DNA of 64,000 nt, taken from NCBI GenBank assembly GCA_017404505.1, contig JAFRCE010000018.1, forward strand, positions 136,639-200,638. Direction: 5' to 3'. The translations under genes and the position numbers were made by a program. The DNA comes from Solobacterium sp. GTDB taxonomy: Bacteria > Bacillota_I > Bacilli_A > Erysipelotrichales > Erysipelotrichaceae. The stretch's first letter is position 1. Every line of letters begins with the position of its first letter. The notes beneath the pieces were generated by a model, which did no database searches, was not told the DNA's origin, and saw nothing but the letters and a program-made list of their open reading frames with translations. Positions 1-64,000 of the stretch are shown piece after piece.

Positions 1-2
1 CC

Positions 3-458
3 CTGATGGTCAAACAGTATGACTACACGGCGGAACAGAAAGCATCCGTCATCGTCGACATTACCGGTGGCAGCCGGGAGGAGATCGAAGCCTGCTACGG
101 CATTGCCCGCAGTATCATCGAATATCTCGAACAGCGCCGCATTTATTACGGCTTCTATACGAACGCGGAAATGAATCCCCGCATTAAAGGCAGAGCGATC
201 GTGCCGGACGGCATCGGCCGGGTTCATAAGGAATCGATCATGGAAACGCTCGGCCGGGCTGTCCATACTTCGTTTCTTTCCGCCGACACCCTGCTTTCAA
301 GGACCTTCGGCCATATGGACGAAATGCGTTCCTATATCTATATCACACCGCATCCGGAAGATAAGGACACCCTGATCCGGCAGTATGAGCGGCGGCTCGG
401 CACCCGCATTTTCACGATTCGGGCGGCTGACTTCACCAGCCAGGAGGATCCATCATGA
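3..458 (+). CDS. DUF58-family protein, C-terminal part
   Basis: The reading frame is already open at the left edge, so this is the last ~151 residues of a longer protein. The fragment has the acidic and hydrophobic alternation of the DUF58 (vWA-like) C-terminal half, but few diagnostic residues remain. The assignment leans on context: its stop overlaps the start of the next gene (ATGA at 455-458), and that gene is a multi-membrane protein with a soluble tail, as in MoxR-ATPase/DUF58/transglutaminase-type clusters. Such clusters are thought to act as chaperone-like or envelope-maturation modules. A MoxR ATPase would be expected just upstream, outside the window. Function here is inferred. Confidence 0.55.
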   Translation: MMVKQYDYTAEQKASVIVDITGGSREEIEACYGIARSIIEYLEQRRIYYGFYTNAEMNPRIKGRAIVPDGIGRVHKESIMETLGRAVHTSFLSADTLLSRTFGHMDEMRSYIYITPHPEDKDTLIRQYERRLGTRIFTIRAADFTSQEDPS

Positions 459-1651
459 AATGGCCCGATTATCTGCTGACCCTGCGGCATGTCCTGCTGT
501 ATCTCTGCACGCTCGGCATCGGCTGGCTGATGGCCGGTCCTATGCCGGTGCTGCTTCTGATTGCGCTGACCATAGCCGTCATGGCCGTTTCCGCGCTGCT
601 GAAAGAGAAAAACGCATCCCTGCGGTATCTGCCGCTGCTGCTATGGGGTCTTCTGTTTCTGCCGGTATTCCGGGAAGTCGGGTTTGTTTCCAAAGCCATG
701 ACTGTCATTTACACGGCAGCCCGCATCATCGCTAATATTGACCGCCTGAGCTACGATCAGAGCCGGACCGAACTGTTCGCCGGCTGTGCGCTGTACGCTG
801 TTGTCGCTCTGTTTTCCTCGCTTGAGAACGCGGCGGATTTCTTCGCGGTGACCCTGCCCTGCTTTCTTGCCTGGGCGGCGCTTGCCACCTTCCAGCTGCG
901 GCTGCTGAAAAATCCCGATCTGCAGAACGATAAGCAGTATCTGATGTTCTCCGGCGGCATATCGCTTCTGATGCTGGTGATCATCCAGGTCATGACATCC
1001 GAAGTCTTTGCCAATGCATTAAAAGCCACCATCCGCTTCATTTATGAAAAAATACTGCTGACGCCGATCCTGCTGATGATCCAGGGCATCGCCTGGCTGC
1101 TGCAGCAGTTCTTCACTCTGCTTGCGAATATCGGTTTTGAAGGCATTCATTTTGAAAATGATTTCGAAAGCGTCTTTGAAGAAATCGGTTCCTACAATGA
1201 GCATTACGAATTCAATTACACGCATGGCGGCGATCTGACCTGGCTGATGATCCTGACCCGCATCATCGCTGTGCTGTTTGTGATCCTGATCACCTGGCTG
1301 ATCATCCGGCGGATGAAAAAACGCCGCAGCCGCACGGAAAGCGGCCTCACCTTCACGAAGGAAAGCACCGTTCCGCACCGCTCTTCGGAAAAGGATCATA
1401 ATCCTTCTTCCCGCATCCGCACGCTCTACCGCAAATATCTCAGGCTCGCATCCCGCTATCAGATCGACACGGACGGCCGGGATGCCTCGGATGTCGTCGC
1501 CGCGAAAACCGACGCCTTGCTCAACAGCAAAGACGCCTCAAAGCTGCGTCGCTTATGGCTGCCGGTCCGCTATGGACACGGCGGCGATCAGGAAGCTGCA
1601 GAAGCGGAACGCCTTTACAAATCGATCAAAAAACAGTTCCGTGATCTTTAG
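455..1651 (+). CDS. Multi-pass membrane protein with DUF4129-like tail (MoxR cluster)
   Basis: A 398-residue protein. Residues ~10-45 and ~60-175 contain four to six hydrophobic helices, with further membrane segments at ~185-220 and ~265-285. After that comes a basic cytoplasmic tail with an RMKKRRSR stretch and a helical end (YRKYLRLASRYQ... LYKSIKKQFRDL) that resembles DUF4129. The transglutaminase core usual for this position in MoxR/DUF58 operons is missing, so this looks like a membrane-only variant. The gene overlaps the DUF58 gene by 4 bp and is followed after 11 bp by the next gene, preceded by an AGGAGG-type site, so transcription is probably shared. Exact function unknown. Confidence 0.5.
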   Translation: MKWPDYLLTLRHVLLYLCTLGIGWLMAGPMPVLLLIALTIAVMAVSALLKEKNASLRYLPLLLWGLLFLPVFREVGFVSKAMTVIYTAARIIANIDRLSYDQSRTELFAGCALYAVVALFSSLENAADFFAVTLPCFLAWAALATFQLRLLKNPDLQNDKQYLMFSGGISLLMLVIIQVMTSEVFANALKATIRFIYEKILLTPILLMIQGIAWLLQQFFTLLANIGFEGIHFENDFESVFEEIGSYNEHYEFNYTHGGDLTWLMILTRIIAVLFVILITWLIIRRMKKRRSRTESGLTFTKESTVPHRSSEKDHNPSSRIRTLYRKYLRLASRYQIDTDGRDASDVVAAKTDALLNSKDASKLRRLWLPVRYGHGGDQEAAEAERLYKSIKKQFRDL

Positions 1652-1662
1652 GAGGATGCAGT

Positions 1663-2007
1663 ATGGACGACTCATTTGAACTCTACGACCTGAAAGTCGA
1701 AACGATTGCCACAGAGAGACCCTTTGTCTGCTCGCACCGGGAAGGAGATTACTTTCTCGTACAGGGAGAAAACCTGGTCTTCCCCGAGACTGACCGTTTC
1801 TCGATGTACGCATTAAGCGCCATCCTGCCCCTGCTGGCCGCCAAACAGAGAGTGACAGACCGCAATGACTGGATGTACACCGATGCCGAGATTGCCTGTC
1901 CGGACCCCAACTGCGGTGCCCGCTTCCGCATCACACGAACAGGAAAACGCGTCTTTCGTCATCACGAAGTGACGCTTGTGCCATTAGAGGAGGAAAACAA
2001 AGAATGA
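1663..2007 (+). CDS. TIGR04076 family protein
   Basis: A 114-residue protein whose pattern fits TIGR04076: an N-terminal beta segment (FELYDLKVE), a GDYF motif, the FSMYALSAILPLL helix, then DWMYTDAEIACPDPNCGARF with two cysteines and a basic end. The family is small and of unknown function and often sits next to aldo/keto reductases. That is the case here: the ATGA at 2004-2007 overlaps the downstream reductase, so the two are probably translationally coupled. Start chosen from the GGAGG at ~1651. The CPDPNC cysteines could bind a metal or a cofactor, but this is a guess. Confidence 0.75.
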   Translation: MDDSFELYDLKVETIATERPFVCSHREGDYFLVQGENLVFPETDRFSMYALSAILPLLAAKQRVTDRNDWMYTDAEIACPDPNCGARFRITRTGKRVFRHHEVTLVPLEEENKE

Positions 2008-3068
2008 CAGCCGAACGTTATCAGCTTACTGATTCCTACAGCATCAGCCGGGTACTCAACGGCTGCTGGCAATTGTCGCTTGGCCACAGTCTGAACGGAC
2101 CTCTCGATATGGACGACGTCATGAAGGCTTTCTATCTGCTGAAGGACCATGGCTTTACGACCTTTGACGTCGCTGATATCTACACCGGCGCGGAAGAATT
2201 CATCGGTGCATTCATTTCCCAGCTGAAACAACGCGGTGATTATCATAAAGAAGACATTCAGATCCATACCAAGTACGTGCCGGATCTCGAATACCTTTCC
2301 AAAGTAGACTTTGCCTTTACCGAAAGCATCATTGACCGCTCATTAATGCGCCTCAACCGCGATATCCTCGACGTCGTGCAGTTCCACTGGTGGGACTATG
2401 AAGTGCCGGGTATGATCGAGACCGCCCTGCATTTAAAGAAACTGCAGGAGAAAGGCAAGATCCGCTGTGTATCGCTGACCAACTTCGATACCGATCACAT
2501 GGATCTGCTGGTTCAGGCCGGCGTTCCCATCGCTTCCATCCAGGCCCAGTATTCCCTCTTCGATCGAAGACCGGAAAAGAAACTGCAGGCTTACTGCCGC
2601 GAACATCAGATCCCGATGATCTGCTACGGTACCCTGGCCGGCGGCTTCCTGGCCGAGCGATACCTTGGAAAGACAAGAGAAGAAATCGTTCCGGAAACAA
2701 GATCGCAGGTCAAATATCTGCAGATCATCGAAGACTCCTTCGGCTGGGATGGCTATCAGAAGCTGCTTGCCCGGGTGAAGGAAATCGCTGACGCTCATCA
2801 GGTGCAGGTTTCCCAGGTTGCGACCCGCTTCATTCTCGAACAGGACATGGTCGCGGCAGCCGTCATCGGCGTGCGCAATTCCCGTCATGTCGAAGACAAC
2901 GACCGGATCTTCTCCTTCCGTCTCAGTAATGAAGAAAAGCAGTCACTGCGGGCCATGATGGACGATGTACCGTGTCCCGAAGGCGAACCGTTCGAACTGG
3001 AACGGACCGTCGGTTCAAAATACCGGAACATCATGCACATGAACATTAATGAGGAAGAACAGCAATAA
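2004..3068 (+). CDS. Aldo/keto reductase
   Basis: A 354-residue NAD(P)H-dependent oxidoreductase of the aldo/keto reductase superfamily. It shows the (beta/alpha)8 signatures: FTTFDVADIYTGAEE holds the catalytic Asp and Tyr, HTKYVPD the position of the catalytic Lys, VQFHWWDYE the active-site His region, and AAVIGVRNSRHVEDN is the cofactor phosphate-binding segment near the C-terminus. It lies in the group often described as aryl-alcohol/general-stress reductases rather than the classical aldose reductases. It overlaps the TIGR04076 gene and is closed by a strong hairpin terminator. The substrate cannot be read from sequence. Confidence 0.9.
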   Translation: MTAERYQLTDSYSISRVLNGCWQLSLGHSLNGPLDMDDVMKAFYLLKDHGFTTFDVADIYTGAEEFIGAFISQLKQRGDYHKEDIQIHTKYVPDLEYLSKVDFAFTESIIDRSLMRLNRDILDVVQFHWWDYEVPGMIETALHLKKLQEKGKIRCVSLTNFDTDHMDLLVQAGVPIASIQAQYSLFDRRPEKKLQAYCREHQIPMICYGTLAGGFLAERYLGKTREEIVPETRSQVKYLQIIEDSFGWDGYQKLLARVKEIADAHQVQVSQVATRFILEQDMVAAAVIGVRNSRHVEDNDRIFSFRLSNEEKQSLRAMMDDVPCPEGEPFELERTVGSKYRNIMHMNINEEEQQ

Positions 3069-3092
3069 AGGCATCCCGCGGATGCCTTTTCG
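3067..3092 (+). terminator. Bidirectional intrinsic terminator
   Basis: Stem AGGCATCC/GGATGCCT (3069-3076 with 3080-3087), 3-nt loop, followed by TTTT. It separates the converging aldo/keto reductase (+) and zinc-ribbon membrane protein (-) and could serve both. Confidence 0.85.
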
Positions 3093-3097
3093 TCTTC

Positions 3098-4318
3098 TTA
3101 CTTCCGGTGCAGATCCGTCAGGATCCAGTCCTTTTTCTTCAGTTCATATTCCCGGCCGCAGTACGGGCAGCATCTCTGATGCATGGCGTCGAAACTGCCG
3201 TTGCAGCTGGGACATGTTACTTTAATGAACGTGAATTCGGGATGGAATTCCGGATCGATCTTCTTTTCCGCCGTGAAACTGAACTGCTCGTCCCTCTCCC
3301 TGACCTTTCTGTCAGACGCATAGGTATTTGTCATGAAGGCGGTTCCCTGCACTCTGAGGATGTCACCGTCTTTTTCATGTCTGCGGATGTACAGAGCTCC
3401 TCTGTACTGCATATCGACAGCCTGATCAAGTGCCGACAGATCGCTGCTTCCTTCCCAGATACCAAGAGAATCCCTGTCTTCTTCGAAGGCAATCGAGCGG
3501 ATCAGGGATAGGATCTTTCCTTCAAATGCCTCATAGGAGAATGACGGTTCGTGCGACTGCATAAAATTTGTCATCTTCTTGCGGCTGTTGAGTGTTTTCA
3601 GCATCGGCATTGCCCGGCCTGCTTCAAAGAACGCTTTTCCCATCAGGATGAGGCTGCGGATCATGTACCAGATGAAAGCGAACACAAGACCGTAGAAACC
3701 CCCGAACAGCCCGGCCCCAAGGATCCTGAATATCATTTCCAGATCATTCCAGCCGATAAAAGCCATTATCGCGACTGCTATACCCGAAATCACGCCGGCG
3801 ATCCGCATTTCCCGTTTGAGGTTATCCATCAGCGTGCCCCGTTCGACGATACTGGACACCGTATAGTAATAGCTGGCACAGGGATATACCTCATCCATTT
3901 CAAAACGGGTCCCGCAGTACGGACAGCCGTCTCTTGCCTCAGCTGCCGGCATCGTGTGGCCGCAGTTGGGACATGTGCATGTGCCGGGTTCGACACCTTC
4001 CTTGTCGATGAACGATACGTACAGGTCGACCGGACGGCTGACCTTTTTGATCACTTTGCCGTTCTGCCGGTATGTGACATTCTGTCTTGCCTCACGGTAA
4101 AGGATCTTTGCAGAAAAACCGTTTCCCTCGCGGGGAACGCTGCCCTTGAGTTCATCCTTGACGTGAATGAATTCCTCTTCCCTCTGAATGCCGAGCGCTT
4201 TCAGCCGCGCCTCCTGCTGATCGAGCAGATAGCGCAGACCGATCGAGGCCGAGACAGGCTCCCGGCCGTTTTGTGTCCATTGATGCAGTTCATTTGTAAA
4301 TTGTTCCAGCTGATCCAT
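3098..4318 (-). CDS. Zinc-ribbon membrane protein, Tim44-like C-terminus
   Basis: The start is set at 4318 because AAGGA lies 8 nt upstream; the longer frame to 4390 has no ribosome site. The protein has 406 residues: a soluble N-terminal part, a four-cysteine zinc ribbon (CPNCGH...CPYCGT) near residues ~115-135, two hydrophobic stretches at ~170-225, a basic linker, and a soluble domain (~245-370) that resembles Tim44-like/SnoaL folds. A second CPSC...CPYCG ribbon sits close to the C-terminus. Two ribbons flanking a membrane anchor suggest a membrane scaffold or a nucleic-acid or protein-binding role. It is the last gene in a run of zinc-ribbon genes on this strand. Function unknown. Confidence 0.65.
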   Translation of the reverse strand: MDQLEQFTNELHQWTQNGREPVSASIGLRYLLDQQEARLKALGIQREEEFIHVKDELKGSVPREGNGFSAKILYREARQNVTYRQNGKVIKKVSRPVDLYVSFIDKEGVEPGTCTCPNCGHTMPAAEARDGCPYCGTRFEMDEVYPCASYYYTVSSIVERGTLMDNLKREMRIAGVISGIAVAIMAFIGWNDLEMIFRILGAGLFGGFYGLVFAFIWYMIRSLILMGKAFFEAGRAMPMLKTLNSRKKMTNFMQSHEPSFSYEAFEGKILSLIRSIAFEEDRDSLGIWEGSSDLSALDQAVDMQYRGALYIRRHEKDGDILRVQGTAFMTNTYASDRKVRERDEQFSFTAEKKIDPEFHPEFTFIKVTCPSCNGSFDAMHQRCCPYCGREYELKKKDWILTDLHRK

Positions 4319-4416
4319 ATTTTGTTCCTTCTGATTGCCGCCATGCGGATTTTCTACATTGTAATAACATTCGTTTTTTCTGTCCACCAATCCGGAATGG
4401 TCTCCCGCGGCGACAC

Positions 4417-4457
4417 ATAAAAAAGCAGACCGGGAATGATATGATTGCGGTCTGCCT
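4417..4457 (-). terminator. Intrinsic terminator
   Basis: On the minus strand GCAGACCG pairs with CGGTCTGC, followed by TTTTTT. It ends the transcript of the repeat protein at 4505-5002. Confidence 0.85.
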
Positions 4458-4504
4458 TCCTTACTGGAATTCAGTGACTCAGATATGCCGTGCTCAGAAA
4501 ACTC

Positions 4505-5002
4505 TTATTCGCCGCTTTCTTCGCTTTCAGCTTCCGGTTCCGGGCATTCACATGCCGGTTCTTCAGCTGCCGGCTCCTGCGGAGTTTCTTCTTTCTTGAA
4601 AGACTCCTCAATGCCTTCCTTGACGGAATTGAACAGTTCTGCTGCCTTTTCCTTGTTTTCTTCGGTCACGACACTGTTGTACAGCTTCTCGCCTTCTTCT
4701 TTTACAGCATTGTAGTAGGCGCTGACTTTCTCTCTGTCTTCTTCACTGACATTTTCCGTATAGATCTTTTCGCTTTCCTTCTTAACGGTATTGAAGAGTT
4801 TTTCTCCCTCTTCCTTGACAGAGTTGAAGAAGTTGCCGACTTTTTCCTTGTTTTCTTCCGTCGCTACCTTGTTGTAGAGTTTTTCACTCTCTTCCTTGAC
4901 GGAATTGAAGAAGTTTCCGACCTTCTCCTTGTTTTCTTCCGTCGCTACCTTGTTGTAGAGCTTTTCGCCCTCTTCTTTGATCTTGTCAAAAAAATCTGTC
5001 AT
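4505..5002 (-). CDS. Amphipathic 27-residue repeat protein
   Basis: A 165-residue, highly charged, Gly/Pro-poor protein with no signal peptide. Residues 1-9 lead into four 27-residue repeats (10-36, 37-63, 75-101, 102-128) with an extra 11-residue half-unit at 64-74. The unit reads roughly EEGEKLYNKVA-TEENK-EKVGNFFNSVK, i.e. an 11-residue helix, a 5-residue spacer and a second 11-residue helix. The pattern predicts long amphipathic helices, as in LEA or apolipoprotein-like proteins that coat membranes or protect against desiccation. The tail (129-165) is acidic and Pro-rich with one CEC. AGGAGGT lies 8 nt before the ATG, and the gene has its own terminator. Function unknown; membrane or stress protection is inference. 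Confidence 0.75.
   Translation of the reverse strand: MTDFFDKIKEEGEKLYNKVATEENKEKVGNFFNSVKEESEKLYNKVATEENKEKVGNFFNSVKEEGEKLFNTVKKESEKIYTENVSEEDREKVSAYYNAVKEEGEKLYNSVVTEENKEKAAELFNSVKEGIEESFKKEETPQEPAAEEPACECPEPEAESEESGE
4619..4975 (-). repeat. In-frame 81-bp coding repeats
   Basis: Four 81-bp units (4895-4975, 4814-4894, 4700-4780, 4619-4699) plus a 33-bp half-unit (4781-4813). The first two units are nearly identical in DNA, implying a recent duplication; the others have diverged. Such repeats can change copy number by slippage or recombination. Confidence 0.8.
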
Positions 5003-5044
5003 TATGATAACCTCCTGTTTTTGACACGTTTCCTGCTTATTTCA

Positions 5045-5080
5045 GGAAAAGAGATCATGCCTGACGGTATGATCTCTTAA
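5045..5080 (-). terminator. Intrinsic terminator
   Basis: On the minus strand GAGATCAT pairs with ATGATCTC across a ~10-nt loop, followed by TTTTCC. It ends the zinc-ribbon gene at 5088-5720. Confidence 0.8.
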
Positions 5081-5087
5081 CATATTG

Positions 5088-5720
5088 TTACTGTTCGAGA
5101 TGATGTCCGCACTTCGGGCAGAAGACTTCGTCACCTTTCAGCGGGGCGCCGCATACCGGGCAGCTCTTCTCTTTGTTTGCCTCTTCCAGGTTTGCTCCGC
5201 AGCTTGTGCAGAAGATGGCACCGGGTCTCACTCTGGCACCGCATACCGGGCAGACTTCCTCTTCCGCCGTCTCTTCTTCATGATATCTTTCCGGCTGCGG
5301 AACAACGCCGTCCGGATACAGATAATTCTCAATGAAGCTGAAGATTTCCTGCGGCAGCATGATCTGACGGATCGCGCCGATGCCGGTCGTCAGCAGCAGC
5401 GGCTGTAAGAAGACGGCGCCCACCGCGGCAATGCCGAGCTTCTCCATCCACTTCTCAAAGCTGATGCTGACAGTCAGAATGCCGTCCGCCTGGCTCAGGC
5501 GTACGGATACAGCAGCGTCCATGCCCAGATACTTGGTCCATTCAGCGGAAGCGTCGCCTTTGCACTGAATCAGGTAACCGTTGCGGTTTCTGACCGTCTG
5601 GGTGATCATGTTCTTTTCCAGATCCAGATACTCAGCCAGCGCGTAGGCGACTGCCTGGGTGGAAACATCTTTCTCCAGAGGATATGTACGTACTGTTTCG
5701 TTATCAAATTCAAAAGCCAT
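5088..5720 (-). CDS. Protein with C-terminal double zinc ribbon
   Basis: A 210-residue protein. The N-terminal ~145 residues form a mixed alpha/beta domain with a short hydrophobic stretch near ~95-115 (LGIAAVGAVFLQPLLLTTG) that may be a buried or membrane helix. Residues ~155-208 carry two consecutive zinc ribbons (CPVCGA...CTSCGA and CPVCGA...CPKCGH). GGAGGT lies 9 nt before the ATG. Such double ribbons are common in Bacillota membrane or regulatory proteins of unknown role. It shares the zinc-ribbon theme with the genes at 3098, 5790 and 48394. Confidence 0.65.
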   Translation of the reverse strand: MAFEFDNETVRTYPLEKDVSTQAVAYALAEYLDLEKNMITQTVRNRNGYLIQCKGDASAEWTKYLGMDAAVSVRLSQADGILTVSISFEKWMEKLGIAAVGAVFLQPLLLTTGIGAIRQIMLPQEIFSFIENYLYPDGVVPQPERYHEEETAEEEVCPVCGARVRPGAIFCTSCGANLEEANKEKSCPVCGAPLKGDEVFCPKCGHHLEQ

Positions 5721-5789
5721 AGTATTCTACCTCCGTGGTCAAATCCATTCTATCACTTTTTGACCAGCGGTCAATACCTGTCTGCAGAT

Positions 5790-6050
5790 TCAGTATTTCT
5801 GCCAGAACGGTCCGTAGACAACAAAGCGCATGCCGCAGACCTTGCATTTATAAGCACGTAATGTTTTGTCCGGTACCAGCGCTTCGATTGCGTAACCGTC
5901 GAGATTGACTGTTCCTTCGTCGATGAGTTCCAGTTCTTCTTCCCCGGCACCGCAGCGGATGCATAAAAGATTACCGCCCGGCAGTTCACCATCCGGGTAT
6001 CCGCCTGCTATTCCAGCCAGTTCTTTCACTTCCAGTTCTTTCTTTTCCAT
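5790..6050 (-). CDS. Small GG-leader-like protein with zinc ribbon
   Basis: An 86-residue protein with AAGGAGGT ideally placed before the ATG. The first ~18 residues are charged and end in KELAGIAGGY, which resembles the double-glycine motif of bacteriocin or Nif11-type leader peptides. The rest holds two CxxC pairs (CIRC near residue 30, CKVC near residue 70) that probably bind zinc. No export gene is adjacent. It belongs with three other small proteins in this window (14053, 23356, 44532) that have the same kind of N-terminus. It may be a processed peptide or just a small cytoplasmic zinc protein. Confidence 0.65.
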   Translation of the reverse strand: MEKKELEVKELAGIAGGYPDGELPGGNLLCIRCGAGEEELELIDEGTVNLDGYAIEALVPDKTLRAYKCKVCGMRFVVYGPFWQKY

Positions 6051-6112
6051 GCTGTTTACCTCCTTAAGAGCATCACATCATAGCACTTCTGCACGAAGAC
6101 ACAAGCCTGTTT

Positions 6113-7669
<1,557 letters not shown>

Positions 7670-7802
7670 TCAGAAAGTCGTTCGAAAAATATCCCTTTTC
7701 TTTCATGAAATCGAATAATTCCGCGTTTTTTCGAGCGCATTTTCATATTAATTGGAAATGCAATCGTTTATAATTGGCATGTTCATAAACAGGAGGAAAG
7801 AA

Positions 7803-8870
7803 ATGAACGTAAAGAAAATCAGTACAGGTATACTGGCCGTCGCACTGCTGGCAGGCTGCGCCGGTTCTTCAGGAGCACAGACAGCTGAAGTATCCAAGGA
7901 ATTCGACACACTGCGTTTCCAGTTTGTTCCGTCCAGAGACCCGGGCGAAATCATCGCCGGCACATCTGAACTCGGACAGCTCGTTATTGATGAAATGGCA
8001 AGCCGCGGCTACACGATCGGTAAAGTAGACATTACTGTTTCCGATTCCTATGAAGCAGCCGGTGAATCTCTGGCTGCCGGTTCCATCGATGTCGCATGGC
8101 TGCCGGGCGGCACATATGCTCTCTATTCCGATGAAACCAATGTCATTCTGACAGCTACACGTAACGGTCTCTCCAACGACTCCGAAAATCCGGCTGACTG
8201 GAATGGCCAGGCAAACGCCACTCAGAAGAACGGCCCGCAGGTCACCTACTACCGTTCTCTGATCTACGCAACACCGACTCCGTACGGAAAAGAACTCGCT
8301 GCCAAGGTCAATGCCGGTGAAGAACTGACATGGGATGACCTCAACAAGGCAAAGTGGGCTGTCATGAACGTTTCCAGCTCTGCCGGTTACATCTATCCGA
8401 CAATGTGGCTGAACGAAAAGTATGGCAAGAAGATCACAGATCTGGCCAACGTCACAACCCTCGACGGCTACATGGCTGCTTTCCAGCAGGCTGCTGCTGA
8501 ACAGATCGACGTCATCGTCTGCTATGCTGACGGACGTAACGACTACGAAGGTTCCTGGAATCTTCCGGCTGACCAGCAGGATGCCACAGGCCATCAGGGC
8601 CTCGGCCGTGTCAACGGCGGTTCCATCTGGGACGAACTGAATGTTATCGGTGTCACAGAAGGTATCTACAACGACACAGTCGCTGTCACAAAAGCCAACA
8701 AGGACATCTATAATGACGAATTCATCACTGCACTGCAGGATTCTCTGATCGCCATTGCCAACACAGACAAGGGCAAGGAAATCTTCGCCATCTACTCCCA
8801 CACCGGCTATGCCAAGGCTACCGATGCGGACTATGACGGCGCACGTGCGGCTCTTGATGCAGTCAAGTAA
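7803..8870 (+). CDS. phnD: PhnD-like phosphonate/phosphite/phosphate-binding lipoprotein
   Basis: A 355-residue periplasmic-binding-protein-type lipoprotein; the start is MNVKKISTG with AGGAGG just upstream. The signal ends in LLAGC, so Cys19-20 is probably lipidated and holds the protein on the outer membrane face. The type 2 binding fold shows LRFQFVPSRDPGEI at the start of domain I and the SSSAGYIYP phosphate-oxyanion binding loop at the hinge, both typical of PhnD/PtxB. It feeds the PhnC/PhnE importer downstream. A hairpin terminator at 8894-8934 lies before phnC, which would give more binding protein than transporter. Substrate (phosphonate, phosphite or phosphate ester) is not decided by sequence. 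Confidence 0.85.
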   Translation: MNVKKISTGILAVALLAGCAGSSGAQTAEVSKEFDTLRFQFVPSRDPGEIIAGTSELGQLVIDEMASRGYTIGKVDITVSDSYEAAGESLAAGSIDVAWLPGGTYALYSDETNVILTATRNGLSNDSENPADWNGQANATQKNGPQVTYYRSLIYATPTPYGKELAAKVNAGEELTWDDLNKAKWAVMNVSSSAGYIYPTMWLNEKYGKKITDLANVTTLDGYMAAFQQAAAEQIDVIVCYADGRNDYEGSWNLPADQQDATGHQGLGRVNGGSIWDELNVIGVTEGIYNDTVAVTKANKDIYNDEFITALQDSLIAIANTDKGKEIFAIYSHTGYAKATDADYDGARAALDAVK

Positions 8871-8893
8871 TCTGTCTTACGACTGATTCACAT

Positions 8894-8934
8894 ACAGAGC
8901 AGCTTCTGAAAACGAAAGCTGCTCTGTTTTTTCT
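8894..8934 (+). terminator. Intrinsic terminator/attenuator between phnD and phnC
   Basis: Stem ACAGAGCAGCTT with AAGCTGCTCTG, then TTTTTTCTT. It lies between phnD and phnC; read-through or the -10-like TACAAT at 8958-8963 would supply the downstream genes. Confidence 0.85.
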
Positions 8935-8989
8935 TAAAAATTCACCTGCTTTTCCGTTACAATAAAAAAGATAAAGGGGAACCAAGAAT

Positions 8990-9772
8990 ATGATTGAATT
9001 CAAAGATGTATCGAAGACGTATCCCAATGGTACAAAAGGTCTGCAGCATGTCAATCTGCAGATCGAACAGGGTGAATTCGTGGCCATCATCGGTCTTTCC
9101 GGTGCCGGCAAATCCACTCTGATCCGTACGATCAACCGCATGATCGACATCACCGAAGGTCAGCTGACGGTAGACGGCACGGATGTCATGACCCTGAAAG
9201 GAAGTTCGCTGCGGAAATTCCGCCGCAAGATCGGCATGATCTTCCAGAGTTTCAATCTGGTTTCCAGATCGACTGTCATTAAAAACGTGCTTTCCAGCAA
9301 CGTACCGGACATGCCGTGGTACAAGGTGTTCCTCGGCATCTACTCCAAAGAGCAGAAGATCAAGGCTCTGGAAGCCCTGGACAAGGTCAATATTCTCGAC
9401 AAGGCATATCACCGCTGCGACGAGCTTTCCGGCGGTCAGATGCAGCGTGTCGCCCTGGCCCGCACCCTGGCCCAGAACCCGTCCATTATCCTCGCCGACG
9501 AACCGGTCGCTTCCCTGGACCCGATCATGGCTGACGTCGTCATGAGCGACTTCGCCAAGATCAACAAGGAAATGAACATCACCATCCTGCTGAATATCCA
9601 CCATGTCGACCTGGCACTGAAATACGCCACCCGTGTCATCGGTGTCAGAGCCGGTCAGATCGTTTACGACGGTCCGGCGGATCAGGTCACCCAGGATGTC
9701 CTCGACCAGGTATACAACGGCAAGGCAGTTCCGAAGTCCACAGATATTCAGACCGAGGCAGAGGTGGCTTAA
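8990..9772 (+). CDS. phnC: Phosphonate-type ABC transporter ATP-binding protein
   Basis: A 260-residue ABC ATPase. It has Walker A GLSGAGKST (~residue 35), Q-loop FQSFNL, signature LSGGQMQR (~145), Walker B IILADEPVASLDP (~165) and the switch His in LNIHHVD. The order phnD-phnC-phnE-phnE and the LSGGQMQRVALAR context place it in the PhnC family. AAAGGGG precedes the ATG. Its stop codon touches the ATG of phnE (TAAATG at 9770-9775), so translation is probably coupled. It acts on the cytoplasmic face, powering uptake of the ligand bound by the PhnD lipoprotein. Confidence 0.92.
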   Translation: MIEFKDVSKTYPNGTKGLQHVNLQIEQGEFVAIIGLSGAGKSTLIRTINRMIDITEGQLTVDGTDVMTLKGSSLRKFRRKIGMIFQSFNLVSRSTVIKNVLSSNVPDMPWYKVFLGIYSKEQKIKALEALDKVNILDKAYHRCDELSGGQMQRVALARTLAQNPSIILADEPVASLDPIMADVVMSDFAKINKEMNITILLNIHHVDLALKYATRVIGVRAGQIVYDGPADQVTQDVLDQVYNGKAVPKSTDIQTEAEVA

Positions 9773-10618
9773 ATGAGCACGGCCAAAATCAAGAAACCCC
9801 CTCTTTTCGACCGGGTGTTCAAACCGGAACACATCGTTCTCGAAAACGGGCACAGCGTGGACAGACCGCGCAGCCGGATGCCGCTGATTCTCGGCTCGCT
9901 GCTGGTCGTCATCGTCATCTCGCTGAAGATGACCGGCTTTGATTTCTCGGTCATCATCAACCGCGCGCGGGAACTGACCGTCATTCTCGGCCAGATCTTC
10001 CAGCCGAATTTCAGTTATTTCCCGAATATTGTCAGACCGCTGGTCGAAACCATCAAGATGTCGATCCTCGGTACCGTCATCGGCTGTCTGATCGGTCTGC
10101 CGCTGGCCATTCTGGCATCCAGCAATATCAATCACCATAAACCGTCTCTGCTGGCGATCCGCTTCATCCTTTCCATCATGCGTTCCGTTCCGACCCTGAT
10201 CTATGCCTCCGTGCTGGCTCTCGTGTTCGGTCTCGGTACCTTCGCGGGCACCCTGGCGATCACCATCTTCACGGTCGGTATCGTCGCCAAGATGCTGTAT
10301 GAAAGCATTGAAACGATCGACATGAAACCGTATGAGGCGATGATTTCCTTCGGCGCCACGACCCTGCAGGCCTTCTGGACGGCATGCATGCCGCAGATCC
10401 TGCCGACCTATGTCGATGACTGCCTGTACTGCTTCGAACTGAACGTCCGCGCATCGTCCATTCTCGGTTACGTCGGTGCCGGCGGTCTCGGTGTGCTGAT
10501 CCGAGAGCGCACCGGCTTACGCGCCTATAACGACCTCGGCATGGTTCTTCTGATCCTGTTCCTGGTCGTCCTCGTCATTGACTTTGTGAACGACTACATC
10601 CGTTCCAAGATTTCGTAA
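9773..10618 (+). CDS. phnE: Phosphonate-type ABC transporter permease 1
   Basis: A 281-residue inner-membrane permease with five to six hydrophobic helices (first at ~40-60, then from ~85 on). The binding-protein-dependent transport loop (EAMISFGATTLQAFWTACMP, followed by GAGGLG) is where the ATPase docks. The N-terminal ~35 residues are cytoplasmic and basic. It begins immediately after phnC and is followed by a second permease, so the pore is probably a heterodimer. Confidence 0.9.
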   Translation: MSTAKIKKPPLFDRVFKPEHIVLENGHSVDRPRSRMPLILGSLLVVIVISLKMTGFDFSVIINRARELTVILGQIFQPNFSYFPNIVRPLVETIKMSILGTVIGCLIGLPLAILASSNINHHKPSLLAIRFILSIMRSVPTLIYASVLALVFGLGTFAGTLAITIFTVGIVAKMLYESIETIDMKPYEAMISFGATTLQAFWTACMPQILPTYVDDCLYCFELNVRASSILGYVGAGGLGVLIRERTGLRAYNDLGMVLLILFLVVLVIDFVNDYIRSKIS

Positions 10619-10628
10619 GGAGGAAGCC

Positions 10629-11438
10629 ATGACTGTATTAGAACAATTACAGGCGGAACCGAAGAATCTCTGGAAACGGATCGTTCTCTTCATCGTTCTG
10701 CTGGCGGTCGTTGCCTGGGGCAGCGACTCCGTATCCTATCAGGGTATCGGCGAACAGGGCTCCATCGTCGCTTCCGGTATCCTGCACGGTATCTTTCACC
10801 CCAATCCCGAACTGCTGTTCAATCTCACCGACGGCGGTGTTCCCTATCTGGTTCTGCAAACGATCGCGATCGCGATCCTCGGTACCATCTTCGGCGCCAT
10901 TCTGGCGATCCCCGTCAGTTTCCTGGCCTCGACGAACATCGTTCCCAAGTGGGTCGCATATATCTTCCGGGCTCTCATCCTGCTGATCCGCACCATTCCT
11001 TCCATGGTATGGGCACTGGTATGGATCCGTGTCACCGGACCGGGCGCCTTCTGCGGTGTCGTCACCCAGTCGGTCTGCTCGATCGGCATGATCTCGAAGA
11101 TGTACATCACCGCGATCGAAGATCTTGACACCGGCATTCTCGAGTCACTTGACGCCGCCGGCTGCAATACCTTCCAGAAGATCCGCGTCGGTATCATGCC
11201 GCAGCTGAGCGCCAGTTTCGTCTCAACGGCGATCTATCGTTTCGATATCAACCTGAAAGACGCGACCACCCTCGGTATCGTCGGTGCCGGCGGTATCGGT
11301 TCACCGCTCGTTCAGTCCATCACTTACAGCCGCTGGTCCAACGTCGGTGCCTTCCTCTGGGCGCTGATCCTGCTGGTGCTGATCATCGAATACGTATCGA
11401 CCCGTATCCGCAGCACCCTGGCACGAGGCCGTCAGTAA
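10629..11438 (+). CDS. phnE: Phosphonate-type ABC transporter permease 2
   Basis: A 269-residue permease, paralogous to the preceding one, with hydrophobic helices at ~20-40, ~75-100, ~115-140 and in the C-terminal part. The ATPase-contact loop (ESLDAAGCNTFQKIRVGIMP) and the VGAGGIGSPL signature are intact. AAGGAGG overlaps the end of phnE-1. Its stop codon overlaps the next start (TAATG at 11436-11440). Tandem phnE genes are common in Bacillota phosphonate/phosphite importers. Confidence 0.9.
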   Translation: MTVLEQLQAEPKNLWKRIVLFIVLLAVVAWGSDSVSYQGIGEQGSIVASGILHGIFHPNPELLFNLTDGGVPYLVLQTIAIAILGTIFGAILAIPVSFLASTNIVPKWVAYIFRALILLIRTIPSMVWALVWIRVTGPGAFCGVVTQSVCSIGMISKMYITAIEDLDTGILESLDAAGCNTFQKIRVGIMPQLSASFVSTAIYRFDINLKDATTLGIVGAGGIGSPLVQSITYSRWSNVGAFLWALILLVLIIEYVSTRIRSTLARGRQ

Positions 11439-12949
11439 TGGAACGGATCCGTCTGATCGCCACCTCGGACATCCATGGCGTCGTATTCCCCTGGAGCTAC
11501 GCCGACGGACGAAAACGGAATTCCGGTCTCGCGAGGATCCGCAATCTTGTCCGCGTCATGGATGACGACAACACCGTCGTCATTGATAACGGCGATACCC
11601 TGCAGGGATCGCCTCTGTCCTTTTACCACTACGCGAAGCAGCCGCAGGATGTCTCGCCCGTCACGAAAGCCATGAATCTGATCGCTTATGATTATGTCAA
11701 TCTCGGCAACCATGACTTCGACTACGGCGCGGATGCCCTCTTCTGCCATCTTGATAACTGCAGCGGCACCTGCCTGACCGCTAATGTCCTCTATGAAGGA
11801 AAACCGGTCGGCAAACGCTATGAGATACGTGAATTTGACAATGTGAGAATCGCCTTTTTCGCGATAACCACCCACTTCACGCCAAACTGGGAAAGTCCCG
11901 AGAACGTGCGCGGCTTCACCTTTCTGGATGCCTTTGAAACAGCGAAGGATATCGTCGCTGAGATCAGGGAGAAAGAAAAACCGGATTATATCGTCTGCAT
12001 CTATCACGGTTCCTTCGAACGCGATCTGGCCAGCGGCATGCCGCTGATGGAAGATACCGGCGAGAACCAGGGATACAGGATGCTGAAGGAAATCGAAGGC
12101 ATCGACATCATGATCAGCGGCCACCAGCATCTCTCGCTCAACACGAAAGCGTTCGGTGCGACAGTCGTTCAGGTATTGGACAGCGCCCGTCAGGTGGCTG
12201 TCATCGACATCGACGAAGGCGGCATTGAAGCGTGGATCGAACCGGTGCTGGAAGCGCCGGACGACGAGCTGATGGAAATGCTGTACGACGAGGAAAACCG
12301 CTGCCAGGAATGGCTGGATCAGCCGCTTGGCACCTGTGACAACGACATGACGGTAACCGACGAGTTCGAAGGCCGCCTCCACAAGTCACAGGTCATCACC
12401 TTCCTCAACAAGGTACAGCGCGACGTCACCGGTGCCGATCTGGCCGCCAACGCTCTCTTTCTCGGAGCCATCGGTTTCGGCCATACCATCACGATGCGCG
12501 ATCTGGTCAGCACCTACGTCTTCCCGAACACACTGTGTGTCAAGAAGATCAACGGTCGTATCCTGAAGGAATACCTGGAGAAATGCGCCGAATTCTGGGA
12601 CGTCGAAAACGGAAAGATCACCGTCTCACCGGCCTTCGAGATTCCCGTACCGCTCTATTTCAACTATGACATGGTGGATGGCGTCGAATATACCATCAAG
12701 GTCTCCAACCCGGTTGGTGAACGGATCGTCTCACTGACCCGAAACGGCGTTCCCGTCAGGGACGAGGACACCTTCACCTTCTGCATCAACAACTACCGGG
12801 CGGCCGGAGGCGGCGGCTTCAATATGATCAAGGACATCCCCGATATCTATCAGGGACAGACCAGTATGGTTGAAATTCTGGCTTCCTATATCATGGAACA
12901 TCAGAACGTCAGCTTTGAAGAACAGAACAACATACAGGTAATCATCTAG
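11438..12949 (+). CDS. 5'-nucleotidase/2',3'-cyclic phosphodiesterase-like metallophosphoesterase
   Basis: A 503-residue UshA-type protein. The N-terminal metallophosphatase domain has the metal ligands DIHG, DNGD, GNHDFDYG and ISGHQH. The C-terminal nucleotidase domain has RAAGGGGFNM, the loop that stacks the base. It has no signal peptide or lipobox, so unlike UshA it should act in the cytoplasm. It overlaps phnE-2 by 1 bp and is therefore part of the importer operon. This suggests that the imported phosphorus compound, or a nucleotide made from it, is dephosphorylated inside the cell. Substrate unproven. Confidence 0.85.
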   Translation: MERIRLIATSDIHGVVFPWSYADGRKRNSGLARIRNLVRVMDDDNTVVIDNGDTLQGSPLSFYHYAKQPQDVSPVTKAMNLIAYDYVNLGNHDFDYGADALFCHLDNCSGTCLTANVLYEGKPVGKRYEIREFDNVRIAFFAITTHFTPNWESPENVRGFTFLDAFETAKDIVAEIREKEKPDYIVCIYHGSFERDLASGMPLMEDTGENQGYRMLKEIEGIDIMISGHQHLSLNTKAFGATVVQVLDSARQVAVIDIDEGGIEAWIEPVLEAPDDELMEMLYDEENRCQEWLDQPLGTCDNDMTVTDEFEGRLHKSQVITFLNKVQRDVTGADLAANALFLGAIGFGHTITMRDLVSTYVFPNTLCVKKINGRILKEYLEKCAEFWDVENGKITVSPAFEIPVPLYFNYDMVDGVEYTIKVSNPVGERIVSLTRNGVPVRDEDTFTFCINNYRAAGGGGFNMIKDIPDIYQGQTSMVEILASYIMEHQNVSFEEQNNIQVII

Positions 12950-12964
12950 GAAAGAAGGAAAAAC

Positions 12965-13939
12965 ATGGATCAAGTATTCAATACCATACTGCTGGTAGCC
13001 CTGCCTGCTTCCGGCAAATCTGAAGTCAGAAACTTCATGGCCAATATCGAGCCGGAACGTCTCCAGAAGGAATTCCATATCGGTGCCAATCTGCAGCTGG
13101 ATGACTTCCCCTATGTGCATATGATGCGGCGTATCGACGAAGAACTGGAAAAGCTCAACGAAGAGCGCGTCTACTATCCCGACAACGATCACCCGTTCTT
13201 CGACGGCCGTGACTGGGGCACCCTGTGCAACCTGCTCAACGAAGACTACAAGGACATGAAAAACCGCACGATCGTCAAGCCGGAAAGCGCCGCCCAGTTC
13301 CTGATGGAGCGCATTGACCGGGCTTCCCTGGCAGTAGGTCTTGCGCCCCGCTGCAGTCTGCTGCGAAACGGCGCCCGCGAAATCATCTGCGAAAAGCTGG
13401 AAGAAGAAGCCCGCGCCATGCTGGATGCCAAACACGCCCAGTACCCGGATTCGTTTGAAAACAAGACGATCATTATCGAATGCGCAAGAGGCGGTCCGGA
13501 CGGCAGTGCCATGCCGCTGACCGGTGCCTTCGGCTATCAGTATTCCTTCCCGCAGTTCTGTCCCGAGATCCTCGAGAACGCCGTGATCCTCTATATCTGG
13601 GTCACACCGGAAGAAAGCCGCCGTAAGAACTTCGCGAGAGCCAATCCGGACGATCCAGGTTCCAACCTCTTCCACGGCGTGCCGCTGCCGGTCATGCTGG
13701 GCGACTACGGCTGTGACGACATGGAATACCTGATGGAACACACCACGGTCGAAGACACCATTACCGTCAAGGCCTATGGCAGAACCTATCATCTGCCGAT
13801 CGGCGTCTTTGACAACCGGGAAGACAAAACGACCTTCCTCAGAGCCAACAAGGCGCTCTGGGACAAAGCCAGAGTTGACGATGTCACCCAGGCCATCCGC
13901 ACCGCCACTGACACGATGTGGAGAAACTATAAAAGATAA
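12965..13939 (+). CDS. Uncharacterised P-loop protein of the phn-type operon
   Basis: A 324-residue protein starting with a hydrophobic strand and a Walker A-like loop, LLVALPASGKSEVR (residues ~9-22), as in small nucleotide or sugar kinases. Other visible features are an acidic LQLDDFPY just after it, a FFDGRDWGTLC segment, a second strand NKTIIIECARGGPDGS (~155) that may be Walker B-like, and an arginine-rich EESRRKNFARANPDDPG segment (~220) that could be a lid. I do not recognise the family. It sits 15 bp after the nucleotidase and shares its terminator, so it probably acts on the same pathway, perhaps as a kinase. A cytoplasmic location is inferred. Confidence 0.6.
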   Translation: MDQVFNTILLVALPASGKSEVRNFMANIEPERLQKEFHIGANLQLDDFPYVHMMRRIDEELEKLNEERVYYPDNDHPFFDGRDWGTLCNLLNEDYKDMKNRTIVKPESAAQFLMERIDRASLAVGLAPRCSLLRNGAREIICEKLEEEARAMLDAKHAQYPDSFENKTIIIECARGGPDGSAMPLTGAFGYQYSFPQFCPEILENAVILYIWVTPEESRRKNFARANPDDPGSNLFHGVPLPVMLGDYGCDDMEYLMEHTTVEDTITVKAYGRTYHLPIGVFDNREDKTTFLRANKALWDKARVDDVTQAIRTATDTMWRNYKR

Positions 13940-13944
13940 CGAAA

Positions 13945-13973
13945 AGACTGCAGTTTAAACTGCAGTTGTTTTC
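13945..13973 (+). terminator. Intrinsic terminator of the phn-type operon
   Basis: Perfect palindrome ACTGCAGTTTAAACTGCAGT (13947-13966) followed by GTTTTCT, just after the P-loop gene. Confidence 0.8.
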
Positions 13974-13985
13974 TGCATGCATGTA

Positions 13986-14013
13986 TTGATTACCTGTAGA
14001 GCAATGATATGAT
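13986..14013 (+). promoter_or_regulatory. Candidate sigma-A promoter of the small gene at 14053
   Basis: TTGATT (13986-13991), 16-nt spacer, TATGAT (14008-14013), about 40 nt before the start codon. The small gene follows the operon terminator and so should have its own promoter. Confidence 0.55.
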
Positions 14014-14052
14014 CTAATGCTGAAGATAACGCAGCAGAAAAGGAGAAATCAT

Positions 14053-14352
14053 ATGGCTGAAAAAATCGAACTCACAGAGGAGCAGATCGCCAGAATCAGC
14101 GCCGGAACGTCCGGTGAATCCGTGGATCTGATGCTTGCTCTCGCCGCCGAGGAATACGGACCATATATCAAAGTCAACGAAAACAGAAATGATCTCCTCG
14201 ATATCGAAGGAATGCAGGAATTCTTCGCTTCCAGGGGATACAAGTTCATTCCCGCCTTCGGCGATCAGGAACTGAACCTGTTCATCGCACCGGATGGTCT
14301 TCCGTACGGCAACGATTACATCATCCATCTTCTCAGAAACGGAGGGCTCTGA
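14053..14352 (+). CDS. Small GG-leader-like protein
   Basis: A 99-residue protein; the start is set at 14053, with AAGGAG 7 nt upstream. The N-terminus IELTEEQIARISAGT follows the acidic-helix-then-small-residue pattern of Nif11/bacteriocin leaders (normally ending in GG; here AG). The remainder is an ordinary soluble alpha/beta sequence (ALAAEEYGPYIKVNE... FIPAFGDQELNLFIAPDG) without cysteines. It is monocistronic, between two terminators. Function unknown. Confidence 0.6.
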   Translation: MAEKIELTEEQIARISAGTSGESVDLMLALAAEEYGPYIKVNENRNDLLDIEGMQEFFASRGYKFIPAFGDQELNLFIAPDGLPYGNDYIIHLLRNGGL

Positions 14353-14377
14353 GCCCGTATCCGAACACAAAAAACAG

Positions 14378-14416
14378 AAGGCAGTTTCATCTTCAGCAGA
14401 TGATACTGCCTTTTTC
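14378..14416 (+). terminator. Bidirectional intrinsic terminator
   Basis: AGGCAGT..TCATC with GATGA..ACTGCCT, followed by TTTTT. It separates the + small gene from the converging - Sel1-repeat gene; the minus direction also ends in a T-rich stretch. Confidence 0.8.
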
Positions 14417-14419
14417 ATA

Positions 14420-15247
14420 TCAGCAGACGGGAAACACTTCACCTTCCTGATCCAGCATCTGCCGGCAGCGGGCAGCCACCCGCATCGCCCAGTCCACACC
14501 CTGTCTGGCAAACGGCGCATGGCCGGCTTCTCTTTTGCGGAAATCGTACTCCGCCCGCTGGGCCCAGAACAGTGCGGTCAGCAGATCTTTTTCACAGCCT
14601 GTGCCGTTCATGTAACATTCCGCGTAACGGACATAGACGTCAGCATCGTATTCGGCGGCCGCTTCCCTGTCGCTGTTGATGACATCAATGCAATGGCTGT
14701 AGATGCAGTACGCTTCCCTTTCGTTTTTTCTGACATAATAACCGTTTTTATACATGTCGGCGATTTTATACAGGGATGTCACCCGGCCGGTGAAGGCGCC
14801 TTTCGCAAAGCATTCGTACGCTTTCTGATAATCCACTTCGCAGTCGCGGCCGTAATAATAACAATAGCCCAGATTCTCAACCGCCTGTTCGTCACCGGTT
14901 TCCGCGGCGATCTCGTACAGTTCTCTTGCTTTCTGATAAGACTGCTCACCGATCTGGCCGGTATAGTACAGGGCGCCCAGATTGCACGCGGCGATTCCGC
15001 TGCCCTCGCGGATTCCCTGCTGCAGAATGCCTTCGACAAGTTCCCGGACTTCCGCCGGCATCGGATCTTTCTGAATATACGCGAAGATATTGTTCGGGAA
15101 ATCCAGGACATCAGCTTCCGGATTTCGTTCTACATAGGTGATGCCGTCCCTTGCCCAGTTCCTGTATGCCGCCGGGATATCTTTCTTCAGCAGCTTTTTC
15201 AGTTCGCTGATCACCGACGCGACCGTGTATCTGACCTGTGTATTCAT
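14420..15247 (-). CDS. Sel1-repeat (SLR) protein
   Basis: A 275-residue soluble protein. The start is set at 15247 because AAGGGAG is 7 nt upstream. After an N-terminal helical segment (residues ~1-70) come several Sel1-like repeats of ~36 residues, recognisable by the A..LG..Y..G......Y.KA...Y..AA pattern (ACNLGALYYTGQIG..., AVENLGYCYYYGRD..., VRYAECYMNGTGCEKD). Such solenoids usually mediate protein-protein contacts. Six-plus cysteines are present, but there is no signal peptide. It shares the terminator at 14378. Partner unknown. Confidence 0.75.
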   Translation of the reverse strand: MNTQVRYTVASVISELKKLLKKDIPAAYRNWARDGITYVERNPEADVLDFPNNIFAYIQKDPMPAEVRELVEGILQQGIREGSGIAACNLGALYYTGQIGEQSYQKARELYEIAAETGDEQAVENLGYCYYYGRDCEVDYQKAYECFAKGAFTGRVTSLYKIADMYKNGYYVRKNEREAYCIYSHCIDVINSDREAAAEYDADVYVRYAECYMNGTGCEKDLLTALFWAQRAEYDFRKREAGHAPFARQGVDWAMRVAARCRQMLDQEGEVFPVC

Positions 15248-15375
15248 GTGCTTTCTCCCTTCTCTCACATGGCAATTCTATAAACACGCACATACAAAAA
15301 AGACGACAGTGAAGGTTGAAGTATCAGATACACTTTATAGAATCATATGTATAAAACACCAGGAAAGGATACAGT

Positions 15376-15927
15376 ATGGCTCTTAAGGATTACATTTATG
15401 AAAAACCGACGATCGTAACGGAACGGCTTGTCATCCGGCCGATGACGGTATCGGATGTGGGCGCCCTCAGAGAATGGATGCCTGATCCGTCAATCTATGA
15501 GTATTGGGGAAAAGGCCCCGGCAAAAACGAAAAAGATCCGGCTCTGTTATTCGTCAGAACAAAGCCGGCAAAAAGCTTTCATCTTGGCATCGCGGAAAAA
15601 AGCACGGATAAGGTTATCGGTGACATCTGGGTCTATCTGATTGAACAGGACAGGATGGCAAAGGTCGCCTTCCGGCTGGCAAAAACGGTTCACGGCCGCG
15701 GCTATGGAACGGAAAGCCTTTCCGCCATGACAGCATTCTGCTTTGAACATACCGAACTGAAACGGCTGTGGACGGAAGTTGATGTCAGGAATATCGCTTC
15801 CTGGCGGGTCCTCGAAAAATGCGGTTATCGGAGAGAAGGTCTGATCCGTCAGAGCCGAATGGTCAATACATGGTGTGACTATTATATTTACGGAATCCTG
15901 AATACCGATACAGTGAAACGACTGTAA
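15376..15927 (+). CDS. GNAT N-acetyltransferase (RimJ/RimL type)
   Basis: A 183-residue acetyltransferase. The N-terminus TERLVIRPMTVSDVGAL is the usual beta1-alpha1 start of RimJ/RimL-type proteins. The acetyl-CoA-binding loop is VHGRGYGTESLSAM (motif A, ~residues 110-125), followed by RLWTEVDVRNIASWRVLEKCGYRREG (motif B), in which the Asn-x-x-Ser helix and CGY/GF turn are standard. AGGAAAGG precedes the ATG. It probably N-acetylates a protein N-terminus, a small molecule or an antibiotic; the substrate is not deducible. Confidence 0.88.
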   Translation: MALKDYIYEKPTIVTERLVIRPMTVSDVGALREWMPDPSIYEYWGKGPGKNEKDPALLFVRTKPAKSFHLGIAEKSTDKVIGDIWVYLIEQDRMAKVAFRLAKTVHGRGYGTESLSAMTAFCFEHTELKRLWTEVDVRNIASWRVLEKCGYRREGLIRQSRMVNTWCDYYIYGILNTDTVKRL

Positions 15928-15968
15928 AAACACGCCCGGCGATTCTCCGCTGCCCTGCCGTTCCCTTT

Positions 15969-16550
15969 TCAGAAAAGAGAAAGCTGCTCGCTGTCGATCT
16001 GATACGCGAGTTCCTTGCCCTCTGAGGAGAGATAAGCGTTCAGCAGAGCGTCTTCCCGGATCCACGGTTCAATGTCTTTCTGATCAAGGATCAGCGGCAT
16101 ACGGTCATGAATCGGCGCCATGGAGGCGTTGGCGGCTCTTGTCAGGATAACGAAGTGATCGCCGTCCTCTTCCGGACGGTAAAAGCCGGCCAGCCAGATC
16201 AGTTCCCCTTTCGCACGCCGGAAGACCGCCTTCTGTTTCTGCCGGTCCCATTCATAGAAGGAAGCGGCCGGCATCACGCATCTTCTCTTTTTCACGGCGT
16301 CTTTGAACGTGATCTTTTCCAGCACCGTCTCACTGCGGGCGTTGATCAGCATCTTTCCTTTTTCAAAGCCGCTGAAGCCGAAGATCATGTTGCGGCCGGC
16401 AAGATGGTCTCCTTCCGCCCGGATCACCGGAGCTAAAGCGGAAGGATAGATGTCACGCGGCAGAAAACGGTAAAGCAGCGGATCGAAGTCTCTGACGATC
16501 CGCTCATATTCCGCGAACATTTCTTCCGTGATCACATATCTTCCGCACAT
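15969..16550 (-). CDS. SOS-response-associated (SRAP/HMCES-type) DNA-protein crosslinker
   Basis: A 193-residue SRAP-domain protein. It begins with MCGRYV, so after Met removal Cys2 is the residue that forms a thiazolidine link to abasic sites in single-stranded DNA. The other conserved positions are the Asn of NARSET, the Glu of SFYEW and the His of PIHDRMP. Its job is to shield abasic sites from strand cleavage during replication. It is shorter than E. coli YedK (222 aa) at the C-terminus. It ends 41 bp from the converging GNAT gene. Confidence 0.92.
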   Translation of the reverse strand: MCGRYVITEEMFAEYERIVRDFDPLLYRFLPRDIYPSALAPVIRAEGDHLAGRNMIFGFSGFEKGKMLINARSETVLEKITFKDAVKKRRCVMPAASFYEWDRQKQKAVFRRAKGELIWLAGFYRPEEDGDHFVILTRAANASMAPIHDRMPLILDQKDIEPWIREDALLNAYLSSEGKELAYQIDSEQLSLF

Positions 16551-16556
16551 GTTTTC

Positions 16557-17405
16557 TTATTCCTCAAACAGATGCAGCGAGCCGCGGTTCATGACGCTCT
16601 TCTGCAGGAAATCCTCGATCAGCCGGTTGACCGTCTCCGGCTGGTCGGTATTCGAATTGTGGCCGGCCCGTTCAATGAATACGAGCGGCAGACCGGTGCG
16701 CTTATGCCAGGCTTTGTTGTGCCTGAGGGCGGAGCCCGCTTTGTCTTCACGGCCGCACAGCAGCAGTACCGGACAGCGGAAAACACAGGCCGGATCGCTG
16801 TCGATGACGTCGCCCAGCATCTTCATGCCGTGGCCGGACAGGCGGGCGTAATAGTCCTGATCTCCGTCATAGACCATCATCATGTCTTTCATCAGATTAC
16901 GGCCGTATTCACTCTCCGCCACCCCTTCCGTGCCGGTCTTGAGCAGGAAGCTCCACGGCGAGATCCGATAGACCCATTCCATCCGTTTCAGCAGATATGT
17001 CTCGATGTCGGTCGTATAAACCTTCTGCAGCGGCGCTGAGTCGATGATCACGGCGCCTTTGATATGATCGGGATACTTTTCGGTATACATCTGCGTCACA
17101 TAGCCGCCCATCGACTGGCCGATCAGCACCGGATACTTTATATCTTCCCTGATCAGAATGTCATGAAGCCAGTCCGCCTTGTCAGCCATATTGAACGTCA
17201 GCTCGAAGGGCCGTGAGGCGGCGTGGCCCGGCGCGTCCCAGACAAAAACGTTGTAGCGGTCCTGGAAGAATTCGATCTGTTTGTCAAACAGCCTGTGATC
17301 CGCGGTCAGACCCGGCAGGAAAACGAGCGTCAGCCGGTCCTGTACCAGTTCGTTTGTCCAGTAATGGATGGGCCCGCACGGGCATTCGTAAATCTTTTCC
17401 AGCAT
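16557..17405 (-). CDS. Alpha/beta hydrolase
   Basis: A 282-residue alpha/beta-hydrolase-fold enzyme. The oxyanion region is FLPGLTADHRLF, the nucleophile elbow is GQSMGGY (Ser ~101), the acid is the Asp of CGREDKAG and the base is the His of RAGHNSN. No signal peptide, so cytoplasmic. It follows the small membrane protein after 3 bp and ends 6 bp from the SRAP gene, so a three-gene transcript with the other hydrolase is likely. Substrate unknown; probably an esterase or C-C bond hydrolase. Confidence 0.85.
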   Translation of the reverse strand: MLEKIYECPCGPIHYWTNELVQDRLTLVFLPGLTADHRLFDKQIEFFQDRYNVFVWDAPGHAASRPFELTFNMADKADWLHDILIREDIKYPVLIGQSMGGYVTQMYTEKYPDHIKGAVIIDSAPLQKVYTTDIETYLLKRMEWVYRISPWSFLLKTGTEGVAESEYGRNLMKDMMMVYDGDQDYYARLSGHGMKMLGDVIDSDPACVFRCPVLLLCGREDKAGSALRHNKAWHKRTGLPLVFIERAGHNSNTDQPETVNRLIEDFLQKSVMNRGSLHLFEE

Positions 17406-17408
17406 ATA

Positions 17409-17714
17409 TCAGCCTCTCTTCCGGTATTTTTTGATCAGATACTGCAGCAGGGAAACGATCAGGATGATGCCGGCCAGCGTCACGATGAAACTGAAGGCAT
17501 CAAAACCGAGCCGTACTGTGTCGTGCCCGTTCGGTTCCATGGAGTAGATATGGGTATACTGCAGACCAAAGCCGATTTCCTGAATGATCTCACCGCCATA
17601 GATGGTGTAGGACAGCGGCATCGGCCGGCCCATGACGCGGGCTGTGAAATTGACAGTCATGCCGGCCGCCATGATCAGAAATGAAATGATCAGTGTTTTC
17701 GCTTTCTCATTCAC
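17409..17714 (-). CDS. Small two-helix membrane protein
   Basis: A 101-residue protein with a hydrophobic N-terminal helix (residues ~7-25) and a C-terminal one (~72-92) ending in KKYRKRG, giving a loop of ~45 residues outside, or inside, the membrane. It overlaps the upstream hydrolase gene by 4 bp and lies 3 bp from the downstream one. I do not recognise the family; the arrangement suggests a membrane partner of the two hydrolases. Confidence 0.55.
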   Translation of the reverse strand: MNEKAKTLIISFLIMAAGMTVNFTARVMGRPMPLSYTIYGGEIIQEIGFGLQYTHIYSMEPNGHDTVRLGFDAFSFIVTLAGIILIVSLLQYLIKKYRKRG

Positions 17715-18532
17715 TCCTCTTCACCTTCTTTCAGGAAAGTCATGATCCTGGGCAGGAAATCCTTCGCCTCCTCATAGACACCGTGGGAATAACCGGGATA
17801 GACATAGAGCCGGCTGTCCGCGATGCCTTCATGCAGCAGATAACTGCCGCGCACGCCGACCACCTCGTCTTCCGCCGCGCCGATGACAAGCGTCGCGGCA
17901 CAGATCCTGGAAAGCACATCCGCTGTGTTATGCCTCAGACAGGCATTGGCCTGGACTTTGAAATTGTCCATCGAGGCCGGTGCCGTCGTTCTCGCCATGA
18001 ATTCATTGACCAGCCGGCTCTTTTTCAGATAAGCCGGTGTATAGGAACGGCGGGCGGTATCTAGAAAGATCTTCCGGTAACCGTCTTCCTCGTCCGCCCA
18101 GGAAAGCCAGCTGCCGATTGCCTCGCGGGTAATGGCGTCGGCATACGGAATCGTCACGGCAAGGACCAGTTTATCCACGCATTCCGGATGATCCGCCGCG
18201 AGATACTGGGCGATCATACCGCCCTCCGAGACACCGAACACGTCAGCGACACCGATGCCGAGCGTCCGCATGCTTTCATACAGGTCGGCCGCCATGTCCT
18301 TCGTCGTGAAACCCTGCGGCAGAACCCGCCGGCGGCTGAAATAGTACACGGTATAGTCTTTCGCCAGCTGATGGTACAGCAAAGCGAAAGGCAGCGCCAT
18401 TCCCTTCGCTGTCTTAAAGGCGTCGCCGAGTCCCGGTATCATGACCAGCGTTTTTTCACCATGACCGAATTTCAGCCAGTCAATGACAGTATCACGGATC
18501 GGCAGGGTTCCGTTTTTGGCATTCAGGATCAT
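17711..18532 (-). CDS. Alpha/beta hydrolase
   Basis: A 273-residue alpha/beta hydrolase with oxyanion segment MIPGLGDAFKTAKG, nucleophile elbow GVSEGGM (Ser ~108), acid Asp in GAAEDEVVG and catalytic His in YSHGVYEE. It is distantly related to the hydrolase at 16557 and is first in the three-gene cluster. GGAGG is 4-5 nt before the ATG. No signal peptide. Substrate unknown. Confidence 0.85.
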   Translation of the reverse strand: MILNAKNGTLPIRDTVIDWLKFGHGEKTLVMIPGLGDAFKTAKGMALPFALLYHQLAKDYTVYYFSRRRVLPQGFTTKDMAADLYESMRTLGIGVADVFGVSEGGMIAQYLAADHPECVDKLVLAVTIPYADAITREAIGSWLSWADEEDGYRKIFLDTARRSYTPAYLKKSRLVNEFMARTTAPASMDNFKVQANACLRHNTADVLSRICAATLVIGAAEDEVVGVRGSYLLHEGIADSRLYVYPGYSHGVYEEAKDFLPRIMTFLKEGEEE

Positions 18533-18542
18533 ATTTCCTCCA

Positions 18543-18571
18543 GAAAAAAACCCGTTATGAAAACAACGGGT
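18543..18571 (-). terminator. Intrinsic terminator after the ROK gene
   Basis: On the minus strand ACCCGTT pairs with AACGGGT, followed by TTTTTTT. It divides the ROK kinase transcript from the hydrolase cluster. Confidence 0.85.
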
Positions 18572-18581
18572 ATTGTTTATA

Positions 18582-19490
18582 CTACGCTTTCAGTTCGTAC
18601 AGATAATGATACAGGGCGCCGATCATGTTGGCGTCGTTGCCGAATTCGCAGGCGACGACATCCGGACGGGAAGCCGGCGTTCTGCCCTTCAGGGATTCAA
18701 ACAGCTCGTCCAGTTTGCGGTTGATCGTTTCCAGCAGTACCGGCTGCTTGGAAATACCGCCGCCGATCGAATATCTCTGCAGATCGAGGATCAGCTGCAG
18801 GGACATGATGCCGCAGACGACCGTGTCACAGTATTCTTCAAGAACTTCGACGGCTGTCGCGTCGCCGGCATTGACAGCGTCAAAGAAAATATGGCCGTTG
18901 ACGTCAGATACCTTCCGGCCGGTCGCCGTAGCATAACGTTCCATCAGCCCGTTGGTGGAACTGACACCGGCCCAGGTATTGCCTTTGCCATACGGATGTC
19001 CCCAGTCGGCGGAAATACCGGAGAATTCACCGGCCGCGAACGTATTGCCGCGGATCAGCTTGCCGCCGATAATGACCGAACCGCCGATACCGGTGCCGAG
19101 CGTTATGACGGAGCCGCTTTCGAAGCCCTTCATCGAGCCCTTCCATAATTCGGCAAGAGCAGCCGCCTTGGCGTCGTTTTCAACTGAGAACGGGATCGTG
19201 ATGCGGTCCTTCATGCTTTCCGGCAGATTGACGCCGCTGACATAGCCAAGCGCGCCGCTGGTATAGAAGTAACCGGTCGTGGCATCGATACGGCCCGGGG
19301 CGCTCATGCATACCGCCTGCAGGTCTCTGTCACTGTATTTCTGATAGATTTCGTAAATGACATCCTGGAAATGTTCCAGACTGTCACGCGGAGTGGGCAC
19401 TTCACCTTTTTCAACCGTTACGATTTCATCTGTCATCAGAGCGTACTTGATGTTCGTTCCGCCGACATCGATCGTCAGATAGTTGCTCAT
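18582..19490 (-). CDS. ROK-family sugar kinase
   Basis: A 302-residue ROK kinase. The phosphate-binding loop is IDVGGTNIKYALM at the N-terminus, the central part holds the catalytic Asp region (SVENDAKAAALAE) and the adenosine motif GTGIGGSVIIGGKL follows. The zinc-binding CxCGxxGC motif of glucokinase-type ROK proteins is absent (the corresponding segment is FSGISADWGHPYGKG), as in beta-glucoside or N-acylmannosamine kinases. It phosphorylates an intracellular sugar; a link with the GH1 enzymes at 6113 or 59782 is possible. Monocistronic with its own terminator. Confidence 0.85.
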   Translation of the reverse strand: MSNYLTIDVGGTNIKYALMTDEIVTVEKGEVPTPRDSLEHFQDVIYEIYQKYSDRDLQAVCMSAPGRIDATTGYFYTSGALGYVSGVNLPESMKDRITIPFSVENDAKAAALAELWKGSMKGFESGSVITLGTGIGGSVIIGGKLIRGNTFAAGEFSGISADWGHPYGKGNTWAGVSSTNGLMERYATATGRKVSDVNGHIFFDAVNAGDATAVEVLEEYCDTVVCGIMSLQLILDLQRYSIGGGISKQPVLLETINRKLDELFESLKGRTPASRPDVVACEFGNDANMIGALYHYLYELKA

Positions 19491-19561
19491 AATTATCGTT
19501 CCTCCTGAAAAGTACTGCTGTCTATATTGTACAGGATTTTCCGATCAGCCGTACATGCAGA

Positions 19562-19589
19562 TAAAAAAAGAAAACAGCTTTCGCTGTTA
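19562..19589 (-). terminator. Intrinsic terminator overlapping the SpoIIE-gene stop
   Basis: On the minus strand AACAGC-GAAA-GCTGTT followed by TTCTTTTTTTA. The stem overlaps the stop codon of the phosphatase gene. Confidence 0.85.
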
Positions 19590-21314
19590 TTCTTTGTTTT
19601 CACAACCGAAATACCGGAATGCAAGCATGGTGATGTCGTCAAACCTTTCCACATCCCCGGTAAAGGATGCGATATCGCGGCTGACGGCCGCCAGCAGCTC
19701 TTCACAGTCAGAAGCGCCGCTTTCATTCAAAGCCCTGATCAGCCGGTCGGTGCCGTACTGATGTCGTTCCGCGTCGATGGCTTCCGGCACGCCGTCGGTA
19801 TAGACATAAACCGTATCACCCTCCGAAAGATCGATCTCATACGTTGTGTATTTCGACCCTTCCAGGGCACCGACGACAAGGCCATGCTGATCCTGCAGCA
19901 GTTTGTAACGGCCGCTGCCGCGGCGCAGGACCGGATACTCATGACCGGCGTTGCTGCAGTACAGACGGCCGGTGGAGATTTCCAGGATTCCCACCCAGAC
20001 GGTCACGAAGACACCGGCGCTGTTGTTTTCACTGAGCTGGTCATTCATCTTCTCAAGGATCATCGCCGGATCATCCAGATACAGATCTGTGAGATTTCGG
20101 ATCAGCGTCTTGCAGGTCATCATATACAGAGCGCCGGGAATGCCTTTGCCGGACACGTCGGCGATCACCAGCATCAGATGATCCTGATCGAGAAGAGCGA
20201 AGTCATAGAAGTCACCGCCCACTTCACGGGCCGGTTCCATGGAAGCGAAAATCTCGAATTCATGCCGTTCGGGGAACGGCGGGAAACGGGAAGGCAGCGC
20301 GTCCTTCTGGATCTCGGCGGCGACGCTGAGTTCGGAACGGATCTTTTCCTTTTCGGCGGTCAGCTCCATCAGGCTTCTGACATTCTGATCCTTTTCCTTT
20401 TCCATGTTCTTCAGCGTCTCGCTGAGTTCTTCAATTTCGTCACCCGTCTCTATATTCAGGGAACCGAAAGCGGACTGATCGGAACTGCCGTCCACCTGGT
20501 TTTTCGCATATGCTTTGGCAGCCTTGGCCATTTCATTCAGCGGCCGCACCACGGTTTTCTGGAAATTCTGCACGATAAAATAGCCAAGCACGAAGGTCAG
20601 CAGCAGGATCACCGAGGCATACTGCAGCAGAAAGAACACGCTCTGTCTGGCCAGCATGTTCATATCCAGTTCCGCCATCGCGCAGATATAGTAACGGCCA
20701 ACGCCGGCCGTGTTCAGTATGTCCCAGCAGGTCAGCGTGCTGCCGTACCGCAGAGTATTGAAAACCAGATACGGTATATCATCAACCGTTTCATCACTGA
20801 AGGAACGGAAAAACTTTCCGGCTTCGATGTCACGGTACAGACCGGTCTGGATATAGTCTTCGTCATTGCGGGAATCGGCCGCCCAGATCAGACGCTCCTC
20901 CACGATGTCGTAAACCGTGATGTAAAGACCGGCCGCGCCTTCCGAATTTTCAAGGTCGAGCATTTTCATTTCGATATCGATCAGCCGCTCGTCCGTGTCA
21001 AGATGGTCAAAACGGCTGAGATATTCCTCGCTGTACGGATCAGCGGCGATTTCGGCCGGTGTTTCTTCATAGATCCGTATCATTTCCGGAACCAGTTCGT
21101 CCTGCACGTAGCCGGGATAGAAATCCCTGAGCTTCTGAGCCATCATCAAAGCAGCCCGGGCGTAGGCTTTCTGATTGGAATAGTTGAAGAGGATCAGACC
21201 GAACAGAGCGCTCATAAAAAGCAGAGCAGCGGAAAATACAAGAACCGTCCGGAAGATTTTTGTACTGAGCGGTGTCTGCCCGTGTTTCTGTTTATGATCT
21301 GTCATCGTGTCCAT
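19587..21314 (-). CDS. Membrane PP2C-type (SpoIIE domain) serine phosphatase with HAMP
   Basis: A 575-residue receptor-type phosphatase. A transmembrane helix at ~20-45 is followed by an extracellular sensor region of ~180 residues, a second helix at ~225-250 (ILLLTFVLGYFIVQNF), a HAMP segment and coiled coil (~250-330). The SpoIIE/PP2C domain follows, with the metal-binding Asp in REVGGDFYDF and IADVSGKGIPGA, the SAGHEYPVL segment and the terminal VYTDGVPEA. It would dephosphorylate a STAS-domain protein in response to an outside signal, releasing an alternative sigma factor or another regulator. The STAS-kinase fusion at 58550 is a possible partner. Start uncertain by a few residues (21314 or 21305). 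Confidence 0.88.
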   Translation of the reverse strand: MDTMTDHKQKHGQTPLSTKIFRTVLVFSAALLFMSALFGLILFNYSNQKAYARAALMMAQKLRDFYPGYVQDELVPEMIRIYEETPAEIAADPYSEEYLSRFDHLDTDERLIDIEMKMLDLENSEGAAGLYITVYDIVEERLIWAADSRNDEDYIQTGLYRDIEAGKFFRSFSDETVDDIPYLVFNTLRYGSTLTCWDILNTAGVGRYYICAMAELDMNMLARQSVFFLLQYASVILLLTFVLGYFIVQNFQKTVVRPLNEMAKAAKAYAKNQVDGSSDQSAFGSLNIETGDEIEELSETLKNMEKEKDQNVRSLMELTAEKEKIRSELSVAAEIQKDALPSRFPPFPERHEFEIFASMEPAREVGGDFYDFALLDQDHLMLVIADVSGKGIPGALYMMTCKTLIRNLTDLYLDDPAMILEKMNDQLSENNSAGVFVTVWVGILEISTGRLYCSNAGHEYPVLRRGSGRYKLLQDQHGLVVGALEGSKYTTYEIDLSEGDTVYVYTDGVPEAIDAERHQYGTDRLIRALNESGASDCEELLAAVSRDIASFTGDVERFDDITMLAFRYFGCENKE

Positions 21315-21376
21315 ATCATTATTCTACTATATCTCAGCCGGATAAACGCCTGTTTTCGCTGATCCGGTCCGTAAAA

Positions 21377-21408
21377 ACAAAAGAAAACGGCAGGATGTCC
21401 CGCCGTTC
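21377..21408 (-). terminator. Intrinsic terminator
   Basis: On the minus strand ACGGCGGG pairs with CCTGCCGT (one bulge), followed by TTCTTTTG. It ends the monooxygenase gene. Confidence 0.75.
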
Positions 21409-21411
21409 TGT

Positions 21412-21744
21412 TTATTCGCGGATGAACTGCCTGTCGCTTTCCGGCATGCCCTCTTCGTCGGAAACATAACGCTCCACACTCATGTGCAGATCGTATTTGT
21501 TCCGCAGTTCGAACAGTGTCTTCATCATCGGGCTGGCATGATGGACGTCGATGGCTTCCTGATTCTCCCAGGAATCGATCAGCAGCACCGTTTCCGGATC
21601 GTCCAGGGAAAGATAATACTCATAGCGCAGGTTGCCCGCTTCGGCGCGGATCAGATCGACGGTTCCGCTGTCTTTCATTTCCTTGACGAATTCAAGGGCA
21701 CTTCCGTTCGTGCCTGTGTAACGTAAATTGACTGTCAGTGCCAT
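21412..21744 (-). CDS. Antibiotic-biosynthesis-monooxygenase (ABM) domain protein
   Basis: A 110-residue protein with the dimeric ferredoxin-like ABM fold: N-terminal strand VNLRYTGTNG, a helix ALEFVKEMKDSG, then NLRYEYYLSLDDPETVLLIDSWENQEAIDVHHAS, in which the ETVLLIDSWENQEAIDVHHASP stretch is the family signature. Related proteins are YgiN-type quinol monooxygenases. GAGAGGAAA precedes the ATG. Probably a small cytoplasmic oxygenase or heme/quinone-handling protein; activity not shown. Confidence 0.85.
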   Translation of the reverse strand: MALTVNLRYTGTNGSALEFVKEMKDSGTVDLIRAEAGNLRYEYYLSLDDPETVLLIDSWENQEAIDVHHASPMMKTLFELRNKYDLHMSVERYVSDEEGMPESDRQFIRE

Positions 21745-21886
21745 ATTTCTGTTTTCCTCTCTATCTGTATGGTTGATTATCCTGTCCGGTTTGTCATTGC
21801 AAACGTTCGTTGTTCATTTCAATTATAACCGAAATAGTTCTTTCACTGAAGAGCATCCTCTTCCGTGACTCTGCCGGATTTCTTTT

Positions 21887-23242
21887 CTACAGCAGACCCT
21901 GGATGAAAATGAAGATGATCAGCAGCGGCAGAACGAACTGGAAGTAAGGTTTCAGGATGCCGCCGAAGCGGATGCCCTCGCCTTTGTTGCATTCGGCCAG
22001 ATAGCTGTCAAAGCCCCAGCCGTATCGGGTCGTGCAGAACAGAGCGTACATCAGCGTGCCGCTCGGCAGCAGCAGATTCGAGACGATGAAGTCCTCGCTG
22101 TCGAGAATATCGCGGCCGCCGATCAGATGAACGTCTGAGAGAAGATTATAGCCCAGAAGACACGGCATGCTGGCGACAAGCATGAACAGGCAGTTGATCA
22201 TGACGGCTTTCTTTCTGTCCCAGCCGAAGTTCTCGATCGACGTGGCGATCAGATTCTCGAAGACGGTAATGACCGTCGAGAAACTCGCGAAGGTCATGAA
22301 CAGAAAGAAGAACGATCCCCACAGCCGGCCGGAAGCCATCGAGGAGAAGACTTTCGGCAGCGTCAGAAAGATCAGGGCCGGACCCTTGCCGGGATCGACA
22401 TGAAAGCTGAAGCAGGCCGGGAAAATGATCAGACCGGAAACGATCGCCACAAAGGTATCCAGGGCGCAGATACGCACGGATTCCGAAGGCAGCGTGAAGT
22501 CGTCGGACATATAGCTGCCGAAGATCTCCATTGACGCAACGCCGAGACTCAGGGTGAAAAAAGCCTGGTTCATGGCCGCGCTGATGACACTGCCAAGCCC
22601 CGCCTCCCTGACTCTTGCGATACTGGGCAGCAGATAGAACTTCAGACCTTCCGCCGCGCCCGGCAGCAGCATCGAATGCACCGCCAGAACGACGATCAGC
22701 ACCAGCAGAGCCGTCATCATGACAGTCGTGATCTTCTCGATTCCCCGGCGGATACCCAGTGAGCATACGGCAAAGCCGGCCGTGACCGTGACGGCCATGG
22801 CAATGGTCATTTCCAGCGGATTCGCCATCATGGCACCAAAGACACCGTCAACCGCATCGCCGGACAGACCTTCGAACGTGCCGGACGCGAATTTGACGAA
22901 GTACGACAGCATCCAGCCGCTGACTGTCGTATAGTACATCATCAGCAGATAGCAGCCGGCAATGCAGAACCAGCCGTGCACATGCCACTTCGAACCGGCC
23001 GGTTCGAGATACCGGTAGCCCTCCACGGCACTCCGGCGGCTGCCGCGGCCGACCGCCAGTTCCATGGTCAGAACCGGAATACCCAGGACGACCAGGAAGA
23101 ACAGATACATCAGGACAAAGAAGCCGCCGCCGTTCTGACCGGCCAGATATGGAAACTTCCAGACATTGCCGATCCCGATCGCGCATCCGGCGCTGACCAG
23201 AATAAAGCCTATTCTTGAGGCGAAACTGTTGTTTGATTTCAT
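21887..23242 (-). CDS. Sodium-dependent transporter, NSS (SNF) family
   Basis: A 451-residue LeuT-fold symporter with about 11 membrane helices. The family start SRIGFILVSAGCAIGIGNVWKFPYLAGQNGGG (TM1, with the unwound Na+/substrate site) and the TMELAVGRGSRRSA segment after TM2 are clear. A bacterial NSS protein typically carries amino acids such as Trp, Tyr or Met; a substrate cannot be chosen. AAGGGG precedes the ATG. It stands alone; the downstream gap of 143 bp to the monooxygenase shows no strong hairpin. Confidence 0.92.
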   Translation of the reverse strand: MKSNNSFASRIGFILVSAGCAIGIGNVWKFPYLAGQNGGGFFVLMYLFFLVVLGIPVLTMELAVGRGSRRSAVEGYRYLEPAGSKWHVHGWFCIAGCYLLMMYYTTVSGWMLSYFVKFASGTFEGLSGDAVDGVFGAMMANPLEMTIAMAVTVTAGFAVCSLGIRRGIEKITTVMMTALLVLIVVLAVHSMLLPGAAEGLKFYLLPSIARVREAGLGSVISAAMNQAFFTLSLGVASMEIFGSYMSDDFTLPSESVRICALDTFVAIVSGLIIFPACFSFHVDPGKGPALIFLTLPKVFSSMASGRLWGSFFFLFMTFASFSTVITVFENLIATSIENFGWDRKKAVMINCLFMLVASMPCLLGYNLLSDVHLIGGRDILDSEDFIVSNLLLPSGTLMYALFCTTRYGWGFDSYLAECNKGEGIRFGGILKPYFQFVLPLLIIFIFIQGLL

Positions 23243-23286
23243 AGGATCCCCTTAACGCTAAAAACTATTATACAGCCTGACGGCAT

Positions 23287-23329
23287 GAAAAAACCTCCGC
23301 TTTCCGGTATTTCCTGCTCAGCGGAGGCA
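23287..23329 (-). terminator. Intrinsic terminator
   Basis: On the minus strand CCTCCGCT pairs with AGCGGAGG across a ~17-nt loop, followed by TTTTTTC. It ends the small gene at 23356. Confidence 0.8.
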
Positions 23330-23355
23330 GTCTGCATTGTCTTGCAAAAGAATGA

Positions 23356-23637
23356 TCAGCCCAGCACTTTCTGCAGATAAGCCATGAATTCGGCATGCGT
23401 CATCCGCTCGTCAGTACTGTCCATCGTATACATGTTTGTCCTGGCGTCACCCGGTTCCGTGAAGGAACGGAAGCCCGGCACCTTCGCCAGCAGACAGTCG
23501 TAAACATCACCGAGTTCAATTTTGTCCGGATTCCGGAAGCATTCCGGAAATCTGGCATACAGATATTTTCCCAGTTCAGCCGTTTCAGCTTCGCTGCCGC
23601 CGGCAATCATGTTCAGTTCTTCATCGTTCAGTTTCAT
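23356..23637 (-). CDS. Small GG-leader-like protein
   Basis: A 93-residue protein starting MKLNDEELNMIAGGSE, a close match to the double-glycine leader pattern of bacteriocin/Nif11-type precursors (acidic helix, hydrophobic M/I/L spaced, then AGG). GGAGA is 6 nt before the ATG. The remainder (LGKYLYARFPECFRN...) is a soluble helical domain with one Cys. No transporter or maturation enzyme is nearby. It is monocistronic. Clearest member of the four-protein set. Confidence 0.65.
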   Translation of the reverse strand: MKLNDEELNMIAGGSEAETAELGKYLYARFPECFRNPDKIELGDVYDCLLAKVPGFRSFTEPGDARTNMYTMDSTDERMTHAEFMAYLQKVLG

Positions 23638-23778
23638 TTTTGTTCTCCATCCGCAATTGTTGTTTATTCTTTACATAAGGATTGTAATACATAATCATGG
23701 GTAAATCTTCCGGTTATTTCTCTTTCCGGAGCATAACAATATAACATCGGCTGTAACGGGTGTAAAGAATGTCTTTCC

Positions 23779-24330
23779 TTATTGTTCTTCCGGAAAGACC
23801 AGGTATTCAACAGGTACGGATGCGGTCAGCCATACACCGTTGGCGGAGAGATAAAAGACATGTCCCTGTTCCTGCATTTCCTTTGCCTTTACGACCAGGA
23901 TTGCAGGCCGGCCATGCCGCACTCCCACCCTGTATGCCGTATCCGTATCCGGTGAAAGATGCACATACAGCCTTCCTTGCGGCAGCAGTCCCTGTTTCCG
24001 GATGCTTGCCAGGTATTTTTCACCGGTGCCGTGGAACAGATATTCCGGCGGTTCGCATTCCTTCAGTTCGACGTCGACCGGTATGGAATGGCCCTGGGAA
24101 GCGCGGATCTTCGTATGATCCGCGTTGAAGGCATAGCGCTGCTTCTCATCCTCCCGGACGATCTTTTCCAGCATCTTCATATCAAACGGATACTTCTTCG
24201 CGATACCTTCGACCAGTTTACTGACGTCCGCCCAGCCGTGTTCGTCCAGCGCAATGCCGATTTTCTCGGGATGGTGGCGCAGGATCAGCGACATGAATTT
24301 GCTGATACGGATCTCTTTCTCGTTCTTCAT
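23779..24330 (-). CDS. kptA: RNA 2'-phosphotransferase (KptA/Tpt1)
   Basis: A 183-residue Tpt1/KptA enzyme that moves a 2'-phosphate from RNA to NAD+. The N-terminal winged-helix motif SKFMSLILRHHPEKIGI holds the Arg-His-His set; GWADVSKLVEG and RYAFNADHTKIRASQGHSIPVDV are family motifs; the NAD-binding half shows YLFHGTGEKYLASIRKQGL and HLSPDTDTAYRVGVRHG. Bacteria lack tRNA splicing that makes a 2'-phosphate, so the physiological substrate is unknown. GAGGAA precedes the ATG. It converges with nothing and is not in an obvious operon. Confidence 0.93.
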   Translation of the reverse strand: MKNEKEIRISKFMSLILRHHPEKIGIALDEHGWADVSKLVEGIAKKYPFDMKMLEKIVREDEKQRYAFNADHTKIRASQGHSIPVDVELKECEPPEYLFHGTGEKYLASIRKQGLLPQGRLYVHLSPDTDTAYRVGVRHGRPAILVVKAKEMQEQGHVFYLSANGVWLTASVPVEYLVFPEEQ

Positions 24331-24375
24331 GGGTTCCTCACTTCGCGGATGCCGCGGGTTTCCTCCACTGTCAGT

Positions 24376-25263
24376 TTACATCTTTTTTACGGCCAGGCAG
24401 TAACTGACTCCTTGCGGAGCATGCATTTCATGAGATGGCTGCGCCTGATTGTATGCATGAAAGAAGGCCTGATCCGCTTCTTCCGCGTTGAGATGCTCAT
24501 AGATCAGAAAACCGGTATCGGCAAGCATCTTTTCCATTTCTTCATATGTGTATCTTACCTTCATGGATTCGTTAGCCGCAGCGGCAAGTTCCCGGTTCTT
24601 CTGACTTTCTTTCCCTTCCTCGATCAGCGGATAATCAAAGCAGATGGCGGATCCTTCCGGACAGATGGATGACGCTGTGTGAAGCAGATGCCGGAATTCC
24701 TCTTTGGACAGATAGTAAACCAGTCCCAGCATGGTTCCGAAGGACTGCTCCTGTACGTCAAACCCGGACCGGACCAGTTTTTCTCTCCAGTCAGGATCCC
24801 TGAGATCGCAGCCGATATAATCCGTGCGGCAGACCGGCTTCAGACCGTTTTCTTTCAGCCGTTTCCGTTTATCGGCAATCATTTCCGGACGGTCGAGTTC
24901 AAATACCTTCAGCTGCCTGTTCTCAGTGCGCAGCGCGAAAGTGTCAAAGCCGCAGGCATACTGAATGATCTGCCGGCAGCCACTCAGCACGGCACTGTGC
25001 AGGGCCCGCTCACAGAAAGCACTTCTCGCCAGTACGGACGGTGCGATCTGATGTTCCACGATCCACTGCAGTGCTTCCTCCTTGGTTCCCTGAAAGCCGG
25101 GGCAGAAATAAGAGATACCCTGCGTCATGTGATGGGATACCGTTTCATACTCCTCTTCACTCAGGAACTTTCCGGCATACGGATCAGCGAATACATGGAT
25201 GGTATTGTTCCGGTAATGATAAGCTCTTGCGAAGGTACTGATGAGGGCTGTCAGATTTGTCAT
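24376..25263 (-). CDS. SAM-dependent methyltransferase, LCMT-like family
   Basis: A 295-residue class I methyltransferase of the leucine-carboxyl-methyltransferase-like group. The start at 25263 gives GGAGG an 8-nt spacing; longer starts leave no room. Motifs: ARSAFCERAL, then motif I IIQYACGFDTFALR (SAM pocket), ELDRPEM (acidic loop), DYIGCDLRD and the LVYYLSKEEF segment. In bacteria such enzymes often modify polyketides or small molecules, and the natural substrate here is unknown. It ends 46 bp before kptA, so a shared transcript is possible. Confidence 0.85.
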   Translation of the reverse strand: MTNLTALISTFARAYHYRNNTIHVFADPYAGKFLSEEEYETVSHHMTQGISYFCPGFQGTKEEALQWIVEHQIAPSVLARSAFCERALHSAVLSGCRQIIQYACGFDTFALRTENRQLKVFELDRPEMIADKRKRLKENGLKPVCRTDYIGCDLRDPDWREKLVRSGFDVQEQSFGTMLGLVYYLSKEEFRHLLHTASSICPEGSAICFDYPLIEEGKESQKNRELAAAANESMKVRYTYEEMEKMLADTGFLIYEHLNAEEADQAFFHAYNQAQPSHEMHAPQGVSYCLAVKKM

Positions 25264-25448
25264 TTTCATATCCTCCCTGTAATCGACGAATACTTCATAC
25301 ATGCATCCGCAGCCAATTGCCAGTCTGGAAAAATGACCCATTTTGTGGTAATATAAGACCATCGAAGGAGAGATTTTTCTCCTCTTTTTTTATCCGCCGG
25401 GCCATTCCTCAGCCATTCACCGCTTTTCTCCTTTTGACCAGTATGACG

Positions 25449-25480
25449 CAAAAAAAGCCTTCGTTTTTTCCGAAGGCTTT
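25449..25480 (-). terminator. Intrinsic terminator of the first STAND gene
   Basis: On the minus strand AGCCTTCG pairs with CGAAGGCT, loop GAAAAAA, followed by TTTTTTT. Confidence 0.85.
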
Positions 25481-25503
25481 CACATTCAGGCAGCGGATCC
25501 TGA

Positions 25504-28500
25504 TCACATCATCTCCCAGAATCTTAATTTATCGACATCATTACGGACCGCATGAACATATACATCCTGTTCGAACTGTTCGATTTCCGGAATGATATCC
25601 GGGGCAGTCTCTTTCATCGTACGGATGAATCCGTTCAGCATGTCAAACGTTTCTTCAATTTCGACAGTATATTGTGTTTTGAATTCATTCATGAACGATC
25701 TGTAATGATCTGCATCCTTTGTCTTTTCATATGATGCGACGGACTGGTCCCAGAGCGAACGGATGGCTCTTCTCTTCTTTTCAATACTATCATCTGCTCT
25801 TTCTTTTCTGGATTCTTTGTATCGCTCTTCAGATTGACGAAGATGTGTGCGGCTGTCAGCATCTGACAGTATCTTCTGCATCTCATTTTTCTTGATCTGT
25901 ACTTCGCCTTCCGGATCCTCATGACCAAGATATCTGAATACGGATTCATAAGTCTTACAGCAATGTTCCCAATGTTCGAGCATCTCAGACCGAAAACTGA
26001 CCTGATGATTCTTAAGCAGTGGTTGATCTAGAGTTCTCCTGAGCCATTCTTCAGCTTCCGCAAGCACAGAGACAGATGCTTCATAATCCTCCCGGGCTGC
26101 CAGAACGTCAGCTTTCAGAAGAAGCAGCCATATCTGGCGGAAGGACTTTTCATTATTTGAAAGCAGACTGTCTGCAGTTTTCATATGCTTTTCCGCCTGG
26201 GCAATATCACCTGTTTCCAAGTATGCTCTTCCGAAGTAGCATTCATATTCTCCCATGACATGGTCCATGTATTCCTGCTTTACTGCAGTTAAAGATTCCA
26301 TCAGTTTCAGCAGATCGCTTCTGTATGAAAGGACTTCCTGTGGTCTGTCCGACCTGAGCAGTATGTTAATGCAGCAAATAATGATATTCGCACCCTGTTT
26401 GACATTGACACTGTCTTCTCTGTACTGCAATGCCTTTGCCGAATACGAGCAGGCCTCTTTCACATACCGGCAGGCATTCTTTTTGTCACCTTTCCCGATG
26501 GATACCATTCCCATGCAATAATAAATGTCACGCAGGTCCTCAATGATTACATATTCCGGGTATCCGCCGTCATCAAAACTGTCTGACTGATACAGTTCGA
26601 GAAGTTCTGAACAGATATCCAAGGCAGTGTCCCAATATCGTGCATCAAAATGCAGTTCCGCCCGGCTGCGGCAGTACAGTAACAGTTTGTATCCGTACAG
26701 CGCATCACTAAGCCCCCGGTACCCGGAATGCTTGAGATCCCTGAGCAGCTGTATGGCTTCTTCCCACAATTCCTGGGATTCTTTGCTTGTTGAATCAAGG
26801 CTGTAGATTGATTCAGCCAGGCTGATCAGAGCATTAATATAATCCATTTTCGATAAAGATGTCCGTTCTCTCTCATACAATCTGAGCCAGATGAGCCTGT
26901 TTTCATGCAAAAGCTTTATTCTTTCTGAAGAATGCTTCGGATAATTGCTGGCAAAGCTTTCCAGAATGCTTCCCCAGTTTGCCAGGATATTATCAGTCGG
27001 ATACTTGTGCGCGATCTGCCGGCTGCTTTCAACTATGCTTTCTGACATTTCGTTTTTCTTTTCTCTGTCATTCCTGTACCGGCTGCTGATCAGCTGCAGT
27101 TCAGCGTGTCTGAGATAAATTAGCGAATCATAAAATCTTTCTTCCGTGATATCAGCACGATACTGATCCAGTTCCTTCTCGATTTCTTTCAGGCTCTGAT
27201 ATAAATACTCAAAAGCGGAAGTCTCTTTTTTTCTGTACGCTATACGCCAGCAGCGGAAACTCATCAGTCTGATCAACGCTCTTCGCCAGTATCTGTCATG
27301 CCGGGCGCCAAACAGAGACAGTGCTTCTTCATACAGCCGGCAGCATTTTTCGATCGCATCCGGAACAAGATTTTCTTTTCCATACTGCTGAGAGTACATC
27401 CGTGCCTCTGTATCTCTCGCGGACGCATTTTCATATGCTCTTTCAGCATCCGGAAGCAGCGGCAGGATCTGATCGATCTGTTTAATCATTTCCAGAACTT
27501 CGGCATAGTCTTTTTCTTCCAGTGAAATATCTGCCAAAATACTGCAGATTTCCGCTTTCAGAAAATCACCTGTTTCCGGATCATTCCGAAGGATATGAAG
27601 AATGCGCCGGTAGGAATGATCCACAGGATCCGAATAACTGTAAGGGCCGAAATCCTGTATCCAGAATCTGACCATTTCCTCACTGCTGCCCTTTTCCGTC
27701 AGCTGACAGAAGTAATCCCCATATGACGCATCATCCTTCATCAGGCCGGCAATGCATTCACACAGAAGATCACTGTCCTCCGTACCGGCAAGTTCCTTCA
27801 GCACCTTGCCGCCTTCCGGCAGTTTCTGTTTGAAAATGTAATAATATCCTTCCTTTTTACGGAAAGACGGATCACTCAGGGCATAAGCGGCAAGCAGTTC
27901 ATCGACAGCACTGTCGGAAATATCCGCCAGGACGGATTCTTTGTATAACCGATGGCTGAAGTTCCATTTGCCGTCCTCCTGCACACTGAACGCGTCAAAC
28001 AGGTAGGAAACGATACGCTGAAAGCGGATCTGGGAAAAGTCTTTCTGATCCGCTCTGAGAATGTTCTCCAGTTCTTTCTCAGTAAGTCCTTTCAGTGAGG
28101 AAGCAATCAGCTTCAGTAATATGGTGAATTCTTTTTCATCGAATTTCCGCTGTATGGCCTGCAGCAGGAAGCGCACCATTTCCCGTTTGTCATCCGGCAT
28201 CTTTGAAAGCAGCTGTTCCATATACCGGTGAATGCCTTCCATGCCCTCTCCCATGTTCTCCGCTTCGGCAAATTCCGCGCTGTCCATCATGAAGAATCGC
28301 TGCAGCATGATCGAAAGATAAAGCGGATTGCGTGATTCTGCTTTATCAAGAATTCCGTTAACGATCTCGTCGTCGAGCCGTTTGCCTCTTTTTCCGGCAG
28401 TTCTCGCAATGATTTCCCTGGTCTGATGACCGCTGAGCGGCGAAAGACAGATCTGTCTCAGGCCGAGCTGGGTTTTACTGACAATACTGTCAAGCGGAAA

Positions 28501-29673
28501 CTCGGGAACGGAAGAAACGACATAGAGCAGTCTGGGACAGAGTGTGAACAGGTCGAAATACAGTTCCCTGTTCCTGTCAAATAACTGATCAAGACCGTCA
28601 ATAATACAATAGATCTTCTGACGGTCGATCTTATCACTGAGGTACTTCAGTTTTTCATTCAGCGATGCCGGCAGTTCTTCTCTGACCTTCAGAACTTCCT
28701 GCAGCTTTGCGACGGTCATTTTCTTCAGCGTATCGACATTCCCGCATCCCGGGGCTCCGCAGTAATACAGAATGACATGCCTTTGCGCGTCGGTGAGGTC
28801 TTTTGCGACGGCACTCATCAGAGCGGATTTTCCCGAGCCGGCTTCACCGGTAAGATGGATAATCGTCTTCTGCCAGTCATGGCTGCCAAAGCGCAGTCCT
28901 TCTTTGATCAGCCGCATCAGAATTTCAAATTCCTCTTTCGCTCTTGGAATATATGAGGAAAGATAGTATTCCCGCATTGAATCGGTGACTGCCTGGATCT
29001 TTTCCGTCTCAGTCGCAGGTTTACGGTCACCATATTCCTTCCGGATCATCTCCAGCAGGACGTTCTGCACATTCTGGGCAAACGTTTCGAGACCGGCCAG
29101 CCGGCCGTTTTCACTGTCCCAGGTGACGGTGTAATCAAGAATGACAGCGTTCTCCAGCTGCCGGATTTCCTTTTTCAGACGATCCAGTTTCGTCCGGTGC
29201 ACTTCACTTTCCGCTTCATACAGCTTACGCATGTCTTCCGGCAGGTTTTCGATAAAGGAACTCTCGCGGAAACAGAATACACACCGGTCCAGATTATGCG
29301 CGTCCCGCAATGCCGCGTAATCGATTTCGAGATTCGTAATGCTGGAGCCTTCCCTGTAAAGATCCGTGATCCGTGTGTCGTTCGTCTCATTCACAATATG
29401 ATAATCGGGAATCCATCCGTAACGCTCACCCAGAAGCACCACGGTAAAAGGACGGCACCGGTCAATGGCGTCGATACATACTTTCAGAACCTCTTTCCCG
29501 CTTTCTTCCTCGCTCATGTTGAGCGTGTTCACGCCCCAGCGCAGATCCAGCTCCTGAATCGTTTCCCCGGTGCTCATCAGTTCCCTGTTCAGCGAAGGAA
29601 AAACAATTTCATGAAGACAGTCGCGCTCGGCCTGCATATCTTTGAACGTTGACGATATAAATACGGATTTCAT
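25504..29673 (-). CDS. Giant DUF4062-STAND ATPase with helical repeats (1)
   Basis: A 1389-residue protein; the start ATG at 29673 has AGAGGG 5-6 nt upstream (a GTG 6 nt earlier is not spaced). Domains: (i) DUF4062 at residues ~1-90, with the diagnostic VFISSTFKDMQAERD motif, DLRWGVNTLNMSEEE and RCRPFTVVLLGERYGWIP; (ii) a linker with NLEIDYAALRD; (iii) a STAND/NACHT-type NTPase with Walker A GEAGSGKSAL (~278) and Walker B YCIIDGLDQLF (~355); (iv) a winged helix/ARM-like part; (v) a TPR-like helical array from ~620 to the end. This is the plan of an immune-type receptor: effector, switch, sensor. DUF4062 is also found in eukaryotic NPHP3/TEP1. Its DNA is AT-richer than neighbours. Function inferred. 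Confidence 0.75.
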   Translation of the reverse strand: MKSVFISSTFKDMQAERDCLHEIVFPSLNRELMSTGETIQELDLRWGVNTLNMSEEESGKEVLKVCIDAIDRCRPFTVVLLGERYGWIPDYHIVNETNDTRITDLYREGSSITNLEIDYAALRDAHNLDRCVFCFRESSFIENLPEDMRKLYEAESEVHRTKLDRLKKEIRQLENAVILDYTVTWDSENGRLAGLETFAQNVQNVLLEMIRKEYGDRKPATETEKIQAVTDSMREYYLSSYIPRAKEEFEILMRLIKEGLRFGSHDWQKTIIHLTGEAGSGKSALMSAVAKDLTDAQRHVILYYCGAPGCGNVDTLKKMTVAKLQEVLKVREELPASLNEKLKYLSDKIDRQKIYCIIDGLDQLFDRNRELYFDLFTLCPRLLYVVSSVPEFPLDSIVSKTQLGLRQICLSPLSGHQTREIIARTAGKRGKRLDDEIVNGILDKAESRNPLYLSIMLQRFFMMDSAEFAEAENMGEGMEGIHRYMEQLLSKMPDDKREMVRFLLQAIQRKFDEKEFTILLKLIASSLKGLTEKELENILRADQKDFSQIRFQRIVSYLFDAFSVQEDGKWNFSHRLYKESVLADISDSAVDELLAAYALSDPSFRKKEGYYYIFKQKLPEGGKVLKELAGTEDSDLLCECIAGLMKDDASYGDYFCQLTEKGSSEEMVRFWIQDFGPYSYSDPVDHSYRRILHILRNDPETGDFLKAEICSILADISLEEKDYAEVLEMIKQIDQILPLLPDAERAYENASARDTEARMYSQQYGKENLVPDAIEKCCRLYEEALSLFGARHDRYWRRALIRLMSFRCWRIAYRKKETSAFEYLYQSLKEIEKELDQYRADITEERFYDSLIYLRHAELQLISSRYRNDREKKNEMSESIVESSRQIAHKYPTDNILANWGSILESFASNYPKHSSERIKLLHENRLIWLRLYERERTSLSKMDYINALISLAESIYSLDSTSKESQELWEEAIQLLRDLKHSGYRGLSDALYGYKLLLYCRSRAELHFDARYWDTALDICSELLELYQSDSFDDGGYPEYVIIEDLRDIYYCMGMVSIGKGDKKNACRYVKEACSYSAKALQYREDSVNVKQGANIIICCINILLRSDRPQEVLSYRSDLLKLMESLTAVKQEYMDHVMGEYECYFGRAYLETGDIAQAEKHMKTADSLLSNNEKSFRQIWLLLLKADVLAAREDYEASVSVLAEAEEWLRRTLDQPLLKNHQVSFRSEMLEHWEHCCKTYESVFRYLGHEDPEGEVQIKKNEMQKILSDADSRTHLRQSEERYKESRKERADDSIEKKRRAIRSLWDQSVASYEKTKDADHYRSFMNEFKTQYTVEIEETFDMLNGFIRTMKETAPDIIPEIEQFEQDVYVHAVRNDVDKLRFWEMM

Positions 29674-29698
29674 AAGCACCCTCTTATTGATTTCTATT

Positions 29699-29726
29699 AT
29701 AAAAGAAACCAGCGGTCTGCTGGTTC
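29699..29726 (-). terminator. Intrinsic terminator
   Basis: On the minus strand AACCAGC pairs with GCTGGTT, followed by TCTTTTAT. It ends the phosphoesterase gene and precedes the STAND gene. Confidence 0.8.
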
Positions 29727-29733
29727 AGGAACG

Positions 29734-30534
29734 TTATTCAGCTGTTTTTTCTTTGTGTTCGCGGATGTCATAGACATGCAGCACCTGCTTGTAGATGCAG
29801 ATCTGCTTATCGGTGATACTGCGGTTGAGATGATGGTGGCCGAAGAACCACAGGTTATAACTGACGGTATCCTGGATCTTCTGCAGGTAATCTGTCATGC
29901 GGTCGCGGTCTTCGACGCCGATCAGTTTGCAGGTATCGTTGCTGCAGCAATGCGTTATGATCAGATCCACTTCGTTATTGACCGCTGCGAGGTTCTGCAG
30001 GCCGCGCTGATAGACAGCCATGTCCTGCTCGATTTCCTCTTTCCACCAGGAGACCTGATTGATGCGGAAATAGCGTTTGCCTTCCTTCACCCACGCCTTG
30101 GCGGTTTCCTTCCAGTTGGCATCCTGACCGTCAAGGTTGACGATGCCGTCCAGGGTGTCGTGTGAGGAAGCGCCGCCGAACGCGAATGTCTTGATGCCGT
30201 GGATGTTATAGACATAGCCGCGCTTGAGATGCAGGACGCTGTCTCTTGCCACGCCGACCGGAGCACCGCACCACATCTTCGTGGGCAACGCTTCCAGGCG
30301 CGGAAAGCATTCGTGATTGCCGTCGATAAAGACCGTTGTAAAAGGCTTCTCATTCAGCCAGTCCAGCCAGAACTTCTCTTCCTTGTTCTCCCCTTTATAG
30401 TCCCAGATCAGGCCGAAATCACCGCAGATAATGACGACGTCGTCTTTGGTCATTTCACTCTGCTCGGGAAAATGGACGGAATTCAGCCGGCTGACATCGC
30501 CATGGGTATCACCTGTGATCCAGATCGAGGGCAT
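29734..30534 (-). CDS. Metallophosphoesterase
   Basis: A 266-residue calcineurin-type phosphoesterase with the metal motifs GDTHGDVSRL, GDFGLIW, DGNHECFPRL, ITHCCSND and GHHHLNRS. No signal peptide; cytoplasmic. It begins 13 bp after the YjiH-family gene, with AGAAGGAG upstream, so the two are probably co-transcribed. Substrate unknown (nucleotide, phosphoprotein or RNA end are all possible). Confidence 0.88.
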   Translation of the reverse strand: MPSIWITGDTHGDVSRLNSVHFPEQSEMTKDDVVIICGDFGLIWDYKGENKEEKFWLDWLNEKPFTTVFIDGNHECFPRLEALPTKMWCGAPVGVARDSVLHLKRGYVYNIHGIKTFAFGGASSHDTLDGIVNLDGQDANWKETAKAWVKEGKRYFRINQVSWWKEEIEQDMAVYQRGLQNLAAVNNEVDLIITHCCSNDTCKLIGVEDRDRMTDYLQKIQDTVSYNLWFFGHHHLNRSITDKQICIYKQVLHVYDIREHKEKTAE

Positions 30535-30546
30535 ACGTTACTCCTT

Positions 30547-31728
30547 CTAAAACATCGTAAACAGTATATAAAGCCAATGAGCAGCCATGCCGGCGCAGAT
30601 GCCGCCAATGGTATGGCTTAAGATTGCTTTGCCAATCAGTTCCTTGCAGTGCAGGGAATCCATCATCGAGGCATGGGTGGAGAGATAGCCGCTCCAGCAC
30701 ATGCACATGGCCGTGAATACGGCGATATCACTGGCATTGACCAGTCCCTTGGCTGCCAGATTCGCGGTAATACTCAGGGAAGCACCGGCCGCACCTAACG
30801 CGGTGACCGGCACACCGATCGCTTCCGGTGAGGAAAAGCCGAACAGCGGCCTTAACAGAAACCCGGCTCTTGCGGCCAGTTCCGGCAGCAGCCGGATGCC
30901 TTCATATGCCGCACCGGTATAGGTGCCGTTTTCCGAAGGTCCGTTGATCAGCATCAGCACGATCGTGCAGATGACGAGAACCCCGGGAATGATACTGATG
31001 CCCATCTTCACACCGTTGTGGCCGCCGTCCAGAATGGCCGCCATCATACGGCTGCCGATACCGCCGTCGCGGATCGGCCGCATGCCATGCGGCGTGATCT
31101 CGTGATGGACGTCCTCGACTTCCATTTCCTCTTCTTCACCGAAGAATTTCTTTGTGAACACCAGCATGACGCGGGTACTGATGATACTGCCGATCACAGC
31201 GCCCAGCAGGCCGAACAGCACCGGTATGGCCATCGACTCATGCATGACGGGTGACAGTGAATACATATAGGTGCAGACGATCAGACCCATGCCGAACGAA
31301 GTGCCAAGATTGGTCAGTGCCGGAAACTGGTACTTCTTGAAATATTTACGGAAACGCCGGTCTTCCGACAATGCCAGAATAGCCGGGTTGTCAGAAAGAA
31401 AAGTCGTGACGACACCCAGCGAGGCAACGCCCGGCAGTCCGTAGACCGGTTTCATCAATGGCTGCAAAATGTGATGAGCCAGCGAGACAAAGCCGAATTC
31501 GGAAAGCAGTCCGGAAACTGCGCCCATAATGACACAGATGGCGGTGATATAAAGCACCGTGTCGATCAGCAGCCGGTAGGCGGTGTTCATGATCGTGTTC
31601 AGGGTGTTTGCCAGTCCCATCTGAAAAGCGAATAAAGCGAAAAAGCCTATGAAGATAACGGGAAAGAGAAATGTTTCCAATCCCAGTTCTTTCGTATAAG
31701 ACGGCTGTTTATGATTCGGCTGTGTCAC
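30547..31728 (-). CDS. YjiH/nucleoside-recognition (Gate) domain membrane protein
   Basis: A 393-residue membrane protein. The start is a GTG at 31728, chosen because GGAGG is 7 nt upstream and the first membrane helix follows soon after; the longer frame upstream has no ribosome site and would run into the opposite-strand gene region. Around eight to ten hydrophobic segments; GATE motifs include AICVIMGAVSGLLSEFGFV, SLGVVTTFLSDNPAIL and the C-terminal GGICAGMAAHWLYILF. The Gate fold is found in nucleoside transporters and the spore proteins SpoIIIAG/SpmA-like. The hydrophilic central loop (EEEEMEVEDVHHEI) is acidic. Transported solute unknown. Confidence 0.8.
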   Translation of the reverse strand: MTQPNHKQPSYTKELGLETFLFPVIFIGFFALFAFQMGLANTLNTIMNTAYRLLIDTVLYITAICVIMGAVSGLLSEFGFVSLAHHILQPLMKPVYGLPGVASLGVVTTFLSDNPAILALSEDRRFRKYFKKYQFPALTNLGTSFGMGLIVCTYMYSLSPVMHESMAIPVLFGLLGAVIGSIISTRVMLVFTKKFFGEEEEMEVEDVHHEITPHGMRPIRDGGIGSRMMAAILDGGHNGVKMGISIIPGVLVICTIVLMLINGPSENGTYTGAAYEGIRLLPELAARAGFLLRPLFGFSSPEAIGVPVTALGAAGASLSITANLAAKGLVNASDIAVFTAMCMCWSGYLSTHASMMDSLHCKELIGKAILSHTIGGICAGMAAHWLYILFTMF

Positions 31729-31863
31729 AGTGATCCTCCGGGCATGATGTGTATAATAATGCCAGTTAACAATACCAATTATACACCTGCCCCGCTGTTT
31801 CAATCTCTTCCTTTTTGTCAGGCGGTGATTATAATAAAAAGGACAAAAAAGGAGTTAACCGAC

Positions 31864-32499
31864 ATGAAACATACGAATATGAAACACATGATGCTCAGTT
31901 CTGTTCTGATCGCGTCTTTCACTCTGGCAGCCTGCTCGGCCGATAAAGGCGGCGGTGCCGCTCCGGTGGAACAGCAGAAGCCGGCCAGTTCGGAAACGAC
32001 GACGGAAACCACGACAGTGACAAATCCGACCGGCACGGACATGATCAGCGAACAGGATGCCAAGGCCATTGCCCTCAAGGACGCCGGCCTTAAGGAAGAG
32101 GAAGTCGTCTTCATCAAGTTCCATCTTGACCGGGAACATGGCCGCACCGAATATGAAATCGAATTCGTCAAAGACAACAAGGAATATGACTACGACATCG
32201 ATGCCCTGACCGGGGAAATCACTTCCCGTGACTATGAGATCGATGACAGAGCCACCCTGGAATCCGTCATGCAGCAGAATAACGGAACAGCCATCAGCCA
32301 GCAGGAAGCTCTTGCCCTCGCTCTCAGGGATGCCGGACTGAGCGAAGCGGAAGTTCAGTATCCGCACGTCGAACTTGATTATGATGACGGCCGGCAGGTC
32401 TATGAAGTCAAGTTCTATCAGGGACAGATGGAATACAGCTACGACATCGACGCCGCCAACGGCCAGATCCTTTCCTACGAAAAGGAAATCGACGACTGA
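31864..32499 (+). CDS. PepSY-domain lipoprotein
   Basis: A 211-residue lipoprotein; AAGGAG lies ~10 nt upstream of the ATG. The signal ends in LAAC (lipobox, Cys ~21), followed by a Thr/Glu-rich linker (ETTTETTTVTNPTGTD). Two PepSY domains follow, each with the pattern AKAIALKDAGL...EVVFIKFHLD...YEIEFVKDNKEYDYDIDALTGEI and its repeat. PepSY domains often inhibit secreted peptidases. Divergent from the YjiH gene, so the intergenic region 31729-31863 must hold promoters for both. A strong terminator follows. Confidence 0.9.
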   Translation: MKHTNMKHMMLSSVLIASFTLAACSADKGGGAAPVEQQKPASSETTTETTTVTNPTGTDMISEQDAKAIALKDAGLKEEEVVFIKFHLDREHGRTEYEIEFVKDNKEYDYDIDALTGEITSRDYEIDDRATLESVMQQNNGTAISQQEALALALRDAGLSEAEVQYPHVELDYDDGRQVYEVKFYQGQMEYSYDIDAANGQILSYEKEIDD

Positions 32500-32513
32500 T
32501 CAAACCAACTGAA

Positions 32514-32549
32514 AACAAGCCTTATTCATTCAAAGGCTTGTTTTTTTTC
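32514..32549 (+). terminator. Intrinsic terminator
   Basis: AACAAGCCTT pairs with AAGGCTTGTT, then eight T. Confidence 0.9.
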
Positions 32550-32577
32550 AGATCTTTTTTATGAATCCTCGTCAGAC

Positions 32578-33081
32578 TTACCGGAACAGTGTGCAGATTG
32601 CGGCCAGGATCAGCGATACCGGAACGGAAAGAATGATATGTGTCAGATGTTCCTTCCGGTTATAACCGAACAGATGCGGTCCCAGCACTTCCTTCACTTC
32701 CGGATAGAAATGCGGAAAGAAACCGGAATTGCAGAGCAGGATCCAGTCAAAGACGATGATGTCAAACGCCTTCAGTCCCCACAGCATGATCAAAAGACGG
32801 ACAAAGATCTGCAGGAAACTGTAACCGTTCCGGATTCCGTCGTAACAGGTGTATACAGGCGCTCCTACAAGCATGCCAACCGATACTGCGGCAAGTACCC
32901 ATCCCAGCGCGTGAGCGCCCTTGAAACGCTCGCTGTGATCCGTGACGGCGTTCTGTACTTCGAGAGGTGCGGAAGTGAAGAAACGCTTGTCCTGGATCAG
33001 GCCGACGCCGCTGTACAGCATGAGAAACAGACCGGCCATCATGATCAGGCTCAGTAACAGTGTCATTCCCATATCCTTCAC
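32578..33081 (-). CDS. Four-helix membrane protein
   Basis: A 167-residue integral membrane protein with hydrophobic helices at ~5-25, ~55-80, ~90-115 and ~145-165. It overlaps the ATC-hydrolase-like gene by 4 bp (33078-33081), so the pair is probably a functional unit. I do not recognise the family. Confidence 0.6.
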   Translation of the reverse strand: MKDMGMTLLLSLIMMAGLFLMLYSGVGLIQDKRFFTSAPLEVQNAVTDHSERFKGAHALGWVLAAVSVGMLVGAPVYTCYDGIRNGYSFLQIFVRLLIMLWGLKAFDIIVFDWILLCNSGFFPHFYPEVKEVLGPHLFGYNRKEHLTHIILSVPVSLILAAICTLFR

Positions 33082-33692
33082 TCTTTCCTGATCAGAAAGT
33101 CACACTTCTCGCCGTTTTTACCGAGTGTCTGCGTCCGCTGGAATTTCAGACCGGGCAGATGGCCGTAGGTTCTTTCGTCATTGTCACAGTAGATCTTCGT
33201 CAGTTCAAAGCAGCCCAGCTCACCAAACCACTTACAGTACGGACAGGCGAGAATATCCATCCGCATCTCCCCTTTTTTCTTCGGATAGAAGACATTGCGG
33301 AAGCCGCGGGAAGGTCCGAACATGTTTCTGGAAACCGGACCCCAGGCCCAAAGAAACAGGCTGCGGAAGCCGGGAAAGTGAATCATATTTGCCAGCTGGC
33401 GGCCGACGTCTTCCGTCATCTGTGAAATAGTGCTCTCGATGATGTCATACGCTTGTGACGCGCCGATTTCATCTTTCAGTGTCAGATAAATGGCCGCAGT
33501 CGGGAAAATATAGTTGTATGGATGCAGGCGTTCCTTCTCGGGAATATCCGGATAGGTTTCCAGGATCTTCCGCAGTCTTTCCTCCGCCTTCTTCCACAGT
33601 CTGTCACTCTGCTCCTTCGGGAGTCTTGCGTCCATCGTCTTTTTGATGAATTTCTTTGCATTCAGCATTTTTGCGGCATCAGGCATATTCAT
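33078..33692 (-). CDS. L-2-amino-thiazoline-4-carboxylate hydrolase-like protein
   Basis: A 204-residue protein. The C-terminal half carries the family pattern (MDILACPYCKWFGELGCFELTKIYCDNDERTYGHLPGLKF) with cysteines in CPYC and GC and the conserved CDNDE, which fits the ATC-hydrolase family (cysteine-dependent opening of the thiazoline ring in L-cysteine production). The N-terminal half is helical and holds RLHPYNY. Start is ambiguous between 33692 and 33686; the GAGG at 33695 is close to both. It overlaps the four-helix membrane protein. Whether this member has the named activity is unproven, as the family is broader than that reaction. Confidence 0.65.
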   Translation of the reverse strand: MNMPDAAKMLNAKKFIKKTMDARLPKEQSDRLWKKAEERLRKILETYPDIPEKERLHPYNYIFPTAAIYLTLKDEIGASQAYDIIESTISQMTEDVGRQLANMIHFPGFRSLFLWAWGPVSRNMFGPSRGFRNVFYPKKKGEMRMDILACPYCKWFGELGCFELTKIYCDNDERTYGHLPGLKFQRTQTLGKNGEKCDFLIRKE

Positions 33693-33766
33693 ATTCCTCA
33701 CCTCGGGAATTTCTCTGTTAGTCCATGCTAACTATTACATATCATAACACTTCTTCCGTTGAGATA

Positions 33767-33797
33767 CAAAAGGTTCCCTGCCCGGCAGGAAACCTTA
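33767..33797 (-). terminator. Intrinsic terminator of the second STAND gene
   Basis: On the minus strand AAGGTT.CCTG pairs with CAGG.AACCTT, followed by TTGT. The T-run is short. Confidence 0.65.
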
Positions 33798-33829
33798 CTG
33801 TTATTTACTATTCGAGGATCTTCAGCTGC

Positions 33830-36800
33830 TCAGTCACGATGCTTTTCCTGATAGCCGGCCACGATGCCCCGGACGATGCCGTCGGGATCGTCATAGTCGA
33901 TGGTGATCGTTTTGCCGTTTTTCATCCGGAAGACCAGCTGCTTTTTCACCAGCTGCACTTCCCGGATGTTTTTGTATTCCAGGTGTTTCGCGTAGTCATA
34001 GGTCGTATCGAACGCCTTATGCAATATAAAGATACTGGCGGGTACTGTCTTGAACAATGATTTCTTCGTGGTGTCCAGCCAGGCAATGACTTCTTTCAGG
34101 CCCAGTCCCATGCCGGCGTTCTGTATCGCCTGCTTCACCGTGTCCGGATCGTCCTGCACAAAGACCAGTCTGTTTTTGCCGGGCAGTGCGTTTGCCACGT
34201 CAGCGACAGACTGATCGGCTGCCTGCAGAGTTTGCAGCAGACTGCTGTAGAAACCGGCTTTGCTGCCGCTTTTCTTCGCATTCTCGCGAAGACGGTCATA
34301 AACATTCTTCTTCATGCCGGCAGCTTCAAACAGCATTTTGTAAAGTTTCTGCACCGGTTCTTTCAGTTCACTGTACGCATTCTGCCGCCATGCCGGTTCG
34401 ATCTCATCCAGCACCTGGCGGATCAGCGTCTCCGCTTTTTCGTTCTGGCCGTCAAGAAGATACGCTCTGGCTGTCAGTTCTGATGTTTCATAGCGAAGCC
34501 GGTAATTGACAGCTGTCTGTTTCTGCTTCAGGGCAACGACGTCTTCATTCGTCCATGCACGGATACGGTCATTGAACAGTTCCCATGTTTCCTGATCGAT
34601 GCGGAACATCGCCGGCAGATTGTTGATGTATATAAACTCCTTGATCTGGGAAAATTCACGCAGAAAAGAGGACAGTCCGTATTTCCTGTATCCCGTCCGG
34701 CATACCGCGAAAGAATCAAGCAGACGCCTGGTCACGTCCAGTCTTTCTTCCGGGGATAAAGAATCACAGGACACCATTTTCAGCTGGGCGTAATCGTTAT
34801 ACACACGCGCTTTCCATTCCATGAACTGGCTGTCATCCCCGGTGTCAAGGCTGTCGTAAATTTTCGCCGCTTTTTCCGCATACCGGAAGGCTTCCTGTTT
34901 ATCCTGAGCCGATCTGCCTCTGAGCAGACTGTACATATTCATGTAACTGCCGGCGAGAAGCAGATGGTTATATGCGCTCGGATTTCTGTCATACATTTTC
35001 TGCCGCAGGCCGAGATCCTTTTTATACATTTCTTCCCACTTTATTGGATCGTCCATGCGCAAATATACTTCACCCATACTGCCGTAATAGTTGGAATACA
35101 GTGTATTGTTCTTTTCAATCAGGTAATCGCAGAACGCCTGTTCTTCCAGCAGTCTGTCACATTCCTCCGCCAGCTTCAGCGCTTCGGAAAGGATTTTTTT
35201 ATCCTTGTCGTTCTTCAGTGACCAGATCGCCTGGTAATAGGCATTAAACAGGATCTCACGGTCCTTGAAATCCGCCTGGTTTATTTTTTCGCGGCAGTAA
35301 TCCAGACGGATCTTTGTATACTTCCGTTTTAAAGGAATACTGTGAGGTGTATAGCGGACCGCCTGATCGCACAGCTTCATGATATAAGCCCGCTGATGGG
35401 TCTGCGGCAGGCTGTCGAACTTCACCTGCAAAAGATCATATGTCTTTTCCAGGATGTCACAGACGAGTTCTGACTGCTCTCTGTTTTCTTCAAAATGCAT
35501 CGGCAGGTAATACAGAACAAAATTAAGACAGGCATATTTATAAGAATCGTTTTCCTGCGTATAACGGATCAGGCCGCTGACGGCTTCGGTCCCCTCGCGG
35601 ATGATCTGATAATGGAAATTCTCCGCCACAGAACGGTATAACGGATAGTCTCTGACTTTATCGCATTCCTCTAAAAACGCCGCGAGGTCTTCGTACTTCC
35701 GTGCTTTGAGAAGATGCCAGGCATATTCGGAACGCTTCAGCGGATCTTCCAGACTCAGTGTTTTCAGATAAGCGCAGATTTCGTTGTTATACAGAGCGAA
35801 GTCGGTATTCTGCAGAATGCCTTCCCGCAGCGATTTATGCATGAAGTCATAGCGGCCGTCGGTCCGGACAATAAAATCGGTATTCAGGTAATTGATATAA
35901 TGCGCGAAATCCAGCGTGCTCCAGTTTCCTTTGCACAGACGGATCAGATCCGTGACCCGCAGGCCGAATCTGCTGACTGCGAGATACTTCCTCACCTTTT
36001 CACAGAACAGCTGATTGATGCGCTTTCCAACTTCTTCAAAGACATATTCCGACAGGGATGGCAGATCGGCAGGCATTTCATTGATGAGTGTGATCTGCCT
36101 GTCAGCTATGGCAGCATTCGGCTCCAGCGATGAGCTGTTGATCACGTCAAAGTCCGTGACGTCCATGATGCACAGGCGCTGCACCATCAGGGAAATGGAA
36201 AGCGGCAGAACGGCGGAAGAATTGTGCAGTATGCCCTGTTTGACCGAACCGTGCAGTTCTTTCCGGATATGATCCAGATATCCGTCAATGACTCTTAACT
36301 GATCCTGTTCGCTCATGTCTTCCAGGACCAGAGATGACAGATAATCGGTTTTGATGTCCTTTGTACAGGTAATGAAGAACTTCACGTTAGCCGGTATCCG
36401 CTTCGGAATAAAGATCATCCTGGACCGGTTCTCATCCGGAAACAGCTGGTCGACCGCGTCGATCAGCACATAGACATTCCCATCCGCCGGTACCTTTCCA
36501 AGAACGTCTCTGTATTTCTGCAGCAGTTCAGAGACAGGCATACTTCCTGCCAGATCTGACTTTTCTCTGGCAAGCAGACAGAGATCAGCAATGATCATTT
36601 CCGTAATGTGATAGGCGTCGGTCGCCTCCGGCGTCAGACCGCAGGCAATCGGCAGTACATGATGCCCTTCCTTTTTCAGGGCCATGGCCAGGTAGGAAAG
36701 CAGCGTGCTCTTGCCGCTGCCCGAATCACCGGCACAGATCACGACCTGCCGGTCCGTGTTCTTCAGAATGGCCAGGCACTCCTCAGCATCTTTCTGCCGG

Positions 36801-37504
36801 GCGCTGAACAGATTCTCCTTTTCCTGCACATAATCCCAATGGGCCCGCAGCAGACGCTCAAAAGGACTCATCTGATCGTAGGCCTGCCAGTCTTTCGCCA
36901 TGACAGCTTTCAGATGTTCCGTAACCTGCAGTGCAAAGGAGCGGATATCTTCCGCACAGGGCACACCGTCTTTCATATGCACGGTATATTCATGCACAGT
37001 GGTATTGCCCAGTGCCAGGATACGGCTCTTCAGTTCCTGCAGTTTCTCCTGATGATATGCATCTTCACAGTCATAGATACCGGGAATGTTATCATCCACT
37101 ATGTTCCGGATATACACCAGGGTCGGCTGTTTCAGATGGCAGACTCCATATTCAATTTCCAGTGCGGTGACACTCTTTTCCAGGTCCTCCAGATACAGAC
37201 GGTGCGCTTTCGCGGCATTGGCGACGGTTTCTTTGTCAGGGATCCAGCCATAACGGTAGCCGGTCAGGATAAGAAAAGGCGGCTGGCATCTGTCGATCTG
37301 GTTAAAACAGACGTCAAGCACCTTTAAAGAACTGGCTTCTTCACTCATGTCGGAGGTATTGATTCCCCATCTTAGATCACAGAAGTCAATTTCATCGCCG
37401 TGTTTACGGGCTTCTTCATTGATCTTCGGCGCGCAGATATCCCTTAAGGCATCTCTTTCCGCCTGCATATCCTTGAATGTACTGGAAACAAATATCGTTC
37501 TCAT
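33830..37504 (-). CDS. Giant DUF4062-STAND ATPase with helical repeats (2)
   Basis: A 1224-residue paralogue of the protein at 25504. It begins IFVSSTFKDMQAERD (DUF4062 signature), then DLRWGINTSDMSEEA and LTGYRYGWIP; VTALEIEYGVCH follows. The NTPase has Walker A GDSGSGKSTLLSY (~258) and Walker B VYVLIDAVDQLFPDE (~350). Residues ~420-560 form a winged-helix-like part, and helical TPR-like repeats continue to the end, where a ~100-residue terminal domain (LVKKQLVFRMKNGKTITIDYDD) differs from that of paralogue 1. AAGGGGAT precedes the ATG. A cytoplasmic NTP-dependent switch is expected. Function, including defence, is inferred. Confidence 0.75.
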   Translation of the reverse strand: MRTIFVSSTFKDMQAERDALRDICAPKINEEARKHGDEIDFCDLRWGINTSDMSEEASSLKVLDVCFNQIDRCQPPFLILTGYRYGWIPDKETVANAAKAHRLYLEDLEKSVTALEIEYGVCHLKQPTLVYIRNIVDDNIPGIYDCEDAYHQEKLQELKSRILALGNTTVHEYTVHMKDGVPCAEDIRSFALQVTEHLKAVMAKDWQAYDQMSPFERLLRAHWDYVQEKENLFSARQKDAEECLAILKNTDRQVVICAGDSGSGKSTLLSYLAMALKKEGHHVLPIACGLTPEATDAYHITEMIIADLCLLAREKSDLAGSMPVSELLQKYRDVLGKVPADGNVYVLIDAVDQLFPDENRSRMIFIPKRIPANVKFFITCTKDIKTDYLSSLVLEDMSEQDQLRVIDGYLDHIRKELHGSVKQGILHNSSAVLPLSISLMVQRLCIMDVTDFDVINSSSLEPNAAIADRQITLINEMPADLPSLSEYVFEEVGKRINQLFCEKVRKYLAVSRFGLRVTDLIRLCKGNWSTLDFAHYINYLNTDFIVRTDGRYDFMHKSLREGILQNTDFALYNNEICAYLKTLSLEDPLKRSEYAWHLLKARKYEDLAAFLEECDKVRDYPLYRSVAENFHYQIIREGTEAVSGLIRYTQENDSYKYACLNFVLYYLPMHFEENREQSELVCDILEKTYDLLQVKFDSLPQTHQRAYIMKLCDQAVRYTPHSIPLKRKYTKIRLDYCREKINQADFKDREILFNAYYQAIWSLKNDKDKKILSEALKLAEECDRLLEEQAFCDYLIEKNNTLYSNYYGSMGEVYLRMDDPIKWEEMYKKDLGLRQKMYDRNPSAYNHLLLAGSYMNMYSLLRGRSAQDKQEAFRYAEKAAKIYDSLDTGDDSQFMEWKARVYNDYAQLKMVSCDSLSPEERLDVTRRLLDSFAVCRTGYRKYGLSSFLREFSQIKEFIYINNLPAMFRIDQETWELFNDRIRAWTNEDVVALKQKQTAVNYRLRYETSELTARAYLLDGQNEKAETLIRQVLDEIEPAWRQNAYSELKEPVQKLYKMLFEAAGMKKNVYDRLRENAKKSGSKAGFYSSLLQTLQAADQSVADVANALPGKNRLVFVQDDPDTVKQAIQNAGMGLGLKEVIAWLDTTKKSLFKTVPASIFILHKAFDTTYDYAKHLEYKNIREVQLVKKQLVFRMKNGKTITIDYDDPDGIVRGIVAGYQEKHRD

Positions 37505-37600
37505 TCCGATCCCCTTCTAAGTGATTCCGGCATTCAGCTGATTCTTTATACCGTCAGCTCAATGCCTGTCTATGGATGGTTCCGTTCATCCTGTTTCTTT

Positions 37601-40087
37601 TCATATAAAACGTCCGGTAATACTGGCGGGATCGTTCCGGATGTCTTCCGGGGTTCCGCAGGCAACGATCCTTCCGCCGTCTTCTCCGCCTTCCGGTCCC
37701 ATGTCAACGATATAGTCGGCACGGCGGATCAGGCAGGTGTCATGTTCGATGACAATGACCGTGGCGCCATGGCTGATCAGAGCCTGGAATACGGCCATCA
37801 GTGTTTCCACGTCTTTCGGATGCAGACCGATCGTCGGCTCGTCAAAGACAAAGACGGAATCATCCTGCATCCGGCCCATTTCACTGGCCAGTTTCAGACG
37901 CTGCGCTTCGCCGCCGGAAAGACCGGGTGTTTCTTCTCCCAGAGTCAGATAGCCAAGTCCGAGGTCTTTCAGGATCTCCAGTTTCGGCCGGACTGTCTTC
38001 ATGTCCCGACAGAATTCGAGAGCTGTATTGACATCCATTTCCATGACTTCCGGAAGGGACTTTTTCTCGCCCGCCTTATTTGTCACACGGATCTTCTTGG
38101 CCTGTTTGCCATAGCGGCTGCCGCGGCATTGCGGACAGGGAATATCCACATCCGGCAGAAACTGCACATCCAGGGAAATCTGGCCGGTGCCGTCACATAC
38201 CGGACATCTTAACGAACCGGTATTATAGGAGAAATCACCGGCTTTGTATCCCTTTTCCTTCGCCTCTTTCGTGCGGCCGTAGATCTTGCGCAGTTCATCG
38301 TGGACATTGGCATAGGTGGCCACGGTGGAGCGGACATTGATGCCGATCGGCACGGCGTCGATCAGTTTGACATGGCGGATACCCTCCGCCTGCATAACTT
38401 TCACATGATCCGGCATTTTCCCGCCGTTGCATACGGCTTCCAGTGCCGGTACAAGACTTTCCAGGATCATCGTCGTCTTGCCGGAGCCTGACATGCCGGT
38501 AACGACAGTCAGTCTGTTTTTCGGTATGTCCACGGACAATGGCTTTACGGTATGGATCTGTTCTGTCTCCATATGGATCCTGCCATGGGAAAACAGTTCT
38601 TCTTTGTCCATGGCTCTGTATTCGTTTTTCCTGTCTTCCAGATACGGTCCGATCATCGATTTGCTGTTGTGCCGGATATCCTCGAGGGTTCCTTCCGCAA
38701 TGACTCTTCCGCCGTCGGCGCCGGCTTTGGGTCCCAGTTCGATCAGCCAACCGGATTCCTTCAGGATCTGGATGTCATGATCGACCAGCAGAACCGAGTT
38801 GCCGTCTTTGACAAGATCATGCATGACACCGTTCAGACCGACGATATTGGCCGGATGAAGACCGATGGAAGGCTCGTCCAGGACATAAAGAACACCGGTT
38901 GTCCGGTTGCGCACCGCCCTTGCCATCTGCATTCTCTGCCGTTCGCCGGTCGACAGCGTGGAACCGGCTCTGTCCAGCGTCAGATAGCCAAGGCCAAGAT
39001 CCATCAGCCGTTTCGCTGTTTCGAGATAAGATTCGCAGATATTCGCCGCCATGGCTTTCATATCCTCAGGCATGGAAGACGGCACCTGCTTGACCCATTC
39101 CACCGATTCCTTCAGCGTCATCATACAGGCCTGATCCAGGGAGATGCCCATCAGTTTCGGTGCCCTTGCGGCTTCAGAAAGCCGGGTGCCATGGCATTCG
39201 GGACATTCCTCTTCTTTCAGGAACTTCTCCACCCGCTTCATGCCCTTTTCATCCTTAACCTTGTTCAGGGCATTCAGAACCGTGGCAGTCGCACTGTAAT
39301 AGGTAAAGTCCATTTCCGCGAACGTCGCGCTGTCCTTGTTTTTCGGACGGTAGAGAATATGTCTTTTCTCCATCGGTCCGTCATAGACGATATGCTTTTC
39401 TTCTTCGCTCAGTTCCCTGAACGGAACATCCGTGCGCACGCCCATTTCCCGGCATACGTCCGTCATTAAAGACCACATCAGGGAATTCCATGGCGCGACC
39501 GCTCCTTCATCGATCGTCAGATTCTCATCCGGCACCAGACTGGCACGGTCAACTGTCCGCACGGTTCCCGTACCCCCGCAGCATGGACAGGCGCCCTGCG
39601 AATTGAAGGCCAGTTCCTCGGCACCCGGACCGTAGAAATGTTCACCGCATTCCGGACAGACCATTTCCTGCATCGCGGCAACGGCTGTGCTTGGCGGCAC
39701 ATAATGGCCGTTGGGACAGCGGTGGCTGGCCAGCCGGGAAAACATCAGACGCAGACTGTTCAGCAGTTCCGTGCCTGTACCGAAGGTGGAACGGATACCC
39801 GGCACAGCAGGTCTCTGATGCAGCGCCAGAGAAGCAGGCACATAAAGCACCTCATCCACATCCGCTCTTGCGGCCTGGGTCATGCGTCTTCTTGTATAAG
39901 TCGAAAGAGATTCCAGATATCTTCGGGAACCTTCCGCATACAGCACGCCCAGAGCAAGAGAAGACTTGCCGGAGCCGGAAACACCGGCAATACCGACGAT
40001 CTCATTCAGCGGTATGTCAACATCGATATTTTTCAGATTATGTACCCTTGCGCCCCGCACAAGTATCTTCTTCGGTTTCTCGTCCAT
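37601..40087 (-). CDS. Short UvrA-like ABC-type DNA-binding protein
   Basis: An 828-residue UvrA-family protein; the start is at 40087, with GAGGA 8 nt upstream. Two ABC halves are visible: P-loops GVSGSGKSS (~37) and GMSGSGKTT (~532), signatures LSTGERQRMQM and LSGGEAQRLKL, Walker B DEPSIGLHP and DEPTIGLHP. Zinc modules include CPECGEHF...CPCCGGTGT and CPVCDGTGQ...CPQCRGSRYG. It is about 110 residues shorter than standard UvrA (~940), like the UvrA2/drug-resistance subgroup, with the UvrB-binding and insertion regions likely reduced. Such proteins are linked to self-resistance against DNA-binding antibiotics and to damage recognition. No uvrB or uvrC nearby. Confidence 0.85.
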   Translation of the reverse strand: MDEKPKKILVRGARVHNLKNIDVDIPLNEIVGIAGVSGSGKSSLALGVLYAEGSRRYLESLSTYTRRRMTQAARADVDEVLYVPASLALHQRPAVPGIRSTFGTGTELLNSLRLMFSRLASHRCPNGHYVPPSTAVAAMQEMVCPECGEHFYGPGAEELAFNSQGACPCCGGTGTVRTVDRASLVPDENLTIDEGAVAPWNSLMWSLMTDVCREMGVRTDVPFRELSEEEKHIVYDGPMEKRHILYRPKNKDSATFAEMDFTYYSATATVLNALNKVKDEKGMKRVEKFLKEEECPECHGTRLSEAARAPKLMGISLDQACMMTLKESVEWVKQVPSSMPEDMKAMAANICESYLETAKRLMDLGLGYLTLDRAGSTLSTGERQRMQMARAVRNRTTGVLYVLDEPSIGLHPANIVGLNGVMHDLVKDGNSVLLVDHDIQILKESGWLIELGPKAGADGGRVIAEGTLEDIRHNSKSMIGPYLEDRKNEYRAMDKEELFSHGRIHMETEQIHTVKPLSVDIPKNRLTVVTGMSGSGKTTMILESLVPALEAVCNGGKMPDHVKVMQAEGIRHVKLIDAVPIGINVRSTVATYANVHDELRKIYGRTKEAKEKGYKAGDFSYNTGSLRCPVCDGTGQISLDVQFLPDVDIPCPQCRGSRYGKQAKKIRVTNKAGEKKSLPEVMEMDVNTALEFCRDMKTVRPKLEILKDLGLGYLTLGEETPGLSGGEAQRLKLASEMGRMQDDSVFVFDEPTIGLHPKDVETLMAVFQALISHGATVIVIEHDTCLIRRADYIVDMGPEGGEDGGRIVACGTPEDIRNDPASITGRFI

Positions 40088-40107
40088 ATATGATTCCTCT
40101 TGTAATG

Positions 40108-40136
40108 ATAAGACTGCATGAATCATGCAGTCTTAT
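40108..40136 (-). terminator. Long inverted repeat between Nudix and UvrA-like genes
   Basis: ATAAGACTGCATGA pairs perfectly with TCATGCAGTCTTAT and has only a 1-nt loop centre. Few T follow on the minus strand, so termination is only possible, not certain. Confidence 0.5.
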
Positions 40137-40152
40137 TGACGTCATACATATT

Positions 40153-40539
40153 TTACAGTGCCTGTTTCACCAGTTCAATGATCGTCACATCAGCAGGCAG
40201 CCAGGCTACAGAATCCAGTTCCGCCCTGCTCAGCCATCTGGCGGCCTCATGTTCCAGAAGAACAGGTTTTCCTTCAATGATCCTCGCCCAGTAGCATTTC
40301 ATGGAAAGATGGAACTTCGGATAGTCATGTTCGATCGTCGTCAGATACTCTCCCACTTCGATCTCCGTTTCCAGTTCTTCCTCAATTTCCCGCTTCAGTG
40401 CTTCCTGGGGTGTTTCCCCTTCTTCCACTTTGCCACCGGGGAACTCCCAGCCGTCTTTAAACTCGCCATATCCTCGCTGGGTAGCAAATATCTTATTGCC
40501 ATCACGGATAATAGCGGCTACTACATTAACTGTTTTCAT
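40153..40539 (-). CDS. Nudix hydrolase, MutT/8-oxo-dGTP type
   Basis: A 128-residue protein starting MKTVNVVAAI. The Nudix box GGKVEEGETPQEALKREIEEEL is intact for the metal-binding Glu residues, although the last Gly of the consensus is Glu. The upstream GWEFPGGK segment is typical of MutT. It would hydrolyse 8-oxo-dGTP or a similar nucleoside-diphosphate compound. The start at 40539 follows GAGA and gives the standard N-terminus. The GHMP-kinase stop lies 15 bp upstream, so the two genes may be co-transcribed. Confidence 0.88.
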   Translation of the reverse strand: MKTVNVVAAIIRDGNKIFATQRGYGEFKDGWEFPGGKVEEGETPQEALKREIEEELETEIEVGEYLTTIEHDYPKFHLSMKCYWARIIEGKPVLLEHEAARWLSRAELDSVAWLPADVTIIELVKQAL

Positions 40540-40553
40540 AAAATGTCTCGTTT

Positions 40554-41438
40554 CTATATCCAAAGCACATCATAGTCTTTCAAAAGCTCAGATGTTTTTG
40601 TTTTTTCATCACAGAAACCCAGCATATAACCTCCGCCGCCTGCCCCTAATAATTTCACGGCGAAACGGAAGTCATGATCCATTTCAAATAATGGAATAAA
40701 GGAATCCGGTATCATCGGCCGGAAGAAACGCAGCTGAGCCTTGCTCAACTGTTTTACTGAAACAAAGAACGCATCCATGTTTCCTTCCGTCAGTGTATCC
40801 ATGCATGAAACAACATACGGAAGATATTCTGACTGAAATGCCTGCAAAAAGGAAGCATCTTCCCTCTGTTTCTTAAAGTATTCCACCAATGGCTTTGTAT
40901 TTTTGGCGATCTTTGTATCGATCAGACAAATATGGATGTCTTTACATATAAACTCATCGGGAAGTATCACGATTTTATCCGCACTGATACGAAATGGTTT
41001 CCCAGTATAGCAGGCAATCGGATCAATACCGGAACTTGAGCCATGGTAAAAACTCTCCATCCTGGCAAACAGTCCTTTCAGTTCCAGAAAATCATCCGAC
41101 TTTTCTTTCGCATAACGGTCATAGACAGCTGCCACAACAGTACCGGAACTTCCCAGTCCATAACCCATCGGCACATTGGACGCCAGCGCCAGACCGTTGG
41201 CAAGATCCCTGGCAAAAGAATCTGTATCAATTGCTTTCTTCAATGACTCTTCCTGATCCAGATACTGACAGAACCGGGATAATTCTCTGTTGGAATACAA
41301 GAGTTTCTCATCCTGTCCTGTATCATCAAATACCCATTCAGCAGAAAACATCTGCAATGGGATTACCAATGCAGATGAATCAAAAATCATTGAATACTCA
41401 CCAAAGAGTAGTACTTTACTGCAATAGTTGGTTGTCAT
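40554..41438 (-). CDS. GHMP kinase, mevalonate-kinase-like
   Basis: A 294-residue GHMP-fold kinase. Motif 1 is KVLLFGEYSMIF at the N-terminus, motif 2 is the ATP loop VPMGYGLGSSGTVVAAVYD (~residues 95-113), motif 3 is VKLLGAGGGGYMLGF near the C-terminus. The YHGSSSGIDPI segment carries the catalytic Asp/Ser region. It is most like mevalonate kinases, but no other mevalonate-pathway gene is nearby, so the substrate is uncertain. The SD is weak. It lies directly beside the AT-rich PLD-helicase gene, 32 bp away. Confidence 0.75.
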   Translation of the reverse strand: MTTNYCSKVLLFGEYSMIFDSSALVIPLQMFSAEWVFDDTGQDEKLLYSNRELSRFCQYLDQEESLKKAIDTDSFARDLANGLALASNVPMGYGLGSSGTVVAAVYDRYAKEKSDDFLELKGLFARMESFYHGSSSGIDPIACYTGKPFRISADKIVILPDEFICKDIHICLIDTKIAKNTKPLVEYFKKQREDASFLQAFQSEYLPYVVSCMDTLTEGNMDAFFVSVKQLSKAQLRFFRPMIPDSFIPLFEMDHDFRFAVKLLGAGGGGYMLGFCDEKTKTSELLKDYDVLWI

Positions 41439-41470
41439 TCTATTTGTGATTCTCTTTAATAATAACGTCC

Positions 41471-44245
41471 TTACACTTCAATATGACCTTCAGGAATCTC
41501 AAAATCAAGGTAATACATAGATGGTACTTCTTTATCTAGTGCGATATCAAACAAAAGTGTTGGATACTCTTTACCATTTTCTTCTGTAAACGACACTCGC
41601 ATATTCTGAAATTTACCTGTGCCAAAATAAGTAAACGGTAAAACCACACCATCCTCACGTTCAATTTTTCTTACAAATAAGAATACTCTTTTTGTATTAA
41701 TCAACTTTTTACCTTCGGCATTATCAACAGTTGTATTATTCTTACTCTCCCACTGGAAAACGGATGGACTTATAAATTTATCCTTGTAATTTAACTTGCC
41801 AACTTCATCTTTTTTTAAGCCAATAAACACATATGTGTCCCCGATGTTATTTGGATCATAATATGTACCAATGATTCTTAGATCCATTGCCCCATCTTTT
41901 AGCATGATCATGGCTATTTGTTCTTTATAGTAATTACTATATAGCTTGTACTTACCTTCAAAGTCACCAAATTCAGCATCGTACCTGGTAAGACCGTATT
42001 CTACAGTATCCTTAAGGTATTCTATTAATTCAGGACTAGAGTTATTCATATCAACGGATGGATTCTCAAGAATATTATTCTTGATTAGATAACGATGAGC
42101 ATATTCTAATATTCTTCTGTCAGATTCAGGATGCTCTTTCTGTAGCTCATGAATATTCACAGTTCCTTTGTTGATAAACTGCTCAAGAACTAAGTATTCT
42201 TCTGGCCTGACAAGTGGCAGCATATCCTCTAATTGATCTAGCAATTTAATCTCAGCTTTGTTGAAATATGGAATGCTCTTTTCACCAATCTTCATTAAGA
42301 ATGAGTAATAAGATTTATTCTTGCCACCCATATTTGCTTTCATAAATCGAATCAAATCAGGTGAAATATCATAGTCTAAATAATCCATATGACTCGGATA
42401 CGTTTCACACTGAATATAAGATTTAAAATTCTCATAATCCTTTTTCAAGAAATCACGTCTATTAAAATTCATATTATCAATGAAATATATGATTTCTTCT
42501 TTCGACAAATCATCAATATTGATTGTCACACCAGGTATACCTATAGAAGCAAAATCAGAACGAATCAATGCCTTCAAATATGCTTTTTCAGTATATGTTG
42601 TTCTGCCAAGGGATCCCAAAGCAAGAGCAATCTGAACAGAACGATCATAGTTATTACCAATAAAGTCTAATACTGTGACGTACTCTTTACCTGGATATTT
42701 GCGCAGTCCTCTTCCCAATTGCTGAATGAAAATTGTCTGTGATTCAGTGGGTCTCAAAAACAAAACCATGTTTACCTGAGGAATATCTATTCCTTCATTC
42801 AGAATATCCACGGCGCATATAATTTGTAATGGGTTCTGGTCATCCTGAAGATCCTTAAATGCCCGAATTCTCTGACCTAAATCATTAACTCCGGTTAGTG
42901 ACACAGCACAGTATCCCATTTCATTAAACTCTTCAGCCATGAGCTTACAATGCTGAATATTTGTACAAAATGCTAGGCACTTGAGCTTTTCATTTATTGG
43001 TCGATGTATTTCAATCTGCTTCGTTATAAAGTCCACATTGTCTTGCTTAGCAATTTCCTTAGCAATTTTCATTCGATCTTGATCTTTATAATTAGCCAGC
43101 TTTGTTCGAATACCATAGTAATGGAATGGCACAACAAGATCATTCAATATGGCATCTCGTAAGCGTAACTCAAAAGGAATATTCTGATCAAACAATCCAA
43201 AAATATCCTTATTGTCCATTCGCTCGGGTGTTGCTGTTAGTCCTAACATGAACTCAGGATGGAAATACTGAAAGATTCTCTGTCCACTCTCAGCAACAAT
43301 ATGATGCACCTCATCATAAACAATATAGTCGAATTCATTCGGACTAAACTCTGATAAATGTCTTGATAGCATAGCTGTAGATGCAAATACAAAATCACAG
43401 TCAAGATCCTTCGACTGTCCTGTATATAACCCATATGTTCTTTCACTACCAAATACATTCATGAATGTGTTTCTTGCATCCCGCAAAATAACATCCCGAT
43501 GTACAACATATAATAACCTGCGAGCCCCGTAATTTCTTGCATCGAAAGCCGCAAGATATGTTTTTCCAGAGCCTGTAGCACTCACAACAAGAGCTTTATT
43601 GACGCCCATATCCCTATAACGACGTATTTCTTTTAGTGCTTTTCTTTGCATGGAATTAGGATTGATTGTCATAACATTTGGACTGATATAATCCATATCC
43701 CATTTTTCTAATGCATAGTCTAAACGAATTCTGTATATCTCAATCAGTTCTTTTGTCAGATCAAGCGTTTGCTCCCACAAATCATTAAACTCTTTGTAAG
43801 CACTGTTGTATGTGTTGATTTCATCTTTTGATATTAATGCAATGTTCCATTCAATATTTTTAAGCAAAGCAAAACGTGTAATATTTGATGAGCCGATTAG
43901 TATTTCAACTTCATTATCATATTCGAACAGATAGCCTTTTGAATGGAATCCATTTTCGCCAAAGCATTCATAGTCAAGATGGCATTGGAAATTATGATAC
44001 TGTTTTGTCCAATCTAAAAATGTATTCAAAGAAGGAACATCCGTAAAATTCTGATAAGTCGAAGTAATAATTCGTCCAGTAGCTCCTCTTTTGAGTGCTT
44101 CTTCTAATTCTCTCTGGATTAATACCAACCCTGCTTTTTTGATAAAACTAACTGAGAAACAAAAAGACTTGCATCTTTTCAGATTGCCTTTCAATCGTTC
44201 AATAAATGATAAATCAGTATAATTTGTCAAAAAGTAGTTTCTCAT
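41471..44245 (-). CDS. PLD-nuclease/SF2 helicase/DUF3427 protein
   Basis: A 924-residue protein. Residues ~1-170 form a phospholipase-D-like nuclease domain with the half-HKD motif FHSKGYLFEYDN...GSSNIT (His ~95). The SF2 helicase follows: Walker A ATGSGKTYL (~228), DEVHH (motif II, ~310), LTATPERMD (motif III) and QLGRGLRKY (motif VI, ~513). The C-terminal ~350 residues match DUF3427. Such PLD-helicase fusions occur in restriction- and phage-defence-type genes, including NgoFVII-like enzymes, but no methyltransferase is present. The gene is strikingly AT-rich against its neighbours, which suggests recent transfer. No clear SD is visible. Activity not shown. Confidence 0.85.
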   Translation of the reverse strand: MRNYFLTNYTDLSFIERLKGNLKRCKSFCFSVSFIKKAGLVLIQRELEEALKRGATGRIITSTYQNFTDVPSLNTFLDWTKQYHNFQCHLDYECFGENGFHSKGYLFEYDNEVEILIGSSNITRFALLKNIEWNIALISKDEINTYNSAYKEFNDLWEQTLDLTKELIEIYRIRLDYALEKWDMDYISPNVMTINPNSMQRKALKEIRRYRDMGVNKALVVSATGSGKTYLAAFDARNYGARRLLYVVHRDVILRDARNTFMNVFGSERTYGLYTGQSKDLDCDFVFASTAMLSRHLSEFSPNEFDYIVYDEVHHIVAESGQRIFQYFHPEFMLGLTATPERMDNKDIFGLFDQNIPFELRLRDAILNDLVVPFHYYGIRTKLANYKDQDRMKIAKEIAKQDNVDFITKQIEIHRPINEKLKCLAFCTNIQHCKLMAEEFNEMGYCAVSLTGVNDLGQRIRAFKDLQDDQNPLQIICAVDILNEGIDIPQVNMVLFLRPTESQTIFIQQLGRGLRKYPGKEYVTVLDFIGNNYDRSVQIALALGSLGRTTYTEKAYLKALIRSDFASIGIPGVTINIDDLSKEEIIYFIDNMNFNRRDFLKKDYENFKSYIQCETYPSHMDYLDYDISPDLIRFMKANMGGKNKSYYSFLMKIGEKSIPYFNKAEIKLLDQLEDMLPLVRPEEYLVLEQFINKGTVNIHELQKEHPESDRRILEYAHRYLIKNNILENPSVDMNNSSPELIEYLKDTVEYGLTRYDAEFGDFEGKYKLYSNYYKEQIAMIMLKDGAMDLRIIGTYYDPNNIGDTYVFIGLKKDEVGKLNYKDKFISPSVFQWESKNNTTVDNAEGKKLINTKRVFLFVRKIEREDGVVLPFTYFGTGKFQNMRVSFTEENGKEYPTLLFDIALDKEVPSMYYLDFEIPEGHIEV

Positions 44246-44531
44246 ATGTACTCTTTTCTGCTATAGATTTTATAGATCAATTCTATCATAGTCAAAATAT
44301 GTAAAAATCGATTTTATACTATGTCATCAGTATTCTATTCAGCATGTACATACAAAAAAACCACCATATACGTACCTGTTGCCAACATACTGATCATCCA
44401 CTGCTTCATGCAAATATCCTTCGTTTTTATTCATATCACTTACAACTGATAAACATTCAGATATACAATGGAAATATAAAAAAAAAGACTATAATGTACT
44501 GCTCGTAATGAGAGAAGGAGGACTGAACAAC

Positions 44532-44744
44532 ATGGAAGAAAAAGTGATTATTGCCGACGAACAGACTGAAGATGCAGCCGGCGGCGCCGGAGCAACCGGA
44601 TCTGTACCATGTCCCAGCTGTCATTCTACAAGAACATATGCATCAGGCGTCAAAATGGTTGGCGGCAGAAGTGTATTAGTATACCGTTGCAACAACTGTC
44701 ATAAAATGTTTGACGAAAACCAGATTTTAACCTCGTCCCGTTAA
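44532..44744 (+). CDS. Small GG-leader-like zinc-ribbon protein
   Basis: A 70-residue protein; the start at 44532 is preceded by AAGGAGG with a rather long (~10 nt) spacing. An upstream TATAAT at 44490-44495 is a -10 candidate. Residues 1-20 (EEKVIIADEQTEDAAGGAG) look like an acidic leader ending in AAGG; then come CPSC and CNNC pairs separated by ~30 residues (zinc ribbon) with YRCNNCHKMF. One of four similar small proteins here. No transport gene nearby. Function unknown. Confidence 0.65.
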   Translation: MEEKVIIADEQTEDAAGGAGATGSVPCPSCHSTRTYASGVKMVGGRSVLVYRCNNCHKMFDENQILTSSR

Positions 44745-44773
44745 TCTTCAGATTATTTCAGGCAAACAGCAGT

Positions 44774-44807
44774 CCTGCATAATCCGATCATCATGCAGGT
44801 TTTTTTA
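44774..44807 (+). terminator. Intrinsic terminator
   Basis: CCTGCAT pairs with ATGCAGG, followed by seven T. It ends the small zinc-ribbon gene. Confidence 0.85.
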
Positions 44808-44823
44808 TTGTTCTTTCTGGCAT

Positions 44824-44849
44824 GAAAAAACCGCCACCCGGGTGACGGT
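44824..44849 (-). terminator. Intrinsic terminator of the CPBP gene
   Basis: On the minus strand ACCGTCACCC pairs with GGGTGGCGGT (one mismatch), followed by TTTTTT. Confidence 0.85.
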
Positions 44850-44881
44850 CATAGGATTCTTTCTGTATGTCTGTCTGCGGA

Positions 44882-45732
44882 TTACTGTTTATCGGCATTC
44901 CACTTTTTCGCCCAGACATCCATGATATGCTTCTGTACGTCTCCTCGACACAGCATGACGATGGAATAAACACCCAGCATCGCGGCCAGCGCGAAGTCCA
45001 TCCAGGAATCCCAGGTCACTGTTCTGAGCATGAGACCGTTCTCTGCTACGGTGTCAAAAGAGAATGCGATGATATCGTGAAGTGTGTGAACCGCGATATT
45101 CAGCCAGATGTTGCCGGTGGTCATATAGATCAGCGCGTCGGCAAGGCCGCTCGAGAATGCGTTGGCACTCTGCAATACGGTCTTCAGTACATCGGCACCG
45201 GATAAAACATTTGCCATATGGATAATACCGAAGACAGCAGCGGAAATTAAGGCTGCCGGTATATTTTTTTTCGGACTGTCCATCTTCCGCAAAAGAGTCG
45301 TAAGCATACCGCCGCGGAATATCGTTTCTTCGATGAAGCCGGCCGCAATGGCGGTAAACAGAAGCTGCAGTGAAATCAGTCTGAAGTTGACATCCGGCAC
45401 GAAGAAGAAAGACAGGACAAATGAGATGGCCAGGTAAATCAGATACGGTATTGCGGATCGGAAGCCGATTGCCATGTCGCCACCCTTCAGATGACCTTCA
45501 AACGCCGGCCGGAACCAGAACTGATAGAACCGCAAGGCGGCCAGGGTGCCGATGATGGTGCCTGCCGGCCCGGTTTCCAATGGATAGTCCTTTATCACCA
45601 TGCGGATCAGAACGTTGATGCCGATGGATACGAAGGAAGAGATCAGCCACAGTGCGACTGCGAACAGAAACGATGCGAGATAAGGATGCGCATCCGTGAA
45701 TTTGTGTGTTCGGATCTTTTTGTTTCAGACAT
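44882..45732 (-). CDS. CPBP-family intramembrane metalloprotease, frameshifted N-terminus
   Basis: The frame from ~45715 down to 44882 encodes a CPBP/CAAX-type protease with EETIFRGG (catalytic Glu-Glu and Arg), a downstream HMANV region and HTLHDIIAF (His ligands), and about seven membrane helices. The only start with a ribosome site is the ATG at 45730-45732 (AGGGG 8 nt upstream), but its frame ends after 29 codons. The correct frame resumes by ~45690 (a clear first helix, YLASFLFAVALWLISS, is encoded upstream of the first in-frame ATG at 45601). A one-base loss in the A-rich tract GAAACAAAAAG at ~45715-45725 would explain it. The gene is therefore either broken, phase-variable, or misread. 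Family role: membrane proteolysis or bacteriocin self-immunity. Confidence 0.7.
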
Positions 45733-45993
45733 AGTAGTTACCCCTTTTTTGTTTAAAGCCATGCGGAGCAGGGCTTTGCTGAATATGGTAATTGCTCCGG
45801 CATACAGCCAGCTGAACTGTCAGAATCGTATCAGACTTCTGACTGTTTTATCATCAGCCTGATAAAACATTATTTTCTTTTTATGCCTGCTTTTGTCATG
45901 TGCCAATGCTCTTTTTATTTTTGCCGGACGGAAAAGCGGATACAATGGAACTGTAGTTATCTATTTTCTTTTGATAACGGAGGTACCTTTAAT

Positions 45994-47517
45994 ATGAAAA
46001 TTCTCAAATTCATATTCAGTCGTTTCACCTTCATGATTTTAATGGTCATCCTTCAGCTGTTCATTCTGTTCGCGATTTCCCACTGGTTCTTCGGGGCAGC
46101 CGGATGGATCCAGGAAGTGCTGCAGGTACTCAGTGTTCTGATCATTCTTTACATCATCAAAAACAGCAAACACCTTTCCTCCGACATGCTGTGGATCGTG
46201 CTGATCATGATCGCGCCGATCCCCGGTGCCGCTTTGTATCTGTTCGTGATCGCCGAGATCTTCATCAGCAAGACCTTCCGGGCTCTGGTTGCTGAAACAA
46301 GTATGGCCCGCAAATATTACGAACAGGATCCCGCCGTGCTCCAGGAGATGGAAGAAAAGGCGCCGGCCGTCAAAGGTCAGTTCCGCTATATCTCAAAGAG
46401 TGCCGGTTTCCCCTTCTACCGGAATACCGGCTTTAACTACTATCCGCTGGGCGACGATGGCTATCCGGTCTTCCTGGAGGAAATGCGCAAAGCCGAGAAA
46501 TTCATTTTCCTGGAATACTTCATCATCGAAGAAGGAACGATGTGGAACGGCATGCTTGATATCCTCGAGGCGAAAGCAAAGGAAGGCGTCGAAGTGCGTG
46601 TCATGTACGACGACCTCGGATCCTTCACCACCCTGAGCGGCAGTTACGCAAAACAGCTTGAGCAGAAAGGCATCAAGTGCATTCCCTTCAACCGTATCAA
46701 TCCGATCATCGGTATTATCATGAACCACCGCGACCACCGCAAGCTGATGGTCATCGACGGCAAGACGGCCTTCTCCGGCGGTGTCAATCTGGCCGACGAA
46801 TATATCAATGTTAAGAAGATCCACGGTCACTGGAAAGACAATATCATCCGTATTACCGGTGATGCCGTATGGTCCTACACCGTCATGTTCCTGACCCACT
46901 GGAACGCCCTGCGTCACGAAGATGACGACTACACGAAATATAAGACCGACGCGATCATTCCGGGTGCGGCCGACGGTTATATCGCGCCGTATGGCGAAAC
47001 GCCGTTCAGTCATGAGATCACTGCCCAGAACATCTATATGGGCATCCTCAACCAGGCTTCTGATTACGTGTATATCATGACGCCGTATCTGATCATTGAC
47101 ACGGAATTCATCAACGCCCTGATCCTCGCCGCCAAGCACGGTGTCGACGTGCGCCTCATGACGCCGGGCATTCCCGACAAGCGTATCGTCTGGGATGTCA
47201 CCCGCTCCTATTACCGGCAGCTGATCGAAGGCGGCGTGAAGATCTATGAATACACACCGGGCTTCGTCCACGCCAAGGTATTTGTCAGCGATGACCGGAT
47301 CGCCACGGTCGGCACCGTCAACCTTGACTACCGCAGCCTCTATCTGCACTTTGAAAACGGCACCTACCTCTTCGACAGCAAGGTCGTCAAAGAGATCCGC
47401 GACGACTTCCTGCAGGCCCAGGAACAGTCGCATCTCATGAAAGCCGAAGAAGTGAAGAACGGACCAGTCAAGGAAATACTCCTCGCTATCCTGCGCGTTA
47501 TCGCGCCGCAGATGTAA
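45994..47517 (+). CDS. cls: Cardiolipin synthase
   Basis: A 507-residue membrane enzyme of the PLD superfamily, joining two phosphatidylglycerols into cardiolipin. The start is at 45994, with GGAGG ~10 nt upstream. Two N-terminal membrane helices (~10-35 and ~42-85) precede two HKD motifs: HRKLMVIDG (~247) with FSGGVNLADEY, and FVHAKVFVSDD (~424) with GTVNLDYRSLY. It is followed after 18 bp by a HAD phosphatase gene, so co-transcription is possible. Domain content is complete. Confidence 0.92.
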   Translation: MKILKFIFSRFTFMILMVILQLFILFAISHWFFGAAGWIQEVLQVLSVLIILYIIKNSKHLSSDMLWIVLIMIAPIPGAALYLFVIAEIFISKTFRALVAETSMARKYYEQDPAVLQEMEEKAPAVKGQFRYISKSAGFPFYRNTGFNYYPLGDDGYPVFLEEMRKAEKFIFLEYFIIEEGTMWNGMLDILEAKAKEGVEVRVMYDDLGSFTTLSGSYAKQLEQKGIKCIPFNRINPIIGIIMNHRDHRKLMVIDGKTAFSGGVNLADEYINVKKIHGHWKDNIIRITGDAVWSYTVMFLTHWNALRHEDDDYTKYKTDAIIPGAADGYIAPYGETPFSHEITAQNIYMGILNQASDYVYIMTPYLIIDTEFINALILAAKHGVDVRLMTPGIPDKRIVWDVTRSYYRQLIEGGVKIYEYTPGFVHAKVFVSDDRIATVGTVNLDYRSLYLHFENGTYLFDSKVVKEIRDDFLQAQEQSHLMKAEEVKNGPVKEILLAILRVIAPQM

Positions 47518-47535
47518 AAATGAAAAGGACAGTTT

Positions 47536-48327
47536 ATGATCAAAGCCATCTTTTTTGACATTGACGGAACGCTGATTTCCATGAAAACGAGAACGATAAG
47601 CCCGGCGCTTGTCGATGCCCTTTATCAGCTGAAAGAAAAAGGCATCCTGCTGTTTATCGCCACCGGCCGGCCGCCGGTCCAGCTGCCGCATCTCGGTGAG
47701 ACGTTCAACGCCTTTCCCTGGGACGGCTATGTCATGATGAACGGCCAGTACTGCATGGACAGTGAGCGGCAGTGTTTCTACAGACTGCCCCTCTCACGCA
47801 ATACGCTGGAATCCCTGATTCCCTACCTGCAGCAGGCGGATTTCCCCTGCACGGTCATGGAAGAAGACTTCCAGTACGAAATCCGCTTCAATCCGAAACG
47901 CTATGCCTATCTGAAGTCGCTCGGCCGGGAAAACGAATATCCCGAACCGATCGATCCGGTACGGGCTCTCGAACATGAAACCTATCAGTATTCCCCCTAC
48001 ATTCCGGAAGAAATGGACGCTGAATTCGTCTCCCACGCGCCCGGCATCAAAAGCGCCAGATGGTCGGTGGATTTCGCCGACATGATCCCGGTGGAAGGCG
48101 GCAAGCCGGAAGGTATGAAGAAAATGCTGAAACACCATCGTCTGACCCTGCAGGAATGCATGGCCTGCGGTGACGGCGGCAATGACATCACGATGATTCA
48201 GGCGGCTGCCATTGGCGTCGCCATGGGCAACGGCCGTGACGAGGTCAAAGCGGCGGCCGACTATGTCACCCTCGACTGCGAAGAAGACGGTCTGGTCCAC
48301 GCCTTTGAACATTTCGGTCTTCTTTAA
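47536..48327 (+). CDS. Cof-type HAD phosphatase
   Basis: A 263-residue HAD-superfamily hydrolase (Cof/HAD-IIB). Motif I FFDIDGTLIS holds the catalytic Asp pair, motif II is FIATGRPP, and the C-terminal motif AACGDGGNDITMIQ holds the metal Asp and is typical of sugar-phosphate phosphatases. AAAGG precedes the ATG. A second member of this family is at 61232. Substrate unknown. Confidence 0.9.
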   Translation: MIKAIFFDIDGTLISMKTRTISPALVDALYQLKEKGILLFIATGRPPVQLPHLGETFNAFPWDGYVMMNGQYCMDSERQCFYRLPLSRNTLESLIPYLQQADFPCTVMEEDFQYEIRFNPKRYAYLKSLGRENEYPEPIDPVRALEHETYQYSPYIPEEMDAEFVSHAPGIKSARWSVDFADMIPVEGGKPEGMKKMLKHHRLTLQECMACGDGGNDITMIQAAAIGVAMGNGRDEVKAAADYVTLDCEEDGLVHAFEHFGLL

Positions 48328-48393
48328 TACAATACAAATGACACCGATCAGAAATACCGCGGCATTCTGCTGAAAGAAAAAGGAGAAAACAAC

Positions 48394-48885
48394 ATGGTAT
48401 CGTCTGATGACAAAAAAGACCTATTTGAAGAAACAATGGACGGCCTGCTCGATACGGTCGTCCGCACAGCCGAAGAGATCGGCAAGCCGTTCTTCGACGA
48501 AGCGGAACAGATCCTGAACGAAGCGGACGCCCGCATCTCGGCTTCCTTCGACGCCTTAAGCAAAGGCGAGGAAATTCCCGAAGACGTGGAAGTGCCAAAA
48601 CATGACGGCCTGCCCGACTTTGAAGCCCATGCGAAGAAATGGGACGATCAGTTTCAGCAGATCGTCCGAAACGAACTGGGGAAGTACAAGGTCTGTCCGA
48701 ACTGTCAGAAAGTCCTGCCCTCTTCCTTACATTTCTGTGACGGCTGCGGCACGAAACTGCCGGAAAACTCAGCCGCTTTCCGGAACTGTCCGAAATGCGG
48801 TGCCCGGAACGACGTGCTGAACAACTACTGCAGCCAGTGCGGCGAACCGATGCCGCTGATTTGCGAAACAGAAAACGATCGGTAA
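48394..48885 (+). CDS. Acidic helical protein with double zinc ribbon
   Basis: A 163-residue soluble protein; AAAGGAG lies 8 nt before the ATG. The first ~105 residues are acidic and helical (FEETMDGLLDTVVRTAEEIGKPFFDEAEQIL). The C-terminus carries two zinc ribbons, CPNCQKVLP...CDGCGT (~115) and CPKCGARND...CSQCGE. It resembles the zinc-ribbon proteins at 3098 and 5088, and its amphipathic helical half recalls the repeat protein at 4505. Function unknown. Confidence 0.65.
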   Translation: MVSSDDKKDLFEETMDGLLDTVVRTAEEIGKPFFDEAEQILNEADARISASFDALSKGEEIPEDVEVPKHDGLPDFEAHAKKWDDQFQQIVRNELGKYKVCPNCQKVLPSSLHFCDGCGTKLPENSAAFRNCPKCGARNDVLNNYCSQCGEPMPLICETENDR

Positions 48886-48896
48886 AATACATGTAA

Positions 48897-48930
48897 AAGA
48901 CTCCGCACACTGGTGCGGAGTCATTTTCTT
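48897..48930 (+). terminator. Bidirectional intrinsic terminator
   Basis: GACTCCGCAC pairs with GTGCGGAGTC, followed by ATTTTCTT; on the minus strand the stem is followed by TTTTAC. It separates the converging zinc-ribbon (+) and surface-protein (-) genes. Confidence 0.85.
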
Positions 48931-48946
48931 CTGAGCGGGTGATTTC

Positions 48947-51900
48947 TCAGCGGTTCCGTTTGTACAGGACAAAGCCGGCCACCGCCAGAGCCGCGACGGT
49001 CAGGCCGATCCAAAGCGGCGTATTGTTCCGGTCGGATGTGTCAGGGACCTTCGGGGCTGCCTTGATAGTGAATTCCGTTTCGGCGGTGCCGTCGGTGAAC
49101 TGCACGCTCATGGTATGCTTGCCCTCTTTGAGAGTTTCAAGGAAGGATGCGTTCAGCGAGCCTTTCAGGCTGCCGCTGGCGGCTGTGTAGTCCGTCGCAG
49201 CGACTGGTTTTCCGTCGACCTGAATGCCGGTGAAAAGTGCGTAAGTCTTCGCGTCATTTATGTTTCTCTTCACGGTGAAGTCGATCGTTTTGCCGCTGCC
49301 TTTCGTCCAGGTGCTGTCACCGCCGCTTTCAAAGGTATAGACGATTTCCTTTTCGGTATATCGGCAGTACAGGGAGGCTTTGGTTCCGCCCGGACTGTGC
49401 GACAGTTCGATGATCTCGATATCCGCTTCGGCGGCTGCCAGGCTGCTTTCCGTTACGATGTCATAGGAGAACCAGACGTCCGAGAGTCCCTTTTCCTCGA
49501 TGCCGCCGGCTTCCATATCGATCCAGAACCAGTATGTGGTTCCCTTCACAGGTTTCTCTTTAAGGGTCTTGGTATGGGATGCGTCCTCATACAGCGGCGA
49601 AACGGTCAGGGTGACCGGTTCGCTCAGACTTTCGAAGAGCGGATCGAGCTTCATGACATTGAGGGTATAGTCATCATCCGGATTCAAAGCTGTCCCCTCG
49701 GCATACATCTCAATGGACGTCATGTTGGCCGACCAGTGATAGTACAGCGTCATGGCTTCACTGACGGGTGCCGTGAAATCGAATTCCTCGCTGAAGGATG
49801 GATCTTTGTACCATTTATCAAATGACGAATATCCCACTTTGAGCGGCGGTGCCGGTTTACTCACGGGACTGCCCGGTGTGACAAAGACGGGATCGACAGC
49901 GGATCCGCCGTTTGTCTCGAAGGTGACCTTGACCGGTTTTTTGCCAAGCACGATGGCGATACTGCCGTCGGCGTTGAGCACGGTATCCAGCACGTCATAG
50001 CCACAGCCTTCCGGAAGCCTGATACTGTCCTTTGTCAGATCCATGAAATTCATCGCGTCATCCGGGAAGAAGCCGACAGTCAGAGTGCCGTCGTCATTCT
50101 TCATCATGTCTTCTTCACTGATCGCCACCGTATCACCCTGGGCGATCTTCGTATATTCGATGGATGTCTTGTCGAAGATATCTTCCGGCAGTTCGCTGAT
50201 CACGATCTCAATGGCTTTGAGAATCTGTTCGGCGGATACGTAATCGGTGCATTTGGCATTGATGAAGCCAAGCTGCCCATCGTAGTCGACGACCAGCCAT
50301 ATTTCATCGCCGACGGTGACTTCGCCGGTCACGAGAACGACCTTCGACTCGCTAAAGCCGCCGATCCTGGTGCTGTACTTATCCGGCTGTTCACGGACGT
50401 TGACGGCACCGACGTTGATCGTGGCATTGACTGGCTTGATCGCGGTCTCTTTCGTGTAGGTCAGAGCCAGGTAGTCACTGTTGACCCACGCGTCCTTGCC
50501 TTCGAATTCGATGAGGACCCATTTGCCGGATCTGCCTTTCGCCTGCACGACGTCGCCGTATTTGAGGCCGCCGACCCGCAGACTGTCGGTGGACGCGCCG
50601 CTTCTGACATTCAGTGCGCTGGCGGTAACGACATATAGATCAGAGCTTGCGGAGACAAATTCCATCGGCACCGTCACATAGATCGATCCGTCGGCGTACT
50701 TTGACGCGGTTGCTGCCACACCGTTGACATATACCGTCGTCGTATCGGCGAAGAACGCCTCGTAAGCCGCATCCTGATTAAGCGTTACCTGGATGGCATA
50801 TTTCTTGCCGGCTGCGAACGGCGCCGTTCCGTTGGCTTTCCAGTCGCTTCCGTCTTCCACCGCCCAGTAGGTATTGAACTTGTCGATGGACGCTTCCGGT
50901 AAATCCACGCTGATGCCTTCGATCGTCGGTACCGCTCCGTCCGTCGGCGGTGTGACACCGCTCACGCTGACTCTGTGCATCGGGACATGGAATTCACGGG
51001 AATAGACCATGCTGTAGCTGTAGCCGTCCAGGTTGAACGGCCGGCCGTTTCTGTACCATGCGTTTCCGTTGTTTTCAAAAGCCAGGTCATTTGTGAAGTA
51101 ATACAGAGCACTGTCGGCCCCGTCGATGCGCAGCTGGGTTTCCAGGACATAAGTGCCGGAGCCGAACGGTTCCGATCCACTGACGTAATTCCAGGAATCG
51201 TTTTTCTTTCTCTTCCACTGCGTCATGGAGCTCTGGACGTATGCCGGGGTTCCCCATGTTACGTTGAAATACGGAACGGGCATGGCATCGCCATAGTGCG
51301 GCGCATATCCGGGTTTGTCGAAATCATCCGTTTCGGAGACGACTTTATAGATCGGTGTCCGCGGATCGTCCACCGTGATGGGCACAGAACGGAACAGCGC
51401 GGTGCATAAAGATGCGTCATTCAGCAGATACGAACAGGTCCATGGAACGCCGTTGACGGTTACTTCCAGATCCGAGGCGAACCAGTTGGTGAAGGAATCC
51501 GGCGCGTTGATATCGAACTGCGCCTCATACAGATAATCACCGCCCTGGAATTCCGTCTCACTCGCGTATACCCAGTCGGTTCCGTCATAGACCATCCAGT
51601 GGCCCTGATTGAACGTCACGCCGTATTCCGCGCCGGACGTGACATTGATACTCAGTGCCGGTATGGAAGCGCCATAGCTCATGATGTCGCTCAGATCACC
51701 GGTTCCCAGAGATGTCGTTCCTGCCACGGTATCGACATATGTATAACTTCCGTCCGTCGTTTCGTCCACGTTCAGAAGGATATCTTTGTAATCACCATTG
51801 TTGTCCGTCACCCGGATCTCCAGCGGACTGTTGAAACCGGCGGATGAAGGAGTGCCGGAAACGGTGCCGTCCGCCGATACGGTGATCCAGTCCGGTCCGG

Positions 51901-52486
51901 ATACTTTCGAGAATGTATACGGCGCGCTGCCGCCGGATACACCGGAGGCGACACTGAAGGATTCGACCGGCTGTCCGGCCTCGCTCTGGATATAATCCCA
52001 CTCCAGAGGCGCCGTAAAAGAAAGCACCCCGTCGTTTTTGACGGTGAATACCGGTGACGTAAACCAGATATACCAGTACGGTTCGCCTTCGCCGGTTTCT
52101 TCCGCCACTTCCGTTTCATGGCTGTAGTTTTTGCCGTCGGATGTGAATGTCACATCCGTGGCGAAACGGTATTCCGAAGATGAGAGAACCGTCGCCATGA
52201 ACGTGTATTTCCATTCACCGGGAGTAAACGATCCGGAACTGACCTGTTTAAACTCGCCGCCGATCCTCTTTTCCCAGTAGCCGACGTCGAGAACGATATC
52301 GTTGGATTCGTTTTTCGTATAGGAAACGAACTGGAGAGCGTTTCCGTTTTTCATGATATCAGCAAGGTCGGAGGAAGCCGTGATGGTCTTCACTTCATTC
52401 AGAGCGAAGACATTCAGCACCGTCAGCGGCAGGAAAGCAACGACCATTGTCAAAGACAGTAAAAACAATCTGATCCTGCGGAACAT
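48947..52486 (-). CDS. Large multi-domain cell-surface protein with sortase-like signal
   Basis: An 1179-residue secreted protein; the start at 52486 has AAAGGAG 7 nt upstream. The signal peptide is RRIRLFLLSLTMVVAFLPLTVLNVFA (cleavage ~28). Order of parts: a ~100-residue beta module (~30-150), a putative Ig (He_PIG-like) domain (GGSAPYTFSKVSGPDWITV...), two more ~100-residue beta modules, another like them, then two bacterial SH3 domains (SALNVRSGASTDSLRVGG and GAVNVREQPDKYSTRIGG), an InlB-type B-repeat (VTFETNGGSAVDPVFV...YHWSAN) and more beta modules. The end is VPDTSD, a hydrophobic helix and KRNR: an LPXTG-type wall signal with Ser in place of Gly. It is likely an adhesin or wall-binding protein. 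Its partner is unknown. Confidence 0.8.
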   Translation of the reverse strand: MFRRIRLFLLSLTMVVAFLPLTVLNVFALNEVKTITASSDLADIMKNGNALQFVSYTKNESNDIVLDVGYWEKRIGGEFKQVSSGSFTPGEWKYTFMATVLSSSEYRFATDVTFTSDGKNYSHETEVAEETGEGEPYWYIWFTSPVFTVKNDGVLSFTAPLEWDYIQSEAGQPVESFSVASGVSGGSAPYTFSKVSGPDWITVSADGTVSGTPSSAGFNSPLEIRVTDNNGDYKDILLNVDETTDGSYTYVDTVAGTTSLGTGDLSDIMSYGASIPALSINVTSGAEYGVTFNQGHWMVYDGTDWVYASETEFQGGDYLYEAQFDINAPDSFTNWFASDLEVTVNGVPWTCSYLLNDASLCTALFRSVPITVDDPRTPIYKVVSETDDFDKPGYAPHYGDAMPVPYFNVTWGTPAYVQSSMTQWKRKKNDSWNYVSGSEPFGSGTYVLETQLRIDGADSALYYFTNDLAFENNGNAWYRNGRPFNLDGYSYSMVYSREFHVPMHRVSVSGVTPPTDGAVPTIEGISVDLPEASIDKFNTYWAVEDGSDWKANGTAPFAAGKKYAIQVTLNQDAAYEAFFADTTTVYVNGVAATASKYADGSIYVTVPMEFVSASSDLYVVTASALNVRSGASTDSLRVGGLKYGDVVQAKGRSGKWVLIEFEGKDAWVNSDYLALTYTKETAIKPVNATINVGAVNVREQPDKYSTRIGGFSESKVVLVTGEVTVGDEIWLVVDYDGQLGFINAKCTDYVSAEQILKAIEIVISELPEDIFDKTSIEYTKIAQGDTVAISEEDMMKNDDGTLTVGFFPDDAMNFMDLTKDSIRLPEGCGYDVLDTVLNADGSIAIVLGKKPVKVTFETNGGSAVDPVFVTPGSPVSKPAPPLKVGYSSFDKWYKDPSFSEEFDFTAPVSEAMTLYYHWSANMTSIEMYAEGTALNPDDDYTLNVMKLDPLFESLSEPVTLTVSPLYEDASHTKTLKEKPVKGTTYWFWIDMEAGGIEEKGLSDVWFSYDIVTESSLAAAEADIEIIELSHSPGGTKASLYCRYTEKEIVYTFESGGDSTWTKGSGKTIDFTVKRNINDAKTYALFTGIQVDGKPVAATDYTAASGSLKGSLNASFLETLKEGKHTMSVQFTDGTAETEFTIKAAPKVPDTSDRNNTPLWIGLTVAALAVAGFVLYKRNR

Positions 52487-52624
52487 ATCATTCTCCTTTC
52501 CCTTCCGGTCACGCCGGATGAATGATGGTAAGAAGATTATAACAAAGAAGACTGTCTGATATGGCGGACGGCCACGTGACAGTTTCCGCGGTACTGTAAC
52601 ATTTACGCAATATTTTCCGGAAAA

Positions 52625-52657
52625 CATAAAAATACCGGATCCGAAGATCCGGTATTC
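52625..52657 (-). terminator. Intrinsic terminator of the deoC operon
   Basis: On the minus strand AATACCGGATC-TTCG-GATCCGGTATT, followed by TTTATG. It ends the rsmE-mtaB-murE-deoC transcript. Confidence 0.88.
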
Positions 52658-52674
52658 TCACAGCAGTTTCGTGT

Positions 52675-53310
52675 TCAGATCAGGTTTTTGCCGGAGCTGG
52701 TGCCGATCCGGGTGGCACCTGCCTTGATCATGGCTTCGAACGTCTCTTTGTCACGGATGCCGCCGGCCGCCTTGACACCCATGTCAGGACCGACTGTCTT
52801 CCGCATCAGGGCAACGTCTTCAACGGTGGCGCCGCCGGTCGAGAAACCGGTGCTGGTCTTGACGAAGTCGGCGTTCGCTTCTTTGGCGAGACGGCAGGCT
52901 CTTTCCTTTTCCTCATCGGTAAGCAGGCAGGCTTCGATGATGACCTTGAGCAGCCGTCCGTCACACGCTTCCTTGATGGCGGCGATTTCGTCACGGACAT
53001 ACGCGTCTTCGTGGTCCTTCAGTTTGCCGACGTTGATGACCATGTCGATTTCCTCGGCGCCGGCCTTGATCGCGTCGGATGTTTCAAAGCATTTCGCGGC
53101 GGTACTCATGGCGCCGAGCGGGAAGCCGATGACGGTGCAGACCTTGACGTCCGTACCGGCCAGCAGTTCCTTGGCAAGCGGGATCCAGCAGGGATTGATG
53201 CATACGGAAGCGAAATCATAGAGTCTCGCCTCTTCACACAGAGCAACGATCTTTTCTTTTGTCGCGTCGGGTTTTAACTGGGTGTGGTCGATGTACTTAG
53301 AGGACTTCAT
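52675..53310 (-). CDS. deoC: Deoxyribose-phosphate aldolase
   Basis: A 211-residue class I aldolase that splits 2-deoxyribose-5-phosphate into glyceraldehyde-3-phosphate and acetaldehyde. The start at 53310 has AAGGAG 7 nt upstream. Family motifs: [35 protein letters not shown] (Schiff-base Lys) and [16 protein letters not shown]. The start lies 14 bp inside murE, so translation is probably coupled. Deoxynucleoside catabolism genes deoB/deoA are not in the window. Placement behind murE rather than in a deo operon is unusual but not unique. Confidence 0.92.
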
Positions 53311-54763
53311 AATCTTCTCCTTCACTGAAATAGTATTTCTGCAGGACATCATGGACGACCGTGTCATCGCCTTCATACGGTTCACGGCCGAATTCCCGGT
53401 AGATGAATTTCTCGTCACCTTTGCCGAGGATCACGATCGTGTCGTTGGGATCCGCCAGTTCGATGGCCTGGCGGATGGCGTCATAGCGGTCGGTAATGAT
53501 GATATAGTTCGTTTTTTTGATGCCGGCAGCGATTTCCTCGGCGATCTGTCTCGGGTCTTCGTCACGCGGATCGTCTTCCGTCAGGATGATCATATCGGAG
53601 TACTTGTCGAGGATCTTGCCGAAGACCGGCCGTTTGGCGGTGTCACGCTTGCCGGCCGAACCGGTGATGGAGATAATGCGCTTGCCCTTTGGGGTAATGG
53701 CGGAAGCGTACTGGCATACCTTCTCGATGCCGTCCGGTGTGTGGGCGAAGTCGACGAGAATGTTGAACGGCTGGCCGTCGGAGATTCTCTGCATGCGGCC
53801 TTCGATCTGCGAGAGATCGGAGATCAGCGGCTTCATGTCGGCGATCGATATGCCCTGCACGTGCAGTGCCGCGATAGCCGCCACCAGGTTGGAAATATTG
53901 AAGCGGGCCACCAGATTGGTTTCCAGGTCATATTCCATGTTGGCGACTTTCAGAGTGAATCTTGTCCTGTCCTTCATCAGCTGATAGCGGATGACCTGAT
54001 AGTCAGCCGGATGATCGATACCGTAGGTCAGTACCTTGCAGGGACAGTCCTCTACGACTTTCATGCCGTACGGGTCGTCGGCGTTGGTAATGGCGACAGC
54101 ACTCGGCTTCAGGGAATCGAAGAGCTGCTTCTTGGCCAGGAAGTAGTTGGTCATGGTGCCATGGTAATCGAGATGGTCGTGCGTCAGATTGGTGAACACG
54201 GCGATGTCGAAGTCGATCGACTGGACACGGCCCTGTTCGATACCGATCGAGGACGCTTCCAGCGCGCAGGCTTCCATGCCCGCTTCCCGCATGTCCCGCA
54301 GGACGCCGTGCAGATCGTCGATGTTCGGCGTGGTCAGCAGCGGCGGCAGCTTGACACTGCCGTATTCGATCGCGATCGTGCCGATATAGCCGGTCGGCTT
54401 GAAGGCCGAAAGAATGTCACGGATGATGCAGGATATCGAAGATTTGCCGTTCGTGCCGGTGATGCCGAACATCGTCATGTGGTGGCTCGGGAAGCCGTAG
54501 AAGGCATCCGCCACCTTGTTGAAGGTCGAGATGACATCCTTGACCCTGATATAGGTCACGTCGTCCCGCATCTCATCCAGCGGTTCGCTGTAGACGATGA
54601 CTTTGGCGCCGTTTTCAACTGCCTGATCGATAAACTTATGGCCGTCAAACATCATGCCCTTGACACAGAAGAAGATCGAATCCGGACGCTTCTTGCGGCT
54701 GTCCGCCATCAGTGACCGTATTTCTATATCCGGGGCGTTTTCAAACAATTCCGTCAGTTTCAT
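53297..54763 (-). CDS. murE: UDP-N-acetylmuramoyl-tripeptide synthetase
   Basis: A 488-residue Mur ligase adding the third amino acid of the peptidoglycan stem peptide. The N-terminal domain starts [15 protein letters not shown]; the ATP site is [11 protein letters not shown] (~103), the Mur-ligase strand [13 protein letters not shown] is intact, and the C-terminal motif that reads the third residue is EDDPRDEDP (~395-403). In meso-DAP enzymes this is DNPR; here it is DDPR, reported for the Thermotoga-type lysine-adding enzyme. Lysine is therefore possible but not shown. The gene overlaps mtaB by 4 bp and deoC by 14 bp. Confidence 0.92.
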
Positions 54764-56046
54764 AAGACTTCACTTTCTTTCGCATACATCTGATGCTCAT
54801 GATATTCACTGAGAACCGCGTGGACCATGGTGCCGTGCGGTCTGTCGCTTCGGATCAGAACGGGAATATAGTCGGAGGTATAGCCGCTGACATATTCTCC
54901 TTCGTTCTGTTCGAGGATCACGTCCGCTTCACAGCCAAGATGCTCCAGGGCGTAGACGTCCCGGCATTTGGCTGACAGCGCGCTGACGATCCTGACCCGT
55001 TCCTTTTTGACCGCCGGCGCCACCTGGTTCTTCATCTTTTCCGCCCGCGTGCCGGAACGCACCGAGAACGGGAAAACATGCAGGAAAGCGAATTCGCACT
55101 TTTCGCAGAAGGCCAGCGTCTTCTGGAACTCCTCTTCGCTTTCGCCGGCGAAACCGACGATCAGATCACAGGATATGGCGATATCGCCAAGCTGTTCACG
55201 GATCCACTTTATTTTATCATAATACGCATCTATGCCGTATGGCCGGCCCATGCGCTTCAGTGTTTCGTCACACCCGGACTGCAGAGGAATATGCAGGTGT
55301 CTCGCGATGCGCGGTTCCTCCTTCATCAGAGAGATCAGTTCCTCGCTGACTTCCGTAACTTCAATGGAGGAAATGCGCAGCCGTTTCAGATCCGGCACTT
55401 CTTTCAGCAGACGGCGGATCAGTTCCGTAAGGGTCACGCCGTATTCCTTGCCGTAGCGGCCGGTATGAATGCCGGTCAGAACGATCTCCTGATGGGTCTT
55501 CGTGATCTTCTTCGCCTCTTCGATCACCTGATCCGGCGCCATCGATCTTTCCCGGCCGCGGGCATAGGGAATCACGCAGTAGGCGCAGAACTGATTGCAG
55601 CCGTCCTGGATCTTCAGATAAGCCCTTGCCCGGTTTTCAAAACGGTCGGCGGTCAGCGGTTCAAACGGGATCTCATTGACTTCTTCCAGATCACGGATCT
55701 TTTCATGGTTTGCGAGATACTGCTCGAGATAATCCGGCACCCGCATTTTATGGGCGGTGCCGACGACGATCTCGGCATCTTCCAGCTGGCCGTCGTTGAT
55801 CTGCGCGTAGCAGCCCACCATGACGCAGACCGCTTCCGGATTGCCCCGTTTCACGCGGTGCATCATCTTGCGGCTTTTCGCCGCGGCGGTATTCGTGACG
55901 GCGCAGGTGAAGATCAGAGCCGCGTCTGTCTTCTCCTCAAAGGGAAGCCGCTGCCAGCCTCTTTTCTCCAGCATGCAGGCAATGCTTTCGGCTTCGTACA
56001 TGTTGACCTTGCAGCCGAGATTGCAGATGGAAAATGTCTTTGTCAT
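54760..56046 (-). CDS. mtaB: tRNA t6A37 methylthiotransferase
   Basis: A 428-residue radical-SAM enzyme that turns t6A37 of tRNA into ms2t6A37. The start at 56046 is preceded by GGGAGGG. The N-terminal UPF0004 domain has three cysteines for the auxiliary cluster (CNLGCKVN, FTCAVTN, MVGCYAQ). The radical-SAM motif is CNQFCAYCVIPYARG; a C-terminal TRAM-like segment (VILEQNEGEYVSGYTSDYIPV) follows. It overlaps rsmE by ATGA and murE by 4 bp. All domains complete. Confidence 0.92.
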   Translation of the reverse strand: MTKTFSICNLGCKVNMYEAESIACMLEKRGWQRLPFEEKTDAALIFTCAVTNTAAAKSRKMMHRVKRGNPEAVCVMVGCYAQINDGQLEDAEIVVGTAHKMRVPDYLEQYLANHEKIRDLEEVNEIPFEPLTADRFENRARAYLKIQDGCNQFCAYCVIPYARGRERSMAPDQVIEEAKKITKTHQEIVLTGIHTGRYGKEYGVTLTELIRRLLKEVPDLKRLRISSIEVTEVSEELISLMKEEPRIARHLHIPLQSGCDETLKRMGRPYGIDAYYDKIKWIREQLGDIAISCDLIVGFAGESEEEFQKTLAFCEKCEFAFLHVFPFSVRSGTRAEKMKNQVAPAVKKERVRIVSALSAKCRDVYALEHLGCEADVILEQNEGEYVSGYTSDYIPVLIRSDRPHGTMVHAVLSEYHEHQMYAKESEVL

Positions 56047-56762
56047 AAGCCCTCCCCGACGGCGCTGATCACCGCGCATGCATAAATGGCCGCCGTCTCG
56101 GCCCGCAGGATACGCGGACCCAGGGTAACCGACTGGTAGTCCATGGCCGCGAATTCTTTCATTTCCTCATCGCTGAAGCCGCCTTCCGGGCCAATTGCCA
56201 CGATGACTGATTTCGCCGTTTTCAGGGCTTTTACAAGCGGTTCTGATTCACCCCAGGCATTCTCATAGGCAGCCAGTTTCACCTCGCCAGACAGGCTCTT
56301 AAGGCCTGAGAAGGCAATCGTGTCCGTCACCTCGGGAATCCGGCTGCGTTTGCACTGGCGGGCCGCTTCCATGCAGATATCCTGCCAGCGCTTCAGTTGC
56401 TTCTCCGCCTTTTCTTCCCGGGCTTTCACCACACAGCGGGAAGAAATCATCGGCACGATGCGGCTGACTCCCAGCTCCGTCGCCTTCTGCAACACCAGTT
56501 CGAATTTTTCCCGGCGGATCAGTGCCATGACAAGCGTCAGATCAATCCCGGATTCATTGATCCGCGGATCCTCCGCTTCCACCATGGCGGCAAATTCCCT
56601 GCCTTTTGGATATGCGCGCGCAAAAAAGCCCCTGCCGTCATGGACAAGGCGTATTGTTTCTTCCCTCAGACGGACGACATCACGGGCGTGATGCGCCTGT
56701 TCTTTCGTGAAGATGTATTCTTCACCGACCTTCAGCGGTGTATCACTGAAATACTGCTGCAT
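56043..56762 (-). CDS. rsmE: 16S rRNA m3U1498 methyltransferase
   Basis: A 239-residue SPOUT methyltransferase that methylates N3 of U1498 in 16S rRNA. The N-terminal PUA-like part begins MQQYFSDTPLKVGEEYIFTKEQAHHARDVVR; the SAM-binding trefoil knot shows VIVAIGPEGGFSDEEMKEF and VTLGPRILRAETAAIYA. It heads the four-gene operon and overlaps mtaB by 4 bp. Complete. Confidence 0.93.
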   Translation of the reverse strand: MQQYFSDTPLKVGEEYIFTKEQAHHARDVVRLREETIRLVHDGRGFFARAYPKGREFAAMVEAEDPRINESGIDLTLVMALIRREKFELVLQKATELGVSRIVPMISSRCVVKAREEKAEKQLKRWQDICMEAARQCKRSRIPEVTDTIAFSGLKSLSGEVKLAAYENAWGESEPLVKALKTAKSVIVAIGPEGGFSDEEMKEFAAMDYQSVTLGPRILRAETAAIYACAVISAVGEGL

Positions 56763-56793
56763 AAAACTGAAAGGAAGACTGTGTGTCTTCCGT
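56762..56793 (-). terminator. Intrinsic terminator
   Basis: On the minus strand GGAAGAC pairs with GTCTTCC, followed by TTTCAGTTTT. It lies between the C_GCAxxG_C_C gene and rsmE and would separate or attenuate the two. Confidence 0.65.
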
Positions 56794-56825
56794 CTCCTTT
56801 ACTTGCGTCCGCAGGCAATTATAAC

Positions 56826-57239
56826 CTACTTTGGCGTATCCGCCAATACGACTTCTTCGACCAGCCGGCAGCCGATGCGCACGCAGTCATTGCAGTCGCA
56901 CAGCACCTTGCCGGTATGGATACCTTTCAGGTCACAGCAGAGAATGGCTCCCGCCTCTTCCTGAAAACGCTTGGTAATGACTCTTGTCAGCTGATATGTC
57001 TGGCCTTTGGAATCCGGACGGTCCAGATTGGCCGTGCTTTTCTTCAGACCGGCACAGGCAATCGCCGCGCTCAACGCCCCGCAGGTGCCAAGCGTGCAGC
57101 CAAAACCGCCGCCGAAACCTTCCAGAAAACGGAACATCGTCTTTTCATCCATACCAAGTTCTTCACAGTAATTGCAGCCGACTGCCTGTGAACATGTATA
57201 TCCGTGAGCACGAAGCTCCACACCTCTTTCTTCTTTCAT
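56826..57239 (-). CDS. C_GCAxxG_C_C family redox protein
   Basis: A 137-residue cysteine-rich protein; the start at 57239 has AAGGAG 7 nt upstream. The cysteines follow the C_GCAxxG_C_C pattern: YTCSQAVGCNYC, FGCTLGTCGAL, then CC and CDCNDCVRIGC. The family is described as redox-active and often binds a metal or Fe-S cluster; role unknown. It lies upstream of rsmE behind a terminator-like hairpin, so it probably has its own transcript. Confidence 0.8.
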   Translation of the reverse strand: MKEERGVELRAHGYTCSQAVGCNYCEELGMDEKTMFRFLEGFGGGFGCTLGTCGALSAAIACAGLKKSTANLDRPDSKGQTYQLTRVITKRFQEEAGAILCCDLKGIHTGKVLCDCNDCVRIGCRLVEEVVLADTPK

Positions 57240-57288
57240 CACGTTGCTCCTTCTGAACATTATTATAACTGAAAAAACTGAAGACTAA

Positions 57289-57320
57289 TGAAAAGCAGCT
57301 GTATGGAAAAATACGGCTGC
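57289..57320 (-). terminator. Intrinsic terminator of the Rpn gene
   Basis: On the minus strand GCAGCCGTAT pairs with ATACAGCTGC (one G-T), loop TTTTCC, followed by TTTTCATT. Confidence 0.7.
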
Positions 57321-57343
57321 GTGTCAGTATCGCAAAACTGCTA

Positions 57344-57565
57344 TCAGGATTTCATCTGTTCAAGATATTCCTTTATCTCTTCTTCACTCAGACCGCTGGT
57401 GCGTACGGCTGTGGCCATGTCCACTGTCCCGTTCAGAAGCAGTTTGCAGATCAGTTTCCTTTCACCTTTTTTCTCACCTTCCGCAAGGCCTTCCTTCTTT
57501 CCTTCTGCAAGACCTTCTTCACGTCCCAGCCGGCGCTCATTTCTCAGCCTTTCTTCCATCTTCAT
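57344..57565 (-). CDS. Putative intragenic RpnS-like antitoxin (internal start)
   Basis: An in-frame ATG at 57563-57565 inside the Rpn gene, with AGGAGAGGAG only ~7 nt upstream, would give a 73-residue protein consisting of the C-terminal domain alone. The upstream codons (DPQERRAY) need not create such a site, and its strength exceeds that of many start sites here. In E. coli the small internally initiated Rpn products neutralise the full-length nuclease (reported work on intragenic antitoxins). A second, separate gene for the same domain lies at 58270. Inferred from sequence. Confidence 0.6.
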   Translation of the reverse strand: MKMEERLRNERRLGREEGLAEGKKEGLAEGEKKGERKLICKLLLNGTVDMATAVRTSGLSEEEIKEYLEQMKS

Positions 57566-58177
57566 ATAGGCTCTCCTCTCCTGCGGGTCCATGCGTACTT
57601 CTTCCGCATCCTTCTCCAGTTTCCTGATATATGCGTCAGAGCTTTCATTCTTTCCGTCTCTGATGTAGCACAGCACTTCCGCCAGTCTGTCATTGACATT
57701 ATAATCCCCGGCATTGATGTTCAGATAGATCCACTTCCTGCCGTCACCATCAGACGGCTTCCCTTCCGGTTCCCATCTGACCTCACCTGTGTGCATACAT
57801 ATATTATCATGAAACAGATCTTCACCTATGATGAAAACGACAGTCACATCAGGCAGTTCCTGATAGTCTTCTCCTTTCTTCAGCATTTCCGTATCAACTT
57901 CCGAAGCATAATATCTGCCTCTTCTGAGACTGCCAATACGGTAATTGCAGTTCATTTCGACGATGCATACATCCTCTTCAAATGTCACTTTCAGATCAGT
58001 GCAGATACCATGTGAATCATAGGCTGACTTCATCGCCTTTTCCCTGTCAATGATCAGGGTTTCAATATTCCTTTCCGGAAAAAGCCTGTGCAGGAACTCT
58101 CTGAGATTCTCTTCTCTGCTCATGACTGTCAGAAACATAAAATCATCTTTAATTGTCAGTTCTTCAAATCTTTTCAT
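57344..58177 (-). CDS. Rpn-family PD-(D/E)XK nuclease
   Basis: A 277-residue protein; the start MKRFEELTIKDDFMF has GGAGGT 7 nt upstream. The N-terminal nuclease domain shows the family start (KDDFMFLTVM), FPERNIETL and the catalytic segment GICTDLKVTFEEDVCIVEMN (Asp, then Glu-x-Asn; most relatives have Glu-x-Gln). A variable C-terminal region begins near residue 205 (MKMEERL) and has Gly-rich EGLAEGKKEG repeats before a conserved end (KLICKLLLNGTVDMATAVRTSGLSEEEI). Rpn proteins are toxic, phage-defence DNases that are held in check by a C-terminal-only product made from an internal start. An unusually strong internal start is present here (57565). Confidence 0.85.
   Translation of the reverse strand: MKRFEELTIKDDFMFLTVMSREENLREFLHRLFPERNIETLIIDREKAMKSAYDSHGICTDLKVTFEEDVCIVEMNCNYRIGSLRRGRYYASEVDTEMLKKGEDYQELPDVTVVFIIGEDLFHDNICMHTGEVRWEPEGKPSDGDGRKWIYLNINAGDYNVNDRLAEVLCYIRDGKNESSDAYIRKLEKDAEEVRMDPQERRAYMKMEERLRNERRLGREEGLAEGKKEGLAEGEKKGERKLICKLLLNGTVDMATAVRTSGLSEEEIKEYLEQMKS
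57350..57459 (-). repeat. Direct repeat, copy A (Rpn C-terminal region)
   Basis: About 110 bp at 57350-57459 is ~95% identical to 58294-58403 (five or so mismatches), encoding the last ~35 residues of the Rpn family C-terminus. Similarity continues at lower level to the internal ATG (57565/58545). Confidence 0.8.
57571..57583 (-). promoter_or_regulatory. Strong internal ribosome binding site in the Rpn gene
   Basis: CAGGAGAGGAGAG on the minus strand, 5-7 nt before the internal ATG (57565). It decides the start of the internal product. Confidence 0.65.
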
Positions 58178-58221
58178 CGAACACCTCCAACAGTCATATA
58201 GAGATGTCAGGGTGCATTTCC

Positions 58222-58258
58222 CAAAAAAAGCAGCAATATGATCATTCATACTGCTGCT
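58222..58258 (-). terminator. Intrinsic terminator
   Basis: On the minus strand AGCAGTATGA pairs with TCATATTGCTGCT (one or two bulges), followed by eight T. It ends the stand-alone C-terminal-domain gene and lies just upstream of the Rpn gene. Confidence 0.75.
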
Positions 58259-58269
58259 GTTGCTGTTTA

Positions 58270-58545
58270 TTATGTTCGGACTGTGCCGGATACTTTCATC
58301 TGTTCAAGATATTCCTTTATCTCTTCTTCACTCAGACCGCTGGCGCTTAAGGCTGTGGCCATATCCACTGTTCCGTTCAGAAGCAGTTTGCAGATCAGTT
58401 TCTTTTTGCCTTCTTTCTCCCATTCCGCTAGGCCTTCCTCAAATCCTTCTTCATACCCTTCCGCAAAACTTTCCGCAAAACCTTTTGCAAATCCCTCTTC
58501 GTATCCCAGACGATGTTCGATCCTCAGCCTTTCTTCCATCTTCAT
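58270..58545 (-). CDS. Stand-alone Rpn C-terminal-domain protein
   Basis: A 91-residue protein, MKMEERLRIEHRLGYEEGF..., that corresponds to the C-terminal domain of the Rpn nuclease at 57344 with no nuclease domain. The matching DNA begins exactly at the ATG (CAT at 58543-58545): bases upstream of it are unrelated to the Rpn gene. The linker is longer and Phe/Glu-rich (EGFAKGFAESFAEGYEEGFEEG). It lies 4 bp after the stop of the STAS-kinase gene, so it may be translated by coupling; only a weak GGAAG is seen upstream. It may be a dedicated antitoxin copy or a remnant of a second rpn gene whose 5' part was lost. Confidence 0.65.
   Translation of the reverse strand: MKMEERLRIEHRLGYEEGFAKGFAESFAEGYEEGFEEGLAEWEKEGKKKLICKLLLNGTVDMATALSASGLSEEEIKEYLEQMKVSGTVRT
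58294..58403 (-). repeat. Direct repeat, copy B (Rpn C-terminal region)
   Basis: Partner of the repeat at 57350-57459; within the stand-alone C-terminal-domain gene. Confidence 0.8.
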
Positions 58546-58549
58546 GGCA

Positions 58550-59752
58550 CTATGCTTCCATGTTCATGGCCAGTTCATTTACCTGCGGCAGCAGTTCACG
58601 GATACGTGTCAGAGCCTGTTCCTTGATCCAGCCGGTTTCGGTATCCTTGAAGTATTTGCCGCTGTGCACATAAAGGACAAAGCGCATCCAGGCCATCAGC
58701 TTCACCTGTCTGAGAAGCTGGTCACGGTCCTTGTCATAGCCTTTCAGATAATCGTCGAAGGTTTCCATGAAAAGCCGGTCTGTTTCCGCGTCCGGCAGTT
58801 TGAGGAACTCCTCGCTGTTGCCGGGGAACAGTTCGGCGAAGCAATGATACGCGACATACAGGCCGCTGAATTCAAAGACCGGATCACCCGCACTCAGGAA
58901 TTCCATGTCGATCAGCAATGGCTCTTCCCCTCTGACCATGACATTCTTGATATGGAAATCACCGTGAATCATGCGGAAACATTCGGGAATGCCTTCATAC
59001 AATTCCTTCAGACGTCCGTATTCTTCTTCCGTGAACAGTTCCTTTCCGGAAGCCAGCAGATCGAGCGCCTGGCTGCGGCAGGAAGGAAGATCGCCTTCCT
59101 TCAGTTCGATGCCGTGAATAACATGCAGCAGATCAGCTGACATCTGAGCGATCTCACTGATCGTCTTCTTCTGTCCCAGGATCAGTTTCTGAAAGGAACT
59201 CGCCTCGAGCAGCTCGAAGACGGACCCGTAAAGACCGTGGTCGGTGATGACGATATCATAGGGAATCGCGGTCGGCACACCCAGAATAAAGGCTTTGCGG
59301 GCCAGAGCCTGCTCGTTTTCAATATCCCTGAGGGCGTCCGGATCTTTGAATTCCTTCACGATCGTTTCCCGGTCAATGCGGTAAACGATACCCATGGCGC
59401 CTTCGCCGATGACCTCGCATCCTTCTGTCGAAATATGCCGGAGCGGTCTTCTGACCTCGATCATCTCAGTAAAGCCCGTCGTCTGCAGGATCTCGAAGAT
59501 GGCGGAAGATACATTGATCATCTCCACGTCTTTGATCCGTTTGCGCAGGTACAGGATCACCCGCAGGCCGGAGGAAGAAATGTATTCCAGGTCACGGCAG
59601 TCGATCACAACTCTGTCGCATTCCTCAAGAGCCTCCGCGATCTGCTGCTGGGCAGCCGGTGCCGAATCGGTATCGATCCGGCCGCCAAGCGTGAGCATCA
59701 GAACACGGTCCTGAATTTTGATTTCGATATTTAAGCCTTTCGCAGATGTCAT
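58550..59752 (-). CDS. STAS domain fused to TIGR02172-type phosphotransferase
   Basis: A 400-residue protein. Residues ~1-100 form a STAS domain (DRVLMLTLGGRIDT...VVIDCRDLEYISSSGLRVIL), with the Ser phosphorylation site of anti-sigma-factor antagonists in SSSG. Residues ~110-400 form an aminoglycoside/choline-kinase-like phosphotransferase of the TIGR02172 type, with an N-lobe GEGAMGIVYRI, catalytic MIHGDFHIKNVM (Brenner motif) and LLIDMEFLSAGDP. AAGGAG precedes the ATG. The fusion suggests that a kinase is controlled by a partner-switch; the SpoIIE phosphatase at 19587 is a possible partner. Location cytoplasmic. Substrate unknown. Confidence 0.85.
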   Translation of the reverse strand: MTSAKGLNIEIKIQDRVLMLTLGGRIDTDSAPAAQQQIAEALEECDRVVIDCRDLEYISSSGLRVILYLRKRIKDVEMINVSSAIFEILQTTGFTEMIEVRRPLRHISTEGCEVIGEGAMGIVYRIDRETIVKEFKDPDALRDIENEQALARKAFILGVPTAIPYDIVITDHGLYGSVFELLEASSFQKLILGQKKTISEIAQMSADLLHVIHGIELKEGDLPSCRSQALDLLASGKELFTEEEYGRLKELYEGIPECFRMIHGDFHIKNVMVRGEEPLLIDMEFLSAGDPVFEFSGLYVAYHCFAELFPGNSEEFLKLPDAETDRLFMETFDDYLKGYDKDRDQLLRQVKLMAWMRFVLYVHSGKYFKDTETGWIKEQALTRIRELLPQVNELAMNMEA

Positions 59753-59781
59753 TGCTGTTGTCTCCTTTTTCGTTGTCTGTC

Positions 59782-62053
<2,272 letters not shown>

Positions 62054-62131
62054 TATCTTTACCTCGTTTCTTCTGTCTTCATTGTAACAAAGCCGGTCGA
62101 AAAGAAAAACCGCCCTTTCTTAAGGAACCGC

Positions 62132-62167
62132 GAAAGAAAACGCCCGGCAGCCTGTTTTGCGGGCGCC
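62132..62167 (-). terminator. Intrinsic terminator of metNI
   Basis: On the minus strand CGCCCG pairs with CGGGCG across a ~13-nt loop, followed by TTTTCTTT. Confidence 0.75.
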
Positions 62168-62182
62168 GGAGCGTTGTTTTCT

Positions 62183-62818
62183 TCATGAGATTTTCTTGTA
62201 CATCCAGTTGCCGAGCATCTGCACCAGCTGAACGAAGATGATCAGGATCACCGAGCAGAAGAACAGATATTCGGTATTGTACTGCTGATAGCCGTAGCGG
62301 ATCGCGATGTCACCGAGACCGCCGCCGCCTACCGTGCCGGCCATAGCTGAATAGCCGACCAGGGAAATGATCAGCAGGACGACGCCGTTCAGCATGCGCG
62401 GAATGCTTTCCTTGATATAGACCCTGAAGAGGATCTGCCAGTCGGAAGCGCCGAACGACCTCGCGGCTTCGATGACGCCGGGATCGGTCTCGCGCAGGCT
62501 TGTCTCAAAGACCCTGGCGATATAGGGAATCGCCGAAACGGTCAGCGGTACGATGGCCGCCGTGGTGCCGATCGACTTGCCGGCAACGAACCGGGTGAAC
62601 GGGATGATGATGACCAGCAGGATAATAAACGGAAAGGAACGGAAGACATTCACAAGGAAGCTCAGAACTTCATAGACGATCTTGTTCGGACGCAGTCCGT
62701 CCGGTGCCGTCAGGGTCATGATAATGGCCGGAATAAAGCCGATGACGACCGACAGCAGCGTCGACCAGAAGACCATGTACAGGGTCTCGCCGGTTGCTTT
62801 CAGAATGATATCAAACAT
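62183..62818 (-). CDS. metI: Methionine-type ABC transporter permease
   Basis: A 211-residue permease with five membrane helices; the start at 62818 (MFDIILKATGETL) has GGGAGGT ~10 nt upstream. The ATPase-contact loop is EAARSFGASDWQILFRVYIKE, as in MetI. It follows metN by 1 bp of spacing at the stop (62820) and both are closed by a common terminator. No MetQ binding protein is in the window. Confidence 0.9.
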   Translation of the reverse strand: MFDIILKATGETLYMVFWSTLLSVVIGFIPAIIMTLTAPDGLRPNKIVYEVLSFLVNVFRSFPFIILLVIIIPFTRFVAGKSIGTTAAIVPLTVSAIPYIARVFETSLRETDPGVIEAARSFGASDWQILFRVYIKESIPRMLNGVVLLIISLVGYSAMAGTVGGGGLGDIAIRYGYQQYNTEYLFFCSVILIIFVQLVQMLGNWMYKKIS

Positions 62819-62819
62819 C

Positions 62820-63785
62820 TTACAGTACCTCCCAAAGGACTTTCTTTTCGTCAAGGTACGCGCATACCTTTTCCTTGTCCTCTTCCTGGACGTTGATGAC
62901 CAGGGAACCGAACACGCTGGAACGGAAATCCTCCAGTTTGCCCCAGCAGATGCTGAAGTTGATATCCAGGCTTCTCGCCATCATCGTAATGACCGGATCG
63001 TCCGAGCTTTCATCGGTGAAGAACAGCTGGATGTTGATGCCGGTATCCGGCAGATGTCCGCTCTCTTCCTGCAGGAACTGCTTGACTTCTTTGATCGGTT
63101 TGACAAACAGTTCTTCCGGTCTGCCTTCCGCGAGGACTGTGCCGTCCTTCAGGAAGGAGACTCTCTGACAGATCTGCTTGACGACTTCCATCTGATGGGT
63201 GACAACGAGGATCGTGATGCCCATCTTTTCATTGATCTCCTGCAGCAATGCCAGGATTTCCCTGGTGATCGCCGGATCGAGGGCGGAAGTCGCCTCGTCG
63301 CACAAAAGGATCTCGGGATCGAGCACCAGCGCCCGGGCGATGGCGACACGCTGTTTCTGACCGCCGGAAAGTTCTCTTGGTCGGGCATGGATCTTGTCAG
63401 ACAGACCAACCAGTTCGATCAGGTCTTCGATCTTCTTCTTCGCTTCCGGGGTCTTTGTCGGTATACCCCAGAACTTCATCGGCAGAGCGACGTTGTCATA
63501 GACGTCAAGCCGGTTCAGCAGGTTGAAGTTCTGAAAGATCATTCCCATGTTCTTCTGCTGGCGGCGCAGCTTCTGCGGGTCTTTCATGCTGACAGGTTCA
63601 CCGTCGACCGTGATCTCGCCGGACTGATAGTCTTCCAGACCGTTGACACATCTGAGAAGCGTGCTCTTGCCGGCGCCGCTCTGGCCGATAATGCCGTAGA
63701 TCTCATGATCCTGTATGGTCATCGAGATCCCTTTCAGCACTTCCAGATCGCCGAAATTCTTTTTTACATTCTTCAGTTCTATCAT
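62820..63785 (-). CDS. metN: Methionine-type ABC transporter ATP-binding protein
   Basis: A 321-residue ATPase; the start at 63785 has AGGAGA ~8 nt upstream. Walker A is GQSGAGKSTL, the signature LSGGQKQRVAI and Walker B ILLCDEATSALDP. A C-terminal NIL domain (~245-321, INIQLFFTDESSDDPVITMM...) binds methionine in the MetN family and stops transport when it is abundant. It forms the metNI importer with the next gene. No S-box leader is visible upstream. Confidence 0.92.
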   Translation of the reverse strand: MIELKNVKKNFGDLEVLKGISMTIQDHEIYGIIGQSGAGKSTLLRCVNGLEDYQSGEITVDGEPVSMKDPQKLRRQQKNMGMIFQNFNLLNRLDVYDNVALPMKFWGIPTKTPEAKKKIEDLIELVGLSDKIHARPRELSGGQKQRVAIARALVLDPEILLCDEATSALDPAITREILALLQEINEKMGITILVVTHQMEVVKQICQRVSFLKDGTVLAEGRPEELFVKPIKEVKQFLQEESGHLPDTGINIQLFFTDESSDDPVITMMARSLDINFSICWGKLEDFRSSVFGSLVINVQEEDKEKVCAYLDEKKVLWEVL

Positions 63786-63813
63786 TGTGAATTCTCCTGA
63801 TATCACGAATACA

Positions 63814-63838
63814 GCGGCACCGTCAGGAACGGTACCGC
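63814..63838. promoter_or_regulatory. Strong hairpin upstream of metN
   Basis: GCGGCACCGT pairs perfectly with ACGGTACCGC, one G-T aside (63814-63823 with 63829-63838). Facing metN there is no T-run, but the + strand has a T-run at 63852-63859. It may be a leader structure of metN or a terminator facing the right-hand gene fragment. Confidence 0.45.
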
Positions 63839-63889
63839 CGCAGCGTTATTCTTTTTTTTATCGAACCGTTAAAGCAAAGTGTTGGTAGC

Positions 63890-64000
63890 TTAGTTGCTAT
63901 CTAAGCCACTTTTCGTTTGTTCACACATCAGTTTTAACAGTTTAATAGTTACTTTATAGAGATCTCCATCCGTTTTTTTCTCGTTATCAATGAATATGAA
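63890..64000 (-). CDS. AT-rich gene fragment, C-terminal end
   Basis: An open frame enters from the right edge on the minus strand and ends at 63890-63892 (TAA). It reads FIFIDNEKKTDGDLYKV... LDSN, 36 residues, a plausible protein C-terminus rich in Lys, Glu and Asp. It is markedly AT-rich compared with metN. It may be a transposase or other mobile-gene end, but that is a guess. A 6-bp stem (GCTTAG/CTAAGC) overlaps the stop. Confidence 0.4.
   Translation of the reverse strand, partial: FIFIDNEKKTDGDLYKVTIKLLKLMCEQTKSGLDSN

Follow-up and report, generated by a model that had tools for sequence, protein, structure and literature searches.

The window, a stretch of 64,000 nucleotides from a Solobacterium sp. 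genome of 2.59 Mb (27 contigs, completeness about 91%), contains a gene for a predicted Rpn nuclease, here called rpnL, and adjoining it a stand-alone gene that encodes the RpnS domain only, from the equivalent of the internal methionine of rpnL (hereafter the solo). Both are open frames on the minus strand, where the order is STAS-APH kinase-like gene, solo, hairpin, rpnL and a gene for a C_GCAxxG_C_C protein. The features are as follows, with the basis of each in brackets:

58550..59752, minus strand: STAS plus APH-type kinase-like gene (open reading frame, Pfam)
58270..58545, minus strand: solo RpnS-type gene, 91 aa (open reading frame; 79% tail match)
58408..58503, minus strand: four-residue repeats of the solo, spanning about 32 aa (read from the sequence)
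58229..58258, minus strand: terminator-like hairpin of 13 pairs plus a T run, between the solo and rpnL (terminator-type stem and fold)
58182..58188, minus strand: predicted ribosome-binding site of rpnL, GGAGGTG (read from the sequence)
57344..58177, minus strand: RpnL, predicted PD-(D/E)XK Rpn nuclease, 277 aa (open reading frame, family matches and model)
57573..57582, minus strand: AGGAGAGGAG, predicted internal ribosome-binding site (-9.1 kcal/mol)
57344..57565, minus strand: predicted intragenic RpnS, 73 aa, from the ATG at 57565 (sequence and pairing score)
57464..57523, minus strand: four-residue repeats of the RpnL tail, spanning about 20 aa (read from the sequence)

The assignment of 57344-58177 to the Rpn family, made in a preliminary description of this DNA, is borne out by matches above cut-off to PDDEXK_2 (44 bits, cut-off 27.4) and TIGR01784 (72.7 bits, cut-off 52.1). 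RpnL belongs to the Pfam family PF12784 and E. coli rpnE to PF04754. Examination of the active site revealed that D61 and E74 are kept, and that the third position is occupied by Asn76 in place of the usual glutamine. The structure model (pLDDT 89.1) has a long helix at residues 198-248 followed by two short helices, and a Foldseek search with it returned zero matches at E <= 0.001. In RpnL and RpnS alike the C-terminal tail is variable, and its first helix contains four-residue repeats.

The ATG at 57565 is codon 205 of rpnL, in frame and with AGGAGAGGAG just before it; a second ATG follows two codons later, at 57559. The predicted anti-SD pairing at 57565 (-9.1 kcal/mol) is the best among the 11 in-frame ATGs scored, which supports, at the level of sequence, the internal start behind a ribosome-binding site that had been described earlier. 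This value is equalled or beaten in 7% of synonymous recodings, and the protein sequence therefore accounts for part of the AGGAGAGGAG signal. We scored 73 rpn genes, namely genes from the order Erysipelotrichales, the copies belonging to the window and, from other Bacillota, a few loci. In 72 of them the tail zone contains an in-frame ATG, and 63 of these 72 have one there with a pairing of -6 or better; in their mid-gene zone only 14 of the 72 do. The internal-start signal is not extraordinary in rpnL taken alone, and is clear as a trait of the family.

The solo matches the rpn tail with 79% identity (E 4.7e-23), and its core helices are nearly identical to the RpnL tail. The similarity of the two genes at the DNA level begins at the solo ATG (58545), upstream of which they have no sequence in common (0 nt). 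The earlier account of this gene as the C-terminal domain alone, starting exactly at the ATG, is thus correct, and its view of the solo as a separate copy holds for the domain; it is, however, not a plain copy. From the methionine to the shared core the solo measures 55 residues and RpnL 43, a difference of 12 residues or three more four-residue repeats, and the C-terminus of the solo is 7 residues longer than that of the RpnL tail. The solo, formerly described simply as neighbouring, can also be placed more precisely as lying 5' of rpnL with the terminator-like hairpin in between. Its ribosome-binding site, GGAAG nine bases upstream of the ATG, looks weak. A pN/pS of 0.42 between the solo and the rpn tail, averaged over both lineages, points to some constraint on the solo, and a 91-aa database protein, P0001, differs from it at one residue. 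The structure model of the solo is weak (pLDDT 60.7) and recovered only weak helix-turn-helix matches in Foldseek; PDB 7TH0, which has the RpnS three-helix fold, was matched by sequence at E 0.49, and no match to DUF4351 (PF14261), the name used for some solo RpnS, was listed at E up to 1.

Elsewhere in the genome we found a second RpnL on contig 14 (91% identical) and a relative of 36% identity on contig 25; none of the three rpn genes found has the repeat length of the solo. The repeat block of the contig 14 copy (genome G000, 39106-39906, locus L002) is shorter than that of the window RpnL. The preliminary description had allowed for the solo being one of many random remnants; in this genome, at its completeness of about 91%, no further separate tail copy was found.

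Only 4 nt separate the stop codon of the STAS-kinase gene from the solo ATG, and the hairpin that precedes rpnL folds at -20.2 kcal/mol (z -4.3). Accordingly, the solo most likely belongs to the upstream STAS-kinase transcription unit and would be independent of rpnL. Some part of the STAS plus APH-type fusion gene is matched in 51 of 70 genomes of the genus. The neighboring genes, judged from their translations and with Pfam checked for two, are presumably housekeeping genes. We also considered a defence island at this locus and rejected it, as the tail had no better PADLOC hit than a weak one to 'putative invertase' (E 0.012-0.014).

The presence of the antitoxin both within the nuclease gene and as its own gene was earlier said not to have been seen described; the same two-copy layout is already on record in E. 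coli, where RpnS is made inside rpn and from separate adjoining genes (Zhong et al. 2023, PMC10327210). There ypaA adjoins rpnE and its protein has been detected, rpnCS adjoins rpnC in some strains, and the solo is reported to be lost through deletions or fusions; the same study leaves the purpose of the separate RpnS genes unsettled and names the mechanism of repeat gain and loss in Rpn tails for further study (PMC10327210). Like the window locus, the rpnE-ypaA locus combines an intragenic RpnS with a stand-alone RpnS beside rpn that starts at the internal start, and the two copies differ in repeat number (in K-12 ypaA is one repeat longer). In contrast, ypaA lies directly downstream of rpnE with the ribosome-binding site copied along (14 nt), an arrangement not seen in the window, where the solo lies upstream, after another gene, with a hairpin in between, without the rpn ribosome-binding site and with a difference of three repeats. 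RefSeq annotates K-12 rpnE as inactive and ypaA as a pseudogene. The rpnC-rpnCS loci likewise have a solo RpnS gene beside rpn, but in the two pairs that could be parsed with both tails (from 8 loci plus K-12) the solo tail is much diverged from the RpnC tail; their lengths (39 vs 29 and 47 vs 29 residues) do not differ by multiples of four, and these pairs were left out of the register counts.

In E. coli, RpnCS lengthened by one repeat fails to counteract RpnC, the reverse pairing of RpnC and RpnCS repeats fails as well, and action is restored once both have the repeat (PMC10327210). As one added repeat abolishes the action of RpnCS, the window solo, with three more repeats, is predicted not to silence RpnL; this register rule derives from a single repeat insertion, published for one protein of E. 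coli, and rpnE and RpnL are of different Pfam families. Hence, although the antitoxin domain is indeed encoded twice, that the solo restrains RpnL is doubtful.

Solo C-terminal genes beside rpn, for which the preliminary description had pointed to related genomes, do recur in the order. Our survey of the order comprised 92 full-length open reading frames in 86 loci (85 distinct sequences) and mixes loci chosen for neighboring tail matches with 80 loci taken by family match alone, so its counts give no frequency of solos; a neighboring tail match is present in 8 of these 80 (L177 included). Four ambiguous or degenerate loci (L151, L159, L036 and L177) were left out before counting. We then measured tail length from the internal methionine, or the equivalent residue, up to the core that solo and rpn have in common. 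Counting the window, this covered 15 solo/rpn pairs from the order. The differences, solo minus rpn, are +12 (window), -12, -16, +4, +24, +4, -4, -12, +8, -12, -4, -8, -4, 0 and +8 residues. Thus, tail length is unequal in 14 of the 15 pairs, all differences are multiples of four, and a single pair (genome G193, locus L163) is matched. L060 and L067 probably represent one solo origin, and L188 contributes two solos of one locus. L188 (genome G198) has a short rpn frame (about 165 aa) followed by two tandem solos, and all three differ in repeat number.

A comparable picture emerges from E. coli, where none of 18 solo-bearing strains, picked non-randomly from sets of 60 matches each that were spread over 5,371 records with a match, has rpnE and ypaA tails of equal length (9 length combinations). 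Shuffling gives an expectation of 0.8 equal pairs in the 9 combinations (P 0.42) and 1.6 in the 18 strains (P 0.16), and the lack of equal pairs in E. coli is therefore compatible with chance, so that the shuffling lends no support to selection for mismatch. The solo and rpnE lengths show an apparent weak positive correlation (r 0.43 over the 9 combinations and 0.37 over the 18 strains). Across two phyla, then, the solo differs from the tail of its neighbor in whole four-residue steps in nearly every pair, and the two tails are not kept in register. We found no systematic comparison of repeat number between solos and their neighbors in the main text of PMC10327210 or in the other literature searched. 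The window thus holds an ordinary Rpn locus with a stand-alone RpnS gene of known layout, and what seems new is the register mismatch.

The extent of the copies was gauged from where their similarity to the neighboring rpn ends. Upstream similarity ends <=18 nt before the aligned methionine in 9 of 14 pairs, a set that excludes the window pair (0 nt, read from the alignment) and in which the anchor for L196 is the residue after a methionine; in the other five it ends at 29, 36, 37, 94 and 140 nt. The copies of E. coli rpnE and of genome G134 include the ribosome-binding site (14 nt). The closeness of the boundaries to the internal methionine suggests that the tail copies tend to be RpnS translation units. 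Degenerate copies also occur, namely L036, L159, which lies in two frames, and L037, whose frame is lost past the repeats. In the 18 E. coli strains, changes over the first 14 codons plus the core point to some constraint on the solos as well: 8 are synonymous and 4 alter an amino acid in the solos, against 7 and 4 in the rpnE tails.

The nearest named relative found, the metagenome-assembled sister genome RUG13885, carries two rpn loci in the same flanking context; the solo is absent, 65 nt standing in place of 271 nt. Ten bases, ATGAAGATGG, located 4 nt past the upstream stop, are common to the solo and the solo-less sister locus, and hence the exact ATG boundary may reflect either a remnant or a microhomology junction. 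A second short stretch of the sister locus aligns to the solo (P 0.06), and this leans toward a remnant of a lost solo in RUG13885. Either such a remnant or a solo joined at a microhomology would account for the two loci, and one genome pair cannot polarise the change.

Comparison of both rpn loci between the window's genome and RUG13885 further showed that orthology holds at the informative sites upstream (48 of 48 across the first four bins), that swapped or concerted patterns prevail in the rpn coding region, and that orthology is back at the gene end; the sister contigs break inside rpn, and each half was assigned by its own flank. It appears that coding sequence has been exchanged between the window and contig 14 rpn loci while their flanks stayed orthologous. 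The core LICKLLLNGTVDMATA of the window rpnL is that of the solo and is absent from its own contig 14 copy and from the two sister copies (one of them partly masked). The one solo-less E. coli strain among those examined (L127) has an rpnE with a solo-type tail end, in agreement with the fusion described for E. coli (PMC10327210). These patterns support the view that tails recombine, with the solo as one possible donor.

Taken together, these observations can be read as a known kind of system in which the solo is likely a non-cognate spare antitoxin and a possible tail donor, a proposal that we make tentatively, its chances falling a little short of even. By analogy to E. coli Rpn, RpnL would be a DNA nuclease directed against phage and toxic to its own cell, and the RpnS started at 57565 would bind it through the repeat-bearing first helix and block the nuclease. 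The solo would be made together with the upstream STAS-kinase gene and apart from rpnL. If repeat register sets partner choice, it would be a reserve antitoxin to an Rpn nuclease of another repeat class, either an incoming one or another version of the resident. It might also act as a recombination donor whose tail, copied onto rpnL, would change the toxin and its intragenic antitoxin in one step. The boundaries near the internal methionine in 9 of 14 pairs and in the window would follow if the copies were maintained as units from which RpnS is translated. Several observations sit less well with a spare antitoxin: the matched G193 pair, the want of the solo's repeat length among the three rpn genes found in its own genome, the sister genome without a solo, the weak-looking ribosome-binding site, the annotation of K-12 rpnE and ypaA, the E. 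coli lengths (equal pairs absent within chance, correlation weakly positive), and the derivation of the register rule from one insertion in a single E. coli protein.

Orphan type II antitoxins and the orphan immunity or tail modules of polymorphic toxins are spare specificity modules without a toxin of their own. Rpn differs from these in that antitoxin and toxin tail share one reading frame, and moving a spare tail would therefore switch both together. That stand-alone RpnS genes in general are spare out-of-register tails, conferring immunity to an Rpn other than the neighbor and serving as specificity-switching cassettes, we regard as rather unlikely. Should solos generally be out of register, they would not be extra doses of the same antitoxin; spare immunity or a cassette for tail switching would then be their candidate roles, and a gene-within-gene toxin-antitoxin pair could change its partner specificity by one recombination event. 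The allele pairs for a direct comparison are available in nature.

Among the alternatives, the solo could be a neutral, functionless remnant of duplication or recombination whose repeat number has drifted, which is possible, if somewhat unlikely. Its unequal repeat number, the sister locus that keeps just ATGAAGATGG and perhaps the second stretch, the degenerate copies at L036, L159 and L037 and the truncated nuclease frame of L188 would all fit such decay; yet the frame of the solo is intact and starts exactly at the RpnS start, its pN/pS and the near-identity of P0001 tell against it, the stand-alone unit recurs elsewhere with its boundaries close to the internal start, and E. coli YpaA has been detected as a protein (PMC10327210). 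Less easy to sustain, and improbable in our estimate, is the reading of the preliminary description, by which the solo would supply RpnL with more of its inhibitor, as a further and cognate antitoxin: the near-identical core helices, the separate RpnS genes of E. coli (PMC10327210) and the weak positive correlation of solo and rpnE lengths speak for it, whereas the solo has three extra repeats where one abolished neutralisation in RpnC (PMC10327210), lengths are unequal in 14 of 15 pairs and in all 18 E. coli strains, and a terminator-like hairpin separates the two genes. An RpnL inactive as a nuclease, with neither short product then an antitoxin, would fit Asn76 at a position that is Gln in 69 and Asn in 6 of 93 aligned rows (overlapping loci included), and is very improbable.

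A phage-borne solo acting in counter-defence was also considered and rejected, as no relative of the window solo was recovered in viral contigs or phage records. YpaA has matches in 8 phage-collection records, among them two half-megabase Salmonella contigs, Leptospira phage LE1 and Sodalis phage phiSG1 (weak). A further RpnS-sized protein, P0002 (73 aa), has the core of the window RpnL, is encoded on 11 contigs of up to 17 kb, and may be another solo.
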